Assembly (NCBI GenBank): GCA_947258975.1
Contig: CAMYKK010000032.1
Location: 1-42,554 of the forward strand
Direction of reading: 5' to 3'
Origin: an uncultured Gammaproteobacteria bacterium
GTDB taxonomy: Bacteria; Pseudomonadota; Gammaproteobacteria; Arenicellales; JAANXG01
Length of the DNA: 42,554 bases
Below the pieces are notes generated by a model. That model was not told the DNA's origin, did not search any database, and was given only the letters and a program-made list of their open reading frames with translations. Position 1 is the stretch's first letter; the number at the start of each line of letters is the position of its first letter. Shown here piece by piece: positions 1 to 42,554 of this stretch. The position numbers and the translations under genes are program-made.

Positions 1-78
1 CGGGACCTGATGGCCTTGCTACGAGGTAATCCTCTCCGCGATAATCAATTCGCCATCAATCAGATGCCTTTGCTGTGA
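1..78 (+). CDS. C-terminal fragment of an unidentified protein (cut by window edge)
   Basis: Frame 1 is open from the first base to a TGA at 76-78 and encodes 25 residues ending in NQMPLL. The codon pattern resembles the neighbouring genes, so this is probably the tail of a gene whose body lies left of the window. I cannot name the family from so short a piece. A GTG at 75 overlaps this stop, but the peptide that would follow does not look like a protein start. Confidence 0.4.
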   Translation, partial: RDLMALLRGNPLRDNQFAINQMPLL

Positions 79-170
79 AAGTTAACGGGACAGCAGTGAG
101 TCAGCATGACAATATACTCCATCCTTGTTTAACGATATTTGTTGTAGATTATCTTGTACACTGGCGATGC

Positions 171-1184
171 ATGGGTAGCCGTCACCTCAACATCCTGGTC
201 CCTGGCTTGTCGCAAGCAATGCACGCTTGTCAAGCTTCGGTCCGTTCCCCCGTATTGAAAAAATTAATCAGCCGTGGCGAAAAAGTTGCGTTACCAACCG
301 ACTCGTTCGAGTCGCTCGCATTCACAACGTTTGATTGTCAACAATCAGACGTCAACGGTTTGCCAGTTGCTGCGGTCAGTTATTACGGGATAACCGGTCA
401 ACGTCCGGCGGGTTGGTGTCTGCGTGTCGACCCGGCGCATTTAGAGCCACGATTGACGAAGTTGTATCTGGTGGCAGGCAAGCCGCTGGCGGTTAACGAA
501 GACGAGGCTAATTCTTTAATCGGTATTATTCACGAGTTGTACCAAGAGCATGGGTGGCGCGTCTATGCCTTGGATTCCGATCAATGGTACTTGGTCGTGC
601 CCGGCGATCCCGATGTTGATACCACTCCTATTACCCGGGCAGCCGGTAAGGATGTCGATGCACTGTTACCGACCGGCGCTAATGCATCGTTGTGGCATGC
701 ATGGATGAATGAGATTCAAATGGCCTTCCACGCGTCACCAGTTAATACAATCAGGGACGCGGAAGCGCGGTTCACTATCAACACGATTTGGCCTTGGGGT
801 TCCGGTGCGCTGCCGGATTCGACGGTGCGGATATGGGATCGGGTGTGGTCGGACGAGCCCTTGACGCGCGGGTTGGCGAGGCTCAGCAATTCAACATTGG
901 ACTCCGCGCCCAAGGACGCGGCCGGCATTATCGATGATTTATCACCCGGTTCAAATTTATTGGTCCTCGGTGATTCCTGGTCGGTAATCGACAGGAGCGA
1001 ACCGGAACACGCGCGCGCGCAATTGCGTTCTCTGGAAAATAGATGGTGGCGTCCGCTGTGGAACGCCCTCAACGCGCGTGTTTTGGACTCATTAACGATA
1101 ACGGATTTTGGATTGGGTGCGGTCACGGTCCAGGATCGGGACGCCCGGAATTGGCCGCGGTGGATGCGATTTCTAGCCTCATAG
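171..1184 (+). CDS. RpfE-like / cofactor-independent phosphoglycerate mutase-like protein
   Basis: A 337-residue protein of the family found directly upstream of recJ in many beta- and gammaproteobacteria, annotated as regulatory protein RpfE or as a phosphoglycerate mutase-like protein (COG4255). Visible family traits are the opening MGSRHLNILVPG, a central NTIWPWGSG segment (family: W-W/F-G-G-G) and the tail LDSLTITD. Its biochemical role is not established. The frame is open back to 75, but residues before the ATG at 171 look like translated intergenic sequence, so 171 is preferred. It lies 36 bp before recJ on the same strand, probably one transcript. The name rests on family and context, not on a visible active site. 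Confidence 0.75.
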   Translation: MGSRHLNILVPGLSQAMHACQASVRSPVLKKLISRGEKVALPTDSFESLAFTTFDCQQSDVNGLPVAAVSYYGITGQRPAGWCLRVDPAHLEPRLTKLYLVAGKPLAVNEDEANSLIGIIHELYQEHGWRVYALDSDQWYLVVPGDPDVDTTPITRAAGKDVDALLPTGANASLWHAWMNEIQMAFHASPVNTIRDAEARFTINTIWPWGSGALPDSTVRIWDRVWSDEPLTRGLARLSNSTLDSAPKDAAGIIDDLSPGSNLLVLGDSWSVIDRSEPEHARAQLRSLENRWWRPLWNALNARVLDSLTITDFGLGAVTVQDRDARNWPRWMRFLAS

Positions 1185-1220
1185 AAGAGAAGTATCATCA
1201 GCGCAAATCACAAAAAGATC

Positions 1221-2924
1221 GTGCGGCGGACGCGCCGGGATGCGCGCTTGGCGGGGCTGCATCCTACGCTGGCCCGGATCTACCAGGGCCGCCACATCAC
1301 CAGTCTCGATCAACTCGATTATTCGCTCAGCCATTTGCTCCCGCCGCTGAGTTTGACGGGTATCGGGGCGGCCACAGAGTTGTTGGAACAAGCGCTCGAC
1401 GCTGACGCGCACATCCTATTCATCGGCGATTTCGACGCTGACGGAGCGACTGCATGTGCGGTGGGTGTGCTCGCACTGCGGCGTATGGGTGCAAAACACG
1501 TCAGCTACCTGGTGCCCAACCGTTTCGAGTACGGCTATGGTTTGTCACCAGAGATTGTTGGCGTCGCGGCCTCGCAGCAACCTGATATCCTCATTACCGT
1601 TGACAATGGAATCGCCAGTATTGACGGCGTGGGCGCGGCTCAAGAATTAGGCATGTCGGTGTTGATCACTGACCACCATCTACCCGGCCCGCAGTTGCCG
1701 ACGGCTGACGTTATTGTTAACCCCAATCTTCCCGGTGATGCGTTTCCTAGCAAAGCACTGGCGGGTGTGGGGGTTATCTTTTATGTTTTGATGGCGTTAC
1801 GCTCACGATTGAGGGCATTAGACTGGTTTAGCCGTCGCGGAGTCCAGGAACCCAATCTTGCTGAATTGCTGGATCTTGTGGCGGTGGGTACGGTAGCCGA
1901 TTTGGTGCCTCTTGATTACAACAACCGTGTTTTGGTCGCACAAGGGTTGGCGCGCATCAACGCCGGGCGTTGCCGGCCGGGCATCAAAGCAATTCTCGAG
2001 ACAGCCAATCGAACGCATCAGGGTCTATCCGCACGAGATCTCGGTTTCGTGGTGGGCCCGCGGCTCAATGCCGCGGGCCGCCTGGAGGATATGTCGCATG
2101 GAATAGCGTGCTTGTTGGCGGATGACCTTGATCAGGCGCGGGCGATCGCGGAAAAATTGCAAAAGCTAAACCAGGAGCGTCGAGAAATCGAGTCGACAAT
2201 GCAGCAGCAAGCGCATGATATCGTCAGTGAACTCCATCTGGACGGAGCCCTGCCGATGGCAATCTGCTTGTATAACGACGCCTGGCATCAAGGTATCGTG
2301 GGGCTGGTGGCATCTCGCGTCCGCGAGCGTACCGGCCGACCGGCGATCGTATTTGCGCAGGACGGCCACGGTGTCCTCAAAGGGTCGGCGCGTTCCATAG
2401 ACGGTTTGCATATCAAGGACTTGCTGGAAGGGATCTCCACGCGGCATCCGGATTTAGTGAAGAAGTTTGGTGGACACGCGATGGCGGCCGGATTATCACT
2501 TGAAATGACTATGTTGGACACGTTTCGGCATGTATTTGAGAAGTCGGTTGTTGAGGAACTTGGCAGAGACAACAAACCTGAGTCGCTGTTCAGCGACGGG
2601 TCATTGAACGACGATGATATGAATATCGAGTTTGCTGAGTTGCTGCGCACCGCTGGGCCTTGGGGCCAGCAGTTTCCGGAACCCATTTTCGACGATCAGT
2701 TCGAACTCATTGAGCAACGCACAGTCGGTTATCGGCATTTGAAGCTTCGCGTCCGACGAACGCGAGGAAAGAAAATACTGGATGCGATAGCGTTTGGATA
2801 TTTCGACAATCATCCGGCGCCGCCGCCGGCGGCCTCATTGCATTTGGCATATCGCCTCGACGTCAACGATTATCGGGGTATACGCGCACCGCAGTTGATC
2901 ATCGAACATATCGAGGCGTGTTAA
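1221..2924 (+). CDS. recJ: Single-stranded-DNA-specific exonuclease RecJ
   Basis: RecJ is a 5'-3' single-strand exonuclease used in recombination, mismatch repair and fork processing in the cytoplasm. The 567 residues (E. coli 577) carry the DHH-superfamily metal motifs: DFDADG at residues 70-75 and DHH at 151-153, then the DHHA1 region with GGHAMAAGLS in the second half, and a C-terminal OB-like domain ending near IRAPQLIIEHIEA. The start is a GTG; an in-frame stop at 1182 limits upstream extension and no better ATG exists, though the ribosome site is weak. It follows the RpfE-like gene and is followed within 10 bp by cysM. Confidence 0.95.
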   Translation: MRRTRRDARLAGLHPTLARIYQGRHITSLDQLDYSLSHLLPPLSLTGIGAATELLEQALDADAHILFIGDFDADGATACAVGVLALRRMGAKHVSYLVPNRFEYGYGLSPEIVGVAASQQPDILITVDNGIASIDGVGAAQELGMSVLITDHHLPGPQLPTADVIVNPNLPGDAFPSKALAGVGVIFYVLMALRSRLRALDWFSRRGVQEPNLAELLDLVAVGTVADLVPLDYNNRVLVAQGLARINAGRCRPGIKAILETANRTHQGLSARDLGFVVGPRLNAAGRLEDMSHGIACLLADDLDQARAIAEKLQKLNQERREIESTMQQQAHDIVSELHLDGALPMAICLYNDAWHQGIVGLVASRVRERTGRPAIVFAQDGHGVLKGSARSIDGLHIKDLLEGISTRHPDLVKKFGGHAMAAGLSLEMTMLDTFRHVFEKSVVEELGRDNKPESLFSDGSLNDDDMNIEFAELLRTAGPWGQQFPEPIFDDQFELIEQRTVGYRHLKLRVRRTRGKKILDAIAFGYFDNHPAPPPAASLHLAYRLDVNDYRGIRAPQLIIEHIEAC

Positions 2925-2933
2925 AATCAATCC

Positions 2934-3818
2934 ATGAGTACGCTGGAAGATTTTGTCGGTAATACACCGCTCGTCCGACTGCAGCGCTTGCCCGGTGATA
3001 GCACGAATGCCATCTTCGCGAAGCTGGAGGGCAATAATCCGGCTGGTTCGGTGAAGGACCGGCCGGCGTTGAATATGATAAAAGGCGCTGAGGTGCGCGG
3101 CGAAATCCACCCTGGAGACGCGCTCATCGAGGCGACCAGCGGCAATACAGGCATTGCGTTGGCGATGGCGGCCGCGATCAAGGGCTACCCACTAACTCTA
3201 ATTATGCCCGAGCATATGAGTGAGGAACGGCGTGCCGCAATGAAGGCCTTCGGTGCGCACATCATCCTGGTTTCAAGAGAGGGTGGCATGGAAGAGGCAA
3301 GGGATCTGGCGCAGGAAATGCAACAACAAGGACAGGGAAGGGTACTCGATCAATTCGCAAATCCCGACAATCCTGATTCGCATTATCTGGGCACCGGTCC
3401 TGAAATATGGCGGGATACTAATGGACAGATCACCCACTTCGTCAGTTCAATGGGCACAACCGGAACAATTATGGGTGTATCGAAGTTCTTGAAGGAACAG
3501 AACGCCAATATCGAAATCATCGGCGTACAGCCCGGCGAAGGTGCGTCCATACCGGGGATTAGGCGTTGGCCACAGGCCTACCTTCCAAAAATATTCGACG
3601 CCAGCCGGGTGGACCGGACAATCGACGTGTCGCAGGAACAGGCGGAACAAACGATGCGTGAGCTGGCGCAGCGGGAGGGAATCTTTAGTGGAGTCTCTTC
3701 GGGCGGCGCAATGGCCGCCGCGCTGAGTATCTCGGCAGAGGTACGGGACGCGGTGATCGTCAGCATTGTCTGTGATCGTGGGGATCGCTACATTTCGACG
3801 GGCGTCTATCCAGCATGA
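2934..3818 (+). CDS. cysM: Cysteine synthase B (O-acetylserine sulfhydrylase)
   Basis: PLP-dependent enzyme making cysteine from O-acetylserine and sulfide or thiosulfate. 294 residues, normal for CysM. The PLP lysine is K41 in NPAGSVKDRPA, the asparagine loop is EATSGNTGIALA, the phosphate-binding loop is SSMGTTGTIMG near residue 170, and SSGGAM lies near the C terminus. The short length and GTTGTIMG context favour CysM over CysK. ATG at 2934 begins 9 bp after the recJ stop. The cysM - exonuclease - rlmD order seen here recurs in gammaproteobacteria; there it is often followed by relA, which is absent here. Confidence 0.92.
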   Translation: MSTLEDFVGNTPLVRLQRLPGDSTNAIFAKLEGNNPAGSVKDRPALNMIKGAEVRGEIHPGDALIEATSGNTGIALAMAAAIKGYPLTLIMPEHMSEERRAAMKAFGAHIILVSREGGMEEARDLAQEMQQQGQGRVLDQFANPDNPDSHYLGTGPEIWRDTNGQITHFVSSMGTTGTIMGVSKFLKEQNANIEIIGVQPGEGASIPGIRRWPQAYLPKIFDASRVDRTIDVSQEQAEQTMRELAQREGIFSGVSSGGAMAAALSISAEVRDAVIVSIVCDRGDRYISTGVYPA

Positions 3819-3898
3819 GTAACCGCTTTAACACACGTATCGCACCAAGGCGCCCCGCACCTGTTCATGGTATGCGCTCAAGAGATCCGCAACGTCAC

Positions 3899-3998
3899 GG
3901 GACCCACAGCACGCTATGGGTCCCGCTTCCAGGCGCGGCGCCGAGCGGCGCGAGTCCTGCGGCAGCATCCGGGATCCCTGGTGCGCGATACGGGTTAA
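3899..3998 (+). repeat. Dispersed palindromic repeat, copy R1
   Basis: Begins with an 8-bp hairpin (GGGACCCA 3899-3906 with TGGGTCCC 3917-3924) and ends with CCGGGATCCCTGGTGCGCGA followed by TACGGGTTA. By eye it aligns along its length with R5 (upstream of imuA) and, reversed, with R7 (between acpP and fabF). It ends 4 bp before the GTG start of the exonuclease gene. Confidence 0.65.
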
Positions 3999-4002
3999 TG
4001 CC

Positions 4003-4770
4003 GTGAATGTATTAGCGTTCGACATCGAAACAATTCCCGATACGGACGGCGGACGGCGCGTATACGGACTAAACGAATTGAGCGACGCCGAGGTGGCGCA
4101 GATCATGTTCACCAAACGCCGTGAACAGACGGACTCGGAGTTTCTGCCCGCGCATTTTCACAAAATAGTCGCTATCTCTGCAGTGCTGCGCAAGGACGAG
4201 AACTTCAAGGTCTGGTCTTTGGGCACGCCGGATTCCAATGAGTCCGAATTGGTGACCCGTTTTTTTGACGGTGTCGCTCGCTATACGCCAACCTTGGTAT
4301 CATGGAATGGTGGCGGCTTTGATTTGCCGGTGCTGCATTACAGATCCCTCATTAACGGAATCGCGGCGCCTCGATACTGGGATGTGGGTGATGGCGATCG
4401 TGATTTTCGCTGGAACAATTATTTGAATCGTTTCCATCACCGGCATACGGATCTGATGGACGTACTGTCAGGGTATCAGGCGCGACAATTCGCATCTTTG
4501 GATCAAGTCGCGTTAATACTGGGGTTGCCGGGAAAATTGGGACAAAGCGGAGCCAATGTCTGGGACCAGTATCAAGCCGGGGAGATCGAACAGATCCGAA
4601 ACTACTGTGAAACCGATGCATTGAATACCTATCTGATCTTCCTGCGATGGGAACTCATTCGCGGTCACCTGACCGAGCAGAACTGGGAGCGTGAATGTGA
4701 TCTGGTGCGCGCGACACTGCGTCAGGAAAGTGCGGCACACTGGGATACGTTCTTGCACGCATGGCGTTAG
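4003..4770 (+). CDS. PolB-like 3'-5' exonuclease (ribonuclease H-like fold)
   Basis: A 255-residue protein of the COG3298 family, related to the proofreading exonuclease domain of family B DNA polymerases. The DEDD metal ligands are visible: FDIETIP at the N terminus (D and E of Exo I), SWNGGGFDLPVL near residue 105 (Exo II) and ENYCETDALNTYLIF-like sequence (here NYCETDALNTYLIFL) near residue 200 (Exo III, D). Its physiological role is not well known; structured DNA or RNA trimming is an inference. Start chosen as GTG at 4003, which puts the Exo I motif seven residues in, as in homologues; the longer reading frame upstream is repeat R1. It overlaps rlmD by 10 bp, so the two are probably translationally coupled. 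Confidence 0.85.
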   Translation: MNVLAFDIETIPDTDGGRRVYGLNELSDAEVAQIMFTKRREQTDSEFLPAHFHKIVAISAVLRKDENFKVWSLGTPDSNESELVTRFFDGVARYTPTLVSWNGGGFDLPVLHYRSLINGIAAPRYWDVGDGDRDFRWNNYLNRFHHRHTDLMDVLSGYQARQFASLDQVALILGLPGKLGQSGANVWDQYQAGEIEQIRNYCETDALNTYLIFLRWELIRGHLTEQNWERECDLVRATLRQESAAHWDTFLHAWR

Positions 4771-6095
4771 ACCGGCGAGCACCCGTCGCGCCAGATCGCC
4801 TGCCGAGCGCCGAAGTTACATCCTTGAGTCACGATGGGCGCGGCGTCGCCCGTGTCGAGGGTAAGATCGTCTTCATTGATAATGCCCTGCCCGGTGAGCA
4901 AGTACGCTATCGGCCGGGAAAACGGCGGCGCGCCTACGACACCGGAGCGGTTGTAGACGTGTTGCGGCCATCGCCCCAGCGCGTCACTGCAAAATGCGTG
5001 TACTTTGGCGTTTGCGGCGGCTGCAGCCTGCAACACCTGGATCCGTTGGCTCAATTGGAGATCAAACAGGACCAGTTAATTGAAAATTTGGAGAAGATCG
5101 GCAAGACCACACCGGAAACCGTGCTGCCGCCACTTCGCGGGCCGACGTGGGGATATCGCCGAAAGGCGCGCCTGGGGGTGCGCTTTGTGCCCAAAAAGGG
5201 TGGCGTGCTGGTTGGATTCCGGGAACGCCGCAAGAGTTTCGTGACGCCGCTACAGCACTGCGAGGTTTTGGATCCACGCATTTCGATATTGTTGCCGTCA
5301 CTCAGTGAAGTAATCACGGATTTGTCTTGCCCTGCCCGCATACCTCAGATCGAGGTCGCGGTGGGAGATAATGCTGTGGCGTTGGTGTTCCGCCACCTTG
5401 ATCCGTTGACTGAGCAGGATCTAAACAGCCTGCGTCTATGGGCTCAGGCGCATCGTGTGCAGGTGTATTTGCAGCCGGGGGATCTGGGTTCGGTGCATCC
5501 GTTGTCACCACCGAACCCCGAACCGCTGTACTACAGCCTGGGTGAAAACGAATTCGATATCGAGTTCTCGCCCACGGATTTTATACAGGTCAATCGGGAA
5601 ATTAACCGCACCTTGGTGACCGAAGTGGTAAAGCTGCTCGATCTAAACGCAACTGACCGGGTGATAGATCTATTTTGTGGTCTGGGCAATTTTACGTTGC
5701 CGATCGCACGTCGTGCAGCTGCGGTAACAGGATATGAGGGCAATCCAGTTCTCATAAACAAGGCCAACCATAACGCGGAGCGCAACAAGTGCGACAACGC
5801 GCGATTTGCGTGTGTAGATCTCGATAGTGAACAGTCAGCCGATGTTTTCACCCGGCAGAAGTGCAACAAATTATTGTTGGATCCTCCCCGCACCGGTGCG
5901 ATGCAGGTCGCAAAAACACTGTCTCAATGCAGGCCCGAGAGACTGGTTTACGTTTCTTGCAATCCTGCCACGCTCGCCAGGGACACGGAAGTCATCGTAA
6001 ATGTGCACGGATACTGCCTGACGGCGGCGCGCGTCGTGGATATGTTCCCCCACACCCAACACGTCGAGTCCGTTGCGGTGTACGAGCGAGGTTAA
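4761..6095 (+). CDS. rlmD: 23S rRNA (uracil-1939-C5)-methyltransferase RlmD
   Basis: SAM-dependent RNA methyltransferase of the TrmA/RumA family that makes m5U1939 in 23S rRNA. 444 residues (E. coli RumA 433). It has an N-terminal TRAM domain (SHDGRGVARVEGKIVFIDNALPG region), iron-sulfur cysteines C79, C85 and C88 in KCVYFGVCGGC with a fourth in LQHCEVLDP, a SAM site DLFCGLGNFTLP, the motif LLLDPPRTGA, and the catalytic cysteine in VYVSCNPATLARD. The start overlaps the end of the exonuclease gene. It converges with rne across about 100 bp without an obvious T-tract terminator. Confidence 0.94.
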   Translation: MALDRRAPVAPDRLPSAEVTSLSHDGRGVARVEGKIVFIDNALPGEQVRYRPGKRRRAYDTGAVVDVLRPSPQRVTAKCVYFGVCGGCSLQHLDPLAQLEIKQDQLIENLEKIGKTTPETVLPPLRGPTWGYRRKARLGVRFVPKKGGVLVGFRERRKSFVTPLQHCEVLDPRISILLPSLSEVITDLSCPARIPQIEVAVGDNAVALVFRHLDPLTEQDLNSLRLWAQAHRVQVYLQPGDLGSVHPLSPPNPEPLYYSLGENEFDIEFSPTDFIQVNREINRTLVTEVVKLLDLNATDRVIDLFCGLGNFTLPIARRAAAVTGYEGNPVLINKANHNAERNKCDNARFACVDLDSEQSADVFTRQKCNKLLLDPPRTGAMQVAKTLSQCRPERLVYVSCNPATLARDTEVIVNVHGYCLTAARVVDMFPHTQHVESVAVYERG

Positions 6096-6192
6096 TGGGA
6101 GCGCCAAATGTCGCCGATTCAGCGTGCAAAAACTACGCGCCTGCCCCGTATGGATCCATGCCGGAGGACCGGTGCCCGGGTGATTGCGCCGG

Positions 6193-8346
6193 CTAATCTC
6201 TGCTGCCTTCTCCGGCTTGTTTGACGTCCATGCTGACATCAACCGGGGACGCCTCTTTAGGCGCCACTGATGGTGGCGCGATTTCGCTGACGTTGTGTGA
6301 TTCGGGTTTGACTGACGACGCGTCTTCAGCCGATGTCGACTTCGATTTTGCCGGTCTCTGTTGCGGATTAGTCTCCTGGCGCTCCTTGGCGACGTTCTCG
6401 CCGCCTGCGGCATCACGGCGCGGACCGGAGCGGCGAGGACGTCCTCCCCGAGAGCGGCGTGCGCGGCCATTTCCCGCCGCTTTTTGTTCGCCGCTCTTGG
6501 CCGGTCCCGATCGCGCGCGTGATCGGCCGTTACCACGTTGTGCGCCGCGTCCTCCACGACCGGGCCGCCTACGCCTTTCTCCCTGTGCACTGCGGGCCGG
6601 CGTACCCTGCCTGACCGGTTGGGTTGCTTCACTGGCGGCGACCGCGGGTTCTTCTTTACCGGAAGCGATTAACTTGTCCCACCAGCGGCGCAGCAGACCC
6701 TGAGATTCCGGTTTTGATGGGAGCGGAGGGCGCGCTGCGACTTGCATGTGATCCATCCCCACTGCAGCTTCCTGTTTGGGTTGCTCGCGAGCTTGAGTGG
6801 ACGAAATATCATCGTCTTCGAGCTCCAATGCAATTTCATAGCTGGGCCGTATCGGCATCGCCGCAAGTTCTTCACTGCGCAGGCGCTTGATACGAAAATT
6901 CGGCGTCTCCAGCTCGTCGGTGGGGATAACGAAGATCTGCGTGCCCAGGCGGTTTTCGATCATATTGAGCTCATGCCGCTTCTCGTTCAGCAGAAAAGTG
7001 GCAGTCTCTCGTGGTAGATGCGCATGAATGGCCTCGGTGTTTTCTTTGAGCGCCTCCTCTTCAAGGATGCGGAGTATGCTCAAAGCAGATGAAGAAATGC
7101 TGCGCACGTAGCCGGTGCCGACACACCGGGGGCATGCCCGATAATTTGATTCACCTAAAGACGTCCGCAGACGCTGACGCGACATTTCCAGCAGCCCGAA
7201 GCGGGAAATGCGGCCTAATTGGACGCGTGCGCGGTCTACCTTGAGGGCCTCATGCAGCCGATTTTCTACCGTGCGTTGATTCCGGTTCGAAGTCATGTCG
7301 ATGAAATCGATGACGATCAGACCGCCGAGATCGCGGATACGCAGTTGGCGGGCAATTTCATCCGCCGCCTCCAGATTGGTCTGGAGCGCCGTTTCCTCGA
7401 TATCGGCACCTTTGGTGGCGCGGGCAGAGTTGACGTCGATGGTCACCACTGCTTCGGTATGATCTATCACCAAGGCCCCCCCGGACGTCAAGCCGACTTC
7501 GCGGGAAAATGCCGATTCTATCTGGTGTTCAATCTGAAATCGGGAAAAAAGAGGTACGGGGTCGCTATAGTACTTGAGCTTGACCAGATTCTGCGGCATG
7601 ACTTGCTGCATGAATTTGGTGGCACGCTCATGGATTTCCTGGTTATCAATGATGATTTCAGTGATATCGCTGCGCAGGTAGTCGCGAATCGCGCGCACCA
7701 CCAGATTCGTTTCCTGAAACACCAAGAACGGCGCTGCCTGGGTCTGCGCCGCCTCGCTGATCGCCTCCCACAGCTGCAGCAGATAATCGAGGTCCCACTG
7801 TAACTCGTCCTGAGATTTACCGATTCCGGCGGTGCGCGCGATCAAAGCGTGCTCGCTGGGTACGGTCAACTGCGACATCGCGTCCCGCAAGTCCGCGCGT
7901 TGTTCACCGTCTATGCGCCGTGAGATACCACCGCCTTTTGGATTATTGGGCATCAACACCAGGTAGCGGCCGGCGAGACTGATAAACGTTGTCAGCGCGG
8001 CGCCTTTGTTGCCCCGTTCGTCTTTTTCCACCTGGACGAGCAATTCCTGTTCTTCCTTGATAACGTCCTGGATGCGCACCTGTGCCATCGGTGTTTTGGG
8101 CGAATAGTCGGTGAAATAGGCGCGGGAGATCTCCTTTAACGGCAGGAAACCCTGGCGCTCCGAGCCGTAGTCGACGAACGCCGCCTCCAGGCTGGGCTCC
8201 ACGCGTGTGACACGGCCTTTGTAGATGTTCCCTTTTTTCTCGTAACGGGCGGCGGATTCGATATCCAGGTCTAGAAGCTTTTGGCCATCAACAATGGCCA
8301 CTCGCAACTCTTCGGGATGAGTTGCGTTGAACAACATTCTCTTCAT
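6193..8346 (-). CDS. rne: Ribonuclease E
   Basis: Endoribonuclease that initiates mRNA decay and processes rRNA and tRNA. The start [20 protein letters not shown] is nearly that of E. coli RNase E. Domains: S1 fold at about 36-120, 5'-sensor and DNase I-like catalytic part with D304 ([12 protein letters not shown]) and D347 (VIDFIDM), and Zn-link cysteines C405/C408 ([10 protein letters not shown]). Catalytic half ends near residue 510. The remaining 200 residues are an arginine/glycine/proline-rich tail ([20 protein letters not shown] and repeats of this kind), much shorter than the E. coli scaffold (1061 residues). The KRML start and the basic tail favour RNase E over RNase G. Divergent from rluC as in E. 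coli, with a long structured leader that may serve autoregulation. Confidence 0.93.
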
Positions 8347-8810
8347 GATTTTAACGTTCCTTCAGTCCCGTGACTTGCGCGCGTCATGCACGAGGACATC
8401 GTCGCGACAGGTCACTGGGACCTGCGGCGTATGCGAATACGCTGTCTCGTCGTGGTCCGGCGCGCTCTGGCGGGACCCGCAATCTTGTGGCGCCCCTGCG
8501 GTTCATCTCAACCAGGGAGGGGCGCGGAACCCTGTGCGGCGACGTCTCCAAGGTCTCGTTCGGACGTGGCGCCGATTCATAGCCGAGGCACGGCTCGGCT
8601 AGAAAAATTCTTTGCTATCAGCTAGTTACAATTAATAATTCAAGTTCTTATTTACACCTGATTCTTTTTAACCGAATCCATGATCTGTCGTCAAGGGGTG
8701 AGTGCTTGCGATGATTCCAGCGATCGGTTCAGACGGCTCGTAGGTATCGATCGTACGCTTGCACGATCCACCCAGACTATAGCAGCGTCTTTATACCCCT
8801 TCAATCTGGT
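8347..8810. promoter_or_regulatory. Divergent rne / rluC control region with structured rne leader
   Basis: 464 bp without a convincing gene. Positions 8347-8604 are GC-rich and full of inverted repeats: CAGGTC/GACCTG and GCGTAT/ATACGC around 8409-8443, GCGCCCCT/AGGGGCGC around 8489-8526, and AGCCGAG/CTCGGCT at about 8580-8599. On the - strand these would lie in the rne 5' leader. Positions 8605-8680 are AT-rich and probably hold the promoters of both genes; for rluC, TTGCTA and AATAAT with 16 bp spacing near 8612 is a candidate. A leader-based feedback control of rne is known in E. coli; its presence here is inference from layout and hairpins. Confidence 0.5.
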
Positions 8811-8825
8811 ATGATCCGCGCGCCG

Positions 8826-9791
8826 ATGGCAGATCCACACGCACACCGCAGCCGCATCGTCGAAGTGTCCGCGCACCACAGTGGTCAACGGCTGGACAAT
8901 TTCCTGATGTCCCAGTTGAAGGGTGTACCGCGGAGTCACATCTATCGTATCGTGCGTACCGGCCAAGTGCGCGTGAACCGCTCTCGGGCAAGAGCTAAAA
9001 GCCGGCTCCAAGCGGGGGATCACGTTCGCATTCCACCGCTGCGTGTCGCCACGCGGCCGACGTCCGTGATATCCGTCGGGCAACGCCAGGTGGCGCAGCG
9101 TATTCTGTTCGAAGACGATGATCTGTTCGTGGTGGATAAGCCGGTTGGCGTCGCGGTCCATGCGGGCAGTACGATCCCCACGGGACTGATCGACTGGTTG
9201 CGGGCGGCGCGGCCGGAACAGGAGTATTTAGAGCTGGTCCACCGACTGGATCGCGACACGTCGGGATGCCTGTTGATCGCCAAAAGTCGTAAGGCCCTGA
9301 TCGCGCTCCATGCATCCCTGCGGGACGACGACGGTACACGGCCGCGGATCGGAAAATCCTATGTGGCACTGGTGAAAGGACGGTGGCGGGGTGGGCCGCA
9401 GCGTGTAAACGTGGCGGTGAAAAAGAATATGCTGCGCTCCGGTGAACGCTTGGTGCGCGTGTCGGCAGATGGCCAACGTGCCGTGAGTTATATTCGGCCG
9501 CGCGTAACGTTCGCGACAGCCACCTTGGTCGACGTTGATCTGATCACCGGCCGCACCCATCAAGCGCGGGTGCACGCCGCCTACCTGGGACACCCGATGG
9601 GCGGAGACACCAAATACGGTGACAAAGGCTTTAACGCGTTGATGCGCAAACGCGGTTTGCATCGATTGTTTCTGCATGCGTCGTGTTTGTCGTTTGAACA
9701 TCCGCTGACCGGGCGAATGATCAAGGTGAAGTCTCCGTTGCCAAAAGAGCTCGAATCGGTCCTGAGTCGGTTAAACGGCGATGCGGATTAG
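8826..9791 (+). CDS. rluC: 23S rRNA pseudouridine(955/2504/2580) synthase RluC
   Basis: Pseudouridine synthase of the RluA family. 321 residues from the chosen start (E. coli 319). N-terminal S4 RNA-binding domain (GQRLDNFLMSQLKGVPRSHIYRIVRTGQVRVN) followed by the catalytic domain with the nucleophilic aspartate in VHRLDRDTSGCLLIAKS and the motif LITGRTHQARVHAAYLGHP. The ATG at 8811 is also in frame but overlaps a TGGTATGAT sequence resembling an extended -10 element and would add five non-conserved residues; neither start has a clear ribosome site. The rne-rluC divergent pair supports RluC rather than RluD or RluA. Confidence 0.92.
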   Translation: MADPHAHRSRIVEVSAHHSGQRLDNFLMSQLKGVPRSHIYRIVRTGQVRVNRSRARAKSRLQAGDHVRIPPLRVATRPTSVISVGQRQVAQRILFEDDDLFVVDKPVGVAVHAGSTIPTGLIDWLRAARPEQEYLELVHRLDRDTSGCLLIAKSRKALIALHASLRDDDGTRPRIGKSYVALVKGRWRGGPQRVNVAVKKNMLRSGERLVRVSADGQRAVSYIRPRVTFATATLVDVDLITGRTHQARVHAAYLGHPMGGDTKYGDKGFNALMRKRGLHRLFLHASCLSFEHPLTGRMIKVKSPLPKELESVLSRLNGDAD

Positions 9792-9800
9792 GCTCATCGC

Positions 9801-10190
9801 ATGGATCCTCAATCAAGCCGCATAGCAATCTGTCGAAGTGCTATGCTCGTAGACAGAGGGCGAGGCATTCGGTTCAAGGTTCGCGACGGCGGACAAACAG
9901 TGCCGGCGTTTGCTATAAGATATGGAGGACGGGTACGTGCATACTTGAACCGTTGCAGTCACATGGGGTTGCAGCTGGATTTTGCCGCCGGAGCGTTCTT
10001 CGATACCGAAAAACGGTACATTATTTGTGCGGCTCATGGCGCCCTGTATGACCCGGTTACCGGTGCGTGCCGGGCCGGTCCGTGCAACGGCACGGGATTG
10101 TTAGCTTTGGCAATCACGGAAACAGATGGCCAGGTGGTGTTGATCAGTGATCGCTATCAGTTGGCATCGATTGAGGCATTCGAGGAGTAA
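9801..10190 (+). CDS. Small Rieske [2Fe-2S] ferredoxin-like protein
   Basis: 129 residues forming a single Rieske domain. The cluster ligands are visible: C52 and H54 in NRCSHMGLQLD, and C76 and H79 in IICAAHGALYDPVTG. There is no transmembrane or catalytic partner domain, so it is a soluble electron-transfer protein or a subunit for an unknown oxygenase or reductase. Such a gene is often found between rluC (or a HAD phosphatase) and the S49 peptidase gene in gammaproteobacteria; the phosphatase is missing here. It lies 9 bp after rluC and 3 bp before the peptidase gene, so it is in one operon. The partner is unknown. Confidence 0.85.
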   Translation: MDPQSSRIAICRSAMLVDRGRGIRFKVRDGGQTVPAFAIRYGGRVRAYLNRCSHMGLQLDFAAGAFFDTEKRYIICAAHGALYDPVTGACRAGPCNGTGLLALAITETDGQVVLISDRYQLASIEAFEE

Positions 10191-10193
10191 CCT

Positions 10194-11162
10194 ATGACAG
10201 GCTGGTTCAAGTCCACCCGCAAGAGCGACGGGATTGGTCCACGTTCGGACCGCGATATACTCGAGCAACTCGCATTTGAAAGTCTCAAGGAACAGCGGCG
10301 AGCGCGCAGGTGGAGTATCCTGTTTAAAGCGTTCTTCGCGCTATATTTGGTGGTCGTCTTGTACCTGTTCCTCGATCGCAGCATTGCTCCAATCACCGAG
10401 GATCATACCGCGCTGGTTGAACTGGAGGGGGTGATCGCCGATGACGGTGACGTGGACGCGGATCAGGTGGTGGGCGGATTACGGGCAGCATTCGAGGCCA
10501 GTAGCGCGAAGGGAGTCGTGCTGCGCATCAACAGCCCCGGTGGGAGTCCGGTACAATCGCGTTACATCAACGCGGAGATTAAGCGGCTGCGGAAGAAATA
10601 CACCGATAAGCCTGTTTATGCGGTGGTGTCCGATGTGTGTGCTTCGGGCGGCTACTACGTTGCCGTGGCAACGGATCGGATATATGCCAATGAAGCAAGC
10701 ATCGTCGGGTCCATCGGCGTATTGACGAACGGATTTGGATTCGTTCAGGCCATGAAAAAGCTCGGCATTGATCGGCGGCTCATGACTGCCGGTAGATACA
10801 AGGCAATGCTGGATCCATTTTCACCCCGGGATCCAGTGGCCGAGGGCCACCATCAGGAGATCCTGGATCAGATCCACGAACAGTTTATCGATGCGGTCAA
10901 AGATGGCCGTGGAGACCGGCTCGTTGATAATGAGGACGTGTTCAGCGGCCTGTTTTGGACTGGTGAACAGGCAAAAAAGCTCGGATTAGTGGACGAATTC
11001 GGGAGCGCCAGTTATGTCGCCCGCGAGGTCGTCGGCGAGGAAAAAATCGTCGATTACACGGCCAAGACGAGCATTCTCGAGCGGTTCGCGGAGCGCATCG
11101 GCATGGCCATCGCAAAAACCGTGGGCGCGCAGACGATTATTCAACGCTTGACGATCCGCTGA
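10194..11162 (+). CDS. sppA: Signal peptide peptidase, S49 family (SppA-like)
   Basis: Membrane-anchored serine protease of the ClpP/crotonase fold that degrades cleaved signal peptides. 322 residues, the short SppA form. One membrane helix at about 43-60 (FKAFFALYLVVVLYLFL). Catalytic dyad: S151 in DVCASGGYYVA and K203 in TAGRYKAMLDPF; the LRINSPGGSP oxyanion segment is at about 110-118. A GAGGAG ribosome site precedes the ATG, only 3 bp after the Rieske stop. It converges with tesA with just 3 bp between the two stop codons. Confidence 0.9.
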   Translation: MTGWFKSTRKSDGIGPRSDRDILEQLAFESLKEQRRARRWSILFKAFFALYLVVVLYLFLDRSIAPITEDHTALVELEGVIADDGDVDADQVVGGLRAAFEASSAKGVVLRINSPGGSPVQSRYINAEIKRLRKKYTDKPVYAVVSDVCASGGYYVAVATDRIYANEASIVGSIGVLTNGFGFVQAMKKLGIDRRLMTAGRYKAMLDPFSPRDPVAEGHHQEILDQIHEQFIDAVKDGRGDRLVDNEDVFSGLFWTGEQAKKLGLVDEFGSASYVAREVVGEEKIVDYTAKTSILERFAERIGMAIAKTVGAQTIIQRLTIR

Positions 11163-11165
11163 TTC

Positions 11166-11825
11166 TCACAACAGGGGTTGGATGTGCCGCCACACGTTCT
11201 CGAGAATCACTGGCTGGGCCTCAGCAGTGGGATGAATCCCGTCCCGTTGCATCATGTTTGGTACCGTCGCCACCCCTTCTAGAAAGAACGGAATCAGTGT
11301 GGCTTGGTATTGGTCCGCCAACTCAGTATAAATGCGCGCAAATTCTGTGGCATAGGCGGCGCCATAATTCGGCGGCATTCGCATTCCCGCGAGCACGATC
11401 TTCGCGTTCCCTTCACGAGCGATCTCTATGATGGCAGCCAGATTGGAACGTAATGCCGCCAGTGACAACGCACGCAGGCCGTCGTTTCCGCCTAGCTCCA
11501 GGAGCAATATGCTTGGCTGGTGTCGTTGCAATGCCGATTTGAGCCGTACCAGGCCGCCCGCGGTGGTATCACCGCTGACGCTGGCGTTTACGACGCGGTA
11601 GGGATAGCCTGACTTGCTCAGCCGTTGTTGCAGCATTGCCACCCAAGTTTGAGCGTTGGGCACACCGTGGCCGGAACTCAAGCTGTCACCGAGCACCAGA
11701 ATTACCGGTGCCTGTGATCCCGAAGGCGCTCGCGCCGCGGCCGGTTGCTGGGCCCCTAGGACAACATGCGACCATGGGCTGCAAACGGCAACTACAAACA
11801 ATACACCGATAACTCGCGGTATCAT
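11166..11825 (-). CDS. tesA: Multifunctional acyl-CoA thioesterase I / protease I / lysophospholipase (TesA-type SGNH hydrolase)
   Basis: Periplasmic esterase/thioesterase. From the ATG at 11825 the protein has 219 residues (E. coli precursor 208). It opens with a signal peptide (MIPRVIGVLFVVAVCSPWSH, cleavage probably near VLGAQQ). SGNH blocks: GDSLS (nucleophile about S48), a conserved G in NASVSGDTTAGG, GGNDGLR, and DGIHPTAEAQ (D and H). The frame is open to 11897 but the extra N-terminal residues do not form part of the signal peptide. Divergent from ybbA-ybbP, exactly the arrangement known in E. coli. Confidence 0.88.
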   Translation of the reverse strand: MIPRVIGVLFVVAVCSPWSHVVLGAQQPAAARAPSGSQAPVILVLGDSLSSGHGVPNAQTWVAMLQQRLSKSGYPYRVVNASVSGDTTAGGLVRLKSALQRHQPSILLLELGGNDGLRALSLAALRSNLAAIIEIAREGNAKIVLAGMRMPPNYGAAYATEFARIYTELADQYQATLIPFFLEGVATVPNMMQRDGIHPTAEAQPVILENVWRHIQPLL

Positions 11826-11910
11826 AGGGCCCGTACATCGTGCCAAGGTGGCAAAAAAAAGAGCATACATGGTGTTTTGCATAAGGAAATCGATCAATTC
11901 TCGGCATGAC

Positions 11911-11979
11911 GGTTTGCGCTCACGCGTACGGCTATCCCTGCAACATCATCCGGAATCCCTGGCGCAACATACGGACTGA
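11911..11979 (+). repeat. Dispersed palindromic repeat, copy R2 (short form)
   Basis: Contains TTGCGCTCACGC, ACGGCTATCC and the conserved end CATCCGGAATCCCTGGCGCA followed by ACATACGG. It matches the two ends of R5 with the middle missing. It ends 4 bp before the ybbA start codon and lies in the tesA/ybbA divergent promoter region. Confidence 0.55.
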
Positions 11980-11982
11980 AAA

Positions 11983-12666
11983 ATGACTCCCGACGTAATT
12001 GTGCAGGCCGAAGCACTGACGAAGCAAGTCTCGAGCCCCGAGGGCGCGCTGACCATATTGGACGGTGTATCGATGTCGGTGCGCAGCGCTGAGACGCTGG
12101 CGGTGGTGGGTGTGTCGGGATCGGGGAAATCGACCTTGCTCGGACTGCTGGCGGGATTGGATGAGCCAACCGCGGGCCGGGTGATTCTAAATGGTACTGA
12201 TTTGAGTCAGGTTGATGAGGACGAGCGGGCCCGGGTAAGAGCCGGACGGGTTGGATTCGTATTTCAAAATTTTCAATTGCTGCCGAGTTTGACGGCGATC
12301 GAAAATGTGATGTTACCGTTGGAGTTGACCGGGCATGCGCGAGCTGAGCAGCAGGCGCGCTCGGGTCTGGGCCGGGTGGGTCTGGCGGACCGTGTGGCTC
12401 ATTATCCGGCACAGCTTTCCGGCGGTGAGCAACAACGTGTCGCGATTGCGCGTGCGTTCGCAACGAATCCGCGCATCCTGTTTGCCGACGAGCCGACCGG
12501 TAATCTTGACGAGAAAACCGGAGGCCGGATCATCGATTTATTGTTCGATCTGAATCGAGAGCACGGCACGACCTTGATCTTGGTCACTCACGACCGGGCC
12601 ATCGGCATTCGCTGCGATCGCCGGCTGGAGTTATCGGCGGGCCGCCTACTCGGAGAACCAATTTGA
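11983..12666 (+). CDS. ybbA: ABC transporter ATP-binding protein YbbA
   Basis: ATPase subunit of a MacB/LolD-type exporter or mechanotransmission complex. 227 residues with Walker A GVSGSGKST at about 43-51, signature LSGGEQQR, Walker B ILFADEPTGNLDE and switch histidine in LVTHD. It is followed by the YbbP permease with a TTGA overlap (the TTG start of ybbP overlaps this stop), so the two are translationally coupled. The position divergent to tesA identifies it as YbbA rather than LolD. The substrate is not known. Confidence 0.9.
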   Translation: MTPDVIVQAEALTKQVSSPEGALTILDGVSMSVRSAETLAVVGVSGSGKSTLLGLLAGLDEPTAGRVILNGTDLSQVDEDERARVRAGRVGFVFQNFQLLPSLTAIENVMLPLELTGHARAEQQARSGLGRVGLADRVAHYPAQLSGGEQQRVAIARAFATNPRILFADEPTGNLDEKTGGRIIDLLFDLNREHGTTLILVTHDRAIGIRCDRRLELSAGRLLGEPI

Positions 12667-15152
12667 ACTCGCTGTCGTTGGCATGGCGTCTTTTGCTGCG
12701 GCAACGGCGGGCCGGAGACTTGAAAGTAGTCATTGCCGCGCTCGCGGTGGCGATTGCGGCCCTGGTTTCGGTCATGTCCTTTGCGGATCGACTGCAACGG
12801 GCGTTGAAATTCCAGGGAAGTGAACTGTTGGCTGCAGACCTCGTGGTGCGTTCTCCGTATCCCCCCAAATTTGAATGGCTGGCTGAGATCTCCCGCCTGG
12901 GACTGAAGAGCGCGCGAACGGTGAGCTTTCGTAGCGTGGTCATACACGGTGAATACAGTCAGTTGGCGGAGGTGAAAGCCGTGGCGGAGGGCTATCCGCT
13001 GCGTGGGGGGCTGCGGGTGGCCGCAGACGTCAATGTGGAAGACGCATCGGTCGTGGGAATTCCGCCTATGGGCACCGTGTGGGTCGATGGTCAGTTGCTG
13101 ACGTTGCTGAACATGACCACGGGAGGGCGGGTCAACCTCGGATCCCGGCAGTTCTTGACCGATAAAGTGATTACGCTCGAACCGGATCGGGGCGGTACGG
13201 TATTCGCCATCGCGCCGCGATTGATGCTGAATCTCGCGGATCTTCCGTCTACGGAACTAATACAACCCGGCAGTTTGGCGAGCCATCGTTTACTGGTCGC
13301 CGGCGACGTCGGATTGATCGGCGTGTTTCGCGACTGGATGCAGGACCGCAAGGAGGCGGGAGTCGTACTCCAGGATGCCGGCAACGCGCAACCGCGTTTT
13401 CGCGCCGCGTTGAATAAAGGGGAGCAATTCCTGGGTCTCGCCACCTTGGTCACCGTGCTTCTGTCCGGCGTTGCTATCGCACGCGCCGCGAGAAATTACG
13501 CTCAGCGCCACCTGGACACCGTTGCGCTGATGCGTTGTGTCGGAGCCACCCAGCGCAAGATCTTGGAAGTGCTGATAACCCAATTGTTGATATTGGGAAC
13601 CGTGGGCAGCGCGATCGGGTGTGCCCTTGGCTATGTTGCGCAGCAGGCATTCGTATACTTGATCCCCGGGCTGGTGGCGGGCGACCTCCCGTGGCCGTCG
13701 TTAACGCCCGCGATGGTTGGTGTGTCCGCAGGTGTAGTGACGATCGTCGGTTTTGCAGCGCCGATAATAATACGCCTGCGAGGCGTGCCGCCGCTGCGCG
13801 TGTTGCGCCGTGAGCTGGGGACATTGCCTAACCACGTCGCGGCCGTTTATATCACCGCAATGCTCACGCTTGCCGCGTTGGTATTTTGGGTCGCCCGCGA
13901 CGTGACGCTGGCCGCTTACGTACTGGGAGGCAGTTTAATTGCGGTCGTTTTATTGTCTGCATTGAGTTATCTGTTGATTCGACTAATCAACCACATGCGG
14001 GGTGGAGTCACAGTAACCTGGCGTTTTGGGATCGCGGCTTTGGCCAGACGGGCCGGTTCTTCCATCGGGCAGATAGTAGCGATCGGCATAGGCGTCATGG
14101 CGATTTTATTGTTGACCCTGGTACGCAGCGATCTGTTACAAGCGTGGCGCGCCAATTTGCCCCCCGATACGCCCAATCACTTCTTGATCAACATTCAACC
14201 CGGGCAGCTCGCAGATATCGAAAAGTATTTTCGCGAGCAGCGGTGGCGCAGGCCGCATCTAAGGCCCATTGTTCGCGCCCGGCTCATGGCGATCAACGAT
14301 CGGCCAGTCCGGCCACAAGATTTTGCAGATGCGTTCGCGCAACGCGTTGTGCAGCGGGCCGCGAATTTGTCGTGGATGGAAACGCTGCAAGACGATAACG
14401 AATTGGTGGCGGGAGAATGGTGGCGTGATCAGGAACGTGCTTCGCCACTGGTTTCCGTGGAGAAACAATACGCCGAAGCCCTTGGACTGTCCCTCGGGGA
14501 TAAACTCAAGTATCGGATCGCAGATCAAGAAATTACCGTAGCGGTCAGCAATCTGCGCACCGTCGCATGGGACTCGTTTCGTCCCAATTTTTTCTTGCTG
14601 GTGCCACCAGCGCTGCTCAATGGGTATCCTGCAAGTTATATCACCAGCCTCTACGTCCCGCGCTCACGGGCACATCAGATCAACGCTTTAATCAAGAAAT
14701 TCCCGAACGTGACCAACATTGACGTCGATGCGCTGTTACGGCAAGTGAGGCGCTTGGTAGATCGGATCAATGCGGTGCTGGAATATATATTTCTGTTTAC
14801 GGTGCTTGCGGGGATTGTCGTGCTCTATGCAGCAATACAAACAACCCAGGGTGAACGTCGGCAAGAAGTCGCTATATTGCGCACACTGGGTGCCACGCGG
14901 CGTCAATTATCCATCGGTATGGTCTCGGAATTCGTGGTGATGGGGGTACTCGCCGGAGCTGTCGGAGCCTTGGCGGCGATGCTGATCGGTTATGGTATTT
15001 CCGCGCAGCTGCTGGATATTCCCTACCGGTTGCAGTTCAGGACGTGGCTGGTGGGCGTCGGCGCGGCAGTGACGATTGTTACCGGCGCGGGCATCCTCGG
15101 CACCTACCGCTTGTGGCGTACCTCACCATGGCAGATACTGCGTAACCATTAG
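12663..15152 (+). CDS. ybbP: FtsX-like ABC transporter permease YbbP
   Basis: 829-residue inner-membrane permease partner of YbbA. It starts with TTG inside the ybbA stop (TTGA). An N-terminal membrane helix (VIAALAVAIAALVSVMSFADR) is followed by a periplasmic domain, FtsX/MacB-type helices near 255-375 (CVGATQRKILEVLITQLLIL is the typical cytoplasmic loop), a middle group at 390-490, a second periplasmic domain, and a final FtsX module with TLGATRRQLSIGMVSEFVVM. The duplicated FtsX modules and the length agree with E. coli YbbP (about 804). Function in export is inferred from family only. Confidence 0.9.
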   Translation: MNSLSLAWRLLLRQRRAGDLKVVIAALAVAIAALVSVMSFADRLQRALKFQGSELLAADLVVRSPYPPKFEWLAEISRLGLKSARTVSFRSVVIHGEYSQLAEVKAVAEGYPLRGGLRVAADVNVEDASVVGIPPMGTVWVDGQLLTLLNMTTGGRVNLGSRQFLTDKVITLEPDRGGTVFAIAPRLMLNLADLPSTELIQPGSLASHRLLVAGDVGLIGVFRDWMQDRKEAGVVLQDAGNAQPRFRAALNKGEQFLGLATLVTVLLSGVAIARAARNYAQRHLDTVALMRCVGATQRKILEVLITQLLILGTVGSAIGCALGYVAQQAFVYLIPGLVAGDLPWPSLTPAMVGVSAGVVTIVGFAAPIIIRLRGVPPLRVLRRELGTLPNHVAAVYITAMLTLAALVFWVARDVTLAAYVLGGSLIAVVLLSALSYLLIRLINHMRGGVTVTWRFGIAALARRAGSSIGQIVAIGIGVMAILLLTLVRSDLLQAWRANLPPDTPNHFLINIQPGQLADIEKYFREQRWRRPHLRPIVRARLMAINDRPVRPQDFADAFAQRVVQRAANLSWMETLQDDNELVAGEWWRDQERASPLVSVEKQYAEALGLSLGDKLKYRIADQEITVAVSNLRTVAWDSFRPNFFLLVPPALLNGYPASYITSLYVPRSRAHQINALIKKFPNVTNIDVDALLRQVRRLVDRINAVLEYIFLFTVLAGIVVLYAAIQTTQGERRQEVAILRTLGATRRQLSIGMVSEFVVMGVLAGAVGALAAMLIGYGISAQLLDIPYRLQFRTWLVGVGAAVTIVTGAGILGTYRLWRTSPWQILRNH

Positions 15153-15382
15153 CGCCGGCCGATACGTGCATCCGCGCCGCTTTGGAGAGGGGGGCACATC
15201 TTCGGGAGCGACATTCTCGCTAGCCGTACCCCGCTTTGCGGGATAATGCGGGGACATAGCGTCGCGTCACGACGTTCGCGGCTCGTGTCCTCGCATAGCG
15301 GAGGGGAAGGCCGCTCGCACAAATAATCAGGAGCGCTGGGGTTGGCATTTCTGTGCAATCCAGCCGCTACGGGCCGGGAGGA
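15153..15382. other. Convergent intergenic region ybbP / TPR gene
   Basis: 230 bp between two converging genes. It contains the hairpin CCCGC-TTT-GCGGG at 15230-15242, with a second GCGGGG just downstream that could pair alternatively. There is no T-tract, so a classical rho-independent terminator is not evident on either strand. No coding sequence seen. Confidence 0.4.
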
Positions 15383-16327
15383 TCATTCGCGGCGAACCAG
15401 TTCCTGCACGATCTTCCACTGGTCGCCTTGGCGCTCGAGCGTCAGGTATTTCAGCGCGGTTCCGCGGTAGGTGTTGGACTCGTATTGTTGGGTGATGGTC
15501 ACCTGGGCCCGGCTATCAGCGCTTAATCGCGATGCGACGTTTAAGACCTGAACGCGGATATACTCCGGCGCCGTCAGACGGACCTTACGCTCAGAGCGCC
15601 ATTCCAATAGCGATTTGCCCCCGGTGGGTTGAAAATTGCCGCTGTAAAAGTCCAGATATTTGTCTACATCTTGTGACGACCATGCAGATGCCCAGGCATT
15701 GACGAAAGTTTCGATCTCTTTAGATTGGATCGGATCGGCCGGCAGCCCTGCCGCGATAGACGTGGATTGCGGCTTGGATTTGGGCGTTTCCTGTCGCGAA
15801 CTAGATGCAGCAGCCAAATCGGGGATCAACTGTACAAGCACCTTCAACTTGGCGTTTGCGGTTTGTTGCTTCCCTTTGTGCAGCATCGCTTGCCGGTATG
15901 ACAGTGCCGCTAGGGTGACGTGGATGTCTCCCAGGTTTTCATGCGCTGAAGCATACTCAGGATTGATCTGGAGCGCTTCCTTGAGCGTCTCCAGCGCCAG
16001 GTCGTATTTACCAATTTCCGCATATGCGACCGCGAGATTGTTCAGCGGTGCCGGCAGCTCGGGAAAATCGAGTGACAGTGCGCGAAACACCTTGATAGCT
16101 TCTTGCCATTGAGCTTGGGTTGTGAAAATCAGGCCTTCGAGAAAACGCATCTGTGGGTCTTGCGGATGATTTTGGATGTAGGCCTGAGCCGCTCTGAGGG
16201 CTTCGTCCAGTTCGCCGGCTTCGATCAATCCCTGCACCTTATCGATATCCGCCTGGCCGGACCGAGCCGGCGACGCAGCGAACGCGGAAAGCAAAACGAG
16301 CAATACGATTTTAGATAAAATATTCAC
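15383..16327 (-). CDS. Secreted TPR protein with C-terminal NTF2-like (Cds6-type) domain
   Basis: About 314 residues. Signal peptide or anchor at the N terminus (ILSKIVLLVLLSAFAASPARSG). Tetratricopeptide repeats at about 25-150, with recognisable units such as LAVAYAEIGKYDLALETLKEALQINP and the next one starting ASAHENLGDIHV. After a Ser/Lys/Pro linker, residues about 205-314 form an NTF2-like domain (FVNAWASAWSSQDVDKYLDFYSG ... GDQWKIVQELVRRE) of the type attached to some L,D-transpeptidases, but no transpeptidase domain is present. A scaffold role in the periplasm is inference. GTG at 16327 is chosen over an in-frame TTG at 16348. It lies 30 bp after the maf-type gene on the same strand. 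Confidence 0.75.
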   Translation of the reverse strand: MNILSKIVLLVLLSAFAASPARSGQADIDKVQGLIEAGELDEALRAAQAYIQNHPQDPQMRFLEGLIFTTQAQWQEAIKVFRALSLDFPELPAPLNNLAVAYAEIGKYDLALETLKEALQINPEYASAHENLGDIHVTLAALSYRQAMLHKGKQQTANAKLKVLVQLIPDLAAASSSRQETPKSKPQSTSIAAGLPADPIQSKEIETFVNAWASAWSSQDVDKYLDFYSGNFQPTGGKSLLEWRSERKVRLTAPEYIRVQVLNVASRLSADSRAQVTITQQYESNTYRGTALKYLTLERQGDQWKIVQELVRRE

Positions 16328-16357
16328 GGTTAGTGCAGCCCGGTACAAAGCTTGGTT

Positions 16358-16945
16358 TTATAGTAATTCCAATCCTTCGGTGTGTAGCATATCAATTAAA
16401 CGGATTAAAGGCAGGCCTATCAAGGCGTTCGGGTCGGAGCCTTCGAACCGCTCTAGCAACGCCACCCCCAGCCCATCGGCGCGTAGGCTTCCGCTACACT
16501 GATAGGGTTGCTCTTTGCGTAAATAGCTGTTTATCAGTGCTTCTGACAACTCCCTGAATTTGACAGTATAGGGCACGACATCGCTCTGAATTCGGCCGCT
16601 ATCGCTGTCGACGAGCGCCAAGCCCGTAAGGAGGGTAACCGCCGCACCCGATGCGGCGCGTAGTTGTGCTTGTGCGTGCGAATGATCGTGCGGCTTCCCG
16701 ACGATCTGACCATGGTGTACCGCAACCTGGTCGGAACCAATCACGAGCGATCCGGGGTGCGAATCTGCAACGACGCGTGCTTTCTCCACCGACAATCGTT
16801 GCACCAGAGCCGCCGGTGTTTCCGCGTTTCTTGGTGTCTCATCGATCATCGGCGCAACCACCTCAAACGGAATCATGAGACGCTCCAGCAACGCCTTGCG
16901 AAAGCGGGAGGAGCTGGCAAGAATCAAACGGCGGCTAGCGCCCAT
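16358..16945 (-). CDS. yceF: Maf-family nucleotide pyrophosphatase, YceF type (7-methyl-GTP pyrophosphatase)
   Basis: House-cleaning pyrophosphatase acting on modified nucleotides. 195 residues, normal length. Family motifs: LILASSSRFRKALLERL (S-R/P-R substrate loop) at the start, VIGSDQVAV (catalytic aspartate) near 70 and GKPHDHSHAQAQL after it; SGSLRADGLGVALLERFEGSDPNALIGLPL is the YceF-type C-terminal region. YceF sits next to yceD-rpmF-plsX in E. coli; here it is on the opposite strand and about 11.6 kb from rpmF. Its start codon lies within the conserved end of repeat R3 (GGTGAGAAATG), and the in-repeat GAGAAATG is the only ribosome-site-like sequence. Confidence 0.88.
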   Translation of the reverse strand: MGASRRLILASSSRFRKALLERLMIPFEVVAPMIDETPRNAETPAALVQRLSVEKARVVADSHPGSLVIGSDQVAVHHGQIVGKPHDHSHAQAQLRAASGAAVTLLTGLALVDSDSGRIQSDVVPYTVKFRELSEALINSYLRKEQPYQCSGSLRADGLGVALLERFEGSDPNALIGLPLIRLIDMLHTEGLELL

Positions 16946-16966
16946 TTCTCACCGGGACACCTATGA
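16935..16966 (-). repeat. Dispersed repeat, copy R3 (conserved end), overlapping the maf start codon
   Basis: Read on the - strand: GGTGTCCCGGTGAGAAATGG then GCGCTAG. This equals the end of R5 (GGTCCGGGTGAGAAATGCGG then GCTAG). The ATG in the motif is the start of the maf/yceF gene. Forms an inverted pair with R4, about 60 bp away. Confidence 0.65.
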
Positions 16967-17014
16967 AACGGCAACATGCGATCCACCGGATTGCCGAACC
17001 AGCACAGAGGCGGG

Positions 17015-17037
17015 GCGCCTGGTGAGAAATGCGGGCC
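17015..17037 (+). repeat. Dispersed repeat, copy R4 (conserved end)
   Basis: GCGCCTGGTGAGAAATGCGG followed by GCC, matching the R5 end over 16 consecutive bases (GGTGAGAAATGCGGGC). Opposite in orientation to R3, so R3-R4 flank about 50 bp like a REP doublet; TTGCCG and CGGCAA pair between them. No gene starts at this copy. Confidence 0.6.
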
Positions 17038-17050
17038 GGACACGAGCGGT

Positions 17051-17302
17051 TCATGCTGCTGCGACGTAAATTGCGGGGCGCGGGGCATGTTCACCGCACG
17101 GTCCGATACTTGCCGGACATCGCGAGCCGATTGCTGCGCTGTCCGGCACCAATTTGGGTGCGAAAATTGATACGGTCACCAATGCTCCTGATGCTAAAAT
17201 TTGTGTGCGGGCAATGTCCGCAACATCCATAAAACGCAGCGCGAGTGCGGATAAACCCGGCTCGATGACTATGCGGGTCAGCGGCTTACGCCACCTGAGC
17301 AT
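17051..17302 (-). CDS. Possible small hypothetical protein (83 aa)
   Basis: An ATG at 17302 is preceded by CAGGGA at good spacing (7 bases), and the first 50 residues have a plausible composition (MLRWRKPLTRIVIEPGLSAL at the start). The last 25 residues are cysteine/proline-rich and look non-coding. I do not recognise a family. It could be a chance frame or the remnant of a gene. Confidence 0.2.
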   Translation of the reverse strand: MLRWRKPLTRIVIEPGLSALALRFMDVADIARTQILASGALVTVSIFAPKLVPDSAAIGSRCPASIGPCGEHAPRPAIYVAAA

Positions 17303-17741
17303 GCGAAAGTCCCTGCAAGCTATAGAGAATTATCCCGAATCCTATCCGGCAGGCGGATAGGGTAGCCACCCACGCCCATGACGGTAAGGATTGTAGCGCA
17401 TTGTGTCCCACCCTGACGCAATATTGGGGCCATCTGCGGGTGCGGCACTATTCCGGCACCGCAGCAGAGGATGTCACACCGACATCCCACGATACCAATT
17501 CCCCATGCGGCGATAAGGCGGGGGATGTGCGCGCGAACCGATGTTGTGGATTCATGACTGCGATCAATCTGCGTGTCACGCCGCGCAGCCGGGATACGAT
17601 TACCCCGGCGCTGGCTTGGTGCCGCATGCCCCGACGCGCACGGTCCATCGCCGGTTCTCGTGGCAATTGCCCGCAACCATGGACGGTGCACGGCCCCTCG
17701 CTTGTCGACGGGACACCATAGAAGCCGGGTGTTGTCGACCC

Positions 17742-17770
17742 TTGACAGTGTCGATACGCCGTCATAGCGT
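17742..17770 (+). promoter_or_regulatory. Candidate sigma-70 promoter of fadIJ
   Basis: TTGACA at 17742-17747 and TAGCGT at 17765-17770, 17 bp apart, 30 bp before the fadI start. The -35 box is consensus, the -10 is weak, which would fit an activated or repressed promoter. No FadR or PsrA-like operator was recognised. Confidence 0.45.
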
Positions 17771-17799
17771 CGTGGGTCAACCAGCAGGAGGTGTTGTCC

Positions 17800-19095
17800 A
17801 TGCTCAACGAAACCAACGATCGCCGCGTCGCGATTGTGGCGGGATTGCGGACACCGTTCGTCAAGCAAGATACGGCTTTTCGAGCGGTGACCGCGCGGAA
17901 TCTGGGTAAAGCGGTGGTTTCCGAGCTGTTGCAGCGCACCGGGCTCGATCCGGGGGCCGTGGATCGAGTGGTATATGGGCAAGTTATTCCCGCGCCCAAG
18001 GCGCCCAATATCGCCCGCGAGGTCGTTCTTGGCGCAGGCATGCCGGTGTCAGTGGACGCGTACAGCGTCTCACGTGCTTGTGCCACCAGCTATCAAACTA
18101 CCGTGAACATCGCGGAGTCAATCGCCGCCGGTGCCATCCAGTGCGGTATCTCCGGTGGCGCGGAAAGCGCCAGCGACGTGCCCATAACAGTGTCGACACC
18201 GCTGGCCCAAGCGCTGGTAAAAGTCAACAAAGCAAAGACCTGGGGCAATCGGTTTGCGGCGTTCAAAAATGTCGGATTCAAAGATATCATACCGGTTCCC
18301 CCGGCACTCAAAGAGCCTTCCTCAGACTACAGTATGGGTGAGAGCGCTGAGAAAATGGCCAAGGAAAACGCTATTACCCGTGAGGCGCAAGATAAATTTG
18401 CCCACCGCAGCCACATCAATGCGTCCAAGTCGTGGCAGGAAGGTTTTTTTAAGGACCAGGTGATGCGCGCCTACGTGCCTCCGGAGTATCAGGCCGTGGT
18501 CAAGGATAATTTGGTTCGCGATGACTCGAATTTGGACGATTACAGGACACTGCCCCCGGTGTTCGATCGCCGTCACGGCAGCGTCACTGCCGGCAACAGC
18601 TCTCCGTTGACCGATGGCGCCAGCGCTCTCGTACTGATGCGAGAAGATCGCGCCAAGGCCGAAGGATTCGCGCCACTGGGTTTCATCCGCAGTTACGCGT
18701 TTGCCGCACTCGATCCTAATTGGCAGATGTTGATGGGGCCGAGCTTCGCAACGCCGATAGCGCTGGAGCGGGCGGGATTATCTCTCAAGGACATCGATGT
18801 GATTGACATGCACGAAGCGTTTGCCGCGCAAATTTTGTCGAATGTCCAGGCATTTGCGTCCCAGACATTCGCCCAGCAGAGGCTCGGACGGGAGCGAGCG
18901 ATTGGCGAGATCGATTGGGATAAATTCAACTCGAGCGGTGGCTCGATCTCGCTGGGGCATCCCTTTGCTGCAACCGGTGCGCGCCAAATCATGCAGTCAT
19001 TGTACGAATTGAAACGCAGGGGTGGGAGATTTGCGCTGTGCACCGCGTGTGCCGCCGGGGGACTGGGAGCGGCGATGATTCTGGAGCGCGAATAA
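17800..19095 (+). CDS. fadI: Acetyl-CoA acyltransferase FadI (3-ketoacyl-CoA thiolase)
   Basis: Beta-oxidation thiolase that cleaves 3-ketoacyl-CoA. 431 residues (E. coli FadI 436). Active-site motifs: nucleophilic cysteine in SRACATSYQTTVNIAE near residue 90, HEAFAAQ near 340, GHPFAATGAR and CTACAAGGLGAAMI at the C terminus. The text APNIAREVVLGAGMP and the length point to FadI rather than FadA. The ATG at 17800 has an AGGAGGTG ribosome site 8 bp upstream; the in-frame GTG at 17791 lies inside that site. The fadJ ATG follows the stop codon with no gap. Confidence 0.92.
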   Translation: MLNETNDRRVAIVAGLRTPFVKQDTAFRAVTARNLGKAVVSELLQRTGLDPGAVDRVVYGQVIPAPKAPNIAREVVLGAGMPVSVDAYSVSRACATSYQTTVNIAESIAAGAIQCGISGGAESASDVPITVSTPLAQALVKVNKAKTWGNRFAAFKNVGFKDIIPVPPALKEPSSDYSMGESAEKMAKENAITREAQDKFAHRSHINASKSWQEGFFKDQVMRAYVPPEYQAVVKDNLVRDDSNLDDYRTLPPVFDRRHGSVTAGNSSPLTDGASALVLMREDRAKAEGFAPLGFIRSYAFAALDPNWQMLMGPSFATPIALERAGLSLKDIDVIDMHEAFAAQILSNVQAFASQTFAQQRLGRERAIGEIDWDKFNSSGGSISLGHPFAATGARQIMQSLYELKRRGGRFALCTACAAGGLGAAMILERE

Positions 19096-21261
19096 ATGTC
19101 TGATGCGCCTATATTTCGCTTAGAAAAACGCGACGACCGTATCGCCATCCTGTGGATGGATGATCCGCATGAATCGGTGAATACGCTGAAGCGCGAGTTG
19201 ATTGAGCAATTTGCATCAGTGCTCACCGAAATCGAGAACAATAGGCGACTCGAGGTCCTGGTATTCGCCTCGGGCAAGCCGCAGGGATTCATTGCCGGCG
19301 CCGATCTGAACATGCTCAAAGACGTTACAACACCTGAGCAGGCGCGATCGCTCTCGCGCATTGCGCAAGAATTGAACACCCGTCTGGCGCATTTGCGACC
19401 CATATCCGTTGCCGCCATTCACGGTGCATGTTTGGGAGGAGGCCTGGAATTGGCGCTGGCGCTCGATTTGCGCGTCGCCAGCAATGATCACCAGACACGC
19501 TTGGGCCTGCCCGAGGTGCAGCTTGGATTGCTCCCCGGTGGCGGCGGCACGCAGCGTTTACCGGCCTTGATCGGCGCCGAACGCGCACTGGATCTGTTAT
19601 TGACCGGCCGCCGTCTCAGCGCTGAACGGGCCCGCCGCATGGGTATCGTAGACGAGCTGGTGCCCAAAGAAATCCTTATCGAGGCCGCGATCAAGCTGGC
19701 ACATTCCCGCCGACAGGAGCGTTCGCTGTCGTTCGGTGCGGTAACAAACTTGCTGTCTTTCAAAAAGCTCCGCGAGTGGGTGTTGGCCGGGAACCCGATC
19801 GGCCGGCGCGTTCTTTTCGACCAGGCGCATAAACGGACGCTGCGTAAAACCAGGGGCAATTATCCGGCGCCGGAACGGATCTTGGCGGTGACGAAAATCG
19901 GATTGGAACAGGGATTCGAGGCCGGTTTCGCCGCGGAGGCCGAGGCCTTCGGAGAATTGGTTGTCAGTCGCCCAGCCAAGCAACTGATCAACCTATTTTT
20001 CGCCGGCAACCAACTCAAGAAACACCGGGGAATTGACGATCCACTAATTACGCCGTGCGCGATCCACAAGGTCGGCGTATTGGGCGCCGGGCTGATGGGT
20101 GCGGGTATCAGTTACGTCACCATCACCCGGGCGCAGGTCCCGGTGCGTTTGAAAGACAAGGACAGCCCCGGAGTGAGCCATGGATTGGGCTATGTGCGGC
20201 GATTGTTGGACGACCGAGTGCGCAAACGGGCGATGACCAGGTTGCAACGCTCGCAGTCGTTGGCGATGGTCACCGGCACCGTCGACTTGCTTGGATTTGC
20301 GAATGCCGATTTGGTCATCGAGGCGGTGTTCGAAGACTTGACGCTCAAACAACGCATGCTGCGAGATGTCGAGGCGATCACCCACGACAAAACCGTATTT
20401 GCCTCCAACACGTCGGCAATTCCCATCACGGAGATCGCCGCCGCGGGTCAGCGGCCCGAAAACGTGATCGGCATGCATTACTTCTCCCCGGTAGAAAAGA
20501 TGCCGCTGCTGGAGGTCATTACGACGGATGTCACGGCGCCATGGGTGATCGCCACGTGCGTGGAATTCGGCAAACGCCAGGGCAAAACGGTGATTGTGGT
20601 CGGAGACGGACCCGGTTTTTATACCTCCAGAATTCTCGGCCCCTACATGAACGAGGCCGTTTATCTGTTGATGGAAGGAGTCGCCATCGATCGCATCGAC
20701 GGCGCACTGCAGGATTTCGGATTTCCGATCGGGCCAATGGCATTGCTGGATGAGGTCGGCATCGACGTTGGCAACAAGGTTGCCGATAAGCTAAGTGGGG
20801 CGTTCGGCGACCGCATGCGTCCGCCGCCCGGCATTGAAAGATTGCTGCAGGATCAACGGCTTGGGCGTAAGAACCAACGTGGTATGTACCACTACGCCGA
20901 TCCAACTCGCAGCCCGAAACCAGTGGATGAATCGGTTTATCGGCTATTGGGAGTGGCGCCCAGCAACCTGTTGTCGAGCAACGAGATCGCGCAACGATGT
21001 GCACTGCAGATGGTCAACGAAGCAGCGCGCTGCTTGGAGGAGGGCATCGTCAGCAGCCCCCGGGACGGCGACATCGGCGCGGTATTTGGTCTGGGATTCC
21101 CGCCGTTTCGTGGCGGACCGTTCAGATATCTGGACCAAAGCGGGGTCAAGGAGATCGCAGCACGCCTGGAGCAGTTATGCGACCGACATGGTGAGCGTTA
21201 TGCGCCGGCACCGTTGCTGGTGGAAAAGGCCAGGAAGGGTAAAGGATTTTATGATGACTGA
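19096..21261 (+). CDS. fadJ: FadJ: enoyl-CoA hydratase / 3-hydroxyacyl-CoA dehydrogenase
   Basis: Multifunctional beta-oxidation alpha subunit, partner of FadI. 721 residues (E. coli 714). Residues 1-190 are the crotonase domain (FIAGADLNMLK oxyanion loop, GGGLELALALDLRVAS, and LGLPEVQLGLLPGGGGTQRLP with the catalytic glutamate). The NAD-binding dehydrogenase domain starts near 325 with VGVLGAGLMGAGI, followed by the HYFSPVEKMPLLEVI motif and two C-terminal helical domains with GLGFPPFRGGPFRYLD. It begins directly after the fadI stop, so the pair is one operon. Confidence 0.94.
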   Translation: MSDAPIFRLEKRDDRIAILWMDDPHESVNTLKRELIEQFASVLTEIENNRRLEVLVFASGKPQGFIAGADLNMLKDVTTPEQARSLSRIAQELNTRLAHLRPISVAAIHGACLGGGLELALALDLRVASNDHQTRLGLPEVQLGLLPGGGGTQRLPALIGAERALDLLLTGRRLSAERARRMGIVDELVPKEILIEAAIKLAHSRRQERSLSFGAVTNLLSFKKLREWVLAGNPIGRRVLFDQAHKRTLRKTRGNYPAPERILAVTKIGLEQGFEAGFAAEAEAFGELVVSRPAKQLINLFFAGNQLKKHRGIDDPLITPCAIHKVGVLGAGLMGAGISYVTITRAQVPVRLKDKDSPGVSHGLGYVRRLLDDRVRKRAMTRLQRSQSLAMVTGTVDLLGFANADLVIEAVFEDLTLKQRMLRDVEAITHDKTVFASNTSAIPITEIAAAGQRPENVIGMHYFSPVEKMPLLEVITTDVTAPWVIATCVEFGKRQGKTVIVVGDGPGFYTSRILGPYMNEAVYLLMEGVAIDRIDGALQDFGFPIGPMALLDEVGIDVGNKVADKLSGAFGDRMRPPPGIERLLQDQRLGRKNQRGMYHYADPTRSPKPVDESVYRLLGVAPSNLLSSNEIAQRCALQMVNEAARCLEEGIVSSPRDGDIGAVFGLGFPPFRGGPFRYLDQSGVKEIAARLEQLCDRHGERYAPAPLLVEKARKGKGFYDD

Positions 21262-21284
21262 GGTTTGGCCCTTAGATGACACTA

Positions 21285-21318
21285 ATCCCGTCGCTATCAC
21301 CCGGGATCCTTGGTGCCC
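21285..21318 (+). repeat. Dispersed repeat, copy R6 (right half)
   Basis: CGTCGCTATCACCCGGGATC followed by CTTGGTGCCC, matching R2 (GGCTATCC...ATCCGGAATCCCTGG) and R1 (CATCCGGGATCCCTGGTGCG). It lies 32 bp before the HhH-protein start and points toward it. Confidence 0.45.
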
Positions 21319-21349
21319 TTGACGGCCACGCCAGCGGAGGAAATGCGTC

Positions 21350-21778
21350 ATGAGTTCGCTGTGGACGATCACCTACATGGTTGCGGTCATCATTTTCATC
21401 GGCTGGCTGTTGCACCGTGTGCGGTGCCTGCATCGGGACTACCGGGGGAGCCATGGGGCGGCGGCACCGCCGGCGCGAGTGGGGCGCAGCACAGTCCGAG
21501 ATCACTTAGCGACTGCGTATACCGACAACGACGTTGATCGCGCAGCAACCTCGCCGGCTGTAGCGAGGAGGGATGATCTGACGCGCATCAAGGGGATCGG
21601 TGAGGTGATAACACGGAAACTCCACGCCATGGGGATTGTCAGCTTCCAGCAGATAGCACGGCTGACAGATAAAAACATCGAAGACATCAACCGGGTGTTG
21701 TCGTTCAAGGGACGAATAGAACGGGATGACTGGATCGGACAAGCGCGGCGTTTGCTTGCGGTGCGGCGATCAGAATAA
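21350..21778 (+). CDS. Membrane-anchored helix-hairpin-helix protein
   Basis: 142 residues. One N-terminal membrane helix (WTITYMVAVIIFIGWLLHRV, about 5-23), a disordered linker to about 72, and a helix-hairpin-helix domain (DDLTRIKGIGEVITRKLHAM followed by GIVSFQQIARLT, about 75-110) ending in a region like the C-terminal domain seen fused to such motifs (WIGQARRLLA). These HhH units often bind DNA non-specifically. Function unknown; it could tether DNA or another nucleic-acid enzyme to the membrane. The ribosome site GGAGG lies 10 bp before the ATG. It follows fadJ by 88 bp, containing repeat R6, and precedes the imu cassette. Confidence 0.7.
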   Translation: MSSLWTITYMVAVIIFIGWLLHRVRCLHRDYRGSHGAAAPPARVGRSTVRDHLATAYTDNDVDRAATSPAVARRDDLTRIKGIGEVITRKLHAMGIVSFQQIARLTDKNIEDINRVLSFKGRIERDDWIGQARRLLAVRRSE

Positions 21779-22112
21779 TGAGAAAAAACTTCATATAAGT
21801 ATTATAAGGTACTAAAAAATATACAAAAAAATATCATACTTAAAGTAGTTTCTCAGGGCTTCTTGTAAGCTTGTATACCTTGCCGTAAACTGTATATAAA
21901 TACACTGTATGAATAATCAGTTTATGGCAGATGACGTCGTGGACACTGGGCTGTTGCGCCCGCTCATTGCACCAAGCTACCCTGATGCCGGTTTGGTCGC
22001 GCACGCCTGGACTTGCGCTTCACGCAACCCATAGCGACGGCTATGCGTTTCGCTCCAGCGCGGTATCCAGCCGCCCGACCCCTGTGCCAGCGTCCGGGGG
22101 TCCGGGTGAGAA
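21779..22112. other. AT-rich intergenic region with SOS promoter and repeat R5
   Basis: 334 bp. Positions 21779-21905 are very AT-rich (runs such as CTAAAAAATATACAAAAAAA) in contrast to the surrounding GC-rich DNA. They lead into the imuA promoter and LexA box, and then into the 130-bp repeat R5, which reaches the imuA start. No gene seen. Confidence 0.7.
21871..21907 (+). promoter_or_regulatory. LexA-controlled promoter of imuA-imuB
   Basis: LexA box AACTGTATATAAATACACTG at 21888-21907, which matches the E. coli consensus TACTGTATATATATACAGTA at 16 of 20 positions. A -35 like TTGTAT (21871-21876) and a -10 TATATA (21893-21898), 16 bp apart, place the box over the -10 element, the normal geometry for SOS repression. 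The predicted transcript would have a leader of about 200 nt containing repeat R5. Confidence 0.75.
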
Positions 22113-22122
22113 ATGCGGGCTA
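21992..22122 (+). repeat. Dispersed palindromic repeat, copy R5 (full length), ending in the imuA start
   Basis: Contains TTGCGCTTCACGCAA, the hairpin CATAGC-GACG-GCTATG (22030-22045) and the conserved end GTCCGGGGGTCCGGGTGAGA then AATGCGGGCTAG. The reverse complement of 21992-22100 aligns by eye with 32125-32216 (R7), with about four of five bases identical. The ATG in its end is the imuA start codon; a TGA at 22107 blocks any upstream start. Confidence 0.7.
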
Positions 22123-22706
22123 GTCACCGACTATGGCGTGGCTTGGATCCTCTGCCGCCGGGTTTGCCGACGGGATTTGCCGCCCTCGATGCCGCACTGC
22201 CCTGGCGAGGGTGGCCAGCGGGATCCGTTATCGAAGTGATCACCCCAGCGTGGGGGATTGGGGAACTACGCCTATTTTTGCCGCTCATGCAGCGGTTATC
22301 CCAGCAGGGCCGCCACGCAGCGTGGATTGCCCCACCCTATGTGCCCTACGCCCCGGCACTGAGTCATGCGGGTATCTCCCTGGCCGGGGCCGTAATTATT
22401 CAGCCGCAGCACCCGCAACAGATATTATGGAGCATGGAAAGGCTGCTGCGCACCGCCGCATGTGGATTGGCGGTTGCCTGGCCGCAACAACTCACCAGCG
22501 TTTCCACGCGTCGTTTGCAACTGGCGGCACGCGGTGGTCACAGCCTGGGAGTGTTGTATTCCCGACAGCATGCCGGCCCGCGCCGGCAGCGGATGCCGAT
22601 CACCTTGAGCGTACGCCTCGATGCCGTTGAAAATGGCTTGACGATCGAGCTTCTCAAGGTCCGCGGTGGTTGCCGACAGCCCCGTGTTACGGTTACCTGG
22701 CCGTGA
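22113..22706 (+). CDS. imuA: Translesion DNA synthesis-associated protein ImuA
   Basis: RecA/SulA-related accessory protein of the ImuA-ImuB-DnaE2 mutasome, induced by DNA damage. 197 residues. Typical opening LWRG...LPTGFAALDAALPWRGWPAGSVIEV, followed by a RecA-fold core (LFLPLMQRLSQQGRHAAWIAPPYVPYAPAL) and a C-terminal RLDAVENGLTIELLKVRGG region. The P-loop is not intact, as is usual in the family. The start codon is supplied by repeat R5. ImuB probably starts at a GTG overlapping this stop (GTGA), so translation is coupled. Confidence 0.88.
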   Translation: MRASHRLWRGLDPLPPGLPTGFAALDAALPWRGWPAGSVIEVITPAWGIGELRLFLPLMQRLSQQGRHAAWIAPPYVPYAPALSHAGISLAGAVIIQPQHPQQILWSMERLLRTAACGLAVAWPQQLTSVSTRRLQLAARGGHSLGVLYSRQHAGPRRQRMPITLSVRLDAVENGLTIELLKVRGGCRQPRVTVTWP

Positions 22707-24205
22707 GTGTTCAGCCTAGGAGGCCGGTAGCAGTGGGCCGAGCCCCGGCGGATTCGCGTGACACATCAACGGATCGACAACCGCAACCACTATGGCTCTG
22801 CATCCGATTCCCACGGCTGGCCCTGGATATCCACCCGCCTGGGCAGTCACCAGTGCGGGCGGTGATCAATGCCGATAATTCCGTGCATAGTGTCTCCGAC
22901 GCCGCCCGTGCCGCCGGCATCGAGACCGGCATGCCTGCTGGCGCGGCTGCCGCGTTGAGCCGCGCCCTGCAGATTCTGCCGCGGGATGTGCGCCGGGAAC
23001 TGAAAGCCTTGGAACAAGCGGCGTGCAGGTGCTGCCAAGTTACGCCCACAGTGAGCCTGGCGCCGCCGGACGCCGTGGCGCTCGATGTGCGCAGCAGCCT
23101 GAAATTATTCGGTGGCTTTGCAGGGATTCAAAGCATCCTCCAAGCGATATTGGCCCCCCTGGGTCACGATTATCACTGGGCGGCTGCGCCGACGCCGGAG
23201 GCTGGTTTGCTATTGGCCCGTTGCCGGCGGGAAATCAAGATCGAAGGCCGGGAACGATTGCGATCGGCCCTGGGCGGGCTGCCGCTATACAGCCTGGACC
23301 TCGATGCCAACTTACTCATGCGCCTGCATAAAACCGGTATACGCCAATTACGGGATTTGTGGCGGTTGCCCCGGGCCGGTTTAGCACGCCGGTTCGGCCT
23401 TGAGTTGGTCGCATACTTGGACCGTATCCGCGGCAAAAGACCGGACCCACGGGCCTTATATCTCCCGCCCTTACAGTTCCGATCGCAATGGGAGTTACCG
23501 GCAGCCAGCGCAGAGCACGCAAGGATATCGGATGCTGCGGACAAACTATTTCGCAAGCTAGTCCGGTTTTTGCGTCGCCACGACGCTGGCACGGCAGCCG
23601 TGGGCGTTCGTTTGTTTCATCTGCGTTCGTCATTTACCCCTATCCATGTCGGGACCCGGGAGCACGCCCGCGATGCGGCGCATCTTCTGCACTTGTTCGA
23701 CCAGGCGCTGCAATGTCGGACGCTTCCCGGACCGGTCACCGGCCTGGAGATGCGGTGCGCGGATATCCAGGCCTTCACCCCCCCTTGTCAGGACCTATTC
23801 CGCAATACCGCGTCCGAAGCTCAAAACTGGCAGCATACATTGGAGGAACTCGAGGCCCGCTTGGGTGGTAAAACGATTCGGCATATCGAGTCCGTGGACG
23901 ATCACCGCCCGGAAAATGCCTGGAGGTATGGGTTGTCGGCGGGTCGCAAAGCCAAACCGCGACAACGGCCATTGTGGCTGTTGCCGCAGCCACAACGACT
24001 CTCCCACCGCGATCGACGTCTGTGGTATCGCGGATATCTAACTTTACGCAGCGGTCCGGAACGCATTGAGTGCGGTTGGTGGGATGGGCAGGACTGTCGT
24101 CGTGATTACTATATTGCCAGCAATCCTCAGAGGGCGCGCTTGTGGATCTTCCAGGATCTGAAACAACGGTCCGATACCTGGTATTTGCATGGGTTGTTTG
24201 GCTGA
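22703..24205 (+). CDS. imuB: Y-family polymerase-like protein ImuB
   Basis: Non-catalytic Y-family polymerase homologue that bridges the beta clamp, ImuA and DnaE2 in error-prone translesion synthesis. About 500 residues. The family start LWLCIRFPRLALDI lies near residue 30; the aspartate found at this place in DinB/UmuC (HVDMDCF) is missing, as expected for ImuB. Later landmarks are VALDVRSSLKLFGG (palm), GIRQLRDLWRLPRAGLARRFG (HhH) and the C-terminal WLLPQPQRL region. GTG at 22703 overlaps the imuA stop; the frame is also open upstream to 22670 within imuA, which is less likely. The unusual gap before dnaE2 is filled by a UbiA-family gene. Confidence 0.88.
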   Translation: MSVQPRRPVAVGRAPADSRDTSTDRQPQPLWLCIRFPRLALDIHPPGQSPVRAVINADNSVHSVSDAARAAGIETGMPAGAAAALSRALQILPRDVRRELKALEQAACRCCQVTPTVSLAPPDAVALDVRSSLKLFGGFAGIQSILQAILAPLGHDYHWAAAPTPEAGLLLARCRREIKIEGRERLRSALGGLPLYSLDLDANLLMRLHKTGIRQLRDLWRLPRAGLARRFGLELVAYLDRIRGKRPDPRALYLPPLQFRSQWELPAASAEHARISDAADKLFRKLVRFLRRHDAGTAAVGVRLFHLRSSFTPIHVGTREHARDAAHLLHLFDQALQCRTLPGPVTGLEMRCADIQAFTPPCQDLFRNTASEAQNWQHTLEELEARLGGKTIRHIESVDDHRPENAWRYGLSAGRKAKPRQRPLWLLPQPQRLSHRDRRLWYRGYLTLRSGPERIECGWWDGQDCRRDYYIASNPQRARLWIFQDLKQRSDTWYLHGLFG

Positions 24206-24277
24206 CCGCTTCTGCAGGGACCATAGGAGTCGTTTACAATAGCGCGCCGCAACCGCCCAATCATCATTTGCAAGAAA

Positions 24278-25213
24278 GTGCATGGACTAACCCCTTATTT
24301 AAAAATCGCCAGGATCGATCACTGGTTCAAGAACGTCTTTGTATTGCCGGGGATCATCATCGCGGTTTATGAACAGCCTGATTTGTGGGGATGGGCGCTG
24401 CTGGGGCGTGTGCTGTTGGCATTACTCGCTGCGGGTTTTGTCGCTTCCAGCAATTACGTCCTCAACGAGATCCTCGATGCGCCTCGAGACGCTTTGCATC
24501 CGGTCAAGAAAAATCGACCGGTTCCGTCGGGTGAAGTCAACGTCAAGCTTGCTTATGGGCAGTGGATAGCACTGGCGATCCTGGGATTGGCGCTATCGTG
24601 GTCAATGGGGCGCGCATTCTTTTTGTCGGCCGCCGCGCTATGGATCATGGGATGCCTGTACAACGTTCCACCGGTTCGTTGCAAAGACAAACCGTACCTG
24701 GATGTGTTGACAGAATCGGTCAATAATCCTTTGCGCCTGTTGATGGGTTGGTATGCGGCGGGCATGACGGTGGTTCCGCCAATATCCTTGGTAGCCGCCT
24801 ATTGGATGGTCGGTGCGTTCTTTATGGCGGTAAAGCGCTTCGCAGAATACCGGCGTCTCGATGACCCGCAACTCGCGGTGCGCTACCGAAGCAGCTTCAG
24901 TCACTATAACCAGGAGCGGTTATTGGTCAGTGTTACCTACTATGCGGTGGCCTTCGGCTTGTTTTTTGGAATTTTCCTGTTGCGCTACCGCGTCGAGCTA
25001 TTGTTGTCGATACCGTTCATAGCCGGTTTCATCGGCTGGTATATTCATCTTGGCTTTCTTACCGACAGCCCGACGCAATATCCCGAAAAGCTGTATCGGC
25101 AGACCGGATTCATGGCGTATTCGGCGTTGTGCGTCGCGGTCATGCTCAGCTTGTTGTATATCGACATACCGTTGATCGGCGAGCTCTTCCAACCGACCAT
25201 ACGCACCCAATAA
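24278..25213 (+). CDS. UbiA-family prenyltransferase, decaprenyl-phosphate phosphoribosyltransferase-like
   Basis: 311-residue integral membrane protein with about eight helices. The UbiA metal-site motif appears as N63-E64-x-x-D67-x-x-x-D71 (NEILDAPRDALHPVKKNRPV); the HPxK-x-x-RP continuation is that of the DPPR synthase branch (Rv3806c-like), which moves phosphoribose or similar groups onto polyprenyl phosphate. The usual ND is NE here. The second aspartate-rich region is replaced by YLDVLTESVNNPLRLLMGW, also typical of that branch. GTG start at 24278. It lies between imuB and dnaE2, 72 bp after imuB, an odd place with no known link to mutagenesis; its substrate is unknown. Confidence 0.8.
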   Translation: MHGLTPYLKIARIDHWFKNVFVLPGIIIAVYEQPDLWGWALLGRVLLALLAAGFVASSNYVLNEILDAPRDALHPVKKNRPVPSGEVNVKLAYGQWIALAILGLALSWSMGRAFFLSAAALWIMGCLYNVPPVRCKDKPYLDVLTESVNNPLRLLMGWYAAGMTVVPPISLVAAYWMVGAFFMAVKRFAEYRRLDDPQLAVRYRSSFSHYNQERLLVSVTYYAVAFGLFFGIFLLRYRVELLLSIPFIAGFIGWYIHLGFLTDSPTQYPEKLYRQTGFMAYSALCVAVMLSLLYIDIPLIGELFQPTIRTQ

Positions 25214-25364
25214 CGCCGGTCGGTATGGATTTGCCGGCCCTGCGTATGCCGGGCCGTGAGGTGCGCTGACCGGGTCTAACCGGCCGCAGAACCATAATCT
25301 CCGCGCCCCTGGGCGCGATATGCAGTAATCGGCCTTTCCCGCCGGCTACCCGTTGCGGCAAATA
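25214..25364. other. Intergenic region before dnaE2 with two hairpins
   Basis: Hairpins CGGCCC/GGGCCG (25235-25256) and CGCGCC-CCTG-GGCGCG (about 25302-25317). The first may end the upstream transcript but lacks a T-run. TTGCGG at 25353-25358 is the possible -35 of the dnaE2 promoter. No gene seen. Confidence 0.4.
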
Positions 25365-25384
25365 TACTGTATATATATACAGTA
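25365..25384 (+). promoter_or_regulatory. Perfect LexA (SOS) box at dnaE2
   Basis: TACTGTATATATATACAGTA is identical to the 20-bp E. coli LexA consensus. It ends 2 bp before the dnaE2 ATG at 25387. With TTGCGG (25353-25358) as -35 and TATACA (25376-25381) as -10, 17 bp apart, transcription would start at about the ATG, which suggests a leaderless or nearly leaderless mRNA. LexA binding would block both promoter and start region. Confidence 0.88.
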
Positions 25385-25386
25385 TT

Positions 25387-28300
25387 ATGTCAGCCTATGC
25401 GGAGCTCCACTGTGTGAGTAGCTTCACCTTTTTGCGCGGGGCCTCGCAGCCGCAGGAATTGGTGACGCAAGCCGCGGAGTTGGGTTACACCGCTCTGGCG
25501 ATTACCGACGAATGTTCGGTCGCCGGCGTGGTGCAGGCGCATTTGGCGGTCAGGGCGCTTAAGGGTGCCGCATCGCCGGGCGCACGCGGATTCAGCCTCA
25601 AATTGATTGTCGGTAGTGAGTTCCGCCTCGAGGACGGCCTCAAGTTTGTGTTGCTGTCCACCGACCGCGCGAGTTACGGCGGGCTGGTGCACCTCATCAC
25701 TGCGGCGCGCCGAACGGCGGAGAAGGGCGGGTATCACCTGACACGCAAACAGCTCGAGTGCGACGTCCCCAAGGGCTGTATCGCCTTGTGGATACCTGCG
25801 GAGGCGGCAGATCCGCGCGACGGTGAATGGCTCAGCCGGTGTTTCCCCGGGCACACCTGGATCGCGGTGGAACTGTTGTTGAACGGGGATGACCGGCAAC
25901 AGTTGTGTCGTTTGCAGGAACTGGGCAGGCAGCTATGTCTGCCGCTGTGCGCTAGCGGAGATGTGCACATGCATGAACGCGGCCGGCGGGTACTACAGGA
26001 CACCCTGACCGCCATCCGTATGCGCAAGCCACTCCATGAGCTCGGCGGTGCCCTATACCCCAATGGGGAACGTCATCTGCGTCCGCGGGAGCGGTTGGCG
26101 CACCTGTATCCGCAGGCGTTGTTGGCGGCAACGGTAGCCATTGCCAAAAGGTGCCGTTTTTCTTTGGATGAGTTGCGTTATGAATACCCTCGGGAGTTGG
26201 TGCCCAACGGCCGTACCCCGCATTCATGGTTGTGCCGGCTGATCGTGGCGGGTATGCGCCGTCGTTGGCCGCAGGGTGCGCCAACAAGGGTTCGCCGGCT
26301 GATCGAACATGAATTGAAACTGGTCCAAGAACTCCGTTACGAACCCTATTTTCTTACCGTGCATGACATTGTTGCGTTTGCCCGCAGTCAAGGCATCTTG
26401 TGTCAAGGCCGCGGATCCGCGGCCAATTCGGCGATTTGTTATTGCCTGGGTATTACCGAAGTTGATCCGGCACGAATGAACTTGTTGTTTGAACGGTTCA
26501 TTTCCCGGGAACGCAATGAGCCTCCGGACATCGACGTCGATTTCGAGCACGAACGCCGTGAAGAGGTCATCCAGTACATCTATCGAAAATACGGCCGTGA
26601 TCGGGCCGCTCTCGCGTCCACGGTCGTGACTTACCGTCCCCGTAGTGCGGTGCGCGATGTGGGCAAGGCCCTGGGCATGAGCCTGCATCAAGTCGATGGC
26701 TTGGCGAAATCCATTCAATGGTGGGACGGCCGGGACGTCGCATGCGATCACCTGGGACAAATGGGCTTGCAGACCGACAATCCAATCATCAAGCGGCTGC
26801 GCTACCTGGTGAAGGAACTGATTGGCTTCCCACGGCACTTGTCTCAGCACGTGGGCGGCTTCGTGATAACGGCGGGGCCGCTGTCACGGTTGGTTCCGAT
26901 CGAAAATGCCGCCATGCCGGAACGAACGGTGATCCAGTGGGAGAAGGACGACCTGGAGGCATTGGGGCTGCTGAAGGTGGATATCCTGGGCCTTGGCATG
27001 CTCACCGCTATCCACAAGGCATTGGACTATATCTCCGATCACACCGGCAGGCAGTGGGTGATGGCGGATATTCCCGGCGAGGATTCGGCGGTCTATCGGA
27101 TGCTGCAACGAGCCGATACCGTCGGCGTATTTCAAATCGAATCGCGGGCCCAGATGTCGATGTTGCCGCGTTTGAAACCGCGGTGCTACTACGATCTGGT
27201 GATCGAGATTGCCATTGTTCGGCCCGGTCCCATCCAAGGGCAGATGGTCCACCCCTATTTGCGCCGGCGCAGCGGCAAGGAGCCGGTGGCCTATCCCAGC
27301 GCAGAGGTCAAAAGGGTGCTCGAGCGCACGCTTGGTGTCCCCATCTTCCAGGAACAAGTGATGCAATTGTCCATTATCGCCGGCGGGTTTACCCCCGGCG
27401 AGGCGGACCAGCTGCGCCGCAGCATGGCCGCTTGGCGCCGCCGGGGCGGGTTGCAAAAATTTCAATGCAAGCTCATGCAAGGCATGCGGGATCGCGGCTA
27501 TGATGAGCGGTTTGCCGGGCAGATCTGCCAGCAAATCGAGGGTTTTGGCGAATACGGTTTTCCCGAGTCTCACTCTGCCAGCTTTGCCCTGCTGGCGTAC
27601 GTCTCGTCCTGGCTAAAACACTATTACCCGGCGGCGTTTACCTGTGCCCTGCTCAACAGTCGGCCTATGGGTTTTTATGCCCCGGCACAGCTGATTCAGG
27701 ATGCGCGCCGCCATGGGGTGGAGGTACGGCCGGTGGACGTCCGCTACAGCGGCGAGGAATGCACGCTGGAGCCATTGGCGGATTCCGCGCAGCCGGCGCT
27801 GCGGCTTGGGTTGTGCATGGTCAAGGGGTTGTCACGGGCCGGCATCACCCGGTTACTGGTAGCCCGGAAACGGGGATGGACCGCCGACCTCCAGGATCTC
27901 AAGGCGCGGGCCGGGCTGGGTACCCGGGATCTGGGCAGCCTGGCCGCCGCAGGTGCCCTCGAGGGGCTTGCGGGCCACCGGCATCGCGCCTTTTGGGAGG
28001 TCAACGGTGTACCGGCGTCGACCCCGCTACTGCCGCAGCTGCGTTTTGCCGAGGGCGAGCCCTTATTGCGCCGGCCCCGCGAGGGTGAGGATGTTGTGGC
28101 CGATTATGCCAGCATGGGGTTGAGCCTCGGGCGTCATCCATTGGCCCTGTTGCGTCCACAGCTGTCCGCGGGAGGCATACGTCAAGCAGCGGAACTATGG
28201 CGGCTGGCCAATGGCAGCACGGCGACTGCGGCCGGCCTGGTCATCTGCCGTCAGCGTCCCGGTTCTGCTTCTGGAGTCGTCTTCCTGACCTTGGAGGACG

Positions 28301-28497
28301 AAACCGGTCATGTGAATGTCGTGGTGTGGCCAAGCGCGAGTGAGGCTCAACGTCGGCCTCTGCTACAGTCACGGTTATTGGCTGTGACTGGCGCGGTTCA
28401 ACGGGAAGATGGTGTGTTACATTTGATCGCTGGACGCCTGCGGGATCTCACCGGCTGGCTGGGGCAACTGCGGACACAATCACGGGATTTCCAGTAG
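25387..28497 (+). CDS. dnaE2: Error-prone DNA polymerase DnaE2 (ImuC)
   Basis: C-family polymerase of the SOS mutasome. 1036 residues, typical for DnaE2 and shorter than DnaE1 (1160). N-terminal PHP domain (YAELHCVSSFTFLRGASQPQELV; partly degenerate), polymerase palm with PDIDVDF near 379-385 holding two catalytic aspartates, RGSAANSAICYCLGIT before it, DILGLGMLTAIHK after it, and the HhH plus OB domains at the C terminus (VVFLTLEDETGHVNVVVWP). ATG at 25387 gives the family N terminus; no ribosome site is visible because the LexA box occupies that place. Confidence 0.95.
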   Translation: MSAYAELHCVSSFTFLRGASQPQELVTQAAELGYTALAITDECSVAGVVQAHLAVRALKGAASPGARGFSLKLIVGSEFRLEDGLKFVLLSTDRASYGGLVHLITAARRTAEKGGYHLTRKQLECDVPKGCIALWIPAEAADPRDGEWLSRCFPGHTWIAVELLLNGDDRQQLCRLQELGRQLCLPLCASGDVHMHERGRRVLQDTLTAIRMRKPLHELGGALYPNGERHLRPRERLAHLYPQALLAATVAIAKRCRFSLDELRYEYPRELVPNGRTPHSWLCRLIVAGMRRRWPQGAPTRVRRLIEHELKLVQELRYEPYFLTVHDIVAFARSQGILCQGRGSAANSAICYCLGITEVDPARMNLLFERFISRERNEPPDIDVDFEHERREEVIQYIYRKYGRDRAALASTVVTYRPRSAVRDVGKALGMSLHQVDGLAKSIQWWDGRDVACDHLGQMGLQTDNPIIKRLRYLVKELIGFPRHLSQHVGGFVITAGPLSRLVPIENAAMPERTVIQWEKDDLEALGLLKVDILGLGMLTAIHKALDYISDHTGRQWVMADIPGEDSAVYRMLQRADTVGVFQIESRAQMSMLPRLKPRCYYDLVIEIAIVRPGPIQGQMVHPYLRRRSGKEPVAYPSAEVKRVLERTLGVPIFQEQVMQLSIIAGGFTPGEADQLRRSMAAWRRRGGLQKFQCKLMQGMRDRGYDERFAGQICQQIEGFGEYGFPESHSASFALLAYVSSWLKHYYPAAFTCALLNSRPMGFYAPAQLIQDARRHGVEVRPVDVRYSGEECTLEPLADSAQPALRLGLCMVKGLSRAGITRLLVARKRGWTADLQDLKARAGLGTRDLGSLAAAGALEGLAGHRHRAFWEVNGVPASTPLLPQLRFAEGEPLLRRPREGEDVVADYASMGLSLGRHPLALLRPQLSAGGIRQAAELWRLANGSTATAAGLVICRQRPGSASGVVFLTLEDETGHVNVVVWPSASEAQRRPLLQSRLLAVTGAVQREDGVLHLIAGRLRDLTGWLGQLRTQSRDFQ

Positions 28498-28519
28498 CCG
28501 CTGCGCCTTGAGCTTGATT

Positions 28520-28548
28520 TTGACACATCATAAGCCCATCTATATGAT
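28520..28548 (+). promoter_or_regulatory. Near-consensus sigma-70 promoter of rpmF-plsX-fab operon
   Basis: TTGACA at 28520-28525 and TATGAT at 28543-28548 with 17-bp spacing, one base from full consensus. The start of transcription would be near 28555, about 58 nt before rpmF. It starts 22 bp after the dnaE2 stop. Confidence 0.85.
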
Positions 28549-28612
28549 GCGCCGACCCAATTCTGGGATTCCATGCAGGCACGAACGTTTGTTTTTGAAC
28601 CAGGGCTAATCA

Positions 28613-28795
28613 ATGGCTGTTCAACAGAACCGAAAAACTCCATCTAAGCGTGGTATGCGGCGATCACACGATGCACTCAAATCCGCCACCTTATCGACCG
28701 ATCCAGTGTCTGGCGAGTTGCACCGGCGTCATCACATCAGCGCCACCGGACATTACCGCGGTAAAAAAGTCGTCGACATAAAAACCGACGAATAG
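28613..28795 (+). CDS. rpmF: 50S ribosomal protein L32
   Basis: 60 residues starting [20 protein letters not shown], the conserved L32 N terminus, with the [14 protein letters not shown] segment at the C-terminal half. It is the non-zinc form (no CxxC pairs). An AGGG ribosome site lies 8 bp upstream. It heads the phospholipid/fatty-acid operon as in E. coli. The yceD (DUF177) gene that normally precedes it is absent; dnaE2 takes its place. Confidence 0.96.
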
Positions 28796-28853
28796 GACCT
28801 GAGGGGCCGGTGTGGGCTCAAAGCGCAGCTTGGTCACTAGGGGAGAATAGGGC

Positions 28854-29873
28854 TTGACGGTAACCGTTGCAGTCGACGCGATGGGCGGGGACCATGGTCC
28901 CGAAGTGACCGTGCCCGCCGCATTAACCGCATTACAACGCGAACCGGACCTCGACCTAATTCTGGTTGGCCGGGAACGGGAGGTTCGGGCGCAGCTCAAC
29001 GCGCTCGGCAGTCCGGCGCCCGAGCGCGTGAGATTGGTGGATGCCACCCAGATTGTGGGTATGGACGAGCTTCCGGTGCAGGTGTTGCGCAGGAAGAAAG
29101 ATTCGTCCATGCGGGTCGCCATTAACTTGGTAAAAAACGGCAGTGCCAATGCCTGTATCAGCGCCGGCAACACCGGCGCGCTGATGGCGACCGCTCGTTT
29201 CGTGTTGAAGACCTTGCCCGGCATCGACCGCCCGGCGATTGTGAGCGCCATGCCGTCACTGCGGGGGCACATTCACATGTTGGATCTCGGGGCAAACGTG
29301 GACAGTCCGCCGGAACTGTTGCTGCAGTTCGCGGTGATGGGATCGATATTGGTCAAGTATGTGGAAAACAAGCCCAATCCAAGCGTTGGGTTGCTGAATA
29401 TCGGTGTCGAGGACATTAAGGGCAACGATATCGTGAAACGTGCGGCGGAGCTCATGCGCCAAAGCAGTTTGAACTACAAAGGATTCGTGGAGGGCGACGC
29501 GATCTACACCGGGGACGTGGATGTAATCGTCTGCGACGGATTCGACGGCAACGTGGCGCTAAAAACCAGTGAGGGCCTGGCGCAGATGATTACGCATTTC
29601 ATGCGCGAGGAGTACCGACGCAATCTGCTGACGCGATTGGCCGGGGTAATCTCGTTACCGGTGATGAAATCGTTGCGTAAACGCGTGGATCATCGCCGGT
29701 ACAATGGTGCGACCCTCGTGGGTCTGCGCCGCACGGTGATAAAGAGCCACGGGAGTGCCGATGTGCTGGCATTTCGCCAGGCAATATTGGAAGCGGTCAC
29801 CGAAGTGAAAAACAACGTGCCGAAACACATTAGCGAAGAGCTCACGGGCATGATGAAGGCAGCGGATAAGTGA
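28854..29873 (+). CDS. plsX: Phosphate acyltransferase PlsX
   Basis: Makes acyl-phosphate from acyl-ACP for phosphatidic acid synthesis; peripheral membrane enzyme. 339 residues starting [20 protein letters not shown], the PlsX signature. Other family motifs: [25 protein letters not shown] and [16 protein letters not shown]. The start is a TTG at 28854 with AGGGGAG about 8-15 bp upstream. It overlaps fabH by 4 bp (GTGA). Confidence 0.95.
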
Positions 29874-30841
29874 CGTACGCCAGAATCATCGGTACCGGAA
29901 GCTACCTGCCTGAAAAGACCCTGACTAACAGTGAACTCGAGCGGATGGTCGACACCACGGACGAGTGGATATTCTCGCGTACCGGGATTCGCGAACGGCA
30001 CATTGCCGCCGATGACCAGCGCACCAGCGACCTGGCGGAACATGCGGCACGGCGTGCACTCGACCGTGCCGGTCTGCAACCGGCCGATATCGATCTCGTG
30101 GTGGTTGCAACCACCACTGCTGATCAGGTGTTCCCCAGTGTAGCGTGCCTGCTCCAGGATCGACTGGGGATTCACAACGGGGGGCCGGCGTTCGACGTGC
30201 AGGCGGTGTGTACCGGTTTTGTCTACGCGATGGACCTAGCAAACAAATTTATTCAACTCGGCGTTGCTGCGCGGGCACTGGTGATCGGCGCCGAGACGTT
30301 TTCCCGCATTATCGACTGGACCGATCGGGAAACCTGTGTGCTGTTCGGCGATGGCGCGGGCGCAGTGGTATTGGAGGCCGCAGATCAGCCTGGTGTGGTG
30401 TCCACGCACTTGCATGCCGATGGGCGCTATCACGAACTTCTGGCGGTTCCCACCGGCGTGTCTATTAATTACAAGCAGGTGTTGAGGGGCGAGGCCTACA
30501 CCCAGATGCAGGGCAGCGAGGTGTTTAAGTTTGCGGTGAAATGTATGGGAGACGTGGTGGACGAGACGCTGGCTGCCAATGGTCTGAGCAAATCAGATAT
30601 CGATTGGTTGGTACCGCATCAGGCGAACAGCCGCATCATCGCGGCCACGGCGAGAAAGCTAAACTTGAGCATGGACAAGGTCATAGTGACAATCGATCGG
30701 CATGGCAACACATCCGCCGCCTCAATCCCACTGGCGTTCGATGAAGCGGTGCGCAGTGACCGTATCACAGCCGGCGACACCATCATCATGGAGGGATTCG
30801 GTGGTGGCTTCACCTGGGGCTCGGTCCTGCTGCGATTGTAG
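29870..30841 (+). CDS. fabH: 3-oxoacyl-ACP synthase III (KAS III)
   Basis: Starts fatty-acid synthesis by condensing acetyl-CoA with malonyl-ACP. 323 residues (E. coli 317). Catalytic triad: C114 in [10 protein letters not shown], histidine in [10 protein letters not shown] and asparagine in [14 protein letters not shown] start inside the plsX stop codon overlap. It is followed after 35 bp by fabG; the fabD gene found between them in E. coli is missing. Confidence 0.95.
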
Positions 30842-30876
30842 ATCGGGACCCGACAAATTGAGTGGAAGAACAGGAC

Positions 30877-31632
30877 ATGCGCGCTTTTTCCCTTGACAAC
30901 GAGATTTGCTTAGTCACCGGCGCCACACGGGGCATTGGGCAGGCCATCACCATTGCGCTCGCGGAACACGGCGCCGCCGTGGTGGGGACCGCTACGTCCG
31001 AGAGTGGCGCGGAGTCCATCACCGCCTATATGGAAGCGAATGGCATACAGGGTTTTGGGGCGGTTCTGGATGTGACCGATGCGACCGCTGGCGGTAATCT
31101 GGTTAAACGGATCAACGCCGAGTTGGGCACCCCTACGGTACTCGTGAATAACGCTGGGATCACCCGCGACAACCTGTTATTGCGCATGAAAGAGCAGGAA
31201 TGGGACGACGTGTTAGCAACCAATCTAAAGTCCATCTACCACATGTCGAAGGCCTGTCTCCGCGGTATGACCAAGCTGCGCAGGGGACGAATCATCAATA
31301 TTACGTCGGTCGTGAGCGTTCTAGGTAATCCGGGCCAATGCAACTATGCTGCGGCGAAGGCCGGTATGATCGGTTTTACCAAATCCCTGGCGCGGGAAAT
31401 CGCGACGCGGAATGTAACCGTCAACACGGTAGCGCCGGGATTTGTCAGTACTGATATGACCCGTGGACTCGATGCCGAACAACGCGAAGCGCTACTGGCA
31501 CAGATTCCGCTGGGGCGGCTGGGCAGGGTCGAAGAAATCGCCTACGCGGTGGTTTTTTTGGCCTCGCCGGCTGCGGCCTATGTCACCGGCGCCACTATCC
31601 ATGTCAACGGCGGAATGTACATGGGAAATTGA
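30877..31632 (+). CDS. fabG: 3-oxoacyl-ACP reductase
   Basis: NADPH-dependent SDR reducing 3-oxoacyl-ACP in fatty-acid elongation. 251 residues. TGATRGIG cofactor loop at about 14-21, VNNAGITRDN, catalytic serine in NITSVVSVLG, YxxxK as CNYAAAKAGMIGFTKS, and the C-terminal YVTGATIHVNGGMYM. ATG at 30877 is preferred (GGAAG upstream); an in-frame GTG at 30862 would add MEEQD only. Confidence 0.95.
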   Translation: MRAFSLDNEICLVTGATRGIGQAITIALAEHGAAVVGTATSESGAESITAYMEANGIQGFGAVLDVTDATAGGNLVKRINAELGTPTVLVNNAGITRDNLLLRMKEQEWDDVLATNLKSIYHMSKACLRGMTKLRRGRIINITSVVSVLGNPGQCNYAAAKAGMIGFTKSLAREIATRNVTVNTVAPGFVSTDMTRGLDAEQREALLAQIPLGRLGRVEEIAYAVVFLASPAAAYVTGATIHVNGGMYMGN

Positions 31633-31710
31633 ATAGATATTATAAATCAATCTGTTACCAATCATTACGAGATAATATCTAGGGCCGGCAGGTGCGTGTT
31701 TTGATTGGAC

Positions 31711-31739
31711 TTGTCAGCCCGTTTGTTGTTAACTATGCG
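31711..31739 (+). promoter_or_regulatory. Candidate promoter for acpP
   Basis: TTGTCA (31711-31716) and TATGCG (31734-31739), 17 bp apart, in the 146-bp gap between fabG and acpP. A dedicated acpP promoter would fit the high amounts of ACP needed. The -10 is imperfect. Confidence 0.4.
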
Positions 31740-31778
31740 GCCTTCAAGGCTCGCCAATATACGGAGGAAATAATAGCG

Positions 31779-32018
31779 ATGAGCAGTGTCGATGAACGCG
31801 TCAAAAAAATCGTCGTGGAACAGCTCGGCGTGGGGGAGGAACAGGTGACACCCGAAGCTTCGTTCGTCGATGATTTGGGCGCTGACTCTTTGGATACCGT
31901 TGAGCTGGTCATGGCGCTGGAGGAAGAGTTTGATACCGAAATTCCTGACGAGGAAGCGGAGAAAATTACCACAGTGCAACAAGCCGTCGATTACATCCAG
32001 GCCAACGCGACCGCTTGA
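31779..32018 (+). CDS. acpP: Acyl carrier protein
   Basis: 79-residue acidic carrier of acyl chains in fatty-acid and phospholipid synthesis. Phosphopantetheine attaches to S37 in [22 protein letters not shown] at 31779 with GGAGG about 10 bp upstream; the longer frame upstream is untranslated leader. Followed by a rho-independent terminator. Confidence 0.97.
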
Positions 32019-32040
32019 TCAACGAATTCTAGTGACCACC

Positions 32041-32078
32041 AGCCGCTGCCTCGTTGTAGGGACAGCGGCTTTTTATTT
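32041..32078 (+). terminator. Rho-independent terminator after acpP
   Basis: Stem AGCCGCTG (32041-32048) with CAGCGGCT (32063-32070), 14-base loop, followed by TTTTATTT. It lies 22 bp after the acpP stop and separates the acpP transcript from fabF. Confidence 0.85.
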
Positions 32079-32087
32079 CACGCTGAG

Positions 32088-32216
32088 CTCGTGTATTGCA
32101 TCAAAGGATCGGGATGATGGCGACGGGGTCGGGCGGCTGGACGCCGCGCTGTAGCGATATGCATAGCCGCTCCGCTGTGCGTTGAGTGAAGCGCAAGTGC
32201 AGGCGCTCGAAACCGC
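32088..32216 (-). repeat. Dispersed palindromic repeat, copy R7 (full length)
   Basis: The part GGGGTCGGGCGGCTGGA...AAGCGCAAGTGCAGGCG (32125-32205) matches the reverse complement of R5 along about 90 bp, and 32088-32125 (GGATCGGGATGATGGCGAC) matches the reverse complement of R1's GATCCCGGATGCTGCCGC. The hairpin GCATAGC/GCTGTGC retains pairing through a G-T pair. Unlike most copies it points away from the nearest gene start. Confidence 0.6.
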
Positions 32217-32348
32217 GCCGGCGCTGGGACAACGCTGATATCCGGGAACGAACCGTCACGCCGGGCATTGAACGAATTCTTTATACCAAACAAAATGTTT
32301 GCTCATTTTTGCGCCGCCTCGGTGGCACATAGGGGTTAGGGTAACGTT

Positions 32349-33590
32349 ATGTCGAAACGACGTGTCGTCGTGACCGGGATGGGCGTCATTTCCCCGCTAG
32401 GCTTGGGAACCGACGACAATTGGCGAGACATCGTCGCGGGTAAAAGCGGCATCGGACCAATTACGCGGTTTGATCCGCATGGCAATGCCAGTCAGATCGC
32501 GGGTGAGGTCAGCGGATTCGATATCAGCGCCTATCTCGACGCCAAGGGGGCCCGGAGGATGGATCGGTTCATCCAACTCGGTGTCGCTGCGGGAATGGAG
32601 GCGATGAACGACTCCGGGCTTGACGTCAACCACGCCAACGTCGACCGTATCGGCGTGCATGTTGGGTCGGGCATCGGTGGCGTGGAGACGATCGAAAAAG
32701 CGACCTCTTTATTGCAGCAGAAAGGTCCACGGCGCGTGTCTCCGTTCTATGTTCCGATGGCAATCATCAACATGATTTCCGGCAACCTGTCAATCATCTA
32801 TGGACTCCGGGGACCCAATTTATCCACGGTCACCGCCTGCGCAACCGGGACGCATTCGATTGGTGACGCCACACGCCTGATCCAATTCGGTGATGCCGAT
32901 GTCATGTTGGCCGGTGGCGCCGAGGCCGCGATTACACCCACCGCGGTGGCGGGTTTTTCTAACGCCAAGGCGTTGAGCTCGCGAAACGATGCCCCGCAGG
33001 CGGCAAGCCGCCCGTGGGATATTGATCGCGATGGATTTGTGGTGGGTGAGGGTGCCGGCGTTGTCGTGTTGGAGGAGTTGGAACATGCCAGAATACGTGG
33101 TGCTCGCATCTACGCGGAAGTCGCAGGATTCGGTATGAGCGGCGATGCCCATCACATCACCAGTCCCCAACCAGATGGTTCCGGTGCCTCCCTGTGTATG
33201 AACAACTGCCTGCGAAATGCCGGTTTAAACCCGGGCGATGTGGATTATGTCAACGCCCACGGCACGTCCACGAAGTTGGGCGATCTGGCCGAGACCGTTG
33301 CCATTAAGAAGACGTTCGGCGCCCATGCCCCCAAAATAGCAATCAGTTCGACTAAGTCCATGATCGGTCATCTGCTGGGCGCCGCCGGGGGCGTGGAAGC
33401 GGCATTTACCGTACTGAGCCTGTATCATCAAATCGCGCCGCCCACTATCAATCTTGATTCACCGGACCTCGACTGTAACCTGGACTATGTGCCCAACCAG
33501 GCGCGTGAGATGGAAATCGGTGTGGCGCTCAGCAACTCATTCGGATTCGGTGGCACCAACGGAACGCTGGCCTTTACGCGCTTCGAGTGA
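32349..33590 (+). CDS. fabF: 3-oxoacyl-ACP synthase II (KAS II)
   Basis: Elongating condensing enzyme of fatty-acid synthesis. 413 residues starting MSKRRVVVTGMGVISPLGLG. Catalytic C in TVTACATGTHSIGDA near 163, first histidine in NAHGTSTKLGD, lysine and second histidine in STKSMIGHLLGAAGG, and the C-terminal NSFGFGGTNGTLAF. An AGGGTAA-type ribosome site precedes the ATG. Followed at once by pabB. Confidence 0.96.
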   Translation: MSKRRVVVTGMGVISPLGLGTDDNWRDIVAGKSGIGPITRFDPHGNASQIAGEVSGFDISAYLDAKGARRMDRFIQLGVAAGMEAMNDSGLDVNHANVDRIGVHVGSGIGGVETIEKATSLLQQKGPRRVSPFYVPMAIINMISGNLSIIYGLRGPNLSTVTACATGTHSIGDATRLIQFGDADVMLAGGAEAAITPTAVAGFSNAKALSSRNDAPQAASRPWDIDRDGFVVGEGAGVVVLEELEHARIRGARIYAEVAGFGMSGDAHHITSPQPDGSGASLCMNNCLRNAGLNPGDVDYVNAHGTSTKLGDLAETVAIKKTFGAHAPKIAISSTKSMIGHLLGAAGGVEAAFTVLSLYHQIAPPTINLDSPDLDCNLDYVPNQAREMEIGVALSNSFGFGGTNGTLAFTRFE

Positions 33591-33625
33591 ATGCAGCCAA
33601 CGCCGCGCCGCATCTCCGGCGAGAC

Positions 33626-34999
33626 ATGACCCCCGCTTTCGTTATTGAGGAATGTGATTTCACTCCGGGCCTGGATCGACTATGCCAGCTTGATCCCAAG
33701 CGTTATCCATTTCTTCTGCAAAGCGTGCATCCCACCGGTGCAAGCAATCGCTACGACATCTTGTTCGCATTTCCGGGAACACGTCTGATCCTGGGACAGG
33801 ATCTGATCACCTATTTGGATGGATCGCCCCAGGATACTCCTGATTTTCTTACCTGCCTCGATCGTATTTGGTCCGCCGAACATCATGCCAACACGGTGGA
33901 CATTGAAGTCCCGTTTGTCGGCGGTTGGTTCGTATTTCTCGGTTACGAGCTGGCGTATCAAATCGAACCGCGTCTTCGGGGTGCGGCATCTCACGCCACG
34001 GCGACCGGATTGCCGATTGCCGCCATGGTCAGAATCCCTATGGCGCTAGTCAATGATCATCAGACGTTACAGACATTCCTGGTCTGTGAGCGTGGGTCCG
34101 AGGGACTTCTGGGTGATGTAAAGAACGACCTGAAACAGATACGTAACGTGGCCCACGCGCAGGTATTCTGCCGTGCTCATGCTATTGAGGAAGATGATGC
34201 CGCACGGTATATGGACAGCATCGAGCGGATCAAGCGGTATATTCACGCCGGCGATGTATTTCAAGTCAATATTTCACGCGCGTGGCGCGCGCGCATCAGG
34301 CAAGACATCACGCCGGTTGATATTTACCGTGGCTTGTGCGAGACGAATCCCGCACCATTTGCCGGATTGATGCAGTGGCAAGCCGCTAACGCGGTGCTGT
34401 CCTCTTCTCCGGAACGATTGATACAAACGACCGGCAGCCGGGTGCGCACGCGGCCGATCGCCGGCACCCATCCACGCGGTAAGAAACATAGTGATGATAT
34501 CGATCAAGCGCGTAAGCTCCTGCATAATCCCAAAGAGCGTGCGGAGCACGTCATGCTCATTGACCTGGAGAGAAACGATTTGGGCCGCGTATGCGAAGTC
34601 GGCTCGGTCGAGGTATCGGAGTTTATGACGATCGAGAGTTACCGCCACGTGCATCATATTGTTTCCGAAGTGCGCGGCCGACTCAAAGAAGGCACGTCGC
34701 CGGGGCAGGTGATACGGGCCGTCTTCCCCGGGGGCACGATTACAGGCTGCCCAAAGGTGCGCTGCATGGAAATCATTCAGGACCTGGAGCAGGGAGTCCG
34801 TGGCGCATACACGGGTGCCATGGGTTACCTCAACCGCAATGGCGACATGGACTTGAATATTCTGATCCGCACCATGTCATGGCGCCCCGGTGAGATCGAT
34901 CTGCGCGCCGGCGCGGGGATCGTCGCTGATTCACAGCCGCAGCGGGAGCTTGCAGAGACCCGCAGTAAGGCAGAAGGTATGTTGCGCGCCCTCGGTTGA
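33626..34999 (+). CDS. pabB: Aminodeoxychorismate synthase component I (PabB)
   Basis: Chorismate-binding subunit that, with a glutamine amidotransferase, makes 4-amino-4-deoxychorismate for folate. About 457 residues. TrpE/PabB motifs: ERIKRYIHAGDVFQVNISRA, LSSSPERLI, a PIAGTHPRG loop near 278, HVMLIDLERNDLGRV and the GGTITGCPKVRCMEII C-terminal motif. Most described PabB proteins have lysine in this loop (PIKGT); here it is alanine as in TrpE. Context next to pabC supports PabB rather than anthranilate synthase. A GTG at 33587 overlapping the fabF stop is an alternative start; ATG 33626 gives the usual length. Confidence 0.85.
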   Translation: MTPAFVIEECDFTPGLDRLCQLDPKRYPFLLQSVHPTGASNRYDILFAFPGTRLILGQDLITYLDGSPQDTPDFLTCLDRIWSAEHHANTVDIEVPFVGGWFVFLGYELAYQIEPRLRGAASHATATGLPIAAMVRIPMALVNDHQTLQTFLVCERGSEGLLGDVKNDLKQIRNVAHAQVFCRAHAIEEDDAARYMDSIERIKRYIHAGDVFQVNISRAWRARIRQDITPVDIYRGLCETNPAPFAGLMQWQAANAVLSSSPERLIQTTGSRVRTRPIAGTHPRGKKHSDDIDQARKLLHNPKERAEHVMLIDLERNDLGRVCEVGSVEVSEFMTIESYRHVHHIVSEVRGRLKEGTSPGQVIRAVFPGGTITGCPKVRCMEIIQDLEQGVRGAYTGAMGYLNRNGDMDLNILIRTMSWRPGEIDLRAGAGIVADSQPQRELAETRSKAEGMLRALG

Positions 35000-35006
35000 T
35001 TCGGCA

Positions 35007-35840
35007 ATGCTTGGCGCACACTGGATAAACGGTGAACCGGCAGATTGCCTCACGATCGCCGATCGGGGGCTTCACTATGGCGACGGCGTGTTCGAGACCA
35101 TAGCCATCCACCACGGCCACCCGCTGTTGCTGGATGCCCACCTGGACCGGATGCGAACCGGCTGTGAGCAACTCCGCTTCGATGCGCGTCTCGATCTGTC
35201 GAGCATCCGCCGACAGGCTAAGGAGTCGGCCAGAGCAGTCAATAAAGGCGTGATGAAAATCATCATCACCCGGGGCGCGGGCGCCCGGGGTTACCGATAT
35301 GCAGCAGGAAAGTCACCAACCTGTATCATTGGCTTATACCCGTGGCCGGAGTTTCCAAATTCCCGCCATATCGAGGGGGTCGATGTTTGTGTGTGTGCGT
35401 CGCGGCTGGGTCATCAACCGCTGCTGTCGGGAATCAAACACCTAAACCGTTTGGAGCAGGTCATGGCTCGGGGTGAGTGGACAGACGAGTATGAAGAGGG
35501 ACTGATGCTGGACCAAGAGGGATGCGTTGTCGCGGGCACGATGAGCAATATTTTTCTGCTGTTGGCAGACACTTTGGTGACGCCGATGATAGACCGGTGT
35601 GGGGTCCGGGGGGTTGTGCGCCACCAAGTTCTGCGTATGGCTCTGGAATTTGGTATAGAGGTCAATGAACGCCGTGTCCGGAGCGACGAGATGTTTCAGG
35701 CGCAGGAGGTGTTTTTGACCAACAGCGTAATCGGCATTTGGCCAATCAAGAATCTCCAGCGACACCGATTCAGCGTTGGACCGATTACCAAACGACTACG
35801 GGAAGCAATGCGTGAGACACATTTGGCGATCATTGCTTAG
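35007..35840 (+). CDS. pabC: Aminodeoxychorismate lyase (PabC)
   Basis: PLP enzyme of fold type IV that releases pyruvate from aminodeoxychorismate to form p-aminobenzoate. 277 residues (E. coli 269). Opening MLGAHWINGEPADCLTIADR and GDGVFETI, PLP lysine in SGIKHLNRLEQVMAR near 145, and GTMSNIFLL. ATG at 35007, 7 bp after pabB. It overlaps mltG by 29 bp. Confidence 0.92.
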   Translation: MLGAHWINGEPADCLTIADRGLHYGDGVFETIAIHHGHPLLLDAHLDRMRTGCEQLRFDARLDLSSIRRQAKESARAVNKGVMKIIITRGAGARGYRYAAGKSPTCIIGLYPWPEFPNSRHIEGVDVCVCASRLGHQPLLSGIKHLNRLEQVMARGEWTDEYEEGLMLDQEGCVVAGTMSNIFLLLADTLVTPMIDRCGVRGVVRHQVLRMALEFGIEVNERRVRSDEMFQAQEVFLTNSVIGIWPIKNLQRHRFSVGPITKRLREAMRETHLAIIA

Positions 35841-36855
35841 CGCTGTTTCAGTCGCCCTGCTGGCAGTGGCGGTGACAATCATCGCTTATGGCTACTGGGC
35901 CGGTACGCGCCCGCTGGATCCCGGTGCACAACCCTATGTGATTACGCCAGGGAGCGGTGTCGTGCAACTTGTGCGACAACTCGTAGACCGAGGCGTACTC
36001 GATGAACCCTATACGCTCATCGCATGGGCTTACGCCAAAGGATATACGCGCAACATCAAGGCGGGCGAATACCGCTTCGATGCCGGCAGCAGTTTGCATG
36101 AGATTCTGCGTCAAACTGTGGACGGGAAGGTCATCCAATACGAGATAACATTCATCGAAGGGTGGACATTCAGAGAAATCGTGACTGCGCTGCGGTCCAC
36201 GCCCGGGCTTCAACAGACGTTGGCCGGCAAGGACCATCAGCAGATCATGGCATTGGTTGCGGGGTCCCCGCAGCATTTTGAAGGCCGCCTCTATCCCGAC
36301 ACCTATTTTTATTCCGCGGTCACCAGTGATCTGGATATATTGCGCCAGGCTTATCGGCGCATGCAGGCGCGTCTCGCGCAGGAATGGGATAACCGCCCGG
36401 CCGATACGCCACTGCGTTCCTCGAGCGAGGCACTCGTGCTGGCCTCGATCATTGAGAAGGAGACCGGCAGACCCGAGGAGCGCAAGTTGATTTCGGCGGT
36501 GTTTCATAATCGATTGAAACGAGGTATGCGCCTGCAAACGGACCCCACGGTGATTTACGGGCTGGGGGAAGATTTCGACGGTAATCTGACCCGCGAGCAC
36601 TTGCGGACCCGGACCCCGTACAATACCTATGTCCATAAAGGTTTGCCGCCGACACCGATCGCGATGCCCGGCGGCGACGCGATCCATGCAGCGCTGCACC
36701 CGGCGGGGACGACGGTGCTGTATTTCGTTGCCCGCGGCGATGGCAGTCATGAGTTTTCGGCGACACTCGAGGCGCATAATCGCGCCGTGCTGCAATATCA
36801 ACTGGGTGGCAAAGCGACGACGCAGTCAACTTTGCCGGTAACCAAGAGGAATTGA
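35812..36855 (+). CDS. mltG: Endolytic murein transglycosylase MltG
   Basis: Inner-membrane lytic transglycosylase that cuts nascent peptidoglycan glycan strands and is thought to end chain growth. 347 residues (E. coli YceG 340). One N-terminal membrane helix (LLSAVSVALLAVAVTIIAYGYW), a LysM-like part, and the YceG domain with catalytic glutamate in LASIIEKETGRPEE near 217, QTDPTVIYGL and PYNTYVHKGLPPTPI. GTG at 35812 with GGAAG at proper spacing is preferred over the longer frame from 35776. Confidence 0.93.
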   Translation: MRHIWRSLLSAVSVALLAVAVTIIAYGYWAGTRPLDPGAQPYVITPGSGVVQLVRQLVDRGVLDEPYTLIAWAYAKGYTRNIKAGEYRFDAGSSLHEILRQTVDGKVIQYEITFIEGWTFREIVTALRSTPGLQQTLAGKDHQQIMALVAGSPQHFEGRLYPDTYFYSAVTSDLDILRQAYRRMQARLAQEWDNRPADTPLRSSSEALVLASIIEKETGRPEERKLISAVFHNRLKRGMRLQTDPTVIYGLGEDFDGNLTREHLRTRTPYNTYVHKGLPPTPIAMPGGDAIHAALHPAGTTVLYFVARGDGSHEFSATLEAHNRAVLQYQLGGKATTQSTLPVTKRN

Positions 36856-36858
36856 TTC

Positions 36859-37506
36859 ATGACACATTCGCCCCGCGGGCGATTTATCACCGTGGAAGGG
36901 CAGGATGGCGCCGGGAAGACTACCAACCTGTCCGTGATTCGCGACACCCTCGAGCAATCAAGCATCCAAGTCGTGCAAACCCGCGAACCGGGTGGGACGC
37001 CTTGTGGCGAAGCGTTGCGTGAATTAGTGTTGAACCGCCGTGATTTGGACATTGCCCCCACCACGGAACTGTTGACGATCTTCGCCGCCCGTGCCCAACA
37101 CATTCTTCAAGTCATCGAGCCTGCATTGAAGTCCGGCAGGTGGGTGTTGTGCGATCGATTCACCGACGCCACCTACGCATATCAAGGCGGCGGCAGGGGG
37201 ATTTCGCTGGATACCATCGCAGTGCTTGAAGCCATGGTGCAGGGAACATTACAACCGGATCTCACCTTGTTGTTTGATGTTGATATTGATACCGGCGACG
37301 CCCGCGCCCGGCAGCGAAGTGAAGCCGATCGCTTTGAATCAGAACAACACGCGTTCAAACGAGCTGTGCGGGCGCAGTACCTGGCGCTTGCGCAGCGAAA
37401 TCCGCAGCGCATCAAGGTGATCGATGCTGCGCAGCCGCTTGAACAAGTGGTCCACGCGGTGCGGTCGCAAGTAAAAGCGTTCTTGGGGACGGTTGTCGAT
37501 GAGTGA
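36859..37506 (+). CDS. tmk: Thymidylate kinase
   Basis: Phosphorylates dTMP to dTDP. 215 residues. P-loop EGQDGAGKTTN at about 13-23, REPGGT, the DR motif CDRFTDATYAYQGGGRG and a LID region with RARQRSEADRFE. It starts 3 bp after mltG and overlaps holB by 8 bp. Confidence 0.95.
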   Translation: MTHSPRGRFITVEGQDGAGKTTNLSVIRDTLEQSSIQVVQTREPGGTPCGEALRELVLNRRDLDIAPTTELLTIFAARAQHILQVIEPALKSGRWVLCDRFTDATYAYQGGGRGISLDTIAVLEAMVQGTLQPDLTLLFDVDIDTGDARARQRSEADRFESEQHAFKRAVRAQYLALAQRNPQRIKVIDAAQPLEQVVHAVRSQVKAFLGTVVDE

Positions 37507-38536
37507 TTCGATTCACCCCTGGAATCGCGCGCTGTGGAAAACCTTGACGCAGCAGCGTGAACGAACGGCGCACGCGTGGTTGTTCAAGGGCCCCCAGGGT
37601 GTGGGTAAAACCACCACTGCGATCCAATTTGCGCTGCATCTTCTTGCCGAGGATGTTGCCGATAGGGCCAAGGTTCGGGGCTTATTTGCCGCCGGATCAC
37701 ACCCGGATTTTCACGTGGTGATGCCCGAGCAATACGTAGACGGAAGCGGGCTCCTGGAGGGATATGCGGTGCGTTACGTCAGCGCGGGCAGGGGAAAACC
37801 AAAGTCCGTAATCAGCGTTGACCAGATACGGCAACTGATCGAGCGTGTCAGTACCCGCGCGCATACCGGGGCAAACAAATGCGTGATTATTTCACCGGCG
37901 GATCGTATGAATGCCAATTCTGCTAATGCCCTGCTCAAGGTATTGGAGGAGCCCCCTGCGCGAACCCTTATCCTGCTCATCAGCGCCATGCCTCACCAGC
38001 TGCCCGCCACGATAATCAGCCGTTGCGGTCCGGTGGATATGCGGGAACCGGACAAAAATACCGCACGGATGTGGCTGCTGAGCGAGGGATTACCGGAATC
38101 CGAAGTGGACTTATTGCTCGCGCTGGCCGGCGGCGCGCCGTTGCGCGCAAAGCGGCTCCATGAGACCGGCTTTATGGAACATAGGCGTGAATGGTTAAGC
38201 GATGTGCTACAGTTGATGGGAGCCCATCAAGACCCTGTGGAGGTGGCCGCCAGATGGAACCGATCCGATGCGCCCATGGCGATGGACTGGCTGCATCGCT
38301 TGGTGGTGGATTTGGCCCGCGTCATTTATTGTGAGCACCCTGAAAACTTGTTTAACCCGGATGTGCGAAGGCGCTTGCAAGAGCTAAGAAAACGCATTAA
38401 CGTCACCGCCCTATTCGATCTGTGCGATCGGCTCGGCCACGGACAACAACTCCTTGATTCTCCGGTCGATCAGCATCTGATTATCGAAGATGTGCTGATT
38501 CGTCTCGGCAGGCTTGGCGCGAATCCACGACAGTAG
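37499..38536 (+). CDS. holB: DNA polymerase III subunit delta'
   Basis: Clamp-loader subunit. 345 residues. P-loop GPQGVGKTTT at 31-40, the NANSANALLKVLEEPP motif and the SRC-like IISRCGPVDM. Zinc cysteines of the classical N-terminal module are not evident, which is also the case in some other HolB proteins. ATG at 37499 overlaps the tmk end. Followed 2 bp later by pilZ. Confidence 0.92.
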   Translation: MSDSIHPWNRALWKTLTQQRERTAHAWLFKGPQGVGKTTTAIQFALHLLAEDVADRAKVRGLFAAGSHPDFHVVMPEQYVDGSGLLEGYAVRYVSAGRGKPKSVISVDQIRQLIERVSTRAHTGANKCVIISPADRMNANSANALLKVLEEPPARTLILLISAMPHQLPATIISRCGPVDMREPDKNTARMWLLSEGLPESEVDLLLALAGGAPLRAKRLHETGFMEHRREWLSDVLQLMGAHQDPVEVAARWNRSDAPMAMDWLHRLVVDLARVIYCEHPENLFNPDVRRRLQELRKRINVTALFDLCDRLGHGQQLLDSPVDQHLIIEDVLIRLGRLGANPRQ

Positions 38537-38538
38537 AC

Positions 38539-38928
38539 ATGGCTGACGATAAAACAAGCATTACCGTTGACAGCACCAATGGCGATGGCGGGCCGCGGCC
38601 TACCGTGTTGTCATTGACGATAAAAGACAAGAGCGCCTTGTATGCCGCCTACATGCCGTATCTGAAAGGTGGTGGGCTGTTTATTCCCAGCAATAAACAA
38701 TACAAGTTGGGTGAGGAGGTGTTCATGCTCCTAACCCTGCTGGAAGAAAAGGAAAAGATCCCCGTCGCGGGTCACGTGGTCTGGCTTACGCCTATCGGTG
38801 CGCAGGGTAACCGGGCAGCGGGCGTAGGTATTCAGTTCAGTCAAAAGGACTCGGGTGTGGCACGTACCAAGATCGAGGCCATGCTCGGCGGTGCCCTCAA
38901 GTCGGATCGACCCACTCACACGATGTAG
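38539..38928 (+). CDS. pilZ: PilZ-domain protein, type IV pilus PilZ type
   Basis: 129 residues, single PilZ domain. In Pseudomonas and Xanthomonas the gene between holB and tatD encodes PilZ needed for type IV pilus assembly via FimX/PilB. The c-di-GMP-binding RxxxR is absent before the domain and the D/NxSxxG motif is reduced to KGGGLFI, as in that PilZ class, so binding of c-di-GMP is not expected. Other landmarks: GEEVFMLLTLLEE, VAGHVVWLTP and GVGIQFSQKD. It implies type IV pili in this organism. Confidence 0.88.
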   Translation: MADDKTSITVDSTNGDGGPRPTVLSLTIKDKSALYAAYMPYLKGGGLFIPSNKQYKLGEEVFMLLTLLEEKEKIPVAGHVVWLTPIGAQGNRAAGVGIQFSQKDSGVARTKIEAMLGGALKSDRPTHTM

Positions 38929-39002
38929 CGGGCCTTGGCGATCTGACCGGGCGGTAGGCACGTGATGCGGACACACGTTTATGGTTTTTTAGGTCGCGGC
39001 GT

Positions 39003-39027
39003 TCGCGGCTTCAAGCCGCTCCCACAG
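39003..39027 (-). repeat. REP-like palindrome (GCGGCT-TCA-AGCCGC)
   Basis: GCGGCT (39005-39010) and AGCCGC (39014-39019) form a tight hairpin followed by TCCCAC. Its reverse, GTGGGAGCGGCTTGAAGCCG, resembles the very common 'GGGAGCGGCTT(T)AGCCGCGA' element of Pseudomonas, Xanthomonas and relatives. It is a different family from R1-R7. It lies between pilZ and the inserted hydrolase gene. Confidence 0.6.
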
Positions 39028-39104
39028 CGATTGCTAGTATCCATTTTCGCCGCCTTGGCGCAATGGCAGGCTGGATGTCGACGATATTGAAAGGCGGTGA
39101 CGCA

Positions 39105-39170
39105 ATGGCCGTTACTGGCTTCAAGTTCCGTCAGGGGCGGATTCCGATGTTCAGATCGCTGGTGCCCTAA
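39105..39170 (+). CDS. Possible 21-residue leader peptide upstream of the hydrolase
   Basis: ATG at 39105 preceded by AAAGGCGG with good spacing; 21 codons, then TAA whose last base is the first base of the hydrolase ATG (TAATG at 39168-39172). This is the layout of translational coupling. It could instead be the degraded N terminus of a former gene. No family recognised. Confidence 0.3.
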   Translation: MAVTGFKFRQGRIPMFRSLVP

Positions 39171-40162
39171 TGATGACGAAGGCTGCCGCCTGGATCGCTG
39201 CGATGGCGGGTGTTGTCGTCGCTGCGATGCCGATCATCAAGATGAGCAGTTCCACTCAAAAGTTTCTTTATCGGCTGAAGATAAAGAGGGATTACGAGAG
39301 GCATTCTCTACATCCGGAGGATTTCAAGATAACTGATGGGGCAGGTTCCGAAACCATCGTCTATTTCGACTCGAAGTCCCCACGTTCCCAGAGGCGGCCC
39401 GGCGCACCGATTCTGCTCCTTCACGGCTTCACCGCCGATAAAGAGACTTGGTTGGAAATGGTTGGTCTCCTCTGTGAGGACCATCGCGTCATCGCGCTCG
39501 ACTTGGCCGGACACGGAAACAGCTCGGATGCCGCCGACGGGGACTACGGCCGCGTCCGGCAGACCGAGCGCGCCCACCGGCTGTCTGCAGAGCTCGAGCT
39601 CGAGCGGTTTCATGTCCTCGGCCACTCCATGGGCGGCGCCGTTGCCATCACCTTCGCGATCAAGTACGCGGATGACGTGCTATCGCTTGGTCTCATTGCG
39701 CCCGCGGGTCTGAAGGATGTGCACACTGCTGAGTTTCACCGCCACCTAGACGCCGCCATTAATCCACTAATTGTCACGAACGAGTGGACCGCCAGCGATA
39801 AAATTCGTTTTGTCACCAACGGTCCCCGCTGGTTTCATTTCGCGGTGTGGCTCTTCGATGGGTACTTGACCCAACTGGGTCGGGAGCGCGCGCGGCTCTA
39901 TAAGGTGATCTTCCAGCAACTCAATGCGGAAACGCCACTCACCGACGAGGATCTGCAGCACATTAACCAGCCGACTTTCATTCTGTGGGGCACCGCAGAC
40001 CGCGTTCTCAGGCCGGAGCAGGCACACATCTACGCCGATCGCATCCCTGGCTTACGCGCGCTGAAGACGTGGAAAGGAGCTGGTCACGCGCTGATTGTCG
40101 AGAGGCCGCGCGAAACTGCAAAGACCTACCTGGAATTCCTGGCAGGCCTTACCGCGCCCTGA
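39170..40162 (+). CDS. Alpha/beta-fold hydrolase (lipase/esterase-like)
   Basis: 330 residues. N-terminal membrane anchor or signal (AAWIAAMAGVVVAAMPIIKM), then an alpha/beta hydrolase core: oxyanion LLLHGFTADKETW, nucleophile elbow GHSMGGA with serine near 153, acid in ILWGTADRVL, and histidine in GAGHALIVERP. Similar to bacterial lipases and esterases of the Moraxella lipase-3 type; the substrate is unknown. It sits between pilZ and tatD, which are adjacent in relatives, with a REP-like element upstream, so it is probably an insertion; codon use also seems slightly different. Start at the first of two consecutive ATGs. Confidence 0.85.
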   Translation: MMTKAAAWIAAMAGVVVAAMPIIKMSSSTQKFLYRLKIKRDYERHSLHPEDFKITDGAGSETIVYFDSKSPRSQRRPGAPILLLHGFTADKETWLEMVGLLCEDHRVIALDLAGHGNSSDAADGDYGRVRQTERAHRLSAELELERFHVLGHSMGGAVAITFAIKYADDVLSLGLIAPAGLKDVHTAEFHRHLDAAINPLIVTNEWTASDKIRFVTNGPRWFHFAVWLFDGYLTQLGRERARLYKVIFQQLNAETPLTDEDLQHINQPTFILWGTADRVLRPEQAHIYADRIPGLRALKTWKGAGHALIVERPRETAKTYLEFLAGLTAP

Positions 40163-40228
40163 AAGCGGCGGACCACCTCGAAAGCGTGCTAGTGCATTTT
40201 TGCGGCCTAATGAGCGAAAATATCCAAT

Positions 40229-41029
40229 ATGGAACTTGTTGATTCTCATTGTCACATCAACTTCGAGCCCTTGGGATCGCGGCTGCCGATGGTGCTCGAT
40301 CACGCTCGCCGGAATAATGTTGCGTACATGCTTTGTGTGTCCGTCAACATGGAAGACTTTCCGCAAGTCCACCGGCTAGCGCAGCAGCATGAACATATCT
40401 TTGCCTCGGTGGGGGTGCACCCCAACGAGAAAGAGGGCGCCGACCCGGATGTGGAGGCACTGATTACGCTGGCCCGGGATAGCGCCATTGTCGCCATCGG
40501 TGAAACCGGGCTGGATTATTTCCGCAGTCAGGGACAGCTGGACTGGCAGCGCGAGCGCTTCGGGCGGCACATCGAAGCCGCAAAACAGGCTGGCAAACCG
40601 TTAATTGTGCATTCCCGCGATGCAGCGGCCGACACCATGGCGCTGTTACGTGGTCATCACGCCCACCAGGTCGGCGGCGTGATGCATTGTTTTACCGGCG
40701 ACTGGGAGGTTGCCAAACAAGCCCTGGATCTGGGGTTCTATCTGTCGTTTTCGGGCATTGTCACCTTCAACAGTGCCACGGCAATCCAAGACGTAGCGCG
40801 TAAAGCGCCGCTGGACCGCATCATGGTGGAGACCGATTGCCCCTATCTCGCGCCGGTACCACACCGGGGAAAGACCAACGAACCGGCCTTCGTTCGCCAT
40901 ACCGCGGAATTCGTCGCGCGGTTACGCGATATGGACCTCCTGGCGCTGGCTGCGGCCACCACCGACAACTTCTTCACGCTGTTTCCCCACGCGCACCGCG
41001 TCGTATCCAAAACTCAGATTGGCGCCTGA
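40229..41029 (+). CDS. tatD: TatD-family metal-dependent deoxyribonuclease (YcfH)
   Basis: 266-residue metallohydrolase with TIM-barrel fold. Metal ligands: HxH as SHCHIN at 7-9, glutamate in IGETGLDYFR, histidine in IVHSRDA, histidine in GGVMHCFTGDW and aspartate in VETDCPYLAP. Position after holB and pilZ identifies it as the YcfH-type member. It acts as a 3'-5' DNase in relatives; the in vivo role is not certain. Confidence 0.92.
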   Translation: MELVDSHCHINFEPLGSRLPMVLDHARRNNVAYMLCVSVNMEDFPQVHRLAQQHEHIFASVGVHPNEKEGADPDVEALITLARDSAIVAIGETGLDYFRSQGQLDWQRERFGRHIEAAKQAGKPLIVHSRDAAADTMALLRGHHAHQVGGVMHCFTGDWEVAKQALDLGFYLSFSGIVTFNSATAIQDVARKAPLDRIMVETDCPYLAPVPHRGKTNEPAFVRHTAEFVARLRDMDLLALAAATTDNFFTLFPHAHRVVSKTQIGA

Positions 41030-41089
41030 TGCCTTGGTCGATCCGGGCTGGGGGCATGACAGGCGTGGTGTTTGCGCGCCCGGCCGATA

Positions 41090-41117
41090 TTGCAAATTTG
41101 CGTAATATTGCTATAAT
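41090..41117 (+). promoter_or_regulatory. Promoter and possible operator of the RES-Xre module
   Basis: TTGCAA (41090-41095) and TATAAT (41112-41117), 16 bp apart. GCAAATTTGC is a perfect palindrome over the -35 and further TTGC/GCAA pairs repeat around the -10 (TATTGC, TGCAAGATTGCA). These are candidate binding sites for autoregulation by the Xre antitoxin. An ATG at 41118 directly after the -10 cannot be used from this promoter. Confidence 0.7.
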
Positions 41118-41147
41118 ATGCAAGATTGCATAGTTGAGAGTGCCTCG

Positions 41148-41552
41148 ATGGCATTGCACGCAAGCGAACTAGACACCCCGATTGCTTTTACCGCGGCGCA
41201 CGAACATCCCGCGATGGGGGGGTTCTTTCGCATCATGGCGTTGTGGCGGGCGACTAATGCCCAGATGCAAAAGATACTGGGATCGCCGCCCGTGCGCACC
41301 TTTTATCAATGGAAATCGGGCCGTGTGAAGCGGGTGCCCGAAGATACCCTGCGCCGGATAGGATACGTCGCCGGTGTATACAAGTCCCTGCAGATTCTTT
41401 ACTCGGACCCGGCTCAAGCGGACGGTTGGGTTAACCAAGCTAATGATTATTTTGCAGGACAGACACCGCTCCAGCGCATGGCAGCGGGCGATGTCACGGA
41501 CTTAGCCGCGGTCCGTATCTACGTCGATGCCGCCCGCGCGCCCTGGTCCTGA
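41148..41552 (+). CDS. Xre/MbcA/ParS-type antitoxin
   Basis: 134 residues. DUF2384 family antitoxin: N-terminal HTH-like part (FFRIMALWRATNAQMQKILGSPPVRTFYQWKSGRVKRVPEDTLRRI) and C-terminal toxin-binding part with LYSDPAQADGWVNQANDYFAGQTPLQRMAAGD. It neutralises the RES toxin and probably represses the operon. ATG at 41148 is chosen because it follows GAGAG and lies about 24 nt after the predicted transcription start. It overlaps the toxin gene by 26 bp, the usual antitoxin-first order. Confidence 0.9.
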   Translation: MALHASELDTPIAFTAAHEHPAMGGFFRIMALWRATNAQMQKILGSPPVRTFYQWKSGRVKRVPEDTLRRIGYVAGVYKSLQILYSDPAQADGWVNQANDYFAGQTPLQRMAAGDVTDLAAVRIYVDAARAPWS

Positions 41553-42252
41553 TCCGGCAACGCGCCGTGTCCGTTGGAAGCGCGCGACCCGTATCATTGC
41601 CACCCGCTATCCGCCGATCAATCTCTACGAGCGTGTGTCGAACGACCCCGCGGTCTGGGATGCCTTGATCGCACTCGAGCAACGGGTCAATCCACGCATT
41701 CGCGACGAGGTGGGCGAGATCCATCTGGTCCCGCCGGAGCAGCGGGTAAGCGGACCGGGTGCGAGTTACGTCATGGCTGCTTTCACCCATCCCAATCCGA
41801 AGGGTTCGCGGTTCAGTGCTGGATCCTATGGCGTGTACTACGCCGCCAAAGCATTCGCAACGGCGTTGCGTGAGACCGTTCACCATTTCGGGCGCTTTGC
41901 GCACGACAGTCACGACGCGCCACGCTACGAGGACATGCGTGTCTTGCTAGGCCCCGTTGACACCCTCTTGCATGACGTTTCCAGTCTCTTCGCAGCACGG
42001 CAAAAACAAATTCTCGATCCGAATTCCTATGCGGCAAGCCAACCGTTTGCAGCGGCGTTACGCGGTCGAGACAGCCACGGCCTTGTCTATCGAAGCGTCC
42101 GCCATCCCGGCGGGGAGTGTGTGGCGGCTTTCCGGCCCACGGCGGTCGGCCGTCCCACGACCGGCAAGCTGCTCCAATACCATTGGGATGGTATCCGCGT
42201 GCAACGCTATTTTGACTATGCGCTTGGCAAATGGGTGTATTTGACGCGGTAG
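41527..42252 (+). CDS. RES-domain toxin (NAD+-degrading family)
   Basis: 241 residues. RES family toxins break down NAD+ and stop growth. Visible motifs: YERVSNDPAVWD near the start, the GSRFSAGSYGVYYAAKAFATALRET core that has conserved R, Y and E, and the YRSVRHPGGECVAAF block holding the S and the end of the fold. The length is normal for RES toxins. It overlaps the Xre antitoxin gene by 26 bp. The first 20 residues are basic and poorly conserved, so a later start is possible. Confidence 0.9.
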   Translation: MPPARPGPDPATRRVRWKRATRIIATRYPPINLYERVSNDPAVWDALIALEQRVNPRIRDEVGEIHLVPPEQRVSGPGASYVMAAFTHPNPKGSRFSAGSYGVYYAAKAFATALRETVHHFGRFAHDSHDAPRYEDMRVLLGPVDTLLHDVSSLFAARQKQILDPNSYAASQPFAAALRGRDSHGLVYRSVRHPGGECVAAFRPTAVGRPTTGKLLQYHWDGIRVQRYFDYALGKWVYLTR

Positions 42253-42284
42253 TAGGCGTTTTGAGGAAACCATCTCTGCGAACT

Positions 42285-42464
42285 CGATCACGCGTAACAA
42301 AGCGGCCTGGTGCCTGACTACCCGAGCTCTGCGGCTTCGGCAGGTACGTCGTGATATCCGCTTTATCGCGCTCCAGTCTTTCTTCCCCTTTGAACGGCGA
42401 CCACCTCCAGTTCGTTCGCACCGACCGCCTCCTTGGTCTGCTTCGCCATGTTGGCTAACCCAAC
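42285..42464 (-). pseudogene. Fragment of an IS1182-like transposase
   Basis: On the - strand one frame reads LANMAKQTKEAVGANELEVV (up to about 42394) and, after a shift, another reads FKGEERLERDKADITTYLPK followed by PQSSG. Together they form the central IS1182-family transposase segment LANMAKQ-KE-LG...ELEVVADRGYFKGEE...ITTYLPKPQSSG. The ADRGY part, which has a catalytic aspartate, is lost with the frameshift, and an in-frame stop lies just upstream, so the copy is dead. It lies next to the RES-Xre module. Confidence 0.75.
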
Positions 42465-42494
42465 TTAGCGGATTCGCCCTGAGATTTTACGAAT

Positions 42495-42516
42495 TTACGC
42501 GGTGCACGCCGCGTAA
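42495..42516. repeat. Perfect 8-bp inverted repeat
   Basis: TTACGCGG and CCGCGTAA around a 6-base loop. It is followed by GTAGTTGTTTTGC. It may be a repeat, a terminator of a gene beyond the window, or a remnant end of the transposon; I cannot decide. Confidence 0.45.
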
Positions 42517-42554
42517 GTAGTTGTTTTGCATGATCAGGCTTAGGCGCAATGGGC

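Follow-up and report, generated by a model that had tools for sequence, protein, structure and literature searches.

Insertion sequences of the IS1380 family duplicate 4–5 bp of their target. For IS1247, a member of this family, a 5-bp duplication has been tabulated (PMC3281130). The Rickettsia RPE, the Correia and RUP elements and the enterobacterial MITEs are described as short mobile palindromes, some of which are fused in frame to genes (PMC2229807), and the ends and direct repeats of MITEPye1 from Paracoccus yeei served to place it in an IS family (PMC11578231). A precedent for start codons derived from terminal inverted repeats (TIRs) is MITEAba12 of Acinetobacter, three copies of which, with the TIR read outward, provide neighbouring genes with a start codon and N-terminal residues (MQQS; PMC6382973). 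The end sequence reported below was not found in the literature searched, and passages from some of the publications naming both IS1380 and MITE held no description of an IS1380 MITE; in PMC8841776, MITE was found only in the reference list.

Here, we describe a dispersed repeat in the genome of an uncultured gammaproteobacterium (5.49 Mb, 214 contigs) that is a MITE family carrying IS1380-type ends, not a REP family. The window that we analysed is the whole of contig 32 (42,554 nt), in which an initial annotation had reported seven copies of a dispersed, imperfectly palindromic repeat. The existence of such a family is borne out genome-wide: the 16-mer GGTGAGAAATGCGGGC occurs with at most one mismatch at 59 places, compared with 0 for the reversed control, and the 18-base end including CTA occurs with at most three mismatches at 120 places, compared with 5. 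Full copies carry GGTGAGAAATGCGGGC at both ends, facing outward, and have two usual inner borders, either CATCCGGGATCCT or GGCGCCGCCT and its relatives. The 15-bp terminal repeats read CCCGCATTTCTCACC at one end and GGTGAGAAATGCGGG at the other; the element opens with CCCGC, closes with GCGGG and duplicates the 4-bp target YTAR at its flanks. Among the 74 distinct paired elements, drawn from all loci collected with at most one mismatch per end, the flanks are equal in 40 (CTAG/CTAG in 30, TTAG/TTAG in 6 and CTAA/CTAA in 4) and unequal in 34. These paired copies are 34–408 bp long (n=74), mostly 160–320 bp, and no transposase gene lies within those inspected. The family shows features of a bacterial MITE, namely terminal inverted repeats, a target-site duplication and short, multicopy elements devoid of a transposase. 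An IS630-type assignment with TA duplication, suggested by the first seven distinct full elements, was rejected when the larger set gave 4 bp; it is also opposed by the absence of PF13358 from the genome.

Some variation in internal structure was seen as well. Blocks that run between CAGCTACTATTC and GAATAGTAGCTGG occur in several elements (L021, L028, L011) and may represent another mobile element nested in them. At L012 (G000, the genome analysed here, contig 46, 24865–24911) a 47-bp palindrome consists of two right ends back to back, and minimal forms of 34–53 bp akin to it occur at L088, L151 and L176. Another inverted motif, GGGGTCGGAGTC...GACTCCGACCCC, is found repeatedly close to or inside several copies (L003, L007, L017).

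In the window, five of the seven intervals initially annotated hold and correspond to four elements (Table 1), whereas 11911–11979 and 21285–21318 fail as copies. We used one profile of 47 right ends and one of 45 left ends, both built from other contigs. The right-end profile matched 22027–22122 (E 1e-11) and 3903–3997 (E 3.5e-9) and, more weakly, 17018–17036 (E 7e-4) and 32183–32111 (E 9e-4), and the left-end profile matched 16990–17036 (E 3e-9) and, on the minus strand, 3883–3838 (E 1e-3). By profile alone the interval 16935–16966 is not significant (E 1.3 and 0.5), but it is otherwise supported by an end only two mismatches from the 18-mer, by its orientation toward the end at 17021, its mate, and by the maf orthologs; together with 17015–17037 it makes up the two ends of the single element at maf, which is flanked by CTAG at 16935–16938 on one side and by CCGG on the other. 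The interval 11911–11979 gave no BLAST match at E 1e-3 and a profile E of 39, and 21285–21318 likewise gave no BLAST match and had a profile E of 0.9, its score of 4.5 equalling the best score of the shuffled controls. The extents of the imuA and exonuclease elements differ from the intervals first reported, and the latter element directly precedes a called start at 4003. The LexA-box-like sequence was called against the LexA-box consensus. Between imuA and an error-prone polymerase gene (25387–28497), the frame at 22853–24205 occupies the position expected for imuB; no NCBIfam model matched it at E 0.001.

Table 1 Features of the window bearing on the repeat family and its neighbouring genes
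Feature	Position	Strand	Remarks
imuA element, 161 bp	21959..22119	+	right flank CTAG 22120–22123; left flank (21955–21958) decayed
Right terminal repeat GGTGAGAAATGCGGG	22105..22119	+	ATG 22113–22115, at which the remaining imuA has its first in-frame start
Leader ORF from native imuA start, 36 codons	21924..22034	+	stop lies within the element
imuA, 197 aa, N-terminus MRASHRLWRG	22113..22706	+	NF033429 (E 3e-51); orthologs
LexA-box-like sequence	21890..21905	+	upstream of native imuA start; a similar site precedes imuA in relatives
maf element, 97 bp	16939..17035	-	between native maf GTG (17043–17041, minus strand) and remaining maf
maf, 195 aa, begins MGASRRLILASSS at element ATG	16358..16945	-	TIGR00172 (E 1e-49); orthologs
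Exonuclease copy, 163 bp	3832..3994	+	TTAA at 3828–3831 and 3995–3998; ends are a diverged variant
Diverged copy, approximate extent	32088..32222	-	right end directed at the 3′ side of a gene that ends at 32018

The same genome contains a candidate partner, a 486-aa frame enclosed by ends of the form GGTGAGAAATCCAGG followed by CTAG that matches PF13701 (E 3e-157) and the IS1380 transposase model NF033539 (E 1e-120). The ends of this IS and those of the MITE share 13 of 15 bases, as counted by eye. Complete identity of the ends was found at locus L197 in a genome of the same class, where CTAG followed by CCCGCATTTCTCACCA stands at both ends of an autonomous IS1380 element spanning 1738 bp, the transposase of which is 79% identical to that of our genome. 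A class-wide search for the family in 274 genomes gave matches in 54, above the cut-off in 15; among the 18 IS1380 loci inspected, such ends were present on both sides at L197 and on one side at L211, L198 is the locus of our own genome, and the other 15 had none. With the IS1380 protein of our genome as the sole query, matches were obtained in 4 of 10 genomes, and this one query detected no matching transposase in the heavily loaded G008 (248 ends). An IS1380 homologue in G001 is without these ends; IS1380 fragments occur in both G012 and G025, and such ends lie in the vicinity at the G025 locus only. In other genomes, the stretches found by exact 20-mer match (at least 119) showed neither an IS1380 gene nor a widely shared ORF beside the ends.

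The spread of the family within genera is patchy. Of 60 genomes searched, including our own, 13 match, all five congeners among them; the counts in another genus of the same taxonomic family are 248, 0, 0 and 152, and a genome of another family has 237 and a congener of it 0. The titles of the records found in the 20-mer scan, which are mostly MAGs in which binning errors are possible, include, among the matches listed, Gammaproteobacteria, Acidobacteria, Planctomycetota, Myxococcales, Verrucomicrobia, Nitrospira and others, and also the isolate Acanthopleuribacter pedis. Paired-end spacings in these stretches cluster near 160–190 and 240 bp.

For the relation of the copies to genes, we collected 84 stretches (290 kb) around them and called genes with a home-made codon-usage script that was judged on this window alone and whose called starts are guesses. 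These stretches hold 107 ends of the 120 places, or 105 after dropping the IS1380 element itself, whose contig (C102) was also left out of the stop-codon and frame counts. An element end lies at the stop codon of the neighbouring gene in 20 of 85 elements, in 19 exactly and in one with an offset of one base, the stop at the element edge being the TAG or TAA of YTAR. We then followed inward ORFs independently of gene calls, using ends with at least 460 bases outward and allowing at most two mismatches in 15 in our genome and at most one in the others. In our genome, 13 of 56 stop-flanked ends have an ORF of at least 150 codons that closes on the duplicated stop, and such ORFs enter the element in the other two frames in 0/86 and 0/86; in other genomes the corresponding figures are 40/166 versus 11/180 and 6/180, and at a threshold of at least 100 codons in our genome they are 15/56 versus 2/86 and 5/86. 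Since truncation would fill all three frames, the stops in this genome look native. Among element-free YTAR sites (at stops or intergenic), stops account for 15 of 90 CTAG and 30 of 230 TTAG sites, CTAA being counted as TTAG on the other strand. Against this background the 20 of 85 gives p 0.11 (CTAG alone) or 0.018 (pooled), that is, at most a mild excess, attributable to target choice and survival.

The conserved end was also reported initially to supply the start codons of imuA and maf, and this was confirmed: GGTGAGAAATG gives the first ATG of both frames, and comparison with orthologs, imuA without the element in G005 and G004 and maf in the congeners, shows that the native start has been displaced in both genes. 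By ortholog comparison, the insertions lie inside the first codons of both genes, and the terminal ATG is now the first in-frame start. The element-free imuA genes of G005 and G004 start with MADIAVDIKLSSPRLWRG or MADIVASGHRLWRG after a LexA-box-like site. In the window, the native imuA start is kept at 21924 (MADDVVDTGL...), the element sits in about codon 11, and the gene resumes at the ATG at 22113 with the native frame in phase and two stops between. In G002, a copy of another subtype occupies the same site, its ATG again opening the imuA frame, and the leader opened by the native start runs for 62 codons, past the new ATG, with an overlap of 11 nt. The imuA copies of G000 and G002 are 65% identical to each other and 83–84% identical to other copies. 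We had first considered a single old insertion shared by both genomes, its ATG retained during decay. However, G005 and G004 are without the element, the two copies are of different subtypes, and the dS order places G000 outside G002, G005 and G004; these comparisons favour two insertions at the same site over a less likely single insertion followed by conversion or loss. In the 5′ region of imuA in G003 (L232), an extended N-terminus includes what looks, by eye, like a decayed element end (GGCGAGCAATGCGGACTG).

The maf genes of the five congeners begin (ATG/GTG/TTG)-(S/P)-(N/Q)-R-(R/H)-L-I-L-A-S-S-S, with inferred start codons, and in the window a GTG fitting this start sits beyond the element, the gene itself reading MGASRRLILASSS. 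For rnhB, G005 and G002 have MYKSPHKQQVVGVDEAGRG and MYKSPHRQQVVGVDEAGRG, while our genome has MRAGAAGVDEAGRG after a copy of ~265 bp, upstream of which the native start remains. A ClC channel gene begins MAKQ... in G002 and G004 and reads MRASWSERIAQFF in our genome, a weaker case because the native start was not placed. Overall, the terminal ATG is the called start at 5 of the 105 ends, i.e., those of imuA, maf, rnhB, ClC and a 77-residue ORF (C27:2733); at C3:276616 it is in frame and another start was called. Among outward ORFs of at least 150 codons, the ATG frame, the next frame and the third frame account for 9, 5 and 1 in our genome (86 ends) and for 19, 24 and 1 in other genomes (180 ends), the third being mostly closed by the stop in CTAG, and the ATG frame is not clearly enriched over the neighbouring open frame. 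Substitutions at the three ATG bases number 5, 9 and 13 of 105, compared with 2 to 20 at other positions, and conservation of the ATG does not exceed that of the rest of the end. Start donation is most simply explained as chance landing followed by survival.

Very probably, then, we are dealing with a MITE family with IS1380 ends and a YTAR target, the copies of which survive at harmless sites, stop codons included, and occasionally donate a start. Judging from the shared ends, the MITE is most likely moved in trans by an IS1380-family transposase. Insertion at YTAR duplicates these 4 bp, as read from the flanks, and copies would build up where harm is small. The commonest harmless site seen is the gene's own stop codon, a position that survival would explain: it may be tolerated because YTAG or YTAA contains a stop and the duplication keeps it. 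Read outward, an intact end has the form GGTGA-GAA-ATG, a putative Shine-Dalgarno-like site with a start codon; GGTGA is able to base-pair with the anti-Shine-Dalgarno end of 16S rRNA, six bases separate its GG from the ATG, and in ATG CGG G plus YTAR the frame remains open. If a copy falls into the first codons in the right frame, translation could restart at the terminal ATG, as sequence and orthologs suggest for imuA, maf and rnhB and, less firmly, for ClC. The imuA leader is predicted to be strongly folded, with the site paired in the longer of two folds, which makes it plausible that restart at the imuA ATG is coupled to the leader ORF. Between 21780 and 22200, neither a sigma-70-like promoter nor a terminator was found.

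The initial annotation had instead emphasized that five of the seven copies point at gene starts and had proposed a bias that would reflect either an insertion preference or a role in translation or RNA structure. Five of seven is a count for this window, with two of those five unsupported as copies, and a bias toward starts did not survive the genome-wide count, in which 63 of the 105 ends look toward a gene end and 38 toward a start, one further end being intragenic and three having nothing in view. Random intergenic points in the same stretches look at a start in 54% of views, and starts are thus not in excess. With one end per element (n=85), 51 face gene ends and 30 starts; by type, gene ends compare with starts as 31 to 12 for left-type and 26 to 22 for right-type ends. 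The 101 start- or end-facing ends include 13 within 35 bp of a start and 29 within 35 bp of a gene end, where random views give 7.6% (p 0.057) and 6.6% (p 8e-12), p values that are rough because paired ends of the same element depend on each other; the crowding is at gene ends. A functional element that acts in RNA or translation and is selectively maintained at gene starts might draw on the 13 close starts, on the Shine-Dalgarno-like site and ATG of the end and on their use by four genes, but the overall counts, an ATG frame that is not preferred, an ATG that is not specially conserved and zero Rfam matches in the window at gathering score make it very improbable. Even less can be said for a REP or BIME moved by a RAYT transposase. 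The copies are palindromic, numerous and mostly beside gene ends, and the genome holds three Y1-transposase genes; however, a linked RAYT, which had been suggested for checking, did not emerge, as none of the three Y1 loci has such an end in its flanks (at most 3 mismatches of 15), and terminal inverted repeats, a 4-bp duplication where REP or BIME should have none, and ends common to IS1380 elements render this origin practically negligible. The start-bias and REP readings should be dropped.

It is harder to dismiss the view that imuA, maf, rnhB and ClC are dying genes, with the elements as a mark of their decay, and that an ORF finder picks the terminal ATG only because an upstream TGA leaves it no earlier start. 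In an intact end a TGA two codons before the ATG makes this ATG the first in-frame start by construction, and a nei-like gene (L025, G000 contig 128, about 2310–2560) did lose its N-terminus, a full-length copy flanked on either side by CTAG having broken its codon 9, with the terminal ATG out of frame. Yet all four genes keep full-length frames, and dN/dS between our genome and its relatives is low (imuA 0.16–0.31, maf 0.09–0.12, rnhB 0.10–0.14, ClC 0.06–0.08), albeit as an average over the time before and after insertion. Protein profiles begin right after the fusion (residue 6 at profile position 1 for maf and for rnhB, residue 8 at position 3 for imuA), and the copy of the second subtype in G002 opens the imuA frame in the same manner. 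Gene decay at these four loci consequently appears unlikely to us. Rather more doubtful is the opposite extreme, a selected stealth design that is translation-neutral on both sides, with the YTAR duplication regenerating stops and the Shine-Dalgarno-ATG end rescuing genes hit early; if true, its signature would be that two species were hit independently at the same imuA codon.

Here, orthologs show the edge of a mobile element becoming the start codon of imuA (SOS mutagenesis), maf, rnhB and probably a ClC channel gene. The stop-containing target site suggests a simple route to a high MITE copy number with little damage, and the stop-codon pattern is also present among records whose titles name several phyla. 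For annotation, M-R-A-(S/G) starts directly after GGTGAGAA may be element-derived. With REP/BIME and RAYT systems the family shares numerous palindromes lying mostly after genes, and it differs in ends, duplication and transposase type. MITEPye1 belongs to the IS1182 family and has 1–3 chromosomal copies (PMC11578231). The TIR of MITEAba12 likewise gives neighbouring genes a start codon, but its duplications are of 9 bp without a sequence trend and its IS is ISAba12; displaced native starts and landing at stop codons are not mentioned for it in the accessible text of PMC6382973. IS1380-family insertion sequences share the terminal repeats (L197), the flanking CTAG and, as the enzyme, a DDE transposase (PF13701, NF033539), whereas the MITE copies are far shorter, more numerous and without a transposase gene. 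Finally, in the RPE, Correia, RUP and enterobacterial MITE elements, as PMC2229807 describes the fusions, these run through an open frame inside the element, whereas the frames of the IS1380-type MITE are mostly closed and its edge alone is used.
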